A stretch of DNA of 49,130 bases from Thermoleophilia bacterium (GTDB taxonomy: Bacteria > Actinomycetota > Thermoleophilia > Miltoncostaeales > Miltoncostaeaceae): NCBI GenBank assembly GCA_025455865.1, contig JALOLS010000003.1, forward strand, positions 1 through 49,130. Direction: 5' to 3'. The notes beneath the pieces are model-generated. The model made no database searches and was not told where the DNA came from. It saw only the letters and a list, made by a program, of their open reading frames with translations. Positions 1 to 49,130 of the stretch are shown here, in pieces. Position 1 is the stretch's first letter; every line of letters starts with the position of its first letter. A program made the position numbers and the translations under genes.

Positions 1-100
1 CGGGCGTGCCCTGATCGAACGGGACACGCCCTCCCGCACCGACTCGGGCGTGCCCTGATCGAACGGGACACGCCCTCCCGGACCGACTCGGGCGTGCCCT
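1..100. repeat. 44-bp tandem repeat with internal hairpin, two copies plus a 12-nt stub
   Basis: Two near-identical 44-bp units lie at 1-44 and 45-88 and differ at one base (positions 36/80). The first 12 bases of a third unit follow at 89-100. Each unit contains an imperfect inverted repeat (GGGCGTGCCC against GGG-A-CACGCCC) that can fold into a hairpin. The stub runs straight into the stop codon of the minus-strand gene that ends at 99. The array is cut by the window edge, so its full copy number cannot be seen. Confidence 0.85.
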
Positions 101-106
101 ACGCCC
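90..106 (-). terminator. Short hairpin over the stop codon of the 99-566 gene
   Basis: GGGCGT (90-95) and ACGCCC (101-106) form a perfect 6-bp stem around a 5-nt loop. The hairpin overlaps the stop codon of the minus-strand membrane protein gene. With the two longer hairpins of the 44-bp repeats just beyond, it may end the oxidase transcript. There is no T-run, so intrinsic termination is only a possibility. Confidence 0.35.
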
Positions 107-566
107 TCGGCAGGATCACCCCGTGCGCCAGCACCATGCCGGCCCACAGGCCGCCGCCCAGCACCACCACGGCGACGGCCAGCCGCACGGCGGCGCGGCC
201 CGCCGGCCCGATGCGCTCCCGCATCCGGGGCGCCAGGCGCCGCGGGGCGCCCCATCCGGCCCAGAGGGCGGCGAGGGGGAGCGCGATGAGGTAGTCGACC
301 ACGACGATCGGCGAGGGCTGCTCGTCGTTGAAGGCGGTGGCGCTCATCACGACCACCGCGCCCGCCAGCAGCGACCCGATGACCATGCCCGCGGCGCTGC
401 GGGCGGACATGGGCCGGGCCGTGCGCTTCGCCGACTCGACGTCGTCGTCGCCGGCGGTCGCGAGGGCCGCCTCCAGGCGGCGCTCGCCCATCTCCAGCCG
501 CACGAACAGCGCCACGACCGCGATGGCCAGGAGCGTGTGCGGGAGGTGGGCGAGGAAGGTGTCCAA
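99..566 (-). CDS. Small polytopic membrane protein next to the ba3-type oxidase
   Basis: This 155-residue protein is of unrecognised family. It has an N-terminal hydrophobic helix (about residues 8-24, LLAIAVVALFV), then a charged cytoplasmic stretch (30-55, rich in D, E, R and K). Two further helices lie at about 58-78 and 86-104, and a C-terminal one at about 126-148. No heme- or copper-binding motif is evident, and only scattered histidines are present. It lies 48 bp downstream of oxidase subunit I on the same strand, so it is probably the last gene of that operon and may be an accessory or assembly subunit. That role is inferred from position only. Its stop codon overlaps the truncated copy of the 44-bp repeat. 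Confidence 0.7.
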   Translation of the reverse strand: MDTFLAHLPHTLLAIAVVALFVRLEMGERRLEAALATAGDDDVESAKRTARPMSARSAAGMVIGSLLAGAVVVMSATAFNDEQPSPIVVVDYLIALPLAALWAGWGAPRRLAPRMRERIGPAGRAAVRLAVAVVVLGGGLWAGMVLAHGVILPRA

Positions 567-614
567 CCGGGGCTCCCGGCGGCCCGGCCGGATGGCCGGG
601 CCGCCGCCGTGCGG

Positions 615-2201
615 TCAGGAGGCGGGGACCTCCCGGGCCTGCTCGAACGGGGAGGACCGGAGGGTCTTGTAGAGGTTGTACGCGAACACGAGCTGGGCCA
701 GGACCAGGATCACCAGGAACCCGAGGGTGACGTGGGTCAGGGTGATCAGGCTGTCGTCCAGCAGGTCCCAGTTGGCCCAGCGGCGCGGCGCGCCCATGAG
801 GCCCTGGATCATCTGGAAGGTGACCCAGCCGTAGCCGCCGATGACGGTGCCCCACAGGTGGATGTTCCCCAGGCGCTCGCTGTACATCCTGCGCCCGGTG
901 AGCTCCGGCAGGAAGGCGTACATCGCGCCGAAGATGAGCATCCCCATGTTCAGGAACGCCATGTTGTGCAGGTGACCGGCGATCCACATGGTGTTGTGGA
1001 TGGTCTCCTGCCAGTAGGCGGTGGCGTTGACGATGCCCTGGAGGCCCGCGACCAGCCACGACAGGATGCCGACGACCAGGAACTTGGACGCGACGTTCCA
1101 CTCGAAGTCGGAGCGGTAGATCGTCGCGGCGATCGAGAACAGCGAGAGCGCCGACGGCAGCACGAGCGCGTAGGTGGTCGGCTGCATGATCGTGTTCAGC
1201 GTCTGCTGGGCGGTCGAGTCCTGCGGGTACTGCAGGTACAGGTGGTGCGCCCACACCAGCACGTTCATGAACAGGGCGATGAGCCAGGCCACCGCCACCG
1301 CCCGCCCCGCCACCAGCTCACGTTTCGCGTAGCGCGGAATGAGGTAGTAGTAGGTTGCCGCGGCCGGGAACAGCAGGAGGTAGACGACCGGGTGGCCGAA
1401 CGCCCACAGCAGGTTGCCCGCCACCACGTCGTCGATCGAGAAGTCGTTGTCGATCGACTGGATGATCTGGAAGACCAGGAGCAGCGCGAACGGCAGCGTC
1501 GCCAGGAACATGTCCAGCGCGTTCACCGAGAGCGGGAGCACCGGGTAGGGCGTCTTGCCCCGCCGGGTGCGGAACCGCGAGGGGGACAGGAAGCCGAAGC
1601 CGAAGGCGAGGCCCAGGCGCTGCCCGAAGGTGTCCTTCTCGGCCTGCTGGGCCGGGCTGATGACCGTGTGGAGCACCGCGACGCAGTACGCAAGGATCGA
1701 CAGGCCCGCGAACAGCACCGACGCGGAGAACACCCCGGTGGTCGCGTCGCCCCACTGGCCCGCCGAGTTGAACGCGATCGGGTACAGGAACACCCACGAG
1801 CCGCCGAAGCCGGCGAGCAGGGTGGTCACCACGATGCCCAGGGTGCCGATGACCATCGTCCAGAAGGTGGCCTCGGCGAACACGAACGTCCGCAGCGGGA
1901 AGCCGCACTTCAGCAGCACCCAGAACGAGATGCCCATGAGGAAGAAGCCGGCCCACGCGACGAACGCGCCGAGGCCGTGCGCGGTCATCATCGCGTACCA
2001 GAGGTTGTCGTCGATGGCGATGACGTTGCCCTGGTTCAGCCGCAGGATCAGGCCGAGGGTGCCGGCGATGGCCAGGAAGGCGGTGGAGGTCCAGATGAAG
2101 CGGAGCACCAGGCTCTTCGTGCGGGCGGCGACCAGCGCCGGCGCCAGCGGTGATCCGTCGTACGGGAGGGCGCCCTCGTAGGGCGGGACCGCGGTCGTCA
2201 T
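615..2201 (-). CDS. Heme-copper oxidase subunit I, B-type (ba3-like)
   Basis: Catalytic subunit of a terminal oxidase that reduces O2 to water in the membrane. All redox ligands can be placed. H75 (AHGLGAF) and H412 fit the low-spin heme and H410 (GHLHNM) the high-spin heme. H270, H319 and H320 fit CuB, with Y274 as the crosslinked tyrosine (GHPVVY). The spacing 270/274/319/320 is identical to Thermus ba3 (233/237/282/283). The GHPxVY motif lacks the glutamate of A-type enzymes, which supports the B family. At 528 residues it is slightly shorter than the Thermus protein and has about 13 membrane segments. Its ATG overlaps the subunit II stop by 4 bp (ATGA), so the two are translationally coupled. 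No subunit III is present, as is usual for this family. Confidence 0.95.
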   Translation of the reverse strand: MTTAVPPYEGALPYDGSPLAPALVAARTKSLVLRFIWTSTAFLAIAGTLGLILRLNQGNVIAIDDNLWYAMMTAHGLGAFVAWAGFFLMGISFWVLLKCGFPLRTFVFAEATFWTMVIGTLGIVVTTLLAGFGGSWVFLYPIAFNSAGQWGDATTGVFSASVLFAGLSILAYCVAVLHTVISPAQQAEKDTFGQRLGLAFGFGFLSPSRFRTRRGKTPYPVLPLSVNALDMFLATLPFALLLVFQIIQSIDNDFSIDDVVAGNLLWAFGHPVVYLLLFPAAATYYYLIPRYAKRELVAGRAVAVAWLIALFMNVLVWAHHLYLQYPQDSTAQQTLNTIMQPTTYALVLPSALSLFSIAATIYRSDFEWNVASKFLVVGILSWLVAGLQGIVNATAYWQETIHNTMWIAGHLHNMAFLNMGMLIFGAMYAFLPELTGRRMYSERLGNIHLWGTVIGGYGWVTFQMIQGLMGAPRRWANWDLLDDSLITLTHVTLGFLVILVLAQLVFAYNLYKTLRSSPFEQAREVPAS

Positions 2202-2731
2202 GACTCAGTCACCTGGAAGGTCGGGTACACCATCTTGTGGTGCTGATAGCCGCAGAACTCGAGGCAGCGGATCGCATACGTGCCGGGCTTCGTGAAGGTG
2301 TAGGTGCGCTTCTGGAAGTTCCCGGGGAGCGCCTCGATGTTGAGGATCAGCTTCTCGTCGGGGTCGTACAGGCCGACCGAGTGGTTCACGTCACGTGACC
2401 TCACCGTGAACGTCACCGGGGTCCCGGTGGTGACCGACGTGGGCTGCACGAGGAAGCCGAACTGGATGCCCTCGATGCTCACCTGCTGATCGCCGTCCTG
2501 GTCCTGGAACCAGGGCGCGCGCCAGATCGTGAACGCGAGCAGGACGCCGAGCAGCAGGACCACGAACAGGCCCCAGATGGGCTCGAAGCGCTCGAGCTTC
2601 TCGACCGGCGCCCCCTGGCCGCCCTCGGCGCGCCCGCGGCGCGTCGACACGAACACGAAGGCGAAGATCGCGACGCCGAGCACCACGAAGATCATGTAAA
2701 GGATGACCATGCTCGTCGCGGTGGATGTCAT
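2198..2731 (-). CDS. Cytochrome c oxidase subunit II with CuA domain
   Basis: This subunit accepts electrons from cytochrome c through the binuclear CuA centre and passes them to subunit I. The C-terminal cupredoxin domain carries the CuA ligands CLEFCGYQHHKM (C-x-E-F-C-x3-H-x2-M) and an upstream HSVGLYDP histidine. Two N-terminal helices are visible (MVILYMIFVVLGVAIFAF and WGLFVVLLLGVLLAF). I chose the ATG at 2731 because a GAGGAGG lies about 11 nt upstream and the protein then begins just before the first helix. An upstream in-frame ATG (2899) would add 56 unlikely residues. It is first in the operon, coupled to subunit I by a 4-bp overlap, and preceded by a good promoter at 2788-2815. Confidence 0.93.
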   Translation of the reverse strand: MTSTATSMVILYMIFVVLGVAIFAFVFVSTRRGRAEGGQGAPVEKLERFEPIWGLFVVLLLGVLLAFTIWRAPWFQDQDGDQQVSIEGIQFGFLVQPTSVTTGTPVTFTVRSRDVNHSVGLYDPDEKLILNIEALPGNFQKRTYTFTKPGTYAIRCLEFCGYQHHKMVYPTFQVTES

Positions 2732-2787
2732 CCGGTTCGGCGCCTCCTCGCAGGACGGGTCGGCCGACTGCGGCCGCGGGTGGCGGG

Positions 2788-2815
2788 ACGCTACCAACGG
2801 CGATGCCAACGTCAA
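2788..2815 (-). promoter_or_regulatory. Promoter of the oxidase operon
   Basis: On the minus strand a -35 TTGACG (2815-2810) and a -10 TAGCGT (2793-2788) are separated by 16 nt. This lies about 57 nt upstream of the subunit II ATG. The rest of the 276-bp gap to the divergent HD-GYP gene is locally less GC-rich than its surroundings (around 2800-2850) and holds no gene that I can support. Confidence 0.6.
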
Positions 2816-3007
2816 GATCAGGTTAAGGGCAGAAGAATGGCGGGTTATTCCCGCTCCGGACCCTTGGCCTCCCGCCGGCGGGCGGATGTCATCCCGCACC
2901 TCCGCGGTTTCCCGAACGCGGAGCTAAGTAGTTGTCCGCAACATGGTGGTGCGTGATGTCACCGCGTACGATCGGCGTCCATCCGAGCCGATCTCCGGGG
3001 TCCCGCG

Positions 3008-3577
3008 ATGCCGTCGCCCACGCATCCCGCCCAGGCCCACGCCGAGCGCGTCGCCGATCTCGCACGGGCGCTGGCCGTCGAGCTGGGGTGGCCCGCCGAC
3101 CACGCCGACTCCCTCCACGCCGCGGCGCGCCTGCACGACTCGGGGCTCGCCGAGGAGATCTGGACCAAGTCCTGGCCCCTCACCCACGCCGAGTGGGAGG
3201 TGGTCCACGAGCACCCCGACCGCGGCGCCGCCCTCGCCGAGGTCGCGCTCGGCGCGCAGGAGGCGTTGTGGGTGCGCCACCACCACGAGCGCATCGACGG
3301 GGGCGGCTACCCGCACGGGCTCTCCGGTGAGGCGATCCCCGAGGGCGCCCGCATCATCGCCCTGGCCGAGGCGTTCGACGCCATGAGCGCGCGGCTCGGC
3401 GCCGACCCCGACGGGGTGCTCGAGGTGCTGGCCGAGTGCCGGGCGTGCGCGGGAACGCAGTTCTGGCCCCCGGCGGTGGAGGCCCTGGAGCGCCTGGTCG
3501 GGGCCACCGGGCCGCCGGCCGATCCGGCGCCGGCCGCGCCCCGGGCCGGGTGGAGCCCGCCCGCCGGCGCCTTCTAG
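3008..3577 (+). CDS. Stand-alone HD-GYP-like phosphohydrolase
   Basis: This 189-residue protein is almost entirely one HD-GYP-type domain. Such domains usually hydrolyse cyclic di-GMP or related cyclic dinucleotides using two or three metals. The order of motifs is complete: HAERV near residue 10, the HD pair in RLHDSGL, HEHPDRG, HHHERIDGGGYPHGL (the GYP signature), then ARIIALAEAFDAM. Two changes from the usual form are visible. The lysine of HDIGK is missing (HDSGL), and the usual D of the final helix is E (AEAFDAM). No sensor or receiver domain is fused. The last 35 residues are a Pro/Ala-rich tail. The start has no strong SD. It is divergent from the oxidase operon. Confidence 0.85.
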   Translation: MPSPTHPAQAHAERVADLARALAVELGWPADHADSLHAAARLHDSGLAEEIWTKSWPLTHAEWEVVHEHPDRGAALAEVALGAQEALWVRHHHERIDGGGYPHGLSGEAIPEGARIIALAEAFDAMSARLGADPDGVLEVLAECRACAGTQFWPPAVEALERLVGATGPPADPAPAAPRAGWSPPAGAF

Positions 3578-3584
3578 CCATCGC

Positions 3585-3590
3585 TAGCCT
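3585..3590 (+). promoter_or_regulatory. -10 hexamer TAGCCT of a likely leaderless cupin-oxidoreductase mRNA
   Basis: TAGCCT ends 6 nt before the ATG at 3597, so transcription would begin at or very near the start codon. No SD sequence fits in between. A -35 is not clear. Confidence 0.45.
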
Positions 3591-3596
3591 CCCCTC

Positions 3597-4031
3597 ATGC
3601 AGAACGGCGTCTCGCGGACCCGGCTCGACCCCGGCGCCGACCGGTTCCAGACCCTGCGCCGCGAGCTCGGGGTCACCGCCTTCGGGCTGAACCACCTCCT
3701 CCTGGCCCCCGGCCAGCGCGGCCGCATCCATCGTCACGAGCGCCAGGAGGAGGTCTTCCTGGTCCTGGAGGGGGTGCTGACCCTGGTGATCGAGGGCGAG
3801 CCCGTCGACCTCGGGCCCGGTGAGCTCGCCCGGGTCGCGCCCGAGGTGCGCCGGCAGCTCGTGAACGGGACCACGGCGCCGGTCCGGCTGATCGCGGTCG
3901 GCGCCGCCGGCGCCCACGAGGGCCGCGACGGCCTGGCGTACGTGGCGTGGGCCGACGCCGAGGGCCGCCCCGTGCCCGAGGTGCCCCTCCCCGCGGACCT
4001 CCCCGCGGCCGGCCTCCGCCGCGCGCCGTGA
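3597..4031 (+). CDS. Single-domain cupin protein
   Basis: This 144-residue protein has one cupin_2 barrel. Cupin motif 1 is complete: GRIHRHERQEEVFLVLEG, with metal ligands His, His and Glu. Motif 2 is weaker (LGPGELARVAPEVRRQLVNG) and lacks the usual histidine, having R or Q there, so metal binding may be incomplete. The C-terminal 30 residues are Pro/Ala-rich. Substrate and function cannot be read from the sequence. Cupins of this size are often small-molecule isomerases, dioxygenases or binding proteins. The TGA overlaps the GTG of the following flavin oxidoreductase (GTGA), so the two are probably made together and may act on the same compound. Confidence 0.85.
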   Translation: MQNGVSRTRLDPGADRFQTLRRELGVTAFGLNHLLLAPGQRGRIHRHERQEEVFLVLEGVLTLVIEGEPVDLGPGELARVAPEVRRQLVNGTTAPVRLIAVGAAGAHEGRDGLAYVAWADAEGRPVPEVPLPADLPAAGLRRAP

Positions 4032-5197
4032 GCCTCCGCTTCGGCACCTTCCTCGCCCCGTTCCACGAGCCGGGGGAGAACCCCACCCTCGCGCTCGAGC
4101 GCGACCTCGAGCTCATCGCCCACCTCGACCGGCTCGGCTTCGACGAGGCGTGGGTGGGCGAGCACCACACCACCGGCTGGGAGACCGTCGCCGCGCCGGA
4201 GATCCTCCTGGCCGTGGCGGCCGAGCGCACGCGCCACATCCGCCTCGGGACCGGCGCGGTCAGCCTGCCCTACCACCACCCGCTGATCGTGGCCGACCGC
4301 ATCGTGCTGCTGGACCACCTCACCCGCGGGCGGGTCATGTTCGGCGTCGGGCCCGGGGGGCACCTCTCCGACGCGCTCATGCTCGGGCTCGACCCGGCGA
4401 CCCTGCGCGAGCGGATGGCCGAGGCCCTCGACCTGATCGTGCGGCTGTTCACCGAGACCGAGCCCCTCAGCGTCACCGGCACCTGGTACCGGCTGAACGA
4501 CGCGGTGCTGCAGCTGCGGCCCTACCAGCGGCCGCACCCGCCCATCGCGGTGACCTCGATGGAGTCGCCGGCCGGCATGCAGCTTGCGGGACGCCACGGG
4601 GCGGGGGTGCTCCAGCTCGCCGCGGGCAAGGGCCCCCGGGGTCCCATCGACCTCCGCGCCCACTGGGCCATCGCGCAGGAGTCGGCCGCCGCCGCCGGGC
4701 GCGAGGTCCGCCGGGAGGACTGGCGGCTGGTGGTGCCGATGCACCTGGCCGAGACGCGCCGGGAGGCCCGCGACGGGGTGCGCGAGGGCGCCGCGCGCTG
4801 GCTCCTGGGCTACGTGCAGACGGTCACGGGCCGCCCCGCGCCGGTGCCCGGGCCGGCGGACCGGGTGGTCGACCAGATGTGCGAGGCCGCCGGCTGGGTG
4901 GTCGGCACCCCCGACGACGCCGTGGCCGCCATCGAGGAGCTCGCCGAGCGCAGCGGCGGCTTCGGGGCCCTGCTGGTCTGGGGGCAGGAGTGGGCGGGGC
5001 GTGAGGCCACCCACCGGAGCTATGAGCTCCTGGCCCGCCACGTCGTGCCCCGCTTCCAGGGATCGCTCGCCGGGATCGAGGCGTCCGGCGTGGTGGCCGC
5101 GGCCCGGGCCGGGGACATCCAGCGCGAGCGGGTCGCCGGCGTCGAGCGGGCGCAGACGGCGTATGAGCGGGGGCGCGAGGGGGCGCCCGGCCGCTGA
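4028..5197 (+). CDS. LLM-class (luciferase-like) flavin-dependent oxidoreductase
   Basis: This 389-residue TIM-barrel flavoprotein belongs to the bacterial luciferase family, which uses F420H2 or FMNH2 for monooxygenation or hydride transfer. Family signs are the N-terminal SLRFGTFLAPFHEP strand, GFDEAWVGEHH near residue 40, LGTGAVSLPYHHPL and GRVMFGVGPGGH. The strand RPHPPIAVTSMESPAGMQLAGRHG lies in the middle. The GTG at 4028 is chosen because the family homology begins there and because it overlaps the cupin stop. An upstream ATG (3947) only adds a low-complexity Arg/Pro stretch. The last 50 residues form a charged tail. Cofactor and substrate are not determined, though F420 would be usual in actinobacteria. 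Confidence 0.9.
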   Translation: MSLRFGTFLAPFHEPGENPTLALERDLELIAHLDRLGFDEAWVGEHHTTGWETVAAPEILLAVAAERTRHIRLGTGAVSLPYHHPLIVADRIVLLDHLTRGRVMFGVGPGGHLSDALMLGLDPATLRERMAEALDLIVRLFTETEPLSVTGTWYRLNDAVLQLRPYQRPHPPIAVTSMESPAGMQLAGRHGAGVLQLAAGKGPRGPIDLRAHWAIAQESAAAAGREVRREDWRLVVPMHLAETRREARDGVREGAARWLLGYVQTVTGRPAPVPGPADRVVDQMCEAAGWVVGTPDDAVAAIEELAERSGGFGALLVWGQEWAGREATHRSYELLARHVVPRFQGSLAGIEASGVVAAARAGDIQRERVAGVERAQTAYERGREGAPGR

Positions 5198-5229
5198 CCG
5201 GCGCCGGCCCGCTCCTCGCGCGGGCGCTC

Positions 5230-8079
5230 GTGGGGCGCGACGATGTCCTCGCCGGGCTGCGCGCACGGCTGGAGGGGCCCCGCCGCGGCGGCCTGGTGCA
5301 GGTGGCCGGGGAGGCCGGCATGGGCAAGAGCCGGCTGGTCCGGGAGCTCGCCGCCGCGGCCGGGGTGCGCGGATGGGTCGTGATCGAGGGCCGCGCGAGC
5401 CCCTTCGACGCCGCCCTGCCCCTCGGGGTGCTCCAGGACGCCCTCCGGGCCGACCGGCGCGCCCGGCCCGACGCCCCGCTGCCCGACGATCCGCTCGCCG
5501 CCGCCTTCCCGGCCATGGTCCTCCCGGAGATGGCCGGGCCCGGGGGCCGCGACCAGGACCGCGCCGTGCTCTTCGAGGCCGCCGCGCGCTTCCTGCGGGC
5601 GGTGGCCGGCGCGGACGGGCTCCTGCTGGTCCTGGAGGACCTGCACTGGGCGGATCCCACGAGCCAGGCGCTGGTCGCGTCGCTCGCCCGGGCGCTCGCC
5701 GGCGCGCCCGTGCTGATGGCGGTCACCTACCGCACGCCGTTCGCCGAGCCCGGGACGGGCCTGGAGGTGCTCAGGCGCGAGCTCGCGCGGGAGCGCCTGG
5801 GGGAGGAGGTGGTGCTCGGCCGGCTCGCCCCGGAATGCGTCGACGGGATGGTCGACGACATGATCGGGCGCCCGGCATCCGCCGAGGCCCACCGGCGGAT
5901 CGACGAGATGAGCGGCGGCGTCCCCTTCGTGGTCGAGGAGCTGGTGCGCGAGGCGGTGGCGGCCGGCGACCTGGACCCGCAGAGCGGGCGCTGGGCCGGC
6001 GGCCGGCCCCGGGTGCCGTGGACGGTGCAGGAGATGGCGCTGGCGCCGGTGCGGCGCCTGCCGGAGCGCGACGGTGAGCTGGTGCGCTGGGCCGCCGTGC
6101 TGGGCGAGCGGTTCGACCTGCGCCTGCTCGCCGCCGCCTCCGGGGCCCCGGAGGCGGAGGTCATCGAGGCCCTCGGGCGCATGCGCGCGGCGGGGCTGGT
6201 GGCCGAGGACGAGGCCGACCCCGGCGGCATGCGCTTCGCCTTCCGCCACGCCATCACCCGGGACGCCGCCCTGGCCGGGCTGGTGACCGCCGACCTCAGG
6301 CGCCGGCACGCGGCCGTGCTGGACGCCGCCGAGCGGGCCGGGGTCCCGGTGCCCCTGGAGGAGCTGGTCGGCCACGCGATCGCCGCCGGGGACCGCGCGC
6401 GCGGCTTCTCCTCCTCGCGTGAGGCCGCCCGCCGGGCACAGCGCCTGGGCGGCTACGCGGAGGCCCGCGCCCACCTGGAGCGGGCCGTCGCGCTGTGGGA
6501 GCCGGCCCTCGGGGCCGAGGCGCGCGCCGAGGCCCTGCTCGACCTCGGCGAGCACCTCATGCGCACGGCCCCGGCCGACGGCGCGGCCGGGGTCATCGAC
6601 CAGGCCCGCGTGGCGTTCGCGGCGCTCGGGGACCACCGCGAGCGGGTGGCCCAGGCGCTCGCCGCGGATGTGCGGCTGAGCCTGGGCGAGCGGGGGGAGC
6701 CCCTGGCCCTGATGCACGAGGCGCGCCTGGCGCTGCCCGCGGCCGCCCCGCTCGCCGCCCGCCTGCGCGTGTGGTCGGTCCACGCCCGCGGCCTGCTCGT
6801 GGCCGGGGTCCTGGAGGAGTGCATGGAGGTCGCCCGCCAGGGCCTCGCGATCGCCGGTGACGCCCCCGGCCACGAGGTCGCGGTGCTGCGGGTGCACCTG
6901 CTGACCACCCTGGGCACCGCCCTGTGGGGGGCGGGGATGCGCGAGGAGGGGCGCGCGCGGCTGCTCGACTCGCTGGCCCGCGCCCGGGCGCTCGACGACC
7001 CGATCGAGGTGCTGCGGGCGCAGAACAACCTGGTGGTCTCGATGATCGCCGATCCGGCGTCCTCGCTCGACGCGCTCGCGCCCCTGGCCGAGGCGGCGGA
7101 CCTGGCCGTCACCCACGGCCTGCGCCGGTACGCGACGCACGCCCGCCACCTGCGCGCCACCGTCCACCGTGAGCGGGGCGAGCTCGAGGCCGCCGCCGAC
7201 GGCGACCCCGGCGCGACGGATCCTCTCGATGCGCTGGAGCAGGTCGTCCAGGACGCCGACCACCTGCTGGCCCTCGGCCGCGCCGATGCGGCGCTCGCGG
7301 CGTTCCTGGAGGCGATCCCGGCGATCGAGGAGGTGGGCGACCCCCAGCACGACCTGGACCTGGTCCGGCACTGGGCCGCCGACGCCGCCCTCGCCGCCGG
7401 GCGCCTGGACGAGGCGTCGCGCCTGCTGGCCCTCGTCCCCGCGCGCGCGGGCGGGCCCGACGTCTACTGGCCGGCCTCCGCCCGGGCGCGGCTGGCCGCG
7501 ACGACCGGCGACGCGGCGGCGGCGCGCCGCTGGGCCGACGTCGCCCTCGCGGTCCCGGGCGTCCCCGCGGCCGGGGCGCTCGAGGCGTGCGCCGCCCTGG
7601 CCGCCGGCTGCGCCCCGGACCTTGCCCCCGTCCGGGCCTCCATCGACGCCCTGGACCGCCTGTCCCGCCGGCGGGAGGCCATGACCTGGCCGGCGTACCT
7701 CGCGCTCGCCGCGGTGAGGGTCCCGCCGGCCGCCGGCGCGGCGGCGGAGCTCGCCGCCGTCGCCCGGGAGCGGGCGCGCGCGATGGGCGCCGACGGGTGG
7801 GCGGAGCGCATGGAGGGCGTGTTGCGCGCGCTCGGGCGGCGGGCCCCGACGCGGCGCGCGGCGCCGGCGGGGGCCGGCGACCTCACCGGACGCGAGGCGC
7901 AGGTCCTGGCCCTGCTGGCCGAGGGCGCGACCAACCGGGGGATCGCGGCGCGGCTGGTCATCAGCGAGGCCACCGCCGCGCGCCACGTGGCCAACATCTT
8001 CGCCAAGCTCGGGGTCCACAGCCGGGCGGCGGCCGCCCGGGTCGCGGCCGAGCGGGGCCTCGCGCCGCCGCCTACATAG
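5230..8079 (+). CDS. LuxR-family regulator with N-terminal AAA/NACHT-like ATPase (LAL type)
   Basis: This large transcription factor has about 949 residues. An ATPase region holds Walker A GEAGMGKSRLV (about residues 28-38) and Walker B LLLVLEDLHWADP (about 135-147). A long helical-repeat (TPR-like) middle follows, and the C-terminal LuxR helix-turn-helix is LTGREAQVLALLAEG...ISEATAARHVANIFAKLGVHSR. Such LAL regulators commonly sense a ligand through the middle region and activate nearby catabolic or secondary-metabolism genes. The start is taken as GTG 5230, giving the usual VGRDD-type opening. The frame stays open back to a CTG at 5194 that overlaps the preceding stop, so a slightly longer N-terminus is possible. 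It sits 32 bp behind the flavin oxidoreductase, which is a plausible target. Confidence 0.92.
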   Translation: MGRDDVLAGLRARLEGPRRGGLVQVAGEAGMGKSRLVRELAAAAGVRGWVVIEGRASPFDAALPLGVLQDALRADRRARPDAPLPDDPLAAAFPAMVLPEMAGPGGRDQDRAVLFEAAARFLRAVAGADGLLLVLEDLHWADPTSQALVASLARALAGAPVLMAVTYRTPFAEPGTGLEVLRRELARERLGEEVVLGRLAPECVDGMVDDMIGRPASAEAHRRIDEMSGGVPFVVEELVREAVAAGDLDPQSGRWAGGRPRVPWTVQEMALAPVRRLPERDGELVRWAAVLGERFDLRLLAAASGAPEAEVIEALGRMRAAGLVAEDEADPGGMRFAFRHAITRDAALAGLVTADLRRRHAAVLDAAERAGVPVPLEELVGHAIAAGDRARGFSSSREAARRAQRLGGYAEARAHLERAVALWEPALGAEARAEALLDLGEHLMRTAPADGAAGVIDQARVAFAALGDHRERVAQALAADVRLSLGERGEPLALMHEARLALPAAAPLAARLRVWSVHARGLLVAGVLEECMEVARQGLAIAGDAPGHEVAVLRVHLLTTLGTALWGAGMREEGRARLLDSLARARALDDPIEVLRAQNNLVVSMIADPASSLDALAPLAEAADLAVTHGLRRYATHARHLRATVHRERGELEAAADGDPGATDPLDALEQVVQDADHLLALGRADAALAAFLEAIPAIEEVGDPQHDLDLVRHWAADAALAAGRLDEASRLLALVPARAGGPDVYWPASARARLAATTGDAAAARRWADVALAVPGVPAAGALEACAALAAGCAPDLAPVRASIDALDRLSRRREAMTWPAYLALAAVRVPPAAGAAAELAAVARERARAMGADGWAERMEGVLRALGRRAPTRRAAPAGAGDLTGREAQVLALLAEGATNRGIAARLVISEATAARHVANIFAKLGVHSRAAAARVAAERGLAPPPT

Positions 8080-8085
8080 GTCCGG

Positions 8086-8101
8086 CGCCGGCCGGCCGGC
8101 G
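8086..8101 (+). terminator. 16-nt GC palindrome after the LuxR regulator
   Basis: CGCCGGCC followed by GGCCGGCG is a perfect palindrome that starts 6 bp after the regulator stop. It can form a 6-bp stem with a 4-nt loop. There is no T-run. It may slow or end transcription, but such palindromes also arise by chance at this GC content. Confidence 0.25.
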
Positions 8102-8165
8102 TCTACACACCCCCCGCCGGCCCAAGATGGTCAGGTCTCACGATGCCGCCCTTGCGCCGCCCTCA

Positions 8166-8171
8166 TAGCGT
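8166..8171 (+). promoter_or_regulatory. -10 hexamer TAGCGT for the small basic protein gene
   Basis: TAGCGT lies 34 nt before the ATG at 8206 and matches the -10 seen before several other genes in the window. An SD (GGAGG, 8196-8200) follows at a normal distance from the ATG. No convincing -35 is seen. Confidence 0.4.
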
Positions 8172-8205
8172 GGTCAGCACACCCGACCATGCACCGGAGG
8201 CCGTG

Positions 8206-8394
8206 ATGACCACCAACCCGATGTGCCCGCAACTGGCCCGCCTGCACGCCGACCAGCTCGCCCGCGAGGTCCGCCGCTCGCGCCGGCCCCGCGGCATCCT
8301 GCGCCGCCGCCACGCCGCCGACCCCGCTCGTCAGGTCACCGGCGGCGCGGCGCTGGCCGGGGTCCAGACCGCGCGGCCGGGCTGCTCTCCGTGA
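8206..8394 (+). CDS. Small basic protein of unknown function
   Basis: This predicted protein has 62 residues. The ATG at 8206 is supported by GGAGG at 8196-8200 and an upstream TAGCGT. The N-terminal half (MCPQLARLHADQLAREVRRS) looks helical and amphipathic. It is followed by a strongly basic stretch (RRSRRPRGILRRRH) and a neutral tail that ends in a cysteine-containing GCSP. Apart from two cysteines there is no recognisable motif. The basic segment could bind nucleic acid or acidic protein surfaces, which is only a guess. I do not recognise a family. A strong hairpin lies 14 bp after the stop, which supports a separate transcription unit. Confidence 0.55.
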   Translation: MTTNPMCPQLARLHADQLAREVRRSRRPRGILRRRHAADPARQVTGGAALAGVQTARPGCSP

Positions 8395-8408
8395 CCTGAC
8401 GCGCCACT

Positions 8409-8436
8409 CCGGCGCCCCCGACGGCGGGGGCGCCGG
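8409..8436. terminator. Perfect 12-bp hairpin between converging genes
   Basis: CCGGCGCCCCCG (8409-8420) and its exact reverse complement (8425-8436) enclose a 4-nt loop ACGG. It sits between the stop of the small protein gene (8394) and the stop of moaA (8441, minus strand), so it can serve both strands. There is no T-run. Confidence 0.7.
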
Positions 8437-8440
8437 CGGG

Positions 8441-9433
8441 TCAGCCCCCGATCCGGCTCATCGGCCGCTCGACCCGGCGGCCGGCGCCGATGGCGTGCCC
8501 GGCGGGCTTGCCGAGCACCGCCGCGCGCACGATGCGCTCGAGCTCCGCGTCGGCGGCGCCCGCGCGCATGGGCCCGGCGAGATCGGTCTCCTCGTCGGAG
8601 AACAGGCAGGTCCGAAGGCGCCCGTCCGGCGTGATCCGCAGGCGGTCGCAGGTCGCGCAGAACGGCTCGGACACCGAGCTCACGAACTCGAGCGCGCCGC
8701 CGGGGCGGTCGGCGAACCGCCAGCGGGTGGCGGTGTCGGAGGGCCGCTCGCGCCCCAGCGGGATCAGCGGCCAGCGCGCGTCGATCATCGCCCGCACCTC
8801 GGCCCCGCGCACCACGTCGGCCGGGCGCCAGGCGCGGTCGGCGTCGAGGGGCATGGCCTCGACGAACCGCATGACCACCGGCCGCCGCCGCGCCATCTCG
8901 GCCAGCGGGAGGACGTCGGCCTCCCCGATCCCGCGCAGCAGCACCGCGTTCACCTTCAGCGGGCGCAGGCCGGGGTGGGCCAGGGCGGCGTCGATGCCGG
9001 CGAGCACCCGGTCCAGGTCGCGCCGGCGGGTGACCCGGGCGAAGCGGTCCGGGTCGAGGCTGTCCAGGCTCACGTTCAGCCGGGCGAGCCCGGCCCGGGC
9101 CAGGTCGTCGGCCAGCGGGGCCAGCAGCACCCCGTTGGTGGTCATCGAGACCTCACAGACGCCCGGGACCGCGCTGATCCGGCCCACCAGCCCGGCCACC
9201 CCCGGCCGCACCAGCGGCTCGCCCCCGGTCACCCGCACGCGGCCGGCCCCGAGCCGGGCGAACAGGCCGACCAGCCGCACGGCCTCGTCGTCGGTCAGGA
9301 GCTCGCCGGGCGCGCACCAGGGCAGGCCCTCGGCCGGCATGCAGTAGCGGCAGCGCAGGTTGCACCGGTCGGTCACCGAGAGGCGGAGCGCCCGGTGGAC
9401 GCGGCCGAAGCCGTCGGCCAGCGGCGCGCTCAC
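8441..9433 (-). CDS. moaA: GTP 3',8-cyclase MoaA (molybdenum cofactor synthesis)
   Basis: Radical SAM enzyme that rearranges GTP to 3',8-cyclo-GTP, the first step of molybdopterin synthesis, together with MoaC. The N-terminal 4Fe-4S site is C24-x3-C28-x2-C31 (CNLRCRYC). The C-terminal cluster is CATC...C in CATCDRLRITPDGRLRTCLF. The GGEP strand and the conserved C-terminal double glycine (MSRIGG) are present, so all known essential elements are intact in 330 residues. The GTG start overlaps the dehydrogenase stop (ATGTGA). Unusually, it is the last gene of a CoA-ester cassette rather than lying with other moa genes. The coupling hints that a molybdenum enzyme serves the same pathway. Confidence 0.96.
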   Translation of the reverse strand: MSAPLADGFGRVHRALRLSVTDRCNLRCRYCMPAEGLPWCAPGELLTDDEAVRLVGLFARLGAGRVRVTGGEPLVRPGVAGLVGRISAVPGVCEVSMTTNGVLLAPLADDLARAGLARLNVSLDSLDPDRFARVTRRRDLDRVLAGIDAALAHPGLRPLKVNAVLLRGIGEADVLPLAEMARRRPVVMRFVEAMPLDADRAWRPADVVRGAEVRAMIDARWPLIPLGRERPSDTATRWRFADRPGGALEFVSSVSEPFCATCDRLRITPDGRLRTCLFSDEETDLAGPMRAGAADAELERIVRAAVLGKPAGHAIGAGRRVERPMSRIGG

Positions 9434-10170
9434 ATCACCACCCCGCCGTTGACCGAGAGCGACTGCCCGGTGATGAAGCCGGCGGCCGGCGAGGCCAGGA
9501 AGGCGACGGCCTCGGCCACCTCCTCCGGCCGCGCGGCCCGGCGCATCGGCGCCGCGCGGACCGCCCCCTCCACGATCCGCCGGCCCACCTCGTCCTCGCG
9601 CAGGCGCGCCTCGAAGGCCGTCTCGGTGACCGCGGGCGACACGCAGTTCACCCGGATGCCGTCGCGCGCGAGCTCCCGGGCGATCGACTTGCTGAAGGCG
9701 ACCACCGCGGCCTTGGCCCCGGCGTAGACCGCCTCGCCCCAGCCGCCCACCCGGGCGGTGTCGCTCGCGATCGACACGACCGCCGAGCCCGGGCCGGCCG
9801 CGCGCAGGGCCGGGATCGCGGCGTGGGTGGTGGCGAGCACGCCGCGGTAGTTGATGGCGACGATCCGGTCCCAGTCGGCCGGGGTGGTGTCGGCGAAGAG
9901 CGCCGGCCGGTCCCAGCCGGCGTTGTTGACCAGCACGTCCAGGCGCCCGTGGGCCATGAGCACGGCGGCGACCGCCCGCGCCCCGGCGTCGGGGTCGGTC
10001 ACGTCGTGCTCGACCCCGGTGCAGCCGAGCCCGGCGGCCAGCTCGGTGACCTGGGGGTCCAGGTCGGTGAGCACCACCCGCGCGCCCCGGCCGAGCAGGG
10101 CGGCCGCCACCGCCCGGCCGATGCCGCCGGCGCCGCCGGTGACCATGCAGACCCGGCCGTCCATGCTCAT
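9430..10170 (-). CDS. SDR-family dehydrogenase, BadH-like
   Basis: This NAD(P)-dependent short-chain dehydrogenase has 246 residues. Motifs are TGGAGGIG (cofactor loop), NNAG, the catalytic serine in SIASD, and YxxxK as YAGAK, with FITGQSLSVNGG near the end. The string NNAGWD and the segment SIASDTARVGGWGEAVYAGAKAAVVAFSK region closely resemble BadH, the 2-hydroxycyclohexanecarboxyl-CoA dehydrogenase of alicyclic acid degradation, as I recall that family. The neighbours fit a CoA-ester substrate: aryl-CoA ligase and thioesterase upstream, all overlapping by about 4 bp. A general 3-hydroxyacyl-CoA dehydrogenase is the alternative. An ATG 6 nt further in (10164) could also be the start. Confidence 0.85.
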   Translation of the reverse strand: MSMDGRVCMVTGGAGGIGRAVAAALLGRGARVVLTDLDPQVTELAAGLGCTGVEHDVTDPDAGARAVAAVLMAHGRLDVLVNNAGWDRPALFADTTPADWDRIVAINYRGVLATTHAAIPALRAAGPGSAVVSIASDTARVGGWGEAVYAGAKAAVVAFSKSIARELARDGIRVNCVSPAVTETAFEARLREDEVGRRIVEGAVRAAPMRRAARPEEVAEAVAFLASPAAGFITGQSLSVNGGVVM

Positions 10171-10583
10171 GCCCCGGCCGCCTGGAAGCGCTGGAAGGTG
10201 CCCTGCCCCACGGCGACCACGCGGTCGCGCGCGTCGCGGGCCTCGGCGGCGGCGACGAACAGCCGGCGCCCCTCGGTGACCACCCAGCCGCGGGCCGAGA
10301 GCTCACCCGGCGGGGCGGGCGCCGTGAAGTTCAGCTTCATCTCGATCGTCGCGCAGCCCTCCTCCGGGGGTTGGCGGGCCAGGATGGCGAGGCCCATGGC
10401 GGCGTCGATCAGCCCGGCGAGCACCCCGCCGTGCGCGGTGCCGTAGGCCTGCAGGAGCTCCGGGGTCACCGTGAGGGCGAAGCGGCTGCCGTCGGCTCCG
10501 GCCTCGAGCACGCGCATGTTCGTCGTGCGGTAGTAGCCGCAGGCGTTCCAGCGTTCCAGGAGGTCGTCGGGGGGGCGGGTCAC
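10167..10583 (-). CDS. PaaI-family hotdog thioesterase
   Basis: This 138-residue single hotdog-fold protein should hydrolyse acyl- or aryl-CoA thioesters. The family signature GTAHGGVLAGLIDAAMGLAI is present, with HGG and the downstream aspartate that activates water. A second conserved region, ATIEMKLNFTAPAPPGELSARG, follows. The start is GTG 10583, which overlaps the ligase stop (ACGTGA), and the stop overlaps the dehydrogenase start (ATGA). In the pathway it may recycle CoA from dead-end aromatic or hydroxylated CoA esters, as PaaI does in phenylacetate breakdown. Confidence 0.88.
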   Translation of the reverse strand: MTRPPDDLLERWNACGYYRTTNMRVLEAGADGSRFALTVTPELLQAYGTAHGGVLAGLIDAAMGLAILARQPPEEGCATIEMKLNFTAPAPPGELSARGWVVTEGRRLFVAAAEARDARDRVVAVGQGTFQRFQAAGA

Positions 10584-12100
10584 GTGGCTCCTTCGGGGGA
10601 TGGTGCCGGAACGGCCAGGGCCGCGCGGGCGATCTCGCGGACGGTGCCGCGGTTGACCTTGCCGGATGCGCTCGTGGGCAGCCGGTCGACCACCCGGAAG
10701 GCCCGCGGCACCTCGTGCACGGCCAGGCCCGCGCGGCATCGGGCCGCGAGCCGGGCGTCCAGGTCGGCCGGGCCGGCCGGCGCCCCGACCACCGCCACCA
10801 GGCGGAGCAGCCCCTCGGCGTCCTCCACCCCGGTCACGACCACCTCGCTCACCGCGGGGTCGGCCATCAGGGCGGCCTCGACCCGGGCCGGGTCGACCCA
10901 CAGCGCGCCGACCTTGACCCGGTCGCCCGCCCGCCCGAGCACCGTGTGGCTGCCGTCCGCCTCGCGGCGGACCAGGTCGCCGGTGTGCAGCCATCCGCCG
11001 GCCAGGGCGCGGTCCGACGCCGCCGGGTCGCCCAGGTAGCCGGACATGAGCGTCGGCCCCCGGACCAGCAGCTCGCCCTCGTGCCCGTCCGGGTCCTGCC
11101 CGGGCAGCGGGACGATCCTCAGCCGGTACCCGGCCACCGGCCAGCCCACCGTCCCCGGCCGCGGCGACCCGGGCCGGTCGGAGCAGTAGAGGTTGGTCGC
11201 CTCGCTCGACCCCAGGCCGTTCACCAGCCGCAGGCCGGTCGCGCGCTCCACCGACGCCCACACCGCGGGCGGCAGCGGCTCGCCCGCGGCCACCGCCAGC
11301 CGCACGCCGGCGAAGGCGTCCCGCCCGATCCGCCCCTCGGCCACGTGCCGGGCGAGCCGGGCCCAGGAGGTCGGCACGCCGAACAGCGCGGTGGCACCGC
11401 CCTCGGTGCAGGCCCGGGCCACGCCGGCGGGGCTCGCCTGGTCCGGGGCGATCCAGGCGGCGGCGCCGGCCGCGAGGGGGAAGTAGCAGGTGTTCCCGAG
11501 GCCGTAGGAGGTGGCCAGGCCGGCGACCGAGGCGGTCACGTCGCCGGGACCGAGCCGCAGCACCCGCCGGCCGTAGGTGGCCGCGCAGGCCGGGATGTCG
11601 CGGTGGCGGTGGACCGCCCACTTGCTCGGCCCGGTCGTGCCCGAGGTGAGCAGCAGGTAGGCCGGGTCGTCGCCGGAGGTCGCCGCGAGGCCGGGGTCCA
11701 GGCGGTCCTCGGCGGCGGCGGCCGCGACCTCCGCGGCCGGCGCGCGGAGGATCCCGGGGGCGAGGGAGGGGTCGTCGGAGAGGATCAGCCGCGCGCCCAG
11801 GCGGGCGAGCGCGGGGGCGAGGCGGTCGCGCGGGTGCGCGGGGCTCGCGAGCGCCGCCACCGCCCCGATCCGCAGCACGGCGAGGAACGCGGCCACCCAG
11901 GCCGGCGAGTCGGGCATCGCGATCGCCACCACATCGCCGCGGCGCACCCCGCGCCCGGCGAGCCATCCGGCGAGCGCGCCGCAGGACCGGGCCAGCCGCG
12001 CCCGGTCCCAGGCCTCCTCGGGGGTCACGATCGCCACCAGCGCGGCGTCCCGGTCCAGCCGGTCGTCGAGGAGGGCCCCGCAGGTGTTCAGCCGCCGCAC
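10580..12100 (-). CDS. Benzoate-CoA ligase-like acyl-CoA synthetase
   Basis: ANL-superfamily adenylate-forming enzyme that activates a carboxylic acid with ATP and CoA. Motifs in order are LLLTSGTTGPSKWAVHRH (P-loop), NGLGSSEATNLYCSDRPG (motif A5), GWLHTGD, GRAGDRVKVGALWVDPARVE (hinge) and LPTSASGKVNRG with the C-terminal catalytic lysine. The A5 region, G-SSE---LY-S-RPG, and the AVHxH after the P-loop resemble benzoate and 4-hydroxybenzoate CoA ligases more than fatty-acid ligases. The start is uncertain. GTG 12100 gives 506 residues with a usual N-terminus, while TTG or other codons further up remain possible. It is first of four overlapping genes and divergent from the cupin gene at 12188. 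Confidence 0.85.
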   Translation of the reverse strand: MRRLNTCGALLDDRLDRDAALVAIVTPEEAWDRARLARSCGALAGWLAGRGVRRGDVVAIAMPDSPAWVAAFLAVLRIGAVAALASPAHPRDRLAPALARLGARLILSDDPSLAPGILRAPAAEVAAAAAEDRLDPGLAATSGDDPAYLLLTSGTTGPSKWAVHRHRDIPACAATYGRRVLRLGPGDVTASVAGLATSYGLGNTCYFPLAAGAAAWIAPDQASPAGVARACTEGGATALFGVPTSWARLARHVAEGRIGRDAFAGVRLAVAAGEPLPPAVWASVERATGLRLVNGLGSSEATNLYCSDRPGSPRPGTVGWPVAGYRLRIVPLPGQDPDGHEGELLVRGPTLMSGYLGDPAASDRALAGGWLHTGDLVRREADGSHTVLGRAGDRVKVGALWVDPARVEAALMADPAVSEVVVTGVEDAEGLLRLVAVVGAPAGPADLDARLAARCRAGLAVHEVPRAFRVVDRLPTSASGKVNRGTVREIARAALAVPAPSPEGAT

Positions 12101-12126
12101 GGCGCCACTGACTTTCTCCTGGCACG

Positions 12127-12137
12127 ATTGGATCAAT
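12127..12137. promoter_or_regulatory. AT-rich inverted repeat in the ligase/cupin divergent promoter
   Basis: ATTG-GAT-CAAT is an 11-nt inverted repeat inside a conspicuously AT-rich patch (about 12110-12148) in otherwise very GC-rich DNA. It lies between the ligase start (12100, minus) and the cupin-protein ATG (12188, plus). It is a candidate operator or overlapping promoter for both directions. No regulator gene is adjacent. Confidence 0.4.
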
Positions 12138-12187
12138 ACAAGGTCTACCGCCCCGCGGGCGCGGGGGCAAGCGCGGGAGGGCAGGTC

Positions 12188-12859
12188 ATGGGCGTCTCGC
12201 AGGGCGCGATCGACGCGCTCGGTCGCGACCACGACGCGTGGTTGGTGCAGGCTCGGGTGGCGCGGACGGGTCCCCCCGGCGCGGCGGTCGCGTTCCTGGC
12301 CGGCGACGGGCTGGGGCACGTCCGCGTGGTGGCCGAGCAGGTCCTGCCCGCCCTCGTGGCCGGGCACCCGGACCTGGTCGCCCGGTGGGCGCTCGCCCGG
12401 GCGCGGCTGGACGCGGCCGCCGCGACGAAGGACGCCCGCCTGATCGCCCGGGGGATGGTCCGCCTGATCGCGATCGAGGCGCGCGAGGTGCTCCCGGCCG
12501 CCCGGACGACGGCGCCTCCCGGGGGCCTGGGCCTGGCCGGCCGGCCGGCCGAGGCCGGGCTCGTGGTGGCCCCGACCGGCGGCCCCGCCTGGGGGCGGGC
12601 CACCCGCGACCTCAACCTCACCCTGGTCGTATGGCCTCCGGCGGGCGGCGTCGGCCGGCACGTGAACGCCGAGCGCGACGTGCTGGTCGTGCCGGTCGCG
12701 GGCTCGGCCACGCTCACGGTCGACGGCGAGGACCACGTCCTGCGCCCGGGCGTGGTGGCGGTGGTCCGGCGCGGCGCGGCGAGGTCGATCGTCGCCGGTT
12801 CCGAGGGCGTGCGGTACCTGTCGGCCCACCGCCGCGACATTTCTTCCGCGGATGCCTAG
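12188..12859 (+). CDS. Protein with unknown N-terminal helical domain and C-terminal cupin-like domain
   Basis: This 223-residue protein has two visible parts. Residues 1-120 are mostly alpha-helical and unrecognised, with a segment AALARARLDAAAATKDARLIARGMVRLIAIEAREVLP-like in composition. Residues about 135-215 read as a cupin-type beta-barrel (TLVVWPPAGGVGRHVNAERDVLVVPVAG region, then DGEDHVLRPGVVAVVRRGAARSI). Of the usual metal ligands, H and E are present in RHVNAERD. The start ATG follows GGGAGGG at 12176-12182. It is the first gene of a co-oriented set with DUF2249, DUF59 and a heme-copper-oxidase-like protein, where small cupins recur, and it may bind a metal or small ligand there. 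Confidence 0.7.
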   Translation: MGVSQGAIDALGRDHDAWLVQARVARTGPPGAAVAFLAGDGLGHVRVVAEQVLPALVAGHPDLVARWALARARLDAAAATKDARLIARGMVRLIAIEAREVLPAARTTAPPGGLGLAGRPAEAGLVVAPTGGPAWGRATRDLNLTLVVWPPAGGVGRHVNAERDVLVVPVAGSATLTVDGEDHVLRPGVVAVVRRGAARSIVAGSEGVRYLSAHRRDISSADA

Positions 12860-12915
12860 ACAAACCTGCCCGGGCGTGTGACGATCGTGCCGAGTCGAGC
12901 CGGGAGGATGCGCTG

Positions 12916-13461
12916 ATGGACGCGACCACGACGATCGACGCGGCGATGCCACCGCCGGGCCTGGACATCGTCCGGCTCGATGTGCGGCCGCTCCTCGCCC
13001 GGGGTGAGGAGCCCTTCCGGGCGATCATGGATGCGGTGGACGGCCTGGGCGCGGGACAGGCGCTCGCCCTGCGGACACCCTTCGACCCGGTCCCGCTCCA
13101 CCGGGTGATGGCCGGCAAGGGCTTCCGGCGCCACACGGTCGCGCGCGCGCCGGACGACCTGGAGACCGTGTACTGGCCCGAGGCCGCCGACGCGCCGGCC
13201 GCGCCGGCCCCGGCGCACGCGGACGTGCCGGAGCCGGAGGCCCGGGTCGAGCTCGACGTGCGCGGCCTGGCGCCGCCCGAGCCCATGGAGCGCACCCTGG
13301 CCGCCCTCGAGGCCCTGCCCGTGGGCGAGGCGCTCGTGCAGGTGAACGACCGCGTCCCCGCGTTCCTCCTGCCGCTGCTGGACGAGCAGGGCTGGGCGTA
13401 CCGCATCAGCGCCGACGACCGCGGCACGGTGACCACCATCTGGCGGGACCGGCCGTCATGA
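12916..13461 (+). CDS. Tandem DUF2249 protein
   Basis: This 181-residue protein contains two DUF2249 (TusA-like fold) domains joined by an Ala/Pro linker. Domain 1 starts LDVRPLLARGEEPF and ends LETVYWPE. Domain 2 starts LDVRGLAPPEPMERT and ends GTVTTIWRD. Both keep the LDVR opening and the central strand that ends in a Pro-containing loop. DUF2249 proteins are often encoded with nitrite/NO metabolism, cupin and hemerythrin genes, but their chemistry is not settled. Unlike TusA, no conserved cysteine is seen, so sulfur relay is unlikely. The ATG follows GGGAGG (12902-12907). The stop overlaps the DUF59 start by 4 bp. Confidence 0.85.
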   Translation: MDATTTIDAAMPPPGLDIVRLDVRPLLARGEEPFRAIMDAVDGLGAGQALALRTPFDPVPLHRVMAGKGFRRHTVARAPDDLETVYWPEAADAPAAPAPAHADVPEPEARVELDVRGLAPPEPMERTLAALEALPVGEALVQVNDRVPAFLLPLLDEQGWAYRISADDRGTVTTIWRDRPS

Positions 13462-13760
13462 CCGAGGACGAGGCCTGGGCGGCGCTCGCGCGCGTGGTCG
13501 ATCCCGAGCTCGGCGTCGACATCGTCGAGCTCGGCCTGGTCTACGGCCTGGAGGTCGGGCCGGAGCGGGTGAAGGTGACGATGACCCTGACCAGTCAGGG
13601 CTGCCCCCTGCACGGGGTGATCGTGGACGGGGTCGAGCGCGCCCTGGAGCGGCCCGGCGGCCCCGACGTCGAGATCGAGATGGTCTGGGATCCGCCCTGG
13701 GACCCGGACCGGATCGGATCCTCCGGCCGGCGGGCGCTCGGGGACCCGACCACGACATGA
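13458..13760 (+). CDS. DUF59 / MIP18-family iron-sulfur cluster assembly factor
   Basis: This 100-residue protein is one MIP18-type domain, the family of PaaD, SufT and the N-terminal part of Mrp/ApbC, which help mature Fe-S proteins. Diagnostic features are DPELGVDIVELGLVYGLEV, then VTMTLTSQGCPLH with the conserved cysteine, and the closing MVWDPPWDPDRI. It is coupled on both sides: ATGA with DUF2249 upstream and ATGA with the membrane protein downstream. The tight coupling suggests that it serves a metalloprotein of this operon rather than general Fe-S repair. Confidence 0.9.
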   Translation: MTEDEAWAALARVVDPELGVDIVELGLVYGLEVGPERVKVTMTLTSQGCPLHGVIVDGVERALERPGGPDVEIEMVWDPPWDPDRIGSSGRRALGDPTTT

Positions 13761-15097
13761 GCGCGCGCGGCCGGTGCACGCCGGGCGCGCGCACGCTGGA
13801 GCGGCAGCGCGCGGTCGGCGGTCCCCCGTGGGCCCTGCCCTCCGGCGCGCTGCTCGCCGCGTCGATGGCCCAGGTCGCCGGTGCGATCGCCCTCGCGGTG
13901 GCCGCGCGCGACCTGGCGTCCGGCGCCGTCTACGGATCGGCGTCGCTGGTGACCGCGCACCTGTACGGCCTGGCCTTCCTCACGCTGGCGATCCTCGGCG
14001 CGATGCTGCAGCTCGTGCCGGTCGTGATCCGCCAGTCCGTGGCCGGGCCGTGGCCCGCGGCGGGCGCCGTCACCGGGGTGGGCCTGGGTGGCGTGCTGCT
14101 CGCGGCGGGCCTCGGCACCGGCGCCGCCGGCCTCATCGCGGCCGGCGGCACGCTGGTGGTGGCCGGCGGCGCGCTGATCGGGGCGTTCCTGGTCCGGGCG
14201 CTGTGGCGCGCGTGGCGGGCGGGCACCCTCGGCGCGGCCGGGGCCGGGATCGCGCTGGCCACCACATGGCTCTGGGTGGTGCTCGCGATGGGCGGGCTCA
14301 TGGCGGCCAACCGGGTGGAGCCCTTCCTCGCGACCGACCGGCTGCGCCTGATCGCCGCGCACGCCGCGGTGGCCCTGGTCGGCTGGATCGGCGGCACGAT
14401 CGTGGCGGTGGCCCTGAAGCTCGGGCCGATGCTGGCGCTCGCCCACGGCCACCCGGTGGCGCCCGGCACCTGGGCGATGGCGTGCTGGAACGCCTCGGTC
14501 CCGCCGCTCGCCCTCGGGCTCCTCGTCGGCGCGGGGCCGCTGGTCGCGGCCGGCGCGGCGCTGCTCACCATCGCCTGCGCGCTGGCCCTGTGGTTCACGA
14601 TCGGCGTGCTCCGCCACCGGCGCCGGCGGGCCGAGGCGCCCATCGCGCACCTGGTCCTCGGGACCGCCGTCGCCGGCGGGGCCGCGGTGGCCGGCCTGCT
14701 CGCCGCGCTCGGGGCGCTCGACCCCCTGGAGGTGGCCGTGCCGGTGGCGCTCGCCCTGATGGTCGGCCTGGGGGCCGGGGTGACCTCCGGGCACCTGTTC
14801 AAGGTCGTCCCGATGCTGGTGTGGACCGGCCGCTACGCGCACCTGGCCGGGATCGGGGGCGCCCCGAAGCTCGCCGACCTCTACCCGGCGCCGCTCGCGA
14901 CCGCGGAGGTGGCGCTCTTCACGCCGGGCCTCGCGGCGCTCCTGGCCGGCGTGGCCGGCGGGGTCGGATGGCTGGCCCTCGCCGGCGCGCTCGCGCTGGT
15001 CGCGGCAGCACTGTGCGTGGTGGTCGCCGTGCTGGTCGTCGTGGCCGGCCGCCCGCGCCCGGCCGCCGCACCGCTCAGGCCCGCGCCCGCCGCCTAG
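13757..15097 (+). CDS. Polytopic heme-copper-oxidase/NnrS-like membrane protein
   Basis: This 446-residue integral membrane protein has about 12 predicted helices. It carries histidines placed at helix ends as in heme-copper oxidase subunit I and NnrS: TAHLYGLAFLTLAILGAM (H68), AHAAVALVGWIGGTIVAV with KLGPM, and TSGHLFKVVPMLVWTGRYA. There is no HH pair and no GHPxxY motif, so a complete CuB site is not visible. It is therefore not a standard oxidase, but it could bind heme or copper and handle NO, O2 or a metal. The upstream DUF2249 and DUF59 genes overlap in series. Its TAG overlaps the stop of the converging gene through a shared CTAG. Confidence 0.65.
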   Translation: MSARGRCTPGARTLERQRAVGGPPWALPSGALLAASMAQVAGAIALAVAARDLASGAVYGSASLVTAHLYGLAFLTLAILGAMLQLVPVVIRQSVAGPWPAAGAVTGVGLGGVLLAAGLGTGAAGLIAAGGTLVVAGGALIGAFLVRALWRAWRAGTLGAAGAGIALATTWLWVVLAMGGLMAANRVEPFLATDRLRLIAAHAAVALVGWIGGTIVAVALKLGPMLALAHGHPVAPGTWAMACWNASVPPLALGLLVGAGPLVAAGAALLTIACALALWFTIGVLRHRRRRAEAPIAHLVLGTAVAGGAAVAGLLAALGALDPLEVAVPVALALMVGLGAGVTSGHLFKVVPMLVWTGRYAHLAGIGGAPKLADLYPAPLATAEVALFTPGLAALLAGVAGGVGWLALAGALALVAAALCVVVAVLVVVAGRPRPAAAPLRPAPAA

Positions 15098-15585
15098 GAC
15101 TCCTCGCCGGCCTGCCGGGCGGCGTGGGCGGCGCGCAGCCGGCGCGCCTCCTCGGGCGAGAGCGCCGCGCGCACCCGGGGGATGATGGTCACGGCGAACG
15201 CGAGCGCCCCGAGCGCCGGCAGCACCGCGGCGACCCCGAGCAGCACCCGCCAGGCCGTGGCGGGGTCGGCGCCGGTCGTCTGCGGCTCGGCCAGCAGGCG
15301 CAGCAGCAGCCCGGCGTTGATCAGCCCGAAGGCGATCCAGCCGCCCTCCCGGCCCGGCCGCCGGCCCTGCACGCGGGGGAACATCCAGTACGCCACGCCG
15401 ATCACCAGCATGAGCAGGAAGCCCATGAGCAGCACATGGGCGTGCAGCGACGGCCACGGCGGCCCCGGGGTGAAGCCCCGCACGGCGTCGTGCACGAGCA
15501 TCCACGAGCCCATGGCCATGCCCCCGACCAGGTAGACCAGGGCCGCACGTACACACCAGCGGCTGAGGGTCGGCATCGCTCCCAT
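15094..15585 (-). CDS. Small heme-copper-oxidase-like membrane protein
   Basis: This 163-residue protein has four likely helices. The second begins with LHAHVLLMGFLLMLVIGVAYWMFPRV, the HxH-x-x-x-GF...G.xYxxxP pattern typical of one helix of CcoN/NorB-like subunits. A further histidine lies in the first helix (LVHDAV). It is far too short for an oxidase, so it probably represents a minimal heme-binding four-helix unit that works alone or beside the 446-residue protein facing it. The C-terminal 25 residues are charged. The start at 15585 has no clear SD. ATG 15576 is an alternative. Confidence 0.65.
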   Translation of the reverse strand: MGAMPTLSRWCVRAALVYLVGGMAMGSWMLVHDAVRGFTPGPPWPSLHAHVLLMGFLLMLVIGVAYWMFPRVQGRRPGREGGWIAFGLINAGLLLRLLAEPQTTGADPATAWRVLLGVAAVLPALGALAFAVTIIPRVRAALSPEEARRLRAAHAARQAGEES

Positions 15586-15633
15586 CCTGCCAGCGCGTCC
15601 CGCCGCCGGCCTGCCGGGCGCCGACCGGCCGGG

Positions 15634-16488
15634 TCAGCTCCCCGCCTGGCCCTCCCGCCAGCCCAGGCGCTCCTCCACCGCGGCGACCGCCGCGGGGTCG
15701 GCCGGGCCGCGCCAGCGCAGGTCGTCCACCGAGCCCACCAGGTCGGCCTCGTCGCGCAGGGTCGCCAGGTTCCGGAAGAGCAGGGCCGCCTCCATCCCCT
15801 CGCGCAGGGCCGCGGCCAGCCGCGCGGCGCCGCGCACCTCCACGTCCCACTCGCGCTCCCGGTCCGGGATCCCCTCCAGGTGGCCGTGGCGGCGGAGCAC
15901 CGTCGCGCTCGACCTGGCGCCCCAGCCCGGCAGCCCCGGATAGCCGTCGGCCGAGTCGCCGACCAGGGCGAGCCAGTCGGGGATGGACGCCGGGGGCACG
16001 CCGTAGCGGGCGACGACCCCGGCCTCGTCGACCACCGTGCCGTCGCGGCGGATCACCTGGACCACCCGGTCCCCGCGCACGCACTGGGCCAGGTCCTTGT
16101 CGGGGGTGAGGATGCGCACCTGCTCGACCCGGGGATCGGCCGCGGCCTGGCGGGCGAGTGCGGCCAGGGCGTCGTCGGCCTCCAGGTCGACCATCGGGAA
16201 CACCCGCACGCCGATCGCCTCCAGGGCCTCCTCCAGCAGGCCGAACTGGGCCCGCAGGGGCTCCGGGACCCCTGCGCCGGTCTTGTAGCCCGGCCACAGG
16301 TCGTTGCGGAAGCTCTCGATGACGTGGTCGGTGGCCACCCCGACGTGGGTCACCCCCTCCCCGAGCATCGCGACGATGCCGCGCACCACCCCGCGGGCGG
16401 CGCGCCCCGGCCCGTCGCGGAGCCTCGCGGGGATCCCGTAGTAGTTGCGGAAGAGCTCGTACGTGCCGTCGATCAGGTGGACCTTCAC
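15634..16488 (-). CDS. 5'-3' exonuclease (FEN-like, stand-alone)
   Basis: This 284-residue nuclease is of the 5'-3' exonuclease family, related to the N-terminal domain of DNA polymerase I and to flap endonucleases. Metal-binding acidic clusters are visible: [45 protein letters not shown] and [11 protein letters not shown]. The helix-hairpin-helix region is present ([18 protein letters not shown]). It lacks any polymerase part. Such proteins act in flap or Okazaki primer removal and repair. The [10 protein letters not shown] motif, without the usual extra N/I residues, is typical of the actinobacterial stand-alone type. Start ATG 16488 is preferred by homology. No SD is evident. Confidence 0.88.
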
Positions 16489-16514
16489 GGCGGCAGCCTG
16501 CCATGCGGGGCCGG

Positions 16515-16547
16515 CGCCCGGGCCGGCCGCGAGGGCCGGCCCGGGCG
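16515..16547 (-). terminator. Perfect 14-bp hairpin after katG
   Basis: The arm CGCCCGGGCCGGCC (16515-16528) pairs exactly with 16534-16547 around a 5-nt loop. It begins 8 nt after the katG stop codon (minus strand) and probably ends the furA-katG message, although no T-run follows. Confidence 0.7.
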
Positions 16548-16554
16548 AGGGGGA

Positions 16555-18759
<2,205 letters not shown>

Positions 18760-19200
18760 TCAGGTGCGGGGGTGCGAGGCCGGCCCGGTGCATCCCGGGC
18801 ACAGGCCCCAGTGGGTGACCTCGGTCTCGTCGATGGCGTATCCGTGGCCCGCAGGGGCGGTCATGCACGGGGCGTCGCCGACGGCGCAGTCGATGTCGGC
18901 GACCGCACCGCAGGCGCGGCAGACCACGTGGTGGTGGTTGTCGCCCACCCGGGCCTCGTAGCGGGCCACCGATCCGGCGGGCTGGATGCGCCGCACCAGG
19001 CCGGCGGTCGTGAGCGCCCGCAGCACGTCGTAGACCGCCTGGGTCGACACGCTCCCGAGCTCGGCCCGGGCGGCGCCCACGATGGTCTCGGTGTCGGCGT
19101 GCGGATGGGCGTGCACCGCGCCGAGCACGGCGACCCGGGGCCGTGTCACGCGAAGCGCCGACCGGCGCAGCACGTCCTCGGCGTCGGGGGCGGCGGCCAC
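18760..19200 (-). CDS. furA: Fur-family regulator, FurA-like
   Basis: This 146-residue metal-dependent repressor has a winged helix (LRVTRPRVAVLGAVHAHPHADTETI...VSTQAVYDVLRAL) and a dimerisation domain with the regulatory-site string DNHHHVVCRACG. A C-terminal CPGC completes, with CRAC, a structural zinc site. It lies directly upstream of katG on the same strand, the arrangement of mycobacterial furA-katG and streptomycete furS-cpeB, in which the regulator represses its own operon and is released by oxidative stress. The GTG start at 19200 lies only 7 nt after a -10 box and has no SD, so the message is probably leaderless. The gene begins at the promoter described at 19208-19242. Confidence 0.92.
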   Translation of the reverse strand: MAAAPDAEDVLRRSALRVTRPRVAVLGAVHAHPHADTETIVGAARAELGSVSTQAVYDVLRALTTAGLVRRIQPAGSVARYEARVGDNHHHVVCRACGAVADIDCAVGDAPCMTAPAGHGYAIDETEVTHWGLCPGCTGPASHPRT

Positions 19201-19207
19201 GCCGCGC

Positions 19208-19242
19208 AGGCTAGACGCCTGTTCTGGAATGAGTCAAGTCAA
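19208..19242 (-). promoter_or_regulatory. furA-katG promoter and likely FurA operator
   Basis: On the minus strand two overlapping TTGACT boxes (19242-19237 and 19237-19232) precede TAGCCT (19213-19208), with an 18-nt spacer from the second box. The element TTGACTCATTCCAGAAC resembles, from memory, the conserved AT-rich FurA-binding site of mycobacterial furA promoters. Transcription would start at or next to the GTG at 19200. Confidence 0.6.
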
Positions 19243-19284
19243 GGAGGGCGAGGCGCGCGATGCACGAGGCCGCTCCCGACAGGA

Positions 19285-19308
19285 GAAGCCCCGCGTGCGC
19301 GGGGCTTC
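19285..19308 (-). terminator. 10-bp hairpin after the tRNA cluster
   Basis: GAAGCCCCGC (19285-19294) pairs perfectly with GCGGGGCTTC (19299-19308) around GTGC. It lies 6 nt beyond the 3' end of tRNA-Met, between the tRNA cluster and the furA promoter. It probably ends the tRNA transcript. Confidence 0.65.
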
Positions 19309-19314
19309 CCTGAG

Positions 19315-19388
19315 TAGCGGAGGAGGGACTCGAACCCCCGACACGCGGATTATGATTCCGCTGCTCTAACCAGCTGAGCTACTCCGCC
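19315..19388 (-). tRNA. tRNA-Met (CAT)
   Basis: 74 nt, read on the minus strand. The cloverleaf is complete: acceptor GGCGGAG with CTCCGCT (one G-U), D arm GCTC...GAGC, anticodon stem GCGGA/TCCGC with loop TCATAA around CAT, and a T arm with TTCGAGT. No CCA is encoded. Elongator Met is favoured, because the first base pair and D arm do not fit an initiator. A tRNA-Ile2 (lysidine) cannot be fully excluded. Confidence 0.9.
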
Positions 19389-19404
19389 CCGGCGCAAGGG
19401 CCAG

Positions 19405-19477
<73 letters not shown>

Positions 19478-19614
19478 GAGCGCGCCGGTCGCCGGGTCAC
19501 AGACCGGCCTCCAGAGCGGCGACAATCATAGCCCACCGGGCCGCCTCCGGGGCGGCGGACCCTGCCGGCCGCCGGGCCGGCTCAGGGCGAGCCGGACCGG
19601 GTCGGCGTGGAGAG

Positions 19615-19696
19615 TGGGGGGAGGAGGATTCGAACCTCCGTAGGCTGAGCCGACGGTTTTACAGACCGCTCCCTTTGGCCGCTCGGGCATCCCCCC
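19615..19696 (-). tRNA. tRNA-Tyr (GTA)
   Basis: 82 nt on the minus strand, class II with a long variable arm. The acceptor GGGGGGA pairs with TCCCCCC with discriminator A. The anticodon loop CTGTAAA has anticodon GTA, and the T arm is GGAGG-TTCGAAT-CCTCC. It is first of the three-tRNA cluster. Confidence 0.95.
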
Positions 19697-19707
19697 CGGG
19701 CCGGGGG

Positions 19708-19737
19708 AGGTTAGCGGAGGCCCGGGGGCCCGCTCAA
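19708..19737 (-). promoter_or_regulatory. Promoter of the tRNA-Tyr/Thr/Met cluster
   Basis: TTGAGC (19737-19732) and TAACCT (19713-19708) with an 18-nt spacer lie on the minus strand. The -10 ends 11 nt before the tRNA-Tyr 5' end. Confidence 0.55.
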
Positions 19738-19795
19738 CCGATCACCGGGCCGCCACGCCGGCGCGGTTCTCCCGTGGTGGCCGCGGCGCGCCCCT

Positions 19796-19801
19796 TAGGA
19801 T
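19796..19801 (+). promoter_or_regulatory. -10 hexamer TAGGAT upstream of aquaporin
   Basis: TAGGAT fits the -10 pattern seen elsewhere in the window. The resulting leader would be about 63 nt and include GGAGG at 19857-19861 before the GTG start at 19871. Confidence 0.4.
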
Positions 19802-19870
19802 GGCCTCGCCCCTTCCTGCGCGGCGGCTCGCCCCCCGCAGCCCCGCGCCGTGCCCTGGAGGTCCGTGCCC

Positions 19871-20575
19871 GTGAATCCCATCCCGTACTGGAGGCGGCTG
19901 GTCGTCGAGGCGGTCGGCGCCTTCGGCTTCCTCTTCCTCGCCTTCTCCGGTGTCGCGGTGTCCGTGCAGTCGCCCGACGCCATCACCAGCATCGGCGTGG
20001 CCGCCGGCTTCGGCTTCGGCCTGGCCCTGATGATCTTCGCCTTCGGGCACATCTCGGGCGGCCACTTCAACCCGGCGGTCACCCTCGGCCTGGTGTTCGG
20101 CCGGCAGTTCCCGGCCGGTGAGCTCGCCGGCTACTGGATCGCCCAGCTGGTCGGCGCCTTCTCGGCGACCGGCATGGCGGTGACCCTCTACGCCGAGGGC
20201 GTGAAGGACGCGATGGTGAACACGCCGGGCACCGGCGACGGCAAGGCCATGGTGCTCGAGCTCATCGCGACCGCGCTCTTCGTGATCGTGATCAGCTCGG
20301 TGGCCACCGACCGGTCGCCGTGGAGCGGCGTCTTCGCGCCCTTCGCGATCGGCCTGTTCATCTTCGTCGCGCTCATGGTGATCGGGCCGATCTCCGGGGG
20401 CTCGCTGAACCCGGCCCGCTCCATCGCGCCGGTCGTCTACGCCGGCGAGTGGTCGAACCTGTGGATCTACCTGGTCGGCCCGCTCCTGGGCGGGGCGATC
20501 GGAGGCGTCGCCTACTCGTTCCTGCGCCATCGGGAGGGCGCGGGCGAGGTGGAGGAGATGAGCGAGGCCGCCTGA
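19871..20575 (+). CDS. Aquaporin (MIP family)
   Basis: This 234-residue six-helix channel protein moves water or small neutral solutes across the membrane. Both half-helix NPA motifs are intact (GGHFNPAVTLG and GGSLNPARSIAP). The two repeats and the helix pattern are complete. The arginine after the second NPA (NPAR) is the selectivity-filter arginine. The overall look is AqpZ-like rather than a glycerol facilitator, since the aspartate of GlpF-type NPARD is replaced by serine. The GTG at 19871 is preferred because GGAGG lies 9 nt upstream. GTGs at 19850 and 19865 are poorer. A hairpin lies just behind the stop. Confidence 0.93.
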   Translation: MNPIPYWRRLVVEAVGAFGFLFLAFSGVAVSVQSPDAITSIGVAAGFGFGLALMIFAFGHISGGHFNPAVTLGLVFGRQFPAGELAGYWIAQLVGAFSATGMAVTLYAEGVKDAMVNTPGTGDGKAMVLELIATALFVIVISSVATDRSPWSGVFAPFAIGLFIFVALMVIGPISGGSLNPARSIAPVVYAGEWSNLWIYLVGPLLGGAIGGVAYSFLRHREGAGEVEEMSEAA

Positions 20576-20818
20576 CCCGCTCGTCCGCCTGCGCGGCCCG
20601 GCCCGGCCCGGGCCGCTCAGGCGCGCCTCCTCCGATGGCGCCGCTTGCCGGGGAAAGGAGGTCGAAACCGGCTCGGCGTCCTCCGCCGTTACGAGGCCAC
20701 GACGGCTGGGCGGTGGTCGATCAGCTGGGCGGCATTCCACCGCACCGCACCACCGGCCACCTTGGCCCCGCGGCCAACATCCCCGGGCTGCGGCTGTCCG
20801 CGCCGGGGACCGGCCGGT
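20576..20818. other. 243-bp non-coding gap between converging genes
   Basis: This stretch lies behind both the aquaporin gene and the response-regulator gene. I see no protein gene in it. It holds a strong hairpin at 20593-20616, described separately, an SD-like AAAGGAGG at 20654-20661 that is not followed by a plausible gene, and a palindromic ACCGGCCGGT near 20810. Nothing else can be supported. Confidence 0.6.
20593..20616 (+). terminator. GC hairpin after the aquaporin gene
   Basis: GCGGCCCGG (20593-20601) pairs with CCGGGCCGC (20608-20616) around a 6-nt loop. The stem can extend outward through CCTG/CAGG with one mismatch. It starts 18 nt after the stop. Confidence 0.6.
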
Positions 20819-21535
20819 CTACCCCACGGCGCCGGCCGGCGCCGGGTCGAAGCGGTAGCCCACGCCGTAGTGGGTCTGGATGAAGCTGGTCTCGGGCACG
20901 GCGCGCTCGAGCTTCTGGCGCAGCTTGCGCACGAAGACGTCCACCGAGCGATCGCCGGCCATCATCTCGTAGCCCCACACCTCGCGGTACAGGCGGTTGC
21001 GGGGGATCGGCTTGCCGCGCTGCATCACGAGGGCGTAGAGGACCTCGAACTCCCGCGGGGTCAGCCCGACGCTCTCGCCGTGGGCGAACGCCTGCACCTG
21101 CTCGGGATCCACCACCAGCCCCTCGACCTCGACCGGGCCGCGACCGCCGGGGCGGCGCTGCTGCTCCACCCGGCGCAGGTGGGCCCCCACCCGGGCCACG
21201 AGCTCCTTCATCGAGAACGGCTTGGAGATGTAGTCGTCGGCCCCGATCTCCAGCCCGTGCACCCGGTCGTGCTCGCTGGTGCGGGCGCTGCACATGATGA
21301 CCGGCACCTGGGCGTCCTCACCGCGCAGCTGCTCGGTGAAGCGCCAGCCGTCCATCTGCGGGAGCATGAGGTCCAGGATGACCAGGTCGGGCCGCTCCCG
21401 GCGGAAGAGCCGGAGGCCCTGGCCGCCGTCGCCGGCCTGCAGCGTGCGGAACCCGGCTTTGTCGAGGTGGTAGGCGATCGAGTCGGCGATCGCCTCGTCG
21501 TCCTCCACGATGAGCACGGTGGGTGCGGCGGACAC
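20819..21535 (-). CDS. OmpR/PhoB-family response regulator, orphan
   Basis: This 238-residue two-component response regulator has a receiver domain (residues 1-120) with acidic pocket EDDE, the phospho-acceptor aspartate in LVILDLMLPQMDGW, the switch threonine/serine in CSAR and the lysine in SKPFSMKE. A winged-helix DNA-binding domain follows (LTPREFEVLYALVMQRGKPIPRNRLYREVWGYE...SVDVFVRKLRQKLE...GVGYRFDP). All key residues are kept. No histidine kinase gene is adjacent on either side, so its partner lies elsewhere. The GTG start at 21535 sits 7 nt after a TACCAT -10, with no SD. The phosphatase gene at 26233-27777 with a PHO-box-like promoter is a possible target. Confidence 0.92.
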   Translation of the reverse strand: MSAAPTVLIVEDDEAIADSIAYHLDKAGFRTLQAGDGGQGLRLFRRERPDLVILDLMLPQMDGWRFTEQLRGEDAQVPVIMCSARTSEHDRVHGLEIGADDYISKPFSMKELVARVGAHLRRVEQQRRPGGRGPVEVEGLVVDPEQVQAFAHGESVGLTPREFEVLYALVMQRGKPIPRNRLYREVWGYEMMAGDRSVDVFVRKLRQKLERAVPETSFIQTHYGVGYRFDPAPAGAVG

Positions 21536-21542
21536 GCCCGTG

Positions 21543-21548
21543 ATGGTA
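21543..21548 (-). promoter_or_regulatory. -10 hexamer TACCAT of the response-regulator gene
   Basis: TACCAT on the minus strand ends 7 nt before the GTG at 21535. There is no SD, which suggests a leaderless message. Confidence 0.45.
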
Positions 21549-21606
21549 ACGGTCGGGGGGCGACGCGGGGGGCGGGCCGGGTGCCGGCGCGCCCGATGGG
21601 CCGGAC

Positions 21607-21612
21607 TAGACT
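21607..21612 (+). promoter_or_regulatory. -10 hexamer TAGACT of the exchanger gene
   Basis: TAGACT ends 9 nt before the GTG at 21622, with no SD between. It is divergent from the response-regulator promoter 60 bp away. Confidence 0.45.
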
Positions 21613-21621
21613 CGCCCGGTC

Positions 21622-22617
21622 GTGGGCGACGTGCTCCTCCTGCTCGCGAGCCTGGTCGTGATCCTGGCCGGCTGCGAGCTCTTCGTGAACGCCATCGAGT
21701 GGCTCGGGGAGCGGCTCCACCTCGACGACGGGGCGACCGGCAGCATCCTGGCGGCGGTCGGCACCGCCATGCCCGAGACGCTCATCCCGATCATCGCGAT
21801 CGTCTTCAGCGGCGAGGAGGACGCCGAGGAGGTCGGCATCGGCGCGATCGTCGGGGCCCCGTTCCTGCTCGCGACCCTCGCGTTCGCGGTCGTCGCCACG
21901 GCGACCCTGGTCTTCGCCGCGCGGGGCCGGCGCACCCGGGTGATCACCGCCGACCGGCGGGTGATGGGGCGCGACCTCACGTTCTTCCTCGGCGCGTTCG
22001 CGGTGGCGATCCTGCTCGGGGTGGTGGACGCCCCGGGCTGGGCGAAGACCACGGTCGCGTTCGGGCTGCTGGCCACCTACGGGGTCTACGTGTGGCGCAC
22101 CCTGCAGGGTGACGCCGCCCACGGGGAGGAGATCAAGCCCCTCTACCTGCACCGCCGGGCGGTCCGGCCGGCCACCGCGGCGATCGTCGTGCAGAGCCTG
22201 ATCGGGCTCGGGCTGATCGTGGCCGGCGCCGAGCTGTTCGTGCAGGGCGTCACGGGCGTCGCCGACGCGCTCGCGGTCCCCACCCTGGCGCTCTCGCTGC
22301 TCATCGCCCCGCTGGCGACCGAGCTGCCGGAGAAGTTCAACAGCGTGTTCTGGATCCGGGACCGCAAGGACACCCTGGCGCTCGGCAACATCACCGGGGC
22401 GATGGTCTTCCAGTCGACGATCCCGGTCTGCGTCGGCCTGGCGCTGACCCCATGGGAGCTCGACCGCTTCGCGGTGGTGAGCGGCGTGCTCGCCCTGGTC
22501 AGCGGCGCGATCGTCTGGGCGGGGCTGCGCCTTCGTCGCGCCGTCACCTGGCCGGTGCTCGCCCTCGGCCTGCCGTTCTACCTTGCCTTCGTGATCTACG
22601 TCATCGCCGCGGTGTGA
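21622..22617 (+). CDS. Cation/Ca2+ exchanger (CaCA superfamily)
   Basis: This 331-residue integral membrane antiporter has about ten helices in two inverted halves. The two alpha repeats are clear: GCELFVNAIEWLG...GSILAAVGTAMPETLIPIIA near the N-terminus and GAELFVQGVTGVA...LSLLIAPLATELPEKFNSV in the second half. Each carries the conserved P-E(T/K) pair that binds the cation. An acidic cytoplasmic loop (SGEEDAEEVG) follows the first repeat. It probably exchanges Ca2+, Na+ or H+, but the exact ions cannot be read from the sequence. It ends 4 bp before the kinase gene, so the two are likely cotranscribed and the kinase may sense or control ion balance. Confidence 0.88.
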   Translation: MGDVLLLLASLVVILAGCELFVNAIEWLGERLHLDDGATGSILAAVGTAMPETLIPIIAIVFSGEEDAEEVGIGAIVGAPFLLATLAFAVVATATLVFAARGRRTRVITADRRVMGRDLTFFLGAFAVAILLGVVDAPGWAKTTVAFGLLATYGVYVWRTLQGDAAHGEEIKPLYLHRRAVRPATAAIVVQSLIGLGLIVAGAELFVQGVTGVADALAVPTLALSLLIAPLATELPEKFNSVFWIRDRKDTLALGNITGAMVFQSTIPVCVGLALTPWELDRFAVVSGVLALVSGAIVWAGLRLRRAVTWPVLALGLPFYLAFVIYVIAAV

Positions 22618-22621
22618 GGGA

Positions 22622-24127
22622 ATGACCCAGGCCACCCTGCTCGGCGGGCGCTACCGCCTCGAGCAGCCGGTCGGCAGCGGCGGCATGGCCACGGTCTGGC
22701 GGGCCACCGACACCGCGACCGGCGCGCAGGTGGCGGTCAAGCGGCTCCACGCGCGCGTGCAGGACGACCCCGAGCTCGCCGAGCGCCTGCGCCGCGAGGC
22801 CGAGGTGGTGGAGCGCCTGTCCCACCCCAACCTGGTGCGCCTGCTGGACCAGGGCGCCGACGACGAGGGCCCCTACCTGGTCTTCGAGCTGGTCGAGGGG
22901 ACGTCGCTCAAGGCCCTGGTGCGGGCCCGCGGCCGCCTCGACGCCGAGGAGTCCGCGCGGATCTGCGCCCAGGTCGCCCGGGCGCTGGAGGTGGCCCACC
23001 GGGCCGGCGTCGTCCACCGCGACATCAAGAGCCAGAACGTGCTGGTGACCCCCTCCGGCGAGGCCAAGCTCACCGACTTCGGCATCGCCCGCCTCATGGC
23101 CGAGGAGGAGGCCGGCCTCACCCGCACCGGGATGATGATCGGCACCAGCGACTACCTCGCGCCCGAGCAGGCCCGGGGCCACGAGGTGGACGGGCGCACC
23201 GACGTCTACGCGCTCGGGATCGTCCTGTACGAGTGCCTGACCGGCGAGCTGCCCTTCCCGGCCGACAACCCGCTGGCGGTCGCCCTGCGGCACGTGCAGG
23301 AGCCCATGCCCGATCCCCGGGCGGTCGCCCCGGACGTGCCCGGCCCGCTGGCCGCCGCCGTGCTGCGGGCGGGGATGAAGGAGCCCGAGGCGCGCTTCCC
23401 GAGCGCGCAGGAGCTCGCCGAGGCCCTGGAGGAGGCACCCGAGGCGGGGACCCAGTCGATGCCCCAGATCGAGGTCGACGATCAGGACACCGGCGAGATC
23501 GCCCGCGAGGACGGGGAGCCCGGCCCCGCCCGGCGGCGCTGGCCGTGGGCGGCCGGCGGGCTGGCCCTGCTGGCCGGCGGCGCGGTCGCCGCGCTGCTGG
23601 CGACCGGCGTCATCCCGACCGGCGGTGGCGGCGGCGGCGGGGGCGTCACGACGACCCCGGACGGCCCGCGCCCGGACGAGCGGCTGGTCGTGCTGCCCCA
23701 GCAGGCGGTGCAGGACTACGACCCCGACGGCGGCGGGACCGAGCGCGGGGACCTGGTCCCGCTGGCCTACGACGGCGACCCCCAGAGCTTCTGGGAGACC
23801 GAGCGCTACGACACCCCGGAGCTCGGCAACCTGAAGCCGGGCGTCGGGCTGCTGGTGCGCCTGCAGCGCCCGGCCGAGGCGCGGCGGATGGACGTGGTCT
23901 CGCCCAGCCGCGGCGGGGCCTTCGAGGTGCAGGGCTCCCCGGGGGCCGACGGCCGCCGGCCGGTCTACGGCCGCGGTGAGTTCACCGGCGGCCAGGTCCG
24001 CGTGCCGCTCCGCGTCCCGCGGCCCGACGCGGTGTACGTGCTGTGGATCACCCGCCTCCCCGACCAGGTGGACGGGCGCTACCGGGCCCGGGTGTCGGAG
24101 GTCTCCGTGCTGGGTCCCGCGAACTAG
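22622..24127 (+). CDS. Membrane Ser/Thr kinase with extracytoplasmic discoidin-like domain
   Basis: This 501-residue PknB-type kinase has glycine loop GSGGMATV, lysine K40 (VAVK), catalytic HRD at 132-134 in VVHRDIKSQN, DFG and activation segment GTSDYLAPEQ, so it should be active. A cytoplasmic acidic linker, one helix (about 303-327) and a polyglycine spacer follow. The outside domain, about residues 365-498, is of F5/8 type C (discoidin) character (LVPLAYDGDPQSFWETERY, LLVRLQRPAEARRMDVVSPS). In actinobacterial MviN-type proteins a similar domain is joined to a pseudokinase, whereas here it is on a canonical kinase. It could bind sugar or lipid II-like ligands. The ATG is 4 bp behind the exchanger. 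Confidence 0.9.
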   Translation: MTQATLLGGRYRLEQPVGSGGMATVWRATDTATGAQVAVKRLHARVQDDPELAERLRREAEVVERLSHPNLVRLLDQGADDEGPYLVFELVEGTSLKALVRARGRLDAEESARICAQVARALEVAHRAGVVHRDIKSQNVLVTPSGEAKLTDFGIARLMAEEEAGLTRTGMMIGTSDYLAPEQARGHEVDGRTDVYALGIVLYECLTGELPFPADNPLAVALRHVQEPMPDPRAVAPDVPGPLAAAVLRAGMKEPEARFPSAQELAEALEEAPEAGTQSMPQIEVDDQDTGEIAREDGEPGPARRRWPWAAGGLALLAGGAVAALLATGVIPTGGGGGGGGVTTTPDGPRPDERLVVLPQQAVQDYDPDGGGTERGDLVPLAYDGDPQSFWETERYDTPELGNLKPGVGLLVRLQRPAEARRMDVVSPSRGGAFEVQGSPGADGRRPVYGRGEFTGGQVRVPLRVPRPDAVYVLWITRLPDQVDGRYRARVSEVSVLGPAN

Positions 24128-24132
24128 ACCCC

Positions 24133-25086
24133 ATGCCCCGCGACGCCTGGGACCGCTCGCTCGCCGCCCTCGCCGCCCGACTGGCGAAGCAGGGGGGCCG
24201 GGGGCGCGCGCTCGCGGAGGACACCCAGGCCGGGTACGTCCGCGACTGCCGCCTGATCGCCGACTGGCTGCGGGCGCAGGGGGTCCCCGCCCCGGAAGAG
24301 ATCACCCCCTCGGCGCTCGAGGCGGCGCTCGCCGCGCGGGGCTGGGGCCCGGCCACCCGCCGCCGCGCGCTCACCGCCGCCCGCGAGTGGCTCGGCCCCC
24401 TCTTCCCGCGCGGCCGCTGCCCGGCCGACCTGGTGGACCCGCCCCGGCGCGCCCCGCGGCCGGTGCCGCGCCTCTCGCAGCCCGACGCGATCGGCCTGGC
24501 CGACCGGGTGGCGGCGCAGGCCGCGGCCGCCGCGCCGCGCACGGTGGCGCGGGCCATCGCCCTGCGCGACCGGGCGATCATCGAGGTCCTCTACGGCAGC
24601 GGCCTGCGCCGGCAGGAGGTCTGCGACCTCAGCCTGGCGGGACTGGACTTCGAGCACGAGACGCTCCGCCTGGTCGGCAAGGGCGGCCGCGCCCGCACCG
24701 TGCCGCTCACCGAGCCGGCCGTCGACGCGCTGCGGGAGTGGCTCGTGGAGGGCCGCCCGCGCCTGGCCGAACCCACCGGGAGCTTCCTGCCCGCCGGCCG
24801 GGCGAGGGTCTTCCTGTCCCGCACCGGCCGCCCGCTGGACGGGAGCACGGTCTACCGCATGGTCGCCCGTGAGCTGCGGGCGATGGGTCGCGCCGGCGGC
24901 CCGCACCTGCTGCGCCATGCCGCGGCCACCCACCTGCTGGAGGGGCCCGGGGGGCGCGACGGCGCACACCTGCGGGTGGTGCAGGAGGTGCTCGGCCACC
25001 GGAGCCTCGCCACCACCCAGCGCTACACCGGGGTCACCACCAAGGCGCTCCAGCAGACGCTCCGCCAGGCCCACCCGCGCGGATGA
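24133..25086 (+). CDS. Tyrosine recombinase, XerC/XerD-like (first of a pair)
   Basis: This 317-residue site-specific recombinase has an N-terminal SAM-like core-binding domain (residues 1-110, with TQAGYVRDCRLIADWL) and a catalytic domain. Catalytic residues are R in GSGLRRQEVCDL, K in VGKGGRARTVPL, H-x-x-R in HLLRHAAATHLL, H in VLGHRSLATTQRYT and the nucleophile Y in the same string. All are intact. Start ATG 24133 lies 5 bp behind the kinase stop. An upstream in-frame start (24043) would overlap the kinase gene. The stop overlaps the next recombinase by 4 bp. The pair may act as a heterotetramer at dif during chromosome dimer resolution, or serve another site. Confidence 0.9.
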   Translation: MPRDAWDRSLAALAARLAKQGGRGRALAEDTQAGYVRDCRLIADWLRAQGVPAPEEITPSALEAALAARGWGPATRRRALTAAREWLGPLFPRGRCPADLVDPPRRAPRPVPRLSQPDAIGLADRVAAQAAAAAPRTVARAIALRDRAIIEVLYGSGLRRQEVCDLSLAGLDFEHETLRLVGKGGRARTVPLTEPAVDALREWLVEGRPRLAEPTGSFLPAGRARVFLSRTGRPLDGSTVYRMVARELRAMGRAGGPHLLRHAAATHLLEGPGGRDGAHLRVVQEVLGHRSLATTQRYTGVTTKALQQTLRQAHPRG

Positions 25087-26135
25087 GCCCCCCGCCGGAG
25101 GTCCGCGCCGAGGGCTACTGGCGGCTGGTCGCGGGCTTCCTGGCCGGGCGCGGGAGCCAGAACACCCGTGCCGCCTACCGGCGCGACCTCGGCCTGCTCG
25201 CCGACGCGCTCCGCCTTGCGCCCGCCACCGCGCCCCCCCCGGCCTTCGGGGTCGAGGACGATCCCGCGGCCCGCGCCGCCGCCGCCGCGCTCGCCGCGAT
25301 CGGGCCGGAGTGGTGGCAGGGCTGGCGCGACGGGCTCGAGGGGCGGGTGTCCAGCCGCGCCCGGCGGGTGGCCGCAGTGCGGGCCTTCTGCCGCTGGTGG
25401 TCGCGCCTGCTGGACCTGGAGAACCCGGTGGCCGATCTGCGCCCGCCGGCCGGGGGCGACGGCGGGGGAGACCCCGGGCGCCAGGAGCGGGTCCAGCGGG
25501 AGGTGGTCTTCCTCTCCCAGGCCCAGATGCGGCGCCTGTGCGAGGCGGCGGCCGCCGTGCCGGGGCCGCTCGGCGCTCGTGACCGCGCCCTGGTCGAGGT
25601 GCTCTACGGCTGCGGCCTGCGGGCGAGCGAGGCGGCCGGCCTGGATCTGTCGGCGCTCGCGCTCGACGACCCGGAGGACCCCCATGCGGTGGTGCTCGGC
25701 AAGGGGGCGCGGCACCGCGCGGTCGCCGTCCCCTCGGTGGCGCGCGACGCGCTGATCGCCTACCTGGCCGTCGCGCGCCCGGAGCTCAGGGCGCGCGACC
25801 GGCGCCCGCGGGGCGACCAGGTCCGTCACCGCGACGCCGACGCGGTGTTCCTGGGCGCCCGGGGCCGGCGGATCGGCCGGTCGGATGTCTGGCGCATCAT
25901 CGACCGCCTGGCCGTCCGCGCCGGCCTGGTGCAGGAGGGCGTGCGGGTGTTCCCCCATGCCCTGCGCCACTCCTGCGGGACCCATCTGGTGCAGGCCGGG
26001 GTCGACATCCGCTACGTGCAGGCGCACCTCGGGCACGCGAGCCCGGTCACCACCGAGGTCTACACCCACGTCACCGCCGCCCACCTGCGGGAGGACTTCG
26101 ACCGGGCCCACCCCCGCGCCCGGCGGGACCGCTAG
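25083..26135 (+). CDS. Tyrosine recombinase, XerD/XerC-like (second of a pair)
   Basis: This 350-residue tyrosine recombinase has an N-terminal binding domain, with NTRAAYRRDLGLLADAL and ARRVAAVRAFCRWWS, then a disordered Gly/Asp-rich insert (GGDGGGDPGRQE). The catalytic domain holds R in GCGLRASEAAGL, K in LGKGARHRAVAV, H-x-x-R in FPHALRHSCGTHLV, and H and Y in HLGHASPVTTEVYTHV. It resembles canonical XerC/XerD but is longer by about 50 residues, mainly in the linker and at a basic C-terminus. It is translationally coupled (ATGA) to the preceding recombinase. Sequence identity between the two is moderate, and they look like partners rather than a recent duplication. Confidence 0.9.
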   Translation: MSPPPEVRAEGYWRLVAGFLAGRGSQNTRAAYRRDLGLLADALRLAPATAPPPAFGVEDDPAARAAAAALAAIGPEWWQGWRDGLEGRVSSRARRVAAVRAFCRWWSRLLDLENPVADLRPPAGGDGGGDPGRQERVQREVVFLSQAQMRRLCEAAAAVPGPLGARDRALVEVLYGCGLRASEAAGLDLSALALDDPEDPHAVVLGKGARHRAVAVPSVARDALIAYLAVARPELRARDRRPRGDQVRHRDADAVFLGARGRRIGRSDVWRIIDRLAVRAGLVQEGVRVFPHALRHSCGTHLVQAGVDIRYVQAHLGHASPVTTEVYTHVTAAHLREDFDRAHPRARRDR

Positions 26136-26168
26136 CACCGCGGAGCCCGCGCTCGCCGACGCTCCTGA

Positions 26169-26207
26169 CGCTGCCGGCCGCGCCCCGGGGGGACGCGGCC
26201 GGCAGCG
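26169..26207. terminator. 14-bp hairpin between the recombinase and phosphatase genes
   Basis: CGCTGCCGGCCGCG (26169-26182) pairs with 26194-26207 around an 11-nt loop. It sits between converging stops (26135 plus, 26233 minus) and could end both transcripts. Confidence 0.65.
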
Positions 26208-26232
26208 GCCTGCGCGGGGAGGACCCCGTCGG

Positions 26233-27777
26233 TCAGTCGCGGTCGTCCTTCGTGCGTCGCAGGATGAGGAGCTGGCCGTCTTCGACCGTGTTGGGCGCCG
26301 GCGCGGCCGTGGGGCCGTGGGCCTGCACGTCGAACAGCCAGCTGCCGGAGCCGAACAGCGACGCCGTGTCGATGATGCCGCTGGTCTCCCACACCCCCGG
26401 GCCCACCGCGACGCCGTCGCGGCCGGGGGGCGTGAGCGTCACCACGCGCGTGGCCGACTCGGCGTCGATCCCCGAGCTCCCGGCGAGGTCGAACCGCCAG
26501 ATGGCCCCGTCGCGCCCCTTGGCGGCCATGACCGCGCGGGTCTCGCTGGTGCCGTCCTCCTGGACCATGAGGTGGCGGCTGCTCACGTCGATGTTGTCCG
26601 GGCTCAGCGCGGTGTCGCCGCCCTCGGCGATCACCTGGTCGGCGTTGACCTCGACGGTCAGCCGGGCCGGCCGGGTGGGGTCGTGCCGGTCCAGGTCCAT
26701 GCGGTAGATGCGGCCGAGCTCGTTGACGCCCGCCGCCCCGCCGGTGGTGACCCAGAAGAACTGGTCGCGGTTGCGGGTGTTGAACGCGCCGTCCTCGGGC
26801 CGGGCGAACGCCATCGCGCCCGCCGCGTCGGCGGCCGCCTCGAGCTGCACGGCGGTCATCTCGTTGGCCTTGGGGATCTCAGCCCAGCGGCCGGTGATCG
26901 TCCCCTCCTGGAACTGCGCCTCGCTCGTGATGCGCGCGTTCCGCGCGACGAACACGTAAAGCCTGCCGCCGACCAGGCCGTTGCGCTCGAGCACCGTCGC
27001 CCCGCGCGAGCGGTCCTTCGTGCCGACGTACATCCACATCTGGCTGTTGTCGGCCGCGCGGTCCAGCGTGCTCGGGCCGTCCTCCATGCCCATGATCACC
27101 GTCTGGTCGCCCGTCCCCCGCTGGACCAGGGTGTTCTCCCAGGAGAACCGGCCGAGGGAGGTGAGGCCGTGGGCCTCGCCGTCGAAGATCGCGACCGAGA
27201 GGCCGCCCTTGCCGTCGAAGGTGCCGGTCGAGCCGTCCTCCTCGTTGGCGAAGTAGATCGGCCGGTCGAAGCCCTCGGCCTGGCCGGCCAGGGAGCCCGA
27301 GCAGAAGCGCGCGAAGGCCCGGGTCGAGTTGGCGACCGTGGCCGCGGGGCCGACGAGGGTGTCGTCGAGGTAGGTCTGGTCGTAGGCGCGGTCGCCGGAG
27401 ATCACGTTGCCCCGGGCGTCCATCACCAGGCGCGACACGATGGCGCCGCGGTTCAGCGGCTCGCCGAGGACCGGCTCGGAGGTGGCCGTCGCCCGAAGCT
27501 CGTGGTTCATGTAGACGATCCGGGTGCCCCGGGGCCCGCGGTGGGCGCCCAGGCCGTCGGGGATGCCGACCATCTGGAACGTCTTCCCGGGCTCGCCGGT
27601 CACCGGCACGGTGTCGCCGACACTCATGACCTTGACCGTCTCGTACTCGGCCACGACCGACTCGGCGTAGTCCTTGACCGGCGCGAACGCCGCGACCGCG
27701 GTGGCGGCGATCGCCACGGTGATGCCGGCCGCGCCGGCGATGCCCAGCCGGCGGGCGACCTTGTTCCTGTTCCTCAC
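26233..27777 (-). CDS. PhoX-family (DUF839) secreted phosphatase-like protein
   Basis: This protein of about 514 residues is of the DUF839/PhoX family of Ca2+/Fe-dependent alkaline phosphatases and beta-propeller relatives. The N-terminal signal region (VARRLGIAGAAGITVAIAATAVAAFA) is followed by the typical early motif RGTRIVYMNHEL. Further strings are GRLYVFVARN, DQFFWVTTGG, NELGRIYRMDLD and ADQVIAEGGDTALSPDNIDVS. The GTG at 27777 is chosen because AGGAGG lies 5 nt upstream and a signal peptide follows directly. An upstream ATG would add 50 residues of non-typical sequence. A PHO-box-like promoter lies upstream, which fits phosphate regulation. Whether it is an active phosphatase depends on metal ligands I cannot verify by eye. 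Confidence 0.82.
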   Translation of the reverse strand: MRNRNKVARRLGIAGAAGITVAIAATAVAAFAPVKDYAESVVAEYETVKVMSVGDTVPVTGEPGKTFQMVGIPDGLGAHRGPRGTRIVYMNHELRATATSEPVLGEPLNRGAIVSRLVMDARGNVISGDRAYDQTYLDDTLVGPAATVANSTRAFARFCSGSLAGQAEGFDRPIYFANEEDGSTGTFDGKGGLSVAIFDGEAHGLTSLGRFSWENTLVQRGTGDQTVIMGMEDGPSTLDRAADNSQMWMYVGTKDRSRGATVLERNGLVGGRLYVFVARNARITSEAQFQEGTITGRWAEIPKANEMTAVQLEAAADAAGAMAFARPEDGAFNTRNRDQFFWVTTGGAAGVNELGRIYRMDLDRHDPTRPARLTVEVNADQVIAEGGDTALSPDNIDVSSRHLMVQEDGTSETRAVMAAKGRDGAIWRFDLAGSSGIDAESATRVVTLTPPGRDGVAVGPGVWETSGIIDTASLFGSGSWLFDVQAHGPTAAPAPNTVEDGQLLILRRTKDDRD

Positions 27778-27809
27778 GGGTCCTCCTGGTGGGGTGGGGA
27801 GTCCCGGTG

Positions 27810-27854
27810 ACGCTATGGGCGCCGATGTGACACGGCGGTCACGCACCGGTGAAC
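27810..27854 (-). promoter_or_regulatory. PHO-box-like triple repeat and -10 upstream of the PhoX-like gene
   Basis: Read on the minus strand, three adjacent 11-nt units (27854-27844, 27843-27833 and 27832-27822) share the pattern NNTSACNNNNG: GTTCACCGGTG, CGTGACCGCCG and TGTCACATCGG. TAGCGT (27815-27810) follows. Period-11 repeats with GTTCACC are the hallmark of PhoP boxes in actinobacteria. The third unit lies where a -35 would be. The start codon is 32 nt further on. Confidence 0.5.
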
Positions 27855-28022
27855 CCGGAGTGTCAGTCGCTCCGAGCGGGGGGAAGCCCGCGGTTACGCC
27901 GGCGTCACCGGCCGGCTGGGGGGCCACTCACGGAGCCGACCCGCCACCCGTCGGCTGCGGCGCGGCGCACCTCGGCGCCCTCGGAACCGGACGTACCACC
28001 AGTACGCCCGACGTCCTCGAGG
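27855..28022. other. Non-coding gap with two hairpins, between the phosphatase and metallophosphoesterase genes
   Basis: No gene can be supported here. Two inverted repeats are seen. AGCCGAC (27934-27940) pairs with GTCGGCT (27950-27956). GGACGT (27989-27994) pairs with ACGTCC (28011-28016), with GTAC repeats inside. The second lies just behind the stop of the metallophosphoesterase (minus strand, 28023) and may end the long division operon. Confidence 0.45.
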
Positions 28023-28718
28023 TCACCGATCTGCTTGGGATTCGCCCCCCGGGAGGCGGGTCTTGGTTCGTGGACGCTCCCTCAGCGGGATCGACTGCGG
28101 CCGGATGCCCGCCGATCCCACGTGCAGGACGCCCACCCGGGGGGTCATGGCGTCCGCGCCGAGCTGGTGGCGGTAGCGGCGCACGCCGCGGTCGCCGACC
28201 CCCTTCACCCCGCGCCGCGGGGGACGGGCGCCCTGCAGGCTCCCCCACGGGCACACCGCGCCGGGGCTGAACAGGAGCGTCGAGCCCACCCAGGTCGCGT
28301 CGGGCTCGTGCCAGTGGCCGTAGGCCACGCAGTCCACCGCGCCCAGGCGCCGGACCAGCGCCTCGCGCAGGCCGCCCCGCCATGCGATGCGCCGGCCGGC
28401 GAGCACGTGGGCCGCGAGCACCGCCACGTCGCGGTGCCGCCCCTCGTCGCCGTGGGTGATCCCGATGCGCCAGCCGCCCACCACGGCGACGGCCGTGCGC
28501 GGGAGCGCCAGGCCGTCCAGGCGGTCGTGGTCGCCGCGCACCGCGACCACGGGGGCCACCTGGGCCAGGTCGTCGATGACCCCGGGCACCGAGAGGTCGC
28601 CGGCGTGGAGCACCAGGTCACACCCCTCCAGCACCTCCAGCACCTCGTCCGGCAGCCGGTCCAGGAACTCCCCCACGTGGGAGTCGGCCACGACCCCCAC
28701 CCGGCGCGTGCGGCTCAC
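28023..28718 (-). CDS. Metallophosphoesterase (YfcE/MJ0936-like)
   Basis: This 231-residue calcineurin-like phosphoesterase has the five metal-binding blocks D-x-H (ADSHVG), GD (HAGDLS), a modified GNHD (VRGDHDRLD), H (ITHGDE) and GHxH (YGHWHEP). The N replaced by D in the third block is a mild change. The C-terminal 40 residues are a basic, Pro/Arg-rich tail. Family members hydrolyse phosphodiesters such as cyclic nucleotides or nucleotide derivatives, but the substrate is unknown here. It is the last gene of the minus-strand operon, 21 bp after ddl, and starts with GTG at 28718. Confidence 0.88.
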   Translation of the reverse strand: MSRTRRVGVVADSHVGEFLDRLPDEVLEVLEGCDLVLHAGDLSVPGVIDDLAQVAPVVAVRGDHDRLDGLALPRTAVAVVGGWRIGITHGDEGRHRDVAVLAAHVLAGRRIAWRGGLREALVRRLGAVDCVAYGHWHEPDATWVGSTLLFSPGAVCPWGSLQGARPPRRGVKGVGDRGVRRYRHQLGADAMTPRVGVLHVGSAGIRPQSIPLRERPRTKTRLPGGESQADR

Positions 28719-28739
28719 CCCGCCGGGGACGGCCGCTCC

Positions 28740-29816
28740 CTAGCCGCGGTACGCGGCGCGCTCCGCCGCGCGCTCGCGCGCCAGGTCGATCAGCCGGGCG
28801 ACGAGGTCCGCGTAGGCGATCCCGCCCGCCTCGAACAGGCGGGCGTACACGCTGGTCGGCGTGAACCCGGGGATCGTGTTGAGCTCGCTCACCAGCACCC
28901 GGTCGCCCTCGACGAAGAAGTCGACCCGCGCGAGCCCGGCGCAGCCCACCGCCCGCCACGCGGCGACCGCGAGCTCCTGGGCGCGCCGGGCCACCGCGGG
29001 GTCGAGGTCGGCCGGCACCTGCAGGCGCATGCCGCCGGGCGCGTACTTCGCCTCGTAGTCGTACCAGTCGGCGTCGTAGCGGATCTCCCCCACCGGGGAG
29101 ACGGCCGGGTCGCCGTTGCCGAGCAGGCCCACCTCCACCTCCCGGCCGTGCACCCGCCGCTCCACCAGCGCCTTGTCGTCGTGGACGAAGGCGAGGTCGA
29201 GCGCCGCGCCGAGCCCCTCGGGGTCGTCCACCGGGGAGATGCCCACGCTCGATCCGAGACGGGCGGGCTTGCAGAACGCCGGGTAGCCGGTCACCCGGGC
29301 GACCTCGTCGCGCACCGCTCCCGGGTCGCGGCGCCAGGCCGCGTCGTCGACCACCACGGTCTCCACCCGGGGGATCCCGGCGGCCTCGCTCATGCGGGCG
29401 AAGAGCGCCTTGTCCATCGCCACGGCCGAGGCGGCCACGTCGGCCCCGACGTAGGGCACGCCGGCGGTCTCGCAGGCCCCCTGCACGCAGCCGTCCTCGC
29501 CGAACGGGCCGTGCAGCACCGGGAACACCACGTCGACCGGGCGCGGCGCGCCGCCGGCGAGCGAGGCCAGCAGGGCGGAGCCGTCCGGCCCGGGGACCAG
29601 CGCGACCGGCTCGCCGTCCAGCGTCCAGCCGCCCTCGCGGGCGATGGTGACCGCGAGCACCCGGTGGCGGGCCGGGTCGAGCGCGGCGGCGACCGACGCG
29701 GCCGAGGCCAGCGAGACCTCGTGCTCGCTCGACCGGCCGCCGGCCAGCACCACGACGGTCAGGGGCGTCGAGGAGCCCTCGGCGCCCTCCCGGCCGACTC
29801 GCGCGCCGGGCGTCAC
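28740..29816 (-). CDS. ddl: D-alanine--D-alanine ligase
   Basis: This 358-residue ATP-grasp enzyme joins two D-alanines for the peptidoglycan stem peptide. Visible features are the N-terminal VLAGGRSSEHEVSLASAASV, LHGPFGEDGCVQGACE, GADVAASAVAMDKALF, the ATP-binding KPARLGSSVGIS and the C-terminal RVDFFVEGDRVLVSELNTIPGFTPTS with the catalytic Asp, Glu and Asn. All are intact. The GTG at 29816 overlaps the PknB stop (GTGA), so its synthesis is coupled to a kinase that controls cell-wall growth. Placement of ddl inside this operon is not the arrangement of mycobacteria and streptomycetes. Confidence 0.95.
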   Translation of the reverse strand: MTPGARVGREGAEGSSTPLTVVVLAGGRSSEHEVSLASAASVAAALDPARHRVLAVTIAREGGWTLDGEPVALVPGPDGSALLASLAGGAPRPVDVVFPVLHGPFGEDGCVQGACETAGVPYVGADVAASAVAMDKALFARMSEAAGIPRVETVVVDDAAWRRDPGAVRDEVARVTGYPAFCKPARLGSSVGISPVDDPEGLGAALDLAFVHDDKALVERRVHGREVEVGLLGNGDPAVSPVGEIRYDADWYDYEAKYAPGGMRLQVPADLDPAVARRAQELAVAAWRAVGCAGLARVDFFVEGDRVLVSELNTIPGFTPTSVYARLFEAGGIAYADLVARLIDLARERAAERAAYRG

Positions 29817-31840
29817 GGGCTGTTGGGATCCGGGGGCTGCGGCCCGGTCCCGGTCGGGTCGGGGGCCGGCGTGGGCGCCGGCGGCGGCGTGGCCTGGGTG
29901 GTGGGCGGCGGGGGCTGGGAGCCGGTGTCGGTCGGCGGCGGCGGCGGCGTGGGCGCCTCGGTGGTGGTGTCGCCCGGGCCGATGCTCACGATGATCGTGA
30001 CGTTGGTGCCCAGGTCGGCGGTGGTGCCGCCTGACGGGGTCTGGTCGAGCACCGTGCCCTCCGGCTCGCTCGACTCGACCCCGGAGGAGGTCACGCTGAA
30101 CCCGACGCTCTCGAGCTTGGACCGCGCGTCGGCCGCGTCGAGCCCGGTCACGTCGGGGACGTCGGTGCCCTGCGGCTCGCTCGCGATGACCAGGTCCACG
30201 GTCGAGCCACGGTCGGCGCGGGCGCCGGGGTCCGGGCTCTGGCTGATGACGTTGCCGGGGCTGATGGAGCTCGACTCGCTCTCGCTCACGTCGCCCACCG
30301 CGAGGCCCGCGCCCTGGAGCTCGGCGGTCGCCGAGTCCAGGCTCTGGTCGAGCACGTCGGGCACCTCGACCTGCTCCTGGCCGCGGCTCACCACCAGGTC
30401 GATCGCGTCGCCCTCGCCCGCCTGGGCGCCGGCGCCCGGGCTCTGGCTGATGACGTCGCCCTGGGGCACGTCATTCGACGCCCGCCGGGTGACGTCGCCC
30501 ACGACGAAGCCCTGCCGCTCGATCTCGGCCTGCGCGTCCTCGAGGCTCTGGCCGACCACGTTCGGGACCTGCCGCGTGGCCGGGCCGCTGGAGACGTTGA
30601 CCAGGACGGTGCTGCCCCGGGCGACCTCCTGCCCGCCCGCGGGCCGGGTGTTGATGACCTGCCCCGCCGGCACCGCGTCGCTGGCCCGGGCCCGCTGCGC
30701 CGGCTGCAGCCCCGCCTCGCGCAGCTGCTCGGCGGCGGCGGCGAACTCCAGCCCGGTCACGTCGGGCACGCTGACCTGGCCCGAGTCCGACCCTCCCCGG
30801 GTCAGCACGAGCGCGGCCGCGACCCCGGCGGCGGCCAGGACGAGGATGAGCACCGCGATCCAGAGCGGCTTGCGGCTGCGCCGGCGCGCGGGGTCCGGCG
30901 GCGGCACCGCGGCCATCTGGCCGGTCGAGCCGGTGCGGTCGCCCATGACCCGGGTCTCGCCGGTGAGCGGCGCGGCGCCGGTCAGGATGAGCGTGCTCTG
31001 CTCGCCGCCCGGCAGGTTGCGCCGCACGTCGATCAGCGCGGCGGTGAAGTCCTCGGCGCTGGTGAACCGGGCGCCCGGGCGCTTCTCGAGCGCCTTCAGC
31101 ACCACGTCGTTCAGCTCGTCGGGGATGCCCGGCTCGAAGACCTGCGGGGGGACCGGCGGCTCGTTGATCTGCTTCATCGCCACGGTCACGGGGCGGTCCC
31201 CGTCGAACGGCACCCGGCCGGTGAGCATCTCGTACAGGACGATGCCGGTGGCGTAGGTGTCGCTGGCCGCGGTCACCTCCTCGCCCCGGGCCTGCTCCGG
31301 GGAGAGGTACTGGGCCGTGCCGATCACCGACCCGGCCTCGGTCATCTGGGCGTCGGCGTCGGCGCGGGCGATGCCGAAGTCGGCCACCCGCAGGCGTCCG
31401 TCGTCACCCACCATCACGTTCTGCGGCTTGATGTCGCGGTGGATGATCCCGCGCTTGTGGGCGGCGGCGAGCGCCGAGAGGATCTGCAGCGCGTAGTCGA
31501 CGGCCTGGGCGGGCGGCAGCGGGCCGTGCTCGCGGATGACCCGCTTGAGGTCGGGCCCGGCGAGGAACTCCATGACGATGTAGTAAGTGCTCTCGGCCTC
31601 GCCGCGGTCGTACACCGCGACGATGTTCGGGTGGTTCAGGCCGGCGGCGGCCGACGCCTCGCGGCGGAAGCGCTCGACGAACGCGGGGTCGGCCGCGTAG
31701 CGCTCGGAGAGGACCTTGACCGCCACCTCGCGGTCGAGCACGCGGTCGTAGGCCAGGTAGACCCGGGCCATGCCGCCGGCGCCGAGCTGGCGGCCGAGCT
31801 CGTACCGGCCGCCGAGCACCCCTCCGGGCTCGATGCTCAC
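29813..31840 (-). CDS. pknB: PASTA-domain Ser/Thr kinase PknB
   Basis: This 675-residue membrane kinase controls peptidoglycan synthesis and division. The kinase domain is residues 10-275: glycine loop GAGGMARV, K42, HRD at 134-136, DFG, and activation segment MTEAGSVIGTAQYLSPEQ (one likely autophosphorylation threonine, T167, where mycobacterial PknB has two). A threonine-rich juxtamembrane region follows, then a helix (about 326-347). Four PASTA repeats lie outside (starting near residues 357, 424, 493 and 560, each opening VPDV/VPNV), which usually bind muropeptides or lipid II. A Pro/Thr-rich tail of 45 residues ends the protein. It overlaps pbpA upstream and ddl downstream by 4 bp. Confidence 0.96.
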   Translation of the reverse strand: MSIEPGGVLGGRYELGRQLGAGGMARVYLAYDRVLDREVAVKVLSERYAADPAFVERFRREASAAAGLNHPNIVAVYDRGEAESTYYIVMEFLAGPDLKRVIREHGPLPPAQAVDYALQILSALAAAHKRGIIHRDIKPQNVMVGDDGRLRVADFGIARADADAQMTEAGSVIGTAQYLSPEQARGEEVTAASDTYATGIVLYEMLTGRVPFDGDRPVTVAMKQINEPPVPPQVFEPGIPDELNDVVLKALEKRPGARFTSAEDFTAALIDVRRNLPGGEQSTLILTGAAPLTGETRVMGDRTGSTGQMAAVPPPDPARRRSRKPLWIAVLILVLAAAGVAAALVLTRGGSDSGQVSVPDVTGLEFAAAAEQLREAGLQPAQRARASDAVPAGQVINTRPAGGQEVARGSTVLVNVSSGPATRQVPNVVGQSLEDAQAEIERQGFVVGDVTRRASNDVPQGDVISQSPGAGAQAGEGDAIDLVVSRGQEQVEVPDVLDQSLDSATAELQGAGLAVGDVSESESSSISPGNVISQSPDPGARADRGSTVDLVIASEPQGTDVPDVTGLDAADARSKLESVGFSVTSSGVESSEPEGTVLDQTPSGGTTADLGTNVTIIVSIGPGDTTTEAPTPPPPPTDTGSQPPPPTTQATPPPAPTPAPDPTGTGPQPPDPNSP

Positions 31841-33282
31841 GGCTGGTCGCTCCCGCGGGCGTCGATGGCCGCGCGCATGACGTCGGCGGCGATGGGCGCC
31901 GCCTCGGTGCCGCCGGTGCCGGAGGTGTCCTCGACGACCACGGCCACGGCCACCTGCGGGTCGTCGGCCGGGGCGAACCCGATGAACCAGGCCTGGTTGC
32001 GCTCGGGGTCCCCCGTCTCGGCCGTGCCGGTCTTGCCCGCCACCTCGAGGCCCGAGAGCGCGGCCGAGGTGCCGGTGCCCTCCTCGACGACCTGCTGCAT
32101 CATCTGGTTGAGCTCCTGGGCCACGGTGGAATCCGACACCCGCCCGACCTCCTCCGGCCGCTGCTGGCGCACGAGGTCGCCCGCCCGGTCGGTGATCCGC
32201 CGCATCAGGTACGGGCGCATCATGACGCCGTCGTTGGCCACCGCCCCGGCCACCATCGCCATCTGGAGCGGGGTGGCCTGGAGGTTCTCCTGGCCGATCG
32301 CGATGCGCGCCGGGTCGGAGGACCGCTGGCTGTTGGGCAGCAGCCGCCCGTCACGGTAGCGGCCCGAGATCAGGACCTCACCCTCGGGCAGATCCAGGCC
32401 CGGGCGCTCGCCGAACCCGAAGTCGGTCATCTCCGAGCCCAGCCGGCGCGGCCCCAGCCGCTCGCCGATCTGCGCGAAGGTCGTGTTGATGGACTTGGTC
32501 AGGGCCTGCGTCAGCGTGTGCTCTCCGTACTTGGCGCCGCCGGAGTTGGTGATGGCGCGCCCGTCGACGACGTACTCGCCGGTGTCGTCGAACACCGAGT
32601 CGGGTGTATACAGACCGGTGGCCAGGCCCGCGGTCGCGGTGACCACCTTGAAGGTGGAGCCCGGCGGGTAGCGTCCGGCCGTGCCGCGGTCGAGCAGCGG
32701 CGCGTCGGACTGGCTCACGATCGACTCGAAGTCACCGGCCACGTCGTTCAGGTCGAAGGACGGCGCCGAGGCGATCGCGAGCACCGCCCCGGTCCGCGGG
32801 TCCAGGGCCACCACGGCGCCCGGCCGGCCGCCCAGCGAGGCCACGGCCTGCTGCTGCACCCGGGTGTCCAGCGTGATCCGCACGTCGGCCCCGCGCTTCT
32901 CGCGCAGGCGCAGGCGCTGGAGCAGCGGCTCGGTGCCGTAGGAGCCGGCCAGGTAGCGGTTGTACTCGGCCTCCAGGCCGGTGGCCCCGCGGCGCGGGGA
33001 GGCGTAGCCGATGACGTGCGGGGCGAGCTCGCCCTGCGGGTAGACCCGCTCGTACACCCGCTCGCCGCGCCGGCGCACCGCGCGGCTGCGGGCCAGCACG
33101 ACGCCGTCGGCGGTGATGATGCGCCCGCGGTCGACCTCACGCTGGCGCTGCTGGGTGTAGGGGTTGTCGGCCCGGCTGTCGAGCTCGTCGGCGGCGACGA
33201 CCTGCCAGTAGCCGAGCATGCCGATGAGCAGGGCGAAGCCCGCGGTGAGGGCCATGTAGAGGCGGCGGATGGAGCGGTTCAC
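31837..33282 (-). CDS. pbpA: Penicillin-binding protein (class B, PbpA-like transpeptidase)
   Basis: This 481-residue D,D-transpeptidase crosslinks peptidoglycan outside the membrane. An N-terminal anchor helix (LYMALTAGFALLIGMLGYWQVV) is followed by a dimerisation domain, then the catalytic motifs SxxK (PPGSTFKVV), SxN (TKSINTTF) and KTG (AGKTGTAE). All are intact and the length matches mycobacterial PbpA. The GTG at 33282 overlaps the rodA/ftsW stop, and the TGA overlaps pknB. It should work as the partner of the RodA/FtsW glycosyltransferase upstream. Confidence 0.95.
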   Translation of the reverse strand: MNRSIRRLYMALTAGFALLIGMLGYWQVVAADELDSRADNPYTQQRQREVDRGRIITADGVVLARSRAVRRRGERVYERVYPQGELAPHVIGYASPRRGATGLEAEYNRYLAGSYGTEPLLQRLRLREKRGADVRITLDTRVQQQAVASLGGRPGAVVALDPRTGAVLAIASAPSFDLNDVAGDFESIVSQSDAPLLDRGTAGRYPPGSTFKVVTATAGLATGLYTPDSVFDDTGEYVVDGRAITNSGGAKYGEHTLTQALTKSINTTFAQIGERLGPRRLGSEMTDFGFGERPGLDLPEGEVLISGRYRDGRLLPNSQRSSDPARIAIGQENLQATPLQMAMVAGAVANDGVMMRPYLMRRITDRAGDLVRQQRPEEVGRVSDSTVAQELNQMMQQVVEEGTGTSAALSGLEVAGKTGTAETGDPERNQAWFIGFAPADDPQVAVAVVVEDTSGTGGTEAAPIAADVMRAAIDARGSDQP

Positions 33283-34595
33283 CGGGCGCCCTCGCCCACG
33301 GCATCGCGCAGCGACTGCCGCGACCGGTGGCTGATGACCAACAGCAGCGCGACCAGCCCGAAGTTGGTGACCACGCTCGAGCCCCCGTAGCTCATGAACG
33401 GCAGCGTGACCCCGGTGAGGGGCACCAGGCGGATGACCCCGCCGATGATGAGGAAGGCCTGCAGGCCCATGACCGCGGTCAGCCCGCCGGCCAGGAGCTT
33501 GGAGAAGCCGTCGCGCGCGGCGGTGGCGATGGCGAACCCGCGGGCCACCACGAGCATGAACAACAGCAGCACCGCCACCGCCCCGACGTAGCCCAGGTCG
33601 TTGGCCACGCCCGAGAAGATGAAGTCGGTGGAGAGCGCGGGGATGCGGGTGGTCCCGCCCTCGGTGACCAGCGACGCCTGGCCGAGCCCGGGCCCGACCA
33701 CCCCGCCGTCGGCCAGCGCGTAGAGCGACTGGACCATCTGGTACCCGCGGCCCTGCGGGTCGCCGAAGGGGTCGACCCAGGCGTCGATGCGGGTCTGGAT
33801 GCGCGGGACGGTGGCCCACACCACCAGCGACCCGACCGCGAAGAGCCCGGCCCCGACCGCGGCATAGGCCGCCCGCCCGGTGGCCATGTAGATCATGGCC
33901 AGGAACACCCCGAAGAACAGCAGCGCGGTGCCGAAGTCGTTCAGCACGACGACGGTGGCGAGCGCCGCCCCCCAGAACAGCAGCACCGGGCCGAAGTGGC
34001 GCAGCGCGGGCAGCGACACCCCGAGCCGGCGCTGGGTGGGGATGGCGAGCACCTCGCGCTTGTCGCGCAGGTAGCCGGCCAGGAAGATCACCATCAGCAC
34101 CTTGGCGAGCTCGCCGAGCTGGATGGTCTGGCCCCCGCCGACGCTGATCCACAGCTTCGAGCCGTTGATCTCGGTCCCGAAGATCATCGTGAAGACGAGC
34201 AGCCCGATGGCGGTCGCCCCGATGACGTAGCGGTAGCGCTCGAGCACGCGGTGATCGGGCAGGAAGACCAGCACCGCGATGAACACGGCCGAGCCGGCCA
34301 GCACCCACAGCGCCTGGTCGGCCGCGAGCTCGGGGTCGATGCGGTACAGCGTGACCAGGCCGATCCCGGTGAGGAGCCCGACCACCGGGAGCAGGTAGGG
34401 GTCGGCGAGCGGCGCCCGCAGGCGCAGCGCCACGTGCATGACCACGAACATCATCGCCACGCCGAGCCCGGTCTGCCACGGGCCGGCCACCAGGTCGTCG
34501 GCCCGCGCCGAGGCGACCGCGGCCAGCCCGAGCAGGGCCAGCGCGGTCGCCGGGACCAGGAAGACCAGCTCGCGGGCGCGGATGCTCATCCTCAT
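33279..34595 (-). CDS. rodA: SEDS glycosyltransferase RodA/FtsW
   Basis: This 438-residue polytopic enzyme polymerises lipid II together with a class B PBP. SEDS features are LVTLYRIDPELAADQALWVLAG, INGSKLWISVGGGQTIQLGELAKVLMVIFLAGYL, NDFGTALLFFGVFL, then FGDPQGRGYQMVQSLYALADGGVVGPGLG and the final IRLVPLTGVTLPFMSYGGSS. The catalytic aspartate equivalent lies in the STDFIFS...NDLGY region. Because it pairs with pbpA in a fha-pstP-pknB operon, RodA is the likelier name. FtsW cannot be separated by eye. The ATG at 34595 overlaps the upstream stop (ATGA), with a second ATG 6 nt further in. Confidence 0.92.
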   Translation of the reverse strand: MRMSIRARELVFLVPATALALLGLAAVASARADDLVAGPWQTGLGVAMMFVVMHVALRLRAPLADPYLLPVVGLLTGIGLVTLYRIDPELAADQALWVLAGSAVFIAVLVFLPDHRVLERYRYVIGATAIGLLVFTMIFGTEINGSKLWISVGGGQTIQLGELAKVLMVIFLAGYLRDKREVLAIPTQRRLGVSLPALRHFGPVLLFWGAALATVVVLNDFGTALLFFGVFLAMIYMATGRAAYAAVGAGLFAVGSLVVWATVPRIQTRIDAWVDPFGDPQGRGYQMVQSLYALADGGVVGPGLGQASLVTEGGTTRIPALSTDFIFSGVANDLGYVGAVAVLLLFMLVVARGFAIATAARDGFSKLLAGGLTAVMGLQAFLIIGGVIRLVPLTGVTLPFMSYGGSSVVTNFGLVALLLVISHRSRQSLRDAVGEGAR

Positions 34596-35908
34596 CCCGA
34601 CGGCGGCGTGGGGACGGTCCCGGTGGGCGGCACCGGGGTCACCCGGGGGAGCGTGGTGGCCGGCGGGGGGGCCGGGGGCGGCGGGGGCGGCGGCGGGGCC
34701 ACGCGCAGGCGCGGCCACTCGGCCGGCACCCCGAAGCGCCAGGTCAGCCGGGCGGCCAGCTCGGTGGCCTCGCCCTGGCCGCGGGCGGTGCGCCCGAGGG
34801 CGCCGGGCTCGGCCACCCGGACGTCGTCGGCCGCCACCCCGGTGTCCTGCTCCTGGCGGTAGAGGTGGAGCGCGCCGAGGCCGACCGGGAGCCCGTGGAA
34901 GGTGTGCACGGTGCCGCCCGACCCCTCGTCCACGAAGTAGGTGCGCGACGCCGCCCAGGCGAGCGCCCCGGCCCCGATCCCGACCACGGCGACCGCGGCG
35001 ATGATGATCGGCACCCGCCTCGAGCGGGCCCGGTCCACCTGCTGGAGCACCCGCGGGGCGGGGGGCTCGCCGCTGCGCCCCGGGATGGGCGCGGGCTCGG
35101 CGTCCGGCCCGACCGTCGGGCGGGGCAGGGTGGGCATGCGGCGGGTGTGCGTGGGCACGGGCTCCGGCGGCGGCACCGGGGCCGGGGCCCCGTGGCCCGC
35201 CCGGGCGAGCACCACGGTCACGTTGTCCGGGCCCCCCGCGGCGTTCGCCGCCTCGACCAGCCCGCGCGCGGCGGCGCCCAGGTCCGGGGCGGCGGCCAGC
35301 ACCTCGGCGATCTGCGGGTCCTCGACCGGTCCGCACAGCCCGTCGGAGCAGAACAGCAGCACGTCGCCGTCGTCCAGGTCCAGGTCGGCGGCGTCCACCT
35401 CGACCCGGTCGTCGGCCCCGAGCGCCCGGGTGACCACGTGGCGGTGCGGGTGGCGCTCGGCCTGCTCGGCGGTGATCGTGCCCCGGCGGACCATCTCCCC
35501 GACCACCGAGTGGTCGTCGGTCAGCCGCACCAGGCGCCCCCCGCGCCACAGATAGGCGCGCGAGTCGCCCACGTGCACCAGGTGCAGGCGCCCGTCCTGC
35601 AGCAGCCCCGCGGTGACCGTGGTGCCCATGCCGGCCCGGGAGGGGTCGGCCGCCGCGGCCTGCCGGATGTCGCGGTTGGCCTGCTCGACCGCGGCCTGCA
35701 GGCGCTCCGGGGTGAGCCTGGCGCCGGCCACGTCCTCCAGCGCCCCGGCGGCCATGCCGGAGGCCACCTCGCCGGCGCGCGCCCCCCCCATGCCGTCGGC
35801 CACGCCGAGCAGCGGCGGCGCGACCACGCCGCGGTCCTCGTTGTGAGCGCGGACCCGCCCGGTGTCGGAGGCGTGGGCGAGCTCGACGAGGGTGAGGCCC
35901 GGCGTCAC
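34592..35908 (-). CDS. PP2C phosphatase with membrane anchor and outer domain (PstP-like)
   Basis: This 438-residue Ser/Thr phosphatase opposes the kinases of this operon. The PP2C domain (1-235) shows RVRAHNEDRG, GVADGMGGARAGE, GMGTTVTAG, HVGDSRAYLW, FCSDGL and GGPDNVTVVLAR, with all metal aspartates present. A Pro-rich linker, a helix (about residues 285-305, VPIIIAAVAVVGIGAGALAWAA) and an extracytoplasmic part of about 130 residues with a Pro/Thr-rich tail follow. This is the architecture of mycobacterial PstP. It is the second of two adjacent PP2C genes. GTG 35908 overlaps the stop of the first. The role of its outer domain is unknown. Confidence 0.92.
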   Translation of the reverse strand: MTPGLTLVELAHASDTGRVRAHNEDRGVVAPPLLGVADGMGGARAGEVASGMAAGALEDVAGARLTPERLQAAVEQANRDIRQAAAADPSRAGMGTTVTAGLLQDGRLHLVHVGDSRAYLWRGGRLVRLTDDHSVVGEMVRRGTITAEQAERHPHRHVVTRALGADDRVEVDAADLDLDDGDVLLFCSDGLCGPVEDPQIAEVLAAAPDLGAAARGLVEAANAAGGPDNVTVVLARAGHGAPAPVPPPEPVPTHTRRMPTLPRPTVGPDAEPAPIPGRSGEPPAPRVLQQVDRARSRRVPIIIAAVAVVGIGAGALAWAASRTYFVDEGSGGTVHTFHGLPVGLGALHLYRQEQDTGVAADDVRVAEPGALGRTARGQGEATELAARLTWRFGVPAEWPRLRVAPPPPPPPPAPPPATTLPRVTPVPPTGTVPTPPSG

Positions 35909-36666
35909 CCGTCGCCCGGATCCGGGAGGGTGGTGGCCTCCTCGGTCACGGCGTCCACCCGCGCGAGCACCACCGTGACGTTGTCGCCGCCGCCGGCCGT
36001 GTTGGCCTGGGCCACCAGCTCCGCGGCGGCCTCGCGCAGCGCGGGGCTCGTGCTCACGATGCGCAGGATCTCCGAGTCGGGCACGTAGCCGGTGAGCCCG
36101 TCGGTGCACAAGAGCACCACGTCGCCCGGCTCGAGCTCCTGCTCGGTGGTGTCCACCTTGACCTCGCGCTCGGCGCCGAGCGCACGGGTGATGACGTTGC
36201 GGCTGGGGTGCCGGCTCGCCTCCTCGGGGGTCAGGCTGCCGCTGCGGACCAGCTCGGCCACGATGGAGTGGTCGGCGGTGAGCTGCGCCATCTGCCCGTC
36301 GCGCACCAGGTAGGCCCGCGAGTCGCCCACGTGGGCCAGGTGCAGGCGGCCCTCGCCCACGATGCCGGCGGTGGCGGTGGTGCCCATGCCGGCCCGGGAC
36401 GGGTCGTCGGCCGCCGCCTCGCGGATGTCGCGGTTGGCCCGCTCGAGCGCCTCGCGCAGCGCCTCGGGGCTCGGCTCGCCGCCGATCGAGCGCATCGCGG
36501 CCACGGCCATGTCGGCGGCGACCTCGCCGCCCTGGTGCCCGCCCATGCCGTCGGCCACCGCGATGAGCGGGGGGGCCACCAGGTCGCGGTCCTGGTTCTC
36601 GGCCCGCACCCGGCCCACGTGCGAGAGCTCGGCCAGCTCGACGACCTCCAGGCGCCGGCCCCCCAT
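35905..36666 (-). CDS. Soluble PP2C phosphatase
   Basis: This 253-residue Ser/Thr phosphatase has the PP2C catalytic domain only: RVRAENQDRDLV, AVADGMGGHQGGE, GMGTTATAG, HVGDSRAYLV, LLCTDGLTGYV and GGGDNVTVVLARV. The metal-binding aspartates are complete. There is no membrane segment. It is clearly related to the following membrane-anchored phosphatase: long stretches such as SRAGMGTT and the ANRDIR(E/Q)AAA helix are shared, so a tandem duplication is likely. The ATG shares one base with the fhaB stop (TGATG). Two phosphatases in one operon may split substrates between cytosol and membrane. Confidence 0.92.
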   Translation of the reverse strand: MGGRRLEVVELAELSHVGRVRAENQDRDLVAPPLIAVADGMGGHQGGEVAADMAVAAMRSIGGEPSPEALREALERANRDIREAAADDPSRAGMGTTATAGIVGEGRLHLAHVGDSRAYLVRDGQMAQLTADHSIVAELVRSGSLTPEEASRHPSRNVITRALGAEREVKVDTTEQELEPGDVVLLCTDGLTGYVPDSEILRIVSTSPALREAAAELVAQANTAGGGDNVTVVLARVDAVTEEATTLPDPGDG

Positions 36667-37262
36667 CAGGAGACCTCGAAGCGCAGGACCGTCTCGCCCA
36701 GGCGCACCTCGTCGCCGGGCGTGAGCTCCGCCTCCTTCTTGAGGCGCCGGCCGTTGAGGTAGGTGCCGTTCAGCGAGCCCATGTCCTCGATCAGGTGCCC
36801 GCCGGCGCGGCGGAACACCCGGGCGTGGGTGTGGGAGATGAACTGGTCGGCCACGGTGAGCTGGTTGGACTTCGATCGGCCGATGGTGACGCCGGTCTCG
36901 AGCGGCACGACCAGACCCGGTTCCACCGAGGCCGAGCTGATCACGACCAGGCGCGGGCGCCCGGCCGCGACGGGCGCGGGGTCGGCCACCGCGGCGCCGC
37001 GGGCCCGGGGCAGCGTCGCCGCCTGGCCCGCGACGCGCCCGGGCGCCGCGGTGACCGGGGCGGGCGGCGGCGGCACGCCGCGTCCGGTGGGGGCGGCGGG
37101 GACCGGTGCGGGCGGCGGCGGTGGATCGCGCCGCTCGGGCGGCGCGGTCTCCACCTCGGCCGCCCGGAGCGCCTTGGTCGAGCTCCGCACGACGGCCCAG
37201 ATGAACAGGTAGAGGAGAACCAGGAAGGCCACCTCGGCGATGATGAGGCCGGTCTCGGTCAT
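36666..37262 (-). CDS. fhaB: Membrane-anchored FHA-domain protein (FhaB-like)
   Basis: This 198-residue protein has one N-terminal helix (GLIIAEVAFLVLLYLFIWAVV), a Pro/Ala-rich linker and a C-terminal FHA domain that binds phosphothreonine. The FHA core reads LETGVTIGRSKSNQLTVADQFISHTHARVF...DMGSLNGTYLNGRRL, with the key R, S, H and N all present. It should dock phosphorylated kinases or cell-wall proteins at the membrane. It is slightly longer than mycobacterial FhaB because of the linker. The gene lies 12 bp after fhaA and 1 bp into the first phosphatase. Confidence 0.93.
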   Translation of the reverse strand: MTETGLIIAEVAFLVLLYLFIWAVVRSSTKALRAAEVETAPPERRDPPPPPAPVPAAPTGRGVPPPPAPVTAAPGRVAGQAATLPRARGAAVADPAPVAAGRPRLVVISSASVEPGLVVPLETGVTIGRSKSNQLTVADQFISHTHARVFRRAGGHLIEDMGSLNGTYLNGRRLKKEAELTPGDEVRLGETVLRFEVS

Positions 37263-37274
37263 CGCACGCGAAGG

Positions 37275-38057
37275 TCAGGTCCGCTCGACGCGGATCTCCG
37301 AGGTCCCCATCGTGATCACGTCGCCGCCGCGCAGGGTGTGGCGGCTGACCCGGCGGCCGTTCACCTCGACCCCGTTGGTCGACTCGAGGTCCACCAGCAC
37401 GTAGTCCAGCCCCTCGTGGCGCACCTCGGCGTGGACGCGGCTCACGTTCGGGTCGGGCACCACCACGTCGCAGTCGCGGGAGCGGCCCATCGTGGTGACG
37501 CGCTTGGTCAGCCGCAGCGGGCGCCCGTCGATGACCAGCGTGACCTGGTCGAACACCAGCCCGGCCGCACGGGCCTGCTCGGGCGAGAGCACCTGGGTGC
37601 CGGAGACCGCGTCCAGGGCCTCGTTGCTCGGCGGCGGCCCCTCCACCGGGGCCGGGGGGGCGCCGTTGGCCGGCTTGCTCGACTTGACCGGGTCCATCAT
37701 CCGGCACGCGATCCCGAACTCCCCCGTGCGCAGGTCCTGGTCGGTCTCCAGCCGGATGCGCGGGGGGGAGAGCAGCGACAGGCCCTCGCTGCGCGCGTGG
37801 GCCTCCAGGTAGGACCCGAGCTCGGTCACCAGCGCGCTCTCATACGAGGCGAACTGCCGGCGGTCGGTGGGCGACAGGTACACGGTGTACTGGTTGGGGG
37901 CATAGACCCGCGAGACGGAGACCGTCTTGTGGTCCTCCATCTCCCTGGCCAGCTTCCTGGCCAGCTCGACCGGCTGGAGCGAGCTCCGGAACACCCTTCC
38001 GAAGGTGCGCTCCACCAGCCCCTCGATCTTCTGCTCGATGGTGCGGAGTACGCTCAA
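37275..38057 (-). CDS. fhaA: FHA-domain protein with N-terminal DUF3662 (FhaA-like)
   Basis: This 260-residue protein has an N-terminal DUF3662 domain (about 1-115: LRTIEQKIEGLVERTFGRVF, PVELARKLAREMEDHK, SRVYAPNQYTVYLSPTDR), a short linker, and a C-terminal FHA domain with TTMGRSRDCDVVVPDPNVSRVHAEV and LESTNGVEVNGRRV. It is about half as long as mycobacterial FhaA, because the long central Gln/Gly/Pro-rich region is missing. It should bind phosphothreonine of kinases or the lipid II flippase pseudokinase. The start is TTG 38057, which overlaps the kinase stop (TTGA). No ATG or GTG is available nearby. Confidence 0.92.
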   Translation of the reverse strand: MSVLRTIEQKIEGLVERTFGRVFRSSLQPVELARKLAREMEDHKTVSVSRVYAPNQYTVYLSPTDRRQFASYESALVTELGSYLEAHARSEGLSLLSPPRIRLETDQDLRTGEFGIACRMMDPVKSSKPANGAPPAPVEGPPPSNEALDAVSGTQVLSPEQARAAGLVFDQVTLVIDGRPLRLTKRVTTMGRSRDCDVVVPDPNVSRVHAEVRHEGLDYVLVDLESTNGVEVNGRRVSRHTLRGGDVITMGTSEIRVERT

Positions 38058-39730
38058 CCGGCCGTCCCGCTGGCGGGTGCGGCATGCCCGGGGTCGCGTC
38101 GCATGACAACGCGCCACGGCCGGGCGGCCCAGGCGGCGACGAGTATAGCCGAGGGCAGGAACGCCACCAGCACCGCCAGGGGGTCGGGGGCGATGACCGC
38201 CTGGACCACCGCGAGCGACCCGATCCACCCGAGCGCCCACACCAGGCGCGGCCCGTCTCCGCGGGCCCGGGCCAGGAGGGGCACCAGCATGCTGAAGGCC
38301 ACCATCACGACGGCGGCCGCGAGCACCTCGGGGCGGTCGCGCAGGGGGGCCCAGACCCGCTCGGCGGCCGCCAGGGGCGACGCCTCGCCGGCCAGGGCGT
38401 CGGCGGCGGAGCGCACCGGGCGGCTGCCGAAGAGCAGGCCGTCCCCGCTCCCGGCGCCGACCTGCCAGGCGATCGCCACGGCCACGCCGGTGGTCGCCGC
38501 CCACAGGCGGGCCCAGGTGCCCCGCACCCGGCCGGCGAGCAGCGCGTAGAGCGGCCCGAGGCCCATGGCGAACAGCGGCGGGGCCGCGGCCGGGAGCAGG
38601 ACGGCGCGGCCGGACCCCCGGCCGAGCAGGAGCAGGGCGATCCCGCCGGCGAGCACCAGCGCGCCGAGGGCCGGGGCGTCGCGGGCCACCAGCGCCGCCG
38701 AGGCCACCACACCCAGGAACGCCGCGAGGCCCGGCCGCAGCCAGGCGAGCGCCGCGGCGAGCGCCCCGACCCCGAGCGCGCCCCAGCCCGGCAGGCGCCC
38801 GGCCTGGTCGGCCGCCCAGCCGGCGAGCGCCCCGGCGGCCCCGGCGGCGGCGAGCGGGGGCACCAGGCGGCCCATGCGGGTGGGCCAGGCGCTCCGGGCG
38901 CCCTCGCCCAGCCCCCCGGCCTCGGCCCGCAGCACGCGCGCGAGGTCGGCGGGCGCGGGCCGGCGGTCCGGGTCGCGGGCCAGCCCGGCCTCGACCGCGC
39001 GCACGAGCCGGGTGGGCAGGTCGGGGCGCACGCGGGCGAGCGGCGGGATGTCGCGGGCGGCGGCCCGGCGGGCGGTCTCCACCGGGCTCACGGCCATGAG
39101 CGGGTTGGCCCCGGTGAGCGCCTCGTACAGCAGCAGGCTCGCGGCGAACACGTCGGCGGGCTCGCCCGCGCGCTCCCCGGCCGCCTGCTCCGGGGCCATG
39201 TAGGCCATGGTCCCGATGACCTGCCCGGTCATCGTCATGCGGTGCTCGCCCGCGAGCCGGGCCACCCCGAAGTCGGTCAGCCGCGCGCGGCCGTCGGGGC
39301 CCATCAGCACGTTGGCGGGCTTCACGTCGCGGTGCACCACCCCGCGCCCGTGCGCATGGTCGAGCGCCTCGAGCACGTCGGCGGCGCACTCCACCGCGGC
39401 CCGGTCGCCGCCGCGCCACCCGCCGTCCATGAGGCGGTCCAGCGACGGGCCCTCCACCAGCTCGCTCACCAGGTAGAAGGCGTCGCGCTCCTCGCCCCAG
39501 TCGAGCAGGGCGACCACGCCGGGGTGGCCCAGCCGGCTCGCGGCCCGGATCTCGGCGCCCACGCGCCGCTCGAGCCCGAGCTCGGCGGGGATCTCCTTGA
39601 CCGCCACCTCGCGCCCGGTGGCCTGGTCCTGGGCGCGGAAGACGCGCGCGGTGGCCCCGTGCCCCAGCATGGGGCCGAGCACGTAGCGGCCGAGGACGCG
39701 GGCCGGGGCGTGGGCGGTCGGGGCGGTCAC
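38054..39730 (-). CDS. Polytopic Ser/Thr protein kinase heading the division operon
   Basis: This 558-residue kinase has a complete N-terminal catalytic domain (about 12-275): MLGHGATARVF, VAVKEIPAE (K45), VVHRDVKPANV, TDFGVARL, TGQVIGTMAYMAPEQ. Residues 285-545 are unusually hydrophobic and contain about 8-10 helices, with short loops and a basic C-terminal tail. Most bacterial membrane kinases have one helix, so this is an atypical architecture. The membrane part has no recognised family in my reading. It may sense a membrane signal or be a transporter-like or sensor module. The GTG at 39730 fits homology, and a TACGAT -10 lies 65 nt upstream. Its stop overlaps fhaA. Confidence 0.85.
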   Translation of the reverse strand: MTAPTAHAPARVLGRYVLGPMLGHGATARVFRAQDQATGREVAVKEIPAELGLERRVGAEIRAASRLGHPGVVALLDWGEERDAFYLVSELVEGPSLDRLMDGGWRGGDRAAVECAADVLEALDHAHGRGVVHRDVKPANVLMGPDGRARLTDFGVARLAGEHRMTMTGQVIGTMAYMAPEQAAGERAGEPADVFAASLLLYEALTGANPLMAVSPVETARRAAARDIPPLARVRPDLPTRLVRAVEAGLARDPDRRPAPADLARVLRAEAGGLGEGARSAWPTRMGRLVPPLAAAGAAGALAGWAADQAGRLPGWGALGVGALAAALAWLRPGLAAFLGVVASAALVARDAPALGALVLAGGIALLLLGRGSGRAVLLPAAAPPLFAMGLGPLYALLAGRVRGTWARLWAATTGVAVAIAWQVGAGSGDGLLFGSRPVRSAADALAGEASPLAAAERVWAPLRDRPEVLAAAVVMVAFSMLVPLLARARGDGPRLVWALGWIGSLAVVQAVIAPDPLAVLVAFLPSAILVAAWAARPWRVVMRRDPGHAAPASGTAG

Positions 39731-39859
39731 GGGTGGGGACCCCTTCGGCGCCGCCCGGACCGGTCCTCCGGCCGCGGGCGGGATGGGAGCGGCGATCGTA
39801 GCGCCGCGCGTGGGGGGCGGGCACGGGCCGGGTCCCGGCGGGGGGAGCACCGGCGCGGG

Positions 39860-39887
39860 TTGCCGTGTCCGCGCGCGCTGGTACGGT
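39860..39887 (+). promoter_or_regulatory. Promoter of the Ser/Arg-rich protein gene
   Basis: TTGCCG (39860-39865) and TACGGT (39882-39887) are separated by 16 nt. Transcription would begin near 39894, just ahead of the structured leader. Confidence 0.45.
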
Positions 39888-39889
39888 CA

Positions 39890-39985
39890 GCGGAACCCGG
39901 CGTGGCAGGGAAGCGCGCCGGGGGGTGGAATCCTTGGGCACCGAGACTCCGGGCAGCGACCATCGCCTGCCCGCCTCCATGGTGA
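39890..39985 (+). promoter_or_regulatory. Structured 5' leader, possible regulatory RNA
   Basis: CCCGGCG (39896-39902) pairs with CGCCGGG (39916-39922) around a 13-nt loop TGGCAGGGAAGCG. Next, GGTGGAATCC... follows and may pair GGTG with CACC. A third hairpin GGGCA-GCGA-CCA-TCGC-C-TGCCC spans about 39951-39972. Some words (GGAACCC, GGTGGAATCC) recall c-di-AMP or cobalamin riboswitches, but the most conserved parts of either are not seen. Class unknown. Confidence 0.3.
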
Positions 39986-40058
39986 GGACGGCCTTCCCGA
40001 CATCCCCCCGCCGGCACCGCGTCCCCGCGGCCCGACCGGCCTGCCCGCAGGCGGCCTG

Positions 40059-41309
40059 ATGGCGCGCGACGACGACTTCTTCCCCGACGAGGAGCAGGAC
40101 ACCGGCGTCACGCCGGCGGTGAGCGGATCCGAGCGCCCGTCGCGCTCGCGCTCGTCCTCCTCGCGGTCCTCGCGCGGCTCGAAGTCCTCGCGCTCCTCAT
40201 CGCGCGGCGGCTCATCGCGCGGCGGTTCCTCGCGCGGGTCCCGGCCTCCGGGCAAGGGCGGGGCGGCGGTGCTCCAGCAGCCCGGCGTGCGCATCGCGCT
40301 CGGCGCGGTGTTCCTGGTCGTGCTGATCCTGGTCATCACCCTCGTGGTGCAGGACTGCCGGCGCAACCAGCTCGTGGACTCCTACCGCTCCTACGTCAAC
40401 GGGGCCACGCAGATCTCGGCCGACTCGTCCAAGCAGGGCGACCAGCTCCAGACGATCCTCGCCAACCGCAACGGCGAGCGGCCGGCCGACCTGCAGGCGC
40501 GGGTCAACCAGCTGGCCGCCCAGGCCCAGCGGCTGGTCGACCGGGCCGAGGCCCTCGACCCGCCGGGCAGCCTCGACGCGCCCAACCAGAGCCTGGTCAC
40601 GGCGCTCCAGTACCGGGTCATCGGCCTGCGGGCGGTGGCCGACGCGATCCCCACGGTGGTGCAGTCGCGCAACCAGACCAACGCCTCGGCGATCCTGGCC
40701 GAGGCCATGCAGCGCTTCCTGGCCAGCGACGTCATCTTCGAGGACTCCTTCGCCGGGCCGGCCAAGCAGGCGCTGGCCGACGACGACGTGACCGGCATCC
40801 AGGTGCCCGAGCGCGAGTACTTCCTGGGCGGCTCGCGGGCCAACCAGGCGTCCCCGTCCGGCGCCCGGCAGCTCATCCCGGCGCTCCAGCGCACCGGCGG
40901 GACCACCACCACCGACGGCACCACCACCGGCGGCGTCCGCGGCACCGCGCTCGACTCGGTCGAGGCGGTCCCCGAGGGGGTCACCCTCGAGGCCGGCTCC
41001 ACGACCACGATCCAGGCCTCGGAGCAGCTCCAGTGGAAGGTCACGGTCAGCAACGGCGGCGACTTCCAGGTGAACGGGGTCATCGTGCGGGCCACCTTCG
41101 CGAGCGCGGCCAGCCCGAACGGCGCGCAGACGGTCGAGAAGGAGATCCCGACCATCGCCCCGGGCGAGAACGCCACCGTGAACCTCCCCGGCCCCAAGAG
41201 CCCCACCTTCGGCGAGGAGTCGACCCTCAAGGTGCAGGTCGTCCCGGTCGCGGGCGAGACCCGGGTCGACAACAACCAGGCCGAGTACCCGGTCAAGATC
41301 GTCTTCTGA
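40059..41309 (+). CDS. Ser/Arg-rich membrane protein with CARDB-like outer domain
   Basis: This 416-residue protein is of no family I recognise as a whole. The cytoplasmic N-terminus (1-70) is acidic for 20 residues, then a low-complexity Ser/Arg stretch (RSRSSSSRSSRG, SSRGGSSRGG repeats). One helix follows at about 78-98 (ALGAVFLVVLILVITLVV). The outside part begins with a helical segment (100-260), has a Thr/Gly linker (TTTTDGTTTGG) and ends in an Ig-like CARDB-type domain (WKVTVSNGGDFQVNGVIVRATF...NNQAEYPVKIVF). The Ser-rich tail is a likely target of the neighbouring Ser/Thr kinases. ATG 40059 overlaps an upstream TGA. It is first of a five- or six-gene plus-strand set. Confidence 0.78.
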   Translation: MARDDDFFPDEEQDTGVTPAVSGSERPSRSRSSSSRSSRGSKSSRSSSRGGSSRGGSSRGSRPPGKGGAAVLQQPGVRIALGAVFLVVLILVITLVVQDCRRNQLVDSYRSYVNGATQISADSSKQGDQLQTILANRNGERPADLQARVNQLAAQAQRLVDRAEALDPPGSLDAPNQSLVTALQYRVIGLRAVADAIPTVVQSRNQTNASAILAEAMQRFLASDVIFEDSFAGPAKQALADDDVTGIQVPEREYFLGGSRANQASPSGARQLIPALQRTGGTTTTDGTTTGGVRGTALDSVEAVPEGVTLEAGSTTTIQASEQLQWKVTVSNGGDFQVNGVIVRATFASAASPNGAQTVEKEIPTIAPGENATVNLPGPKSPTFGEESTLKVQVVPVAGETRVDNNQAEYPVKIVF

Positions 41310-41317
41310 TCCCGGGC

Positions 41318-41323
41318 TACGCT
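41318..41323 (+). promoter_or_regulatory. -10 hexamer TACGCT before the DUF4446 gene
   Basis: TACGCT ends 8 nt before the GTG at 41332, in the short gap behind the Ser/Arg-rich protein. It would give a near-leaderless message in addition to read-through from upstream. Confidence 0.35.
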
Positions 41324-41331
41324 CCGGGGGC

Positions 41332-41868
41332 GTGTTCGAGCCGGTCGATCTGTGGGTGGTGCTGGTCGCCGCGGTCCCGGGCCTCCTGGCCGTGGGCGGC
41401 TGCGTGGCCCTGTGGATCGGCCTGCGCCGCGTGCGCGCGACCCAGCGGGTGCTCCTGCCCGACGGCGCCGAGGAGGGGCTGGTCGACCGGCAGGCGACAC
41501 TCCAGCGTTCGATGGACCGTCTCGAGGGCGGCCTGCGCGAGCTCGAGGGGCTGGTGCGCGACCAGGCCGAGCGGACCGAGGCCGAGCTCGGCACCGCCCT
41601 GCGGTTCCAGGGCCTGGTGCGCTACGACGCCTACCGCGAGATGGGCGGGCGGCAGTCGTGGTCGCTCGCGCTCCTCGACGGCACCCGGACCGGCGCGGTG
41701 GTGACCTCGCTGCACGCGCGCGACCACGCCCGGGTCTACATGAAGGAGATGCGCGACGGCGTGCCGGCCCAGCGGCTGTCGCCCGAGGAGCAGCGGGCGG
41801 TGGCCATCGCCTTCGGCGAGGCGCCGCCCGAGCCGCTCCCCGCCCCCGAGCCCGCGGCGGCCGGGTGA
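41332..41868 (+). CDS. DUF4446 family protein
   Basis: This 178-residue protein has one N-terminal helix (VDLWVVLVAAVPGLLAVGGCVALWIGL), a coiled-coil segment (about 55-95, with heptads of L and E/R), and the DUF4446 signature FQGLVRYDAYREMGGRQSWSLALLDGTRTGAVVTSLHARDHARVYMKEM. The family is widespread in Firmicutes and Actinobacteria, often near division and sporulation genes, and its function is not known. The C-terminus is Pro/Ala-rich. It starts with GTG. The TGA overlaps the GTG of pheA by 4 bp. Confidence 0.88.
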   Translation: MFEPVDLWVVLVAAVPGLLAVGGCVALWIGLRRVRATQRVLLPDGAEEGLVDRQATLQRSMDRLEGGLRELEGLVRDQAERTEAELGTALRFQGLVRYDAYREMGGRQSWSLALLDGTRTGAVVTSLHARDHARVYMKEMRDGVPAQRLSPEEQRAVAIAFGEAPPEPLPAPEPAAAG

Positions 41869-42731
41869 ACGCGCCGACCGGGAGGATCGGCTACCTGGGC
41901 CCGCCCGGGACCTTCGCCGAGGAGGCGCTGCTCGGGATGCTCGGGCCCGGCGGCGGCGCGGAGCCGGTGCCCTACCCCAGCGTGGTCGACTGCTTCGTCG
42001 CGGTCCGCTCCGGCGACGTGCCCCAGGCGCTGGTGCCCATCGAGAACTCCATCGAGGGCGCGGTCAACCAGACCCTGGACCAGCTCACCGCGGCCGGCGG
42101 CGAGGTGCTGATCCGCGCCGAGGCCGTCCATCCGGTGCGCCACCACCTCATCGCCCGCACCGCGATCGCGCCCGGGGGGATCACCCGGGTGCTGTCCCAC
42201 CCGCACGCGACGGCCCAGTGCCAGGGCTATCTGCGGGCCAACATCCCGGGCGTGGAGGTGGTCGCGGCGAACTCCACCGCCGACGCGGTGCGGATCGTGA
42301 GCGGCGCCGGCGAGCCCTGGGCGGCCATCGGCACGCTGCGGGCGGCCGACCTGTACGGCTGCGAGGTGGTGGCCGCCGACATCGAGGACGCCGCCGACAA
42401 CTCCACCCGCTTCATCCTGCTCGGGCGGGAGCCGGCCACCGCCGTCGGGCCGGGGCGGTTCAAGACCTCCATCGTCTGCGCGATCCCCCGCGACCGGCCC
42501 GGCGCGCTGCTGGCGATCCTCCAGGAGTTCGCCCTGCGCGCGGTCAACCTCGCCCGCCTGGAGAGCCGGCCGGCCAAGACCGGCCTCGGGCGGTATGTCT
42601 TCTTCATCGACATCGAGGGCAGCCGCGAGCGTGACCTGCCCCTCGACGCCGCGCTCACCGCCATCGAAGAGCAGGGCGTCGCCCGGGTCACGTTCCTGGG
42701 CTCCTACCCGGCCGGGGTCTCGACCGGGTAG
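41865..42731 (+). CDS. pheA: Prephenate dehydratase
   Basis: This 288-residue enzyme converts prephenate to phenylpyruvate in phenylalanine synthesis. The catalytic domain (1-185) shows GYLGPPGTFAEEA, PIENSIEGAVNQTLD, HPHATAQCQGYL and the hallmark TRF motif in DNSTRFILLG. The C-terminal ACT domain (about 198-275) contains GALLAILQEFALRAVNLARLESRP with the ESRP Phe-binding signature, so feedback inhibition by phenylalanine is expected. No chorismate mutase domain is fused. The GTG at 41865 overlaps the DUF4446 stop. Confidence 0.96.
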   Translation: MNAPTGRIGYLGPPGTFAEEALLGMLGPGGGAEPVPYPSVVDCFVAVRSGDVPQALVPIENSIEGAVNQTLDQLTAAGGEVLIRAEAVHPVRHHLIARTAIAPGGITRVLSHPHATAQCQGYLRANIPGVEVVAANSTADAVRIVSGAGEPWAAIGTLRAADLYGCEVVAADIEDAADNSTRFILLGREPATAVGPGRFKTSIVCAIPRDRPGALLAILQEFALRAVNLARLESRPAKTGLGRYVFFIDIEGSRERDLPLDAALTAIEEQGVARVTFLGSYPAGVSTG

Positions 42732-42765
42732 CCCCGGACCCCCCGGTCCCCGCCGCGCCCGTCGC

Positions 42766-42771
42766 TACAGT
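42766..42771 (+). promoter_or_regulatory. -10 hexamer TACAGT before the HNH gene
   Basis: TACAGT lies 56 nt before the ATG at 42828, and GGGAGGCGG just before the ATG acts as SD. A -35 is not clear. Confidence 0.35.
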
Positions 42772-42827
42772 TGCGCGGGGCGCGGGACCGCGGCCGGAGG
42801 GCCGGGGCAGGGCGACCGGGAGGCGGC

Positions 42828-43334
42828 ATGGCGCACCAGGTCCTGGTGCTGAACGCGACGTACGAGCCGATCAACGTCTGCTCGATCCAGCGCGCCATGG
42901 TGCTGCTCCTCAAGGAGAAGGCCGAGATCCTCGAGGAGGCCTCCCGCCGCCTGCGCGGCGTGCCCGGGCGGACCTACCCCTGCCCGCACGTCATCCGGCT
43001 GCACTACCGGGTCCGGGTGCCGCGGTATGAGGCCCGGCGCATCACCCGCCGCGCGCTCTTCGCCCGCGACGGGTACGAGTGCCAGTACTGCGGCGCGCAG
43101 AACCGGCTCACCGTGGACCACGTGGTGCCCCGCAGCCGGGGCGGGCGCTCGTCGTGGGACAACGTCGTCACATCGTGCGCGCCCTGCAACTCCCGCAAGG
43201 GCAACGCGCTCCCGGCCGAGATCGAGATGTTCCCGAAGACCACGCCCCGGCCCCCGGCGCCCGCGGTGTTCATCGCGGTGGCCGCCCCCCGCCGGCCCCC
43301 CTCCTGGGCCCCCTACCTGGCCCTGGCCTCGTAG
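42828..43334 (+). CDS. HNH endonuclease
   Basis: This 168-residue HNH-family nuclease has an N-terminal half (VLVLNATYEPINVCSIQRAMVLLLKEKAEIL) typical of the housekeeping actinobacterial McrA-like group. The C-terminal HNH core is CQYCGAQNRLTVDHVVPRSRGGRSSWDNVVTSCAPCNSRKGN, with two CxxC zinc pairs and the catalytic DH and N. The substrate is not known. Members of this group are widely conserved singletons rather than restriction enzymes, so a repair or processing role is possible. SD GGGAGGCGG precedes the ATG. A Pro-rich tail ends the protein. Confidence 0.9.
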   Translation: MAHQVLVLNATYEPINVCSIQRAMVLLLKEKAEILEEASRRLRGVPGRTYPCPHVIRLHYRVRVPRYEARRITRRALFARDGYECQYCGAQNRLTVDHVVPRSRGGRSSWDNVVTSCAPCNSRKGNALPAEIEMFPKTTPRPPAPAVFIAVAAPRRPPSWAPYLALAS

Positions 43335-43336
43335 CC

Positions 43337-43882
43337 GTGGGCCTCTTCCGGGACCTCGGGGACCTCGCCCGGGCGGCGCGGGACATGCCGCGGCCGGACC
43401 TGGGCGAGGGGATCGCGGCCGCGAAGGAGGCGATGGAGGCCGCCCAGGCGCTCGGGCCGCCGCCCGGGACCGAGGGCTGGATCGCCGCCGACGGCCGCCT
43501 GGTGGAGGTGGCCGGCGCCGGCGTGGCGGTCGACGGGGAGCCCGTCTGGGACCTCCGGGTCGAGCGCACGGTGCCCTCGGGCGGCACGATCACCGTGCGC
43601 TGCCGGCAGGCCCTGCCGCGCCTGCTCGCCGGCGCGTTCGTCGCCGGCGCCGGGGTGCGCATCCTCTCGCCCCCCGGGGACCCCACCCGGGTGGTGGTCA
43701 CCGGGCTCTCCCGCGCGACCACGACGATGGAGGCCTACAACGACGCCGCGGTGGCGTCACGGCTGCCGCCCCGCCAGGACCCGGCGGATCGGCTCACCCG
43801 CCTCAAGGAGCTGCACGAGAAGGGGCTCCTGACCGACGAGGAGTACCGGGACCGGCGGGCCCGGATCATCGACGAGCTCTGA
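43337..43882 (+). CDS. SHOCT-domain protein
   Basis: This 181-residue soluble protein has a central part of mixed strands (RLVEVAGAGVAVDGEPVWDLRVERTVPSGGTITVRCRQ) of unknown family. A C-terminal SHOCT motif follows (RLTRLKELHEKGLLTDEEYRDRRARIIDEL), a short helical element found at the ends of many bacterial proteins and thought to aid oligomerisation. It begins 2 bp after the HNH stop with GTG and the opening VGLF, the same opening as the next gene. Function unknown. Confidence 0.78.
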   Translation: MGLFRDLGDLARAARDMPRPDLGEGIAAAKEAMEAAQALGPPPGTEGWIAADGRLVEVAGAGVAVDGEPVWDLRVERTVPSGGTITVRCRQALPRLLAGAFVAGAGVRILSPPGDPTRVVVTGLSRATTTMEAYNDAAVASRLPPRQDPADRLTRLKELHEKGLLTDEEYRDRRARIIDEL

Positions 43883-43899
43883 CCGGCGAGGAGGCGGGC

Positions 43900-44292
43900 G
43901 TGGGCCTGTTCAAGAAGATGAAGGACGCCGCCCAGATGGGCGGCGAGGCCAAGGCCATGCAGGACCAGGCGGCGGCCGAGCACGGCGGGCTCGGTGGGGC
44001 CATGTCGGCCCGCGACGAGATGATCCGCAAGGGCCAGGAGGCGCAGCGCCTGCGTGAGACGGGCCTGCCCGGCAAGGCCGTCATCCTCGAGGCGCGCGAC
44101 ACCGGCGAGCGCAGCTTCGGCAACGCGGTGCTCGACCTGGACCTGGCCGTGACCATGGACTCAGGGGAGGAGTACCGCACGACGCTCACCGGCTTCATGA
44201 TCGCCGGCACCGACATGGGCCCCTACGCCGCCGGCAGCGAGTACGGCGTGCGGGTCGACCCGGCCGACCGGGACACGCTGACCTTCGCCTGA
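43900..44292 (+). CDS. Small hypothetical protein
   Basis: This 130-residue protein has an N-terminal basic helix (VGLFKKMKDAAQMGG), then a helix with Gln/Ala and charged residues (to about 60). A C-terminal beta-rich part follows (KAVILEARDTGERSFGNAVLDLDLAVTMDSGEEYRTTLTGFM...YGVRVDPADRDTLTF). The second part looks like a compact beta domain of the kind found in DUF-type actinobacterial proteins, but I cannot name it. The GTG start lies 17 bp after the SHOCT protein, and both begin VGLF, which hints that they are paralogous at the N-terminus or localise similarly. Confidence 0.7.
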   Translation: MGLFKKMKDAAQMGGEAKAMQDQAAAEHGGLGGAMSARDEMIRKGQEAQRLRETGLPGKAVILEARDTGERSFGNAVLDLDLAVTMDSGEEYRTTLTGFMIAGTDMGPYAAGSEYGVRVDPADRDTLTFA

Positions 44293-44312
44293 GCGTCTCC
44301 GCCCGCGGCGCC

Positions 44313-45104
44313 TCACCCGGCGGCCGGCGTCACGGGGCGGACCAGCGTGTAGCCCTCGGCGTCCTCGCCGACCCGCTCGACCACGGTCCCGCTGCCGATC
44401 GCGACCGTGACCGACGGGGCGGGCCGCACGGCCCGGTAGCTCTTGGAGTAGGTCTCGGGCCCGCCGTACTTCGGCCGGGAGGTCACGTCGAACACGGCGG
44501 TGCCGAGGCCGCCGCCGAGCGGGACCACGCGGCCCACCGTGCCCGTGGTCGCCACCGTCGCGATCCCCGGCCCGCCGGCGATCCACACCGCCTGCGGGTC
44601 GGTGGGCAGGTGCAGGCTCCGGTCGGTGACCATGTAGGTCTTGTCCGCGTCGGAGCCGAAGCCGTTCGTCTCGTTCGTGCAGTGCAGGACGATGCGGTAG
44701 GCGGCCGACTCGAAGGACCAGTTCATCGCGTTGGCGTACTGGCTGCCGGCCGCGGTGCCCATCGGGTACCCGCGGCTGTCGCCCAGCGTCGCCGGCCCGT
44801 TCACGTGCTCGGCGCCCACGCCGCCGACCCAGACGTGCACGCGGATGCCCTTGCTGTTCTCGGCGTCCACGCCCCCGGGGGTGCTCACGCCGTACCGGCG
44901 GAAGCTCTGGGTGGCCAGGTAGGGGTGGGAGGCGGGGCACGTGGCGGCCGGGATGTCCTGGCTGGCGAGCGGGGCGAGCACCTGCCACGGCTGGGGCACG
45001 GTGATCATCTCGGCCATCGCGGCCGGCGCGGCGGACAGGCCGAGGGCGGCGACGGCGGCGAGCAGGGCGCGGCTGCGGCGGGCGGTGGTGGTGGTGGCGG
45101 ACAT
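44313..45104 (-). CDS. Secreted protein of unknown function
   Basis: This 263-residue protein has a clear Sec signal peptide (RRSRALLAAVAALGLSAAPAAMA, cleavage after about residue 26). The mature part is rich in Gly, Thr and Ser with several short beta-like repeats and four cysteines (TCPASH, LHCTNE region). No enzyme motif is recognised. ATG 45104 follows GAGGAGG at 7 nt, so the start is well supported. Its stop lies 20 bp from that of the converging small protein. It is probably a cell-surface or periplasmic protein. Confidence 0.75.
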   Translation of the reverse strand: MSATTTTARRSRALLAAVAALGLSAAPAAMAEMITVPQPWQVLAPLASQDIPAATCPASHPYLATQSFRRYGVSTPGGVDAENSKGIRVHVWVGGVGAEHVNGPATLGDSRGYPMGTAAGSQYANAMNWSFESAAYRIVLHCTNETNGFGSDADKTYMVTDRSLHLPTDPQAVWIAGGPGIATVATTGTVGRVVPLGGGLGTAVFDVTSRPKYGGPETYSKSYRAVRPAPSVTVAIGSGTVVERVGEDAEGYTLVRPVTPAAG

Positions 45105-45246
45105 CGGAGCCTCCTCGGGGCGACCGGATGTGACGCCTGCAGCATCCGCCCCGCCCGGTCCGCCGGCGATGCACCCTTCACCCCGCCGCGGGTGGTGCAG
45201 GCACCACAAGGCCCGTGCGCGGCACCGTGCGCCGGGTGGGCCGGGC

Positions 45247-45252
45247 TATCCT
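45247..45252 (+). promoter_or_regulatory. -10 hexamer TATCCT of tRNA-Arg
   Basis: TATCCT ends 8 nt before the first base of tRNA-Arg. No clear -35 is visible. Confidence 0.5.
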
Positions 45253-45260
45253 GAGCCGGC

Positions 45261-45333
45261 GCCCTCGTAGCTCAGGGGATAGAGCACAGGTTTCCTAAAC
45301 CTGGTGTCGCAGGTTCGAATCCTGCCGAGGGCA
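45261..45333 (+). tRNA. tRNA-Arg (CCT)
   Basis: 73 nt. The acceptor GCCCTCG pairs with CGAGGGC, the anticodon stem CAGGT/ACCTG encloses loop TTCCTAA with anticodon CCT, and the T arm CGCAGG-TTCGAAT-CCTGC is intact. No CCA is encoded. The last 13 bases before the discriminator are repeated at 45904-45916, which marks this gene as an integration site. Confidence 0.96.
45320..45332 (+). repeat. Left attachment-site core, 3' end of tRNA-Arg
   Basis: TCCTGCCGAGGGC covers the T-stem 3' side and acceptor 3' strand of tRNA-Arg. An exact copy lies at 45904-45916. The pair brackets a 571-bp segment with decayed MNT and HEPN genes, the pattern left by a tyrosine-integrase element that used a tRNA 3' end. 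Confidence 0.7.
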
Positions 45334-45421
45334 TCGGGCTCGCGTCGCGTCCGGTTCGTCTCCAGGACGGAGCGTTCGGTGCGCTGCCACGGATGAGCCC
45401 TGACCGTCAGAATGCGGGGGT

Positions 45422-45721
45422 GAGTCCCGTCCTCCGACCCTCGAGGCGCTACGTCATCGTCGCGCCGAGGTCCTTGCGATCGCCTCGCGGCGCGGCGCGT
45501 CCAACGTCGCGGTGTTCGGGTCCGTTGCCCGCGGCGAGGCAGGGGAGGGCAGCGACCTCGACATCCTCGTGGATCCGGAACAGGACCGGAGCCTCCTGGA
45601 CCTCGGTGGTCTGCTCATGGATCTGCGGGACGCCCTGGGCTGCGACGTCGACGTGGTCACCCGGGCCGGTCTCCGCGCCCGGGTGCGCGACCGCGTGCTC
45701 GTGGAGGCGACGCCGCTGTGA
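45422..45721 (+). pseudogene. MNT-type nucleotidyltransferase antitoxin, N-terminus frameshifted
   Basis: The intact part, 45512-45721, encodes 69 residues from a [24 protein letters not shown] carries the GSx10DxD nucleotidyltransferase site and ends LVEATPL. Upstream, from 45437, the same frame continues with [20 protein letters not shown], which matches the usual N-terminal helix of MNT antitoxins, but there is no ATG, GTG or TTG in that frame back to a stop at 45401. A GTG at 45420 lies in a frame one base off, so a 1-nt loss between 45421 and 45437 is likely. A shortened protein from GTG 45512 could still be made. The gene is coupled by GTGA to HEPN remains. Confidence 0.7.
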
Positions 45722-45884
45722 GGGGCGACCGGGAGCGCGCGCAGGACATGCGCCAGGCGGCCGCCCAGCGGTGATCGAGATCATCGGGATGCGGCACATC
45801 CTGGCCCACGGCTGCTTCGACATCGATGTGGACGTCGTCCGGAACGTGATCGCCCGCGACGTGATGCCGCCGTCCGGCGCCTGA
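45718..45884 (+). pseudogene. HEPN (DUF86) toxin remnant with internal deletion
   Basis: Two pieces of a HEPN-DUF86 gene are joined. The first 18 codons from GTG 45718 (overlapping the MNT stop) read RGDRERAQDMRQAAAQR and stop at 45772-45774, matching a typical HEPN N-terminus. From 45771, in another frame, comes the C-terminal part VIEIIGMRHILAHGCFDIDVDVV, with the RxxxxH ribonuclease motif (RHILAH). The middle of roughly 60-70 residues, which normally lies between, is missing. The toxin is therefore dead as an intact protein. A 37-residue product from GTG 45771 is possible. Confidence 0.7.
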
Positions 45885-45903
45885 CCTCGCCGGCCGGCGC
45901 GCT

Positions 45904-45916
45904 TCCTGCCGAGGGC
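45904..45916 (+). repeat. Right attachment-site core
   Basis: An exact 13-bp copy of the tRNA-Arg 3' end (see 45320-45332), lying 20 bp behind the HEPN remnant. It marks the distal edge of the inserted segment. Confidence 0.7.
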
Positions 45917-45963
45917 GCCCCGGGTGTGCAGCATTGATCACGCGGGTGCGGCCTGCCCTCCAA

Positions 45964-45969
45964 TAGCGT
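45964..45969 (+). promoter_or_regulatory. -10 hexamer TAGCGT of the small secreted protein gene
   Basis: TAGCGT lies 31 nt before the ATG at 46001. GGGAGG at 45990-45995 is the SD. Confidence 0.45.
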
Positions 45970-46000
45970 CGGATCCTCTGTCAGCGATGGGAGGCGTCAG

Positions 46001-46426
46001 ATGCGCACTCGTGTCATCACGGCCGTTGCGGTGGCTGCCCTCGCGCTCCCGGCGGTCGCCCAGGGCGAGCCCAACCGGTTCCAGCTGGAGACGAACGTGG
46101 CCCCGGGCCGGACCACCAAGGTCACGCTGACCACGGTTCCCCGGGGTCAGCTCAGCATCGACCTGACGGCGATCATGCCCAGCACCCCCGGCCTCTCGCT
46201 CACGGTCCAGCGTGGGACCGGCCCCCTCTCCCTGCTGGTGGCCGTCCCCGGCAACGTCCCGTCCGGGACCTGCACCCTCAGCAGCAGCGTCCTCACGTGC
46301 CAGAACATGCTGGTCACCGTGCCGCTGGGCCTGCGCTCGTGGGTGTTCCGCCTGAGCAACTCAGGCACTGCGACCGTGACCGCGAACCTCAGGATCCGGC
46401 TGACCCCCGCCGTCAACCGGAGGTGA
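46001..46426 (+). CDS. Small secreted protein
   Basis: This 141-residue protein has a Sec signal peptide (RTRVITAVAVAALALPAVAQG, cleavage near residue 22). The mature part is Thr/Ser/Leu-rich and beta-like, with two cysteines (GTCTLSSSVLTCQN) that could form a disulfide, and ends in a basic PAVNRR. No family is recognised. The start is supported by GGGAGG and a TAGCGT promoter. It lies just outside the tRNA-Arg element relic. Confidence 0.75.
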   Translation: MRTRVITAVAVAALALPAVAQGEPNRFQLETNVAPGRTTKVTLTTVPRGQLSIDLTAIMPSTPGLSLTVQRGTGPLSLLVAVPGNVPSGTCTLSSSVLTCQNMLVTVPLGLRSWVFRLSNSGTATVTANLRIRLTPAVNRR

Positions 46427-46468
46427 CGCCGGCCGGGCCGGGCGGCACGGGCTTCGCCCCCCGGGCGT

Positions 46469-48676
46469 CTACGCCGGCGGCGGGCTCCCCGCGGGAGCGG
46501 GGGCCGGGGCGGTGCCCGCCCGGGTGCCCAGCCAGTCGGCGAGCTGGCTGCGGCGGGTGCGCCGCAGCCACTGCTCCATCTCCTGGCCCCCGCCGGTCGC
46601 CCCCCGGACCACCAGCACGGGGGCGTCGATGCCGCTGACCAGGCGGGCCCGGCTGCCGCCCAGGCCGTGGCGCGCGAACGCCCAGTCCTCGCCGGCGCCC
46701 AGCACCACCAGCCCCGCCTGCCCGACGGCCGCGGCCAGATCCTCGCGCGGGCGCGCGCCGGCGACGGTGACCGCGGCCGCGTCGCCCAGCCCGTCCAGGT
46801 CGGCGGCGGCGGTGGCGTCGCGGGCGAGCACGCGCAGGGGGGCGCCGCTCGCGGTGGCCACCTTCTCGGCCAGCAGCACGGCGGCGCGCTCGTGGCGGCC
46901 TCCGCCGAACGGGGCCAGCACGGTGCGCCCGCGTCCCAGGGCGAGCGGCCGCCCGGTCTGGTCCACCAGCACGGCGACGTCGGCCGGGGAGCGGGCGAGC
47001 ACCCCTCCGGCCGGACCGCCCAGCACGTCGGTGCCGAGGAGCGTGCGCCGGAAGCCGACGAGCACGAGGTCGGCCTGCAGGTCCTCGGCCGACTCGCACA
47101 GGCCCAGGCCGGGGTCGGGATCGGTCCGGACCAGCGTGCGCACCGCGAACCCCTGGTCCCGGTAGGCGGCCGCCGCCTCCTCGAGCGCCGCCGCGGCCAG
47201 CCGTTCGGCGTCGGCCGCCTCGATGATCGTCGTGCGGCGCGCCAGGCGGTCGGGCCGCTCGAGCGCCCGGGCCAGCACCAGCTCCGCCCCGGTCGGCTCG
47301 GCCAGCCGCGCGGCGAGCTCCGCCAGGGCCGGGTCGGCCGGGGACCCCTCCAGCCCGACCAGGATGCGGCGCGGGCCCCCGGCGGCGAGCCCGGTGGGCA
47401 GCGGCGGCAGCGCGGGGACGGGCCGGCCCCGGATGAGGTCCACCAGCGGCGCGGTCATGAACGTGGTCGTGAGCGCCACGATCACGAGGATCGCGTAGAC
47501 CGGCTCGTTGATGACCCCGAGGTCCAGGCCGATCGCGATGATCACCAGCTCGGTGAGGCCGCGGGTGTTCATCAGCACCCCGAGGGTGAGGGAGTCGCGG
47601 CCGGTGAGCCGCGAGGCCCGGCCGGCCAGGAACACCGGGACGATCTTCGCCCCCACCGCCACGGCCAGGATGATCAGGCCCGCCACGATGACTGCGGCGC
47701 CGTCGACCGTCGCGATCTCGGTCTTCAGGCCCGCGCTCGCGAAGAAGACCGGCAGGAACAGCAGCACGGTCACGTCCTCCAGGCGCAGCGTGACCTCGCC
47801 GACCAGGCGCGAGTCGCGCGGCATGACCGCGCCGAAGGCGAAGGCGCCGAAGATGGCGTGGATGCCGATCTGCTCGGTGGCCCAGGCCGAGAGCAGCAGG
47901 CCCACCAGCACCACCGAGAGCATCGCGGCGCTCAGGCCCCGCTCGCCGCCGGTGAGCCGGCGCGCCACCCAGGCGAGCAGCGGTCGCACCACCAGCACCA
48001 TCACCAGCCCGAAGAGGAGGGTCAGCGCGAAGGTGATGATGAACGACGCGGCGCCGTCGGCCCGCACGATGGCGACCACGACGGCCAGGATGAGCCATGC
48101 GCAGACGTCCTCCAGGGCCGCGCAGGCCAGCGCGAGCGCGCCGATCGGCTCCCGGTCGAGCCCCTTGTCGCCCAGGATCCGGGCCAGGACCGGGAACGCG
48201 GTGATGGCCAGCGCCGCCCCGAGGAACAGCGCGAACGAGGTGGCGTCGACCTCGGGGTAGAGCGTCTCCTGCAGCGCGAAGCCCACCGTGATGCCCAGCA
48301 CCAGCGGCGTGAACAGCGATGCCACGAAGACCAGGGCCATGGTGCGCCCCTGCCCCCGGATCAGCTCCCGGTCGAACTCCAGGCCCACGAGGAACATGAA
48401 CAGGATGAGGCCGAGCTTGGCGATGACCTCGAGCGTGGGCTGGACATCCGCGAACAGCCAGTCGGTCACCCCGGGCGCGATGGCCCCGAGCGCGGAGGGG
48501 CCGAGCAGGACGCCGGCCACGATCTCGCCGATCACCCGCGGCTGCCCGAAGCGCGCGAAGATCTCGCCGACCACCCGCGCCGCGGCCACGATGACCGCGA
48601 TGGCCAGCAGGATGTGGGCGAGATCGAACGCGTCGCCGGCCGCGGCGAGGGGCAGGATGGATGCGAGCGCGTCCAC
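46469..48676 (-). CDS. CPA2-type cation:proton antiporter with C-terminal USP-like domains
   Basis: This 735-residue protein has about 12 helices in the first 400 residues (GEIFARFGQPRVIGEIVAGVLLGPSALG, LFMFLVGLEFD, ALAITAFPVLARIL, ALEDVCAWLILA with the two ion-path acidic residues, NTRGLTELVIIAIGLDLGVI). This resembles KefB/KefC and Na+/H+ exchangers. Two universal-stress-type alpha/beta domains follow (about 440-585 and 590-700: RRILVGLEGSPADPALAE and TVLAPFGGGRHERAAVLL). The fusion is common in actinobacteria and may gate the antiporter by nucleotide. GTG 48676 lies 9 nt after a TAGCGT -10, with no SD. It converges on the secreted protein gene. Confidence 0.93.
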   Translation of the reverse strand: MDALASILPLAAAGDAFDLAHILLAIAVIVAAARVVGEIFARFGQPRVIGEIVAGVLLGPSALGAIAPGVTDWLFADVQPTLEVIAKLGLILFMFLVGLEFDRELIRGQGRTMALVFVASLFTPLVLGITVGFALQETLYPEVDATSFALFLGAALAITAFPVLARILGDKGLDREPIGALALACAALEDVCAWLILAVVVAIVRADGAASFIITFALTLLFGLVMVLVVRPLLAWVARRLTGGERGLSAAMLSVVLVGLLLSAWATEQIGIHAIFGAFAFGAVMPRDSRLVGEVTLRLEDVTVLLFLPVFFASAGLKTEIATVDGAAVIVAGLIILAVAVGAKIVPVFLAGRASRLTGRDSLTLGVLMNTRGLTELVIIAIGLDLGVINEPVYAILVIVALTTTFMTAPLVDLIRGRPVPALPPLPTGLAAGGPRRILVGLEGSPADPALAELAARLAEPTGAELVLARALERPDRLARRTTIIEAADAERLAAAALEEAAAAYRDQGFAVRTLVRTDPDPGLGLCESAEDLQADLVLVGFRRTLLGTDVLGGPAGGVLARSPADVAVLVDQTGRPLALGRGRTVLAPFGGGRHERAAVLLAEKVATASGAPLRVLARDATAAADLDGLGDAAAVTVAGARPREDLAAAVGQAGLVVLGAGEDWAFARHGLGGSRARLVSGIDAPVLVVRGATGGGQEMEQWLRRTRRSQLADWLGTRAGTAPAPAPAGSPPPA

Positions 48677-48685
48677 GGGCCCGGG

Positions 48686-48691
48686 ACGCTA
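48686..48691 (-). promoter_or_regulatory. -10 hexamer TAGCGT of the antiporter gene
   Basis: On the minus strand TAGCGT ends 9 nt before the GTG at 48676, with no SD between, so a leaderless message is likely. It is divergent from the FHA gene. Confidence 0.45.
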
Positions 48692-48722
48692 CCCGGGCCA
48701 CCGGCGGAACCACCGACTCGGA

Positions 48723-48728
48723 TAGGAT
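48723..48728 (+). promoter_or_regulatory. -10 hexamer TAGGAT of the FHA gene
   Basis: TAGGAT ends 9 nt before the ATG at 48738, again without an SD. Confidence 0.45.
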
Positions 48729-48737
48729 GGCGCCGCG

Positions 48738-49130
<393 letters not shown>

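Follow-up and report, generated by a model that had tools for sequence, protein, structure and literature searches.

A small gene set of a Thermoleophilia bacterium encodes a protein with two DUF2249 domains (DUF2249x2), a DUF59 protein and two membrane proteins of twelve and four helices (TM12 and TM4). It is homologous to the drpB-TM4-TM12-DUF59 genes of Thermus, and elsewhere its relatives lie beside nar, nirK and nor genes. The set most likely serves as an accessory for nitrogen-oxide sensing and enzyme upkeep, because distant bacteria also carry it next to genes for nitrate and nitrite respiration and it forms a single operon in Thermus. We put the probability that it is a Drp-type denitrification accessory, the Thermus drp operon in an actinobacterial-type form, at about 0.6.

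The genes lie in a window that comprises the whole 49,130-nucleotide stretch of DNA analysed (Table 1). Open reading frame calls across positions 12188-15585 give four plus-strand genes and one convergent gene, as the preliminary description had it. Successive genes overlap by 4 bp at the DUF2249x2/DUF59 and DUF59/TM12 junctions, which is the usual mark of a single transcript. The cupin gene is separated from DUF2249x2 by 56 bp, and the convergent TM12 and TM4 genes share 4 bp. No nitrate or nitrite reductase gene adjoins the operon within the window.

Table 1. Features of the gene set, with positions in the window.
Feature	Length	Position	Strand	Characteristics
Cupin protein	223 aa	12188..12859	+	Helical N-terminus ~1-125; C-terminal cupin 146-211
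Tandem DUF2249 protein (DUF2249x2)	181 aa	12916..13461	+	Pfam E 5e-32, two domains
DUF59 protein (FeS_assembly_P / MIP18-SufT-PaaD type)	100 aa	13458..13760	+	Pfam E 5.5e-18; TSQGCPL cysteine motif
TM12, 12-helix membrane protein	446 aa	13757..15097	+	Predicted heme-copper-oxidase fold (AF2 + Foldseek)
TM12 histidines by helix		His68 (TM2), His202 (TM6), His346 (TM10)		Conservation among relatives
TM4, 4-helix protein	163 aa	15094..15585	-	H48-A-H50; resembles COX1 profile 339-396

Three T. thermophilus strains, AA2-2, SNM1-7 and TF19, carry drpA-drpB-TM4-protoglobin-TM12-DUF59 as an uninterrupted operon. The families were HMM-confirmed for AA2-2 and SNM1-7, and the middle genes of TF19 are annotated merely as hypothetical. 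In the two confirmed strains a 144-aa protein corresponds to TM4 (E 8e-19 to 1e-18) and a 383-aa protein to TM12 (E 3e-43 to 8e-43). Every gene of the set bar the cupin has a homologue in the drp operon. Identity is 53% for DUF59, 41% for TM4, 30% for TM12 and 35-36% between DUF2249x2 and DrpB, the alignment covering residues 87-271, two-thirds of DrpB. However, the correspondence is not complete. The window has a cupin gene added, no protoglobin gene, a different gene order and no nar genes alongside. In addition, its DUF2249x2 protein has the two domains and the gene neighbours of DrpB but, according to Pfam, not the N-terminal DUF1858, which is present in Thermus DrpB and at loci L029 and L033. 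The host genome encodes a DrpA homologue (59% identity) on a different contig. In NAR1, the strain studied in the drp papers, the drp cluster follows narGHJIKT and a transposase gene sits between drpB and TM4.

Experiments in PMC6282519 tie DrpA and DrpB to nitrate control and nitrate-reductase activity. Loss of DrpB makes the nar and dnr promoters constitutive, and a drpAB double mutant still makes NarG, but its activity is about one-tenth and nitrate control is lost. DrpB is described there as a cytoplasmic protein without TM segments, part of which is bound to the membrane. DrpA is reported to be periplasmic, and PMC6282519 and PMC7694296 give no known link between the two proteins; they also describe Thermus as being without NarX/NarL and its nitrate sensing as unsettled. 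The drpAB genes are presented as a two-gene operon (PMC7694296), and TM4, protoglobin, TM12 and DUF59 downstream go unnamed in passages of either paper. The comparison now places a DUF59 factor and two membrane proteins of oxidase-like character in this operon. Since DrpA and DrpB share it with TM12, TM4 and DUF59, these become concrete candidates for the DrpA-DrpB link and for the role of DUF2249, a domain that is widespread yet uncharacterised. Haloferax has four DUF2249 proteins, and each of them is induced during denitrification (PMC11218638). The earlier claim that standard pathways do not explain the set was thus too strong, because these proteins and DrpA and DrpB (PMC6282519) had already been linked to denitrification. 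A Bradyrhizobium DUF1858 gene that lies beside hemN2 in the nirK region is strongly NnrR-dependent (PMC6710368).

Another setting is found on alphaproteobacterial plasmids. A tblastn search of plasmids with TM12 finds no match; the DUF2249x2 query, which returned 170 plasmid records, located the islands, and TM12 was then recovered with profiles. Sinorhizobium sp. CCBAU 05631 carries, in this order, nor genes, hemN, DUF2249, a 452-aa hypothetical protein, DUF2249x2, metal-sulfur cluster assembly factor, NnrS and nirK. The hypothetical protein is TM12 (hhalign 99.7%, 356 columns), and the DUF2249x2 protein is 42% identical to that of the window. S. meliloti pSymA and R. etli p42f have a similar arrangement, Gemmobacter has the TM12-DUF2249x2-DUF59 trio with NnrS and nirK, and in Paracoccus the trio is near norB with pseudoazurin. 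The same three families are adjacent in the window and in these islands. However, in the islands the membrane gene comes first, its TM10 histidine is Gln, and NnrS and CRP/FNR genes are nearby. TM4 was not found in the islands scanned. The nitrogen-oxide respiration context of the module holds up, in that nar, nirK or NnrS genes accompany it in Thermus, Sinorhizobium, R. etli and Gemmobacter. The comparison thereby connects the drp operon with the nirK islands of rhizobia and with actinobacterial genomes that carry nirK. A 404-aa protein of Haloferax larsenii was considered as a TM12 relative and is unsupported (hhalign 8.6%).

Co-occurrence is also evident in the host's own class, where 15 of 199 genomes have TM12 relatives. 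DUF2249 is present in 12 of these 15 as against 25 of all 199 (Fisher p = 3e-10) and NirK (at least 250 bits) in 9 of 15 as against 36 of 199 (p = 2e-4); restricted to the host family, the tests give p = 2e-5 and p = 2e-3. All of these tests treat each genome as an independent case, which does not hold for related genomes. Even so, the association is not put down to chance. With local profiles, both DUF2249 and DUF59 are found within about 4 kb of TM12 at 8 of 16 class loci. The DUF2249x2-DUF59-TM12 order recurs at four host-family loci (L022-L025), three of which (L022, L023, L025) have a single DUF2249 gene after TM12. The same families appear in other orders or as fusions at L029, L033 and L035, and DUF59 with one DUF2249 is near TM12 at L030. 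In the wider phylum, both are near TM12 at L109 and L111-L113. Around several distant TM12 relatives there is neither DUF2249 nor DUF59. NirK adjoins TM12 at L026, L027 and L109. Recurrent neighbours are protoglobin, an HTH regulator with three conserved cysteines, and hemerythrin (L030, L034, L110, L111 and L113), the hemerythrin gene overlapping TM12 at L030 and L034. These partners fit the mechanism proposed below for the module without proving it. The idea that the genes form a functional unit, conserved together in other genomes, is borne out by the class, the rhizobial islands and Thermus alike.

What about the facing gene? TM4 is part of the functional set, though loosely linked. It was counted in because it lies inside the Thermus operon, which upholds the original suggestion that it belongs, and because it occurs in an HTH-TM4-cupin arrangement next to nirK at L103 and L105. 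TM4 also neighbours a cupin gene at L101 and L102. In genomes G031, G043 and G109 it is at a separate locus from TM12.

TM12 has no Pfam family match. Its AF2 model, made from a three-sequence alignment, is of moderate confidence (pTM 0.66, pLDDT 63). All top 10 Foldseek matches in the PDB are heme-copper oxidase/NOR chains, led by NO reductases and cbb3 oxidases, with TM-scores of about 0.5 and E values of 0.006-0.3; no match has E < 0.001. The fold signal is therefore strong as a pattern and modest as a score, and with moderate confidence TM12 can be assigned a heme-copper-oxidase fold at the superfamily level. Twelve long helices carry histidines 68, 202, 230, 232, 287, 298, 346 and 362, with no adjacent pair, in line with the reported oxidase-like histidines and missing CuB pair. 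His68 is kept in 23 of 23 relatives and His202 in 21 of 23; in the same relatives position 346 is mostly His, but the alphaproteobacteria have Gln there, and Thermus and L110 have Met. Catalytic oxidase/NOR subunits (PF00115) have six metal/heme-ligand histidines, including an HH pair in TM7 and HxH in TM10. TM12 was rejected as such a subunit, having no Pfam match, no HH and no HxH in TM10. It was also rejected as NnrS (PF05940), with no Pfam match and a profile-comparison probability of 0.2% against the NnrS of the same island (hhalign).

TM4 gives a poor model from its single sequence. Its weak Pfam COX1 match (E 1.3e-5) is to the last part of the profile, and its HxH, as originally noted for a four-helix protein, is kept in 7 of 7 relatives. 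TM12 and TM4, so far unstudied, are heme-oxidase-like membrane proteins with conserved histidines, as first proposed. Pei et al. in 2014 reportedly described HCO-homology (HCOH) proteins, oxidase homologues with few histidines that come as 12-TM three-unit and 4-TM one-unit forms, and are said to have linked many of them to denitrification. On this description both membrane proteins resemble HCOH proteins, TM4 matching the single-unit form, whose four helices correspond to HCO TM9-12 and include the HxH of TM10. The same study is cited for the DUF2249 link of oxidase-homologous proteins in PMC11218638.

Pfam finds DUF2249 twice in one protein and the DUF59 protein scores 65.5 bits on the FeS_assembly_P profile (cut-off 23.5), with the GCP motif present, so both initial assignments stand. 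In the systems where their role is known, DUF59 proteins act in Fe-S maturation. The TusA profile of Pfam aligns weakly to DUF2249x2. A sulfurtransferase function was rejected because the catalytic Cys is missing, the CPxP Cys position being Pro when read by eye (DVRGLAPPEPM). Neither the DUF2249 protein nor TM12 has a sequence relative among solved structures.

How might such an accessory work? TM12, possibly with TM4 as a split oxidase-like assembly, may hold a membrane heme to bind NO or to sense the nitrogen-oxide/O2 state. The soluble DUF2249 protein would dock onto TM12 from the cytoplasmic side. Together with the DUF59 protein it might relay this state to regulators and support maturation or repair of NO-damaged Fe-S/Mo enzymes. 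Heme binding, NO as the ligand and Fe-S/Mo-enzyme maturation are what we infer for the module. More tentatively, TM12 and TM4 could be a split heme-oxidase-like receptor for NO or nitrogen oxides, the absent membrane partner of the Drp nitrate-sensing proteins, and would then form with DUF2249 and DUF59 a sensor and metalloenzyme-upkeep complex that is widespread but undescribed; this is possible, but we would not favour it.

Could TM12 be an NnrS-type enzyme in its own right that detoxifies or binds NO, with DUF2249 and DUF59 only assembling its metal or heme centre? NO reductases are its best structural matches, hemerythrin genes overlap it at two loci, and the host has nirK (contig C160), whereas the COX1 profile recognises two oxidase subunits I there but no NO reductase. 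However, TM12 has no adjacent-His CuB/FeB site, and NnrS, although likewise a 12-TM heme-related protein of denitrification islands, is a separate family that coexists with TM12 there. The DrpA/DrpB mutant phenotypes (PMC6282519) are moreover regulatory, and the enzyme reading is unlikely. Perhaps the module is instead a nitrate/NO sensor for regulators only, with no part in enzyme maturation or repair. The adjoining HTH and protoglobin genes would suit this, as would the constitutive promoters after DrpB loss, but the maturation role of DUF59 proteins and the low NarG activity of the double mutant (PMC6282519) argue against it and make pure signalling quite unlikely.

Directly upstream of the operon (9430-12100) is a divergent acyl-CoA ligase-thioesterase-SDR set. 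The operon might serve this set, with DUF59 acting PaaD-like in an aromatic-acid pathway. A similarly ordered set with a 75%-identical SDR adjoins NirK-TM12 at L026, and the NCBIfam PaaD models match the DUF59 protein, if below cut-off. Nevertheless, oxygenase genes were not seen, the operon has no related SDR beside it at L022-L025, and Thermus and rhizobia keep the DUF59-DUF2249-TM12 link with no ligase set, so that this explanation is very improbable. Elsewhere in the host genome, Pfam profiles find no hemerythrin. A narG-like gene on contig C7 was rejected as narG; it falls below the narG cut-off and is of the type II DMSO-reductase family, of which the host has an exported enzyme with its beta subunit.

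The cupin protein had been described as two-domain, but it has a single C-terminal cupin and its helical N-terminus is not a second one. Even the cupin is below the Pfam cut-off for Cupin_2 (E 3e-5, residues 146-211 only). The register of the N-terminus fits HHE helices of hemerythrin, but with a probability of 2.5%, 2.7 bits and the ligands mostly absent. Free-standing cupin genes occur within the same gene set at L023, L025 and L029, and Halomontanus has one beside DUF2249 and nirK.

Molybdenum-cofactor-type genes recur near loci encoding TM12, the 12-helix oxidase-like protein, or TM4, the 4-helix HxH protein, and further ones lie in the TM12 locus L025. This closeness would fit a link to a molybdenum enzyme. 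The host genome carries DMSO-reductase-family subunits with a weak likeness to narG/narH.

HTH regulators adjoin TM12, TM4 or NirK. Those in TM12 loci of the class (L025, L026, L027, L030), a TM4 locus (L103) and loci of the wider phylum (L109, L111, L113) have the pattern CPF...C..H.G...C in common. This may be an Fe-S site resembling that of SufR.

The DrpA-type protein encoded elsewhere in the host genome is 59% identical to Thermus DrpA. Its gene stands alone, and other partners may be missing because the contig breaks there. The drp studies were done in T. thermophilus NAR1. A transposase gene in that strain may mask the full extent of the drp operon.

Coordinates of accessory and neighboring genes
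Feature	Location	Strand	Remark
Terminal oxidase subunit I, CuA-type subunit II	window 615-2710	minus	COX1 profile; subunit II by sequence
Molybdenum-cofactor-type genes	window 8441-9433; L025 10603-16170; L106 (TM4 locus) 3839-4666		MoaA-like by sequence
Acyl-CoA ligase, PaaI-type thioesterase, SDR	window 9430-12100	minus	divergent from cupin operon
Similarly ordered ligase-thioesterase-SDR set	L026 11303-13934		adjoins NirK-TM12
KatG (catalase-peroxidase), then Fur-like regulator	window 16555-19200	minus	sequence only
Lone DrpA-type DUF2249 gene	L021 8910-9140 (G000:C13)		contig end
Exported type II DMSO-reductase-family alpha, beta subunits	L149 5417-10056 (G000:C7)
Transposase	L140 9675-10520		NAR1; separates drpB from remaining operon genes

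The SDRs of the two ligase-thioesterase-SDR sets are 75% identical. About 10 kb from the module, oxidase subunit I matches COX1 (E 8.5e-68) and has a helix with GHPVVY; its partner would be a CuA-type subunit II. We take this enzyme to resemble a B-type oxygen reductase. The KatG and Fur-like assignments are likewise putative.
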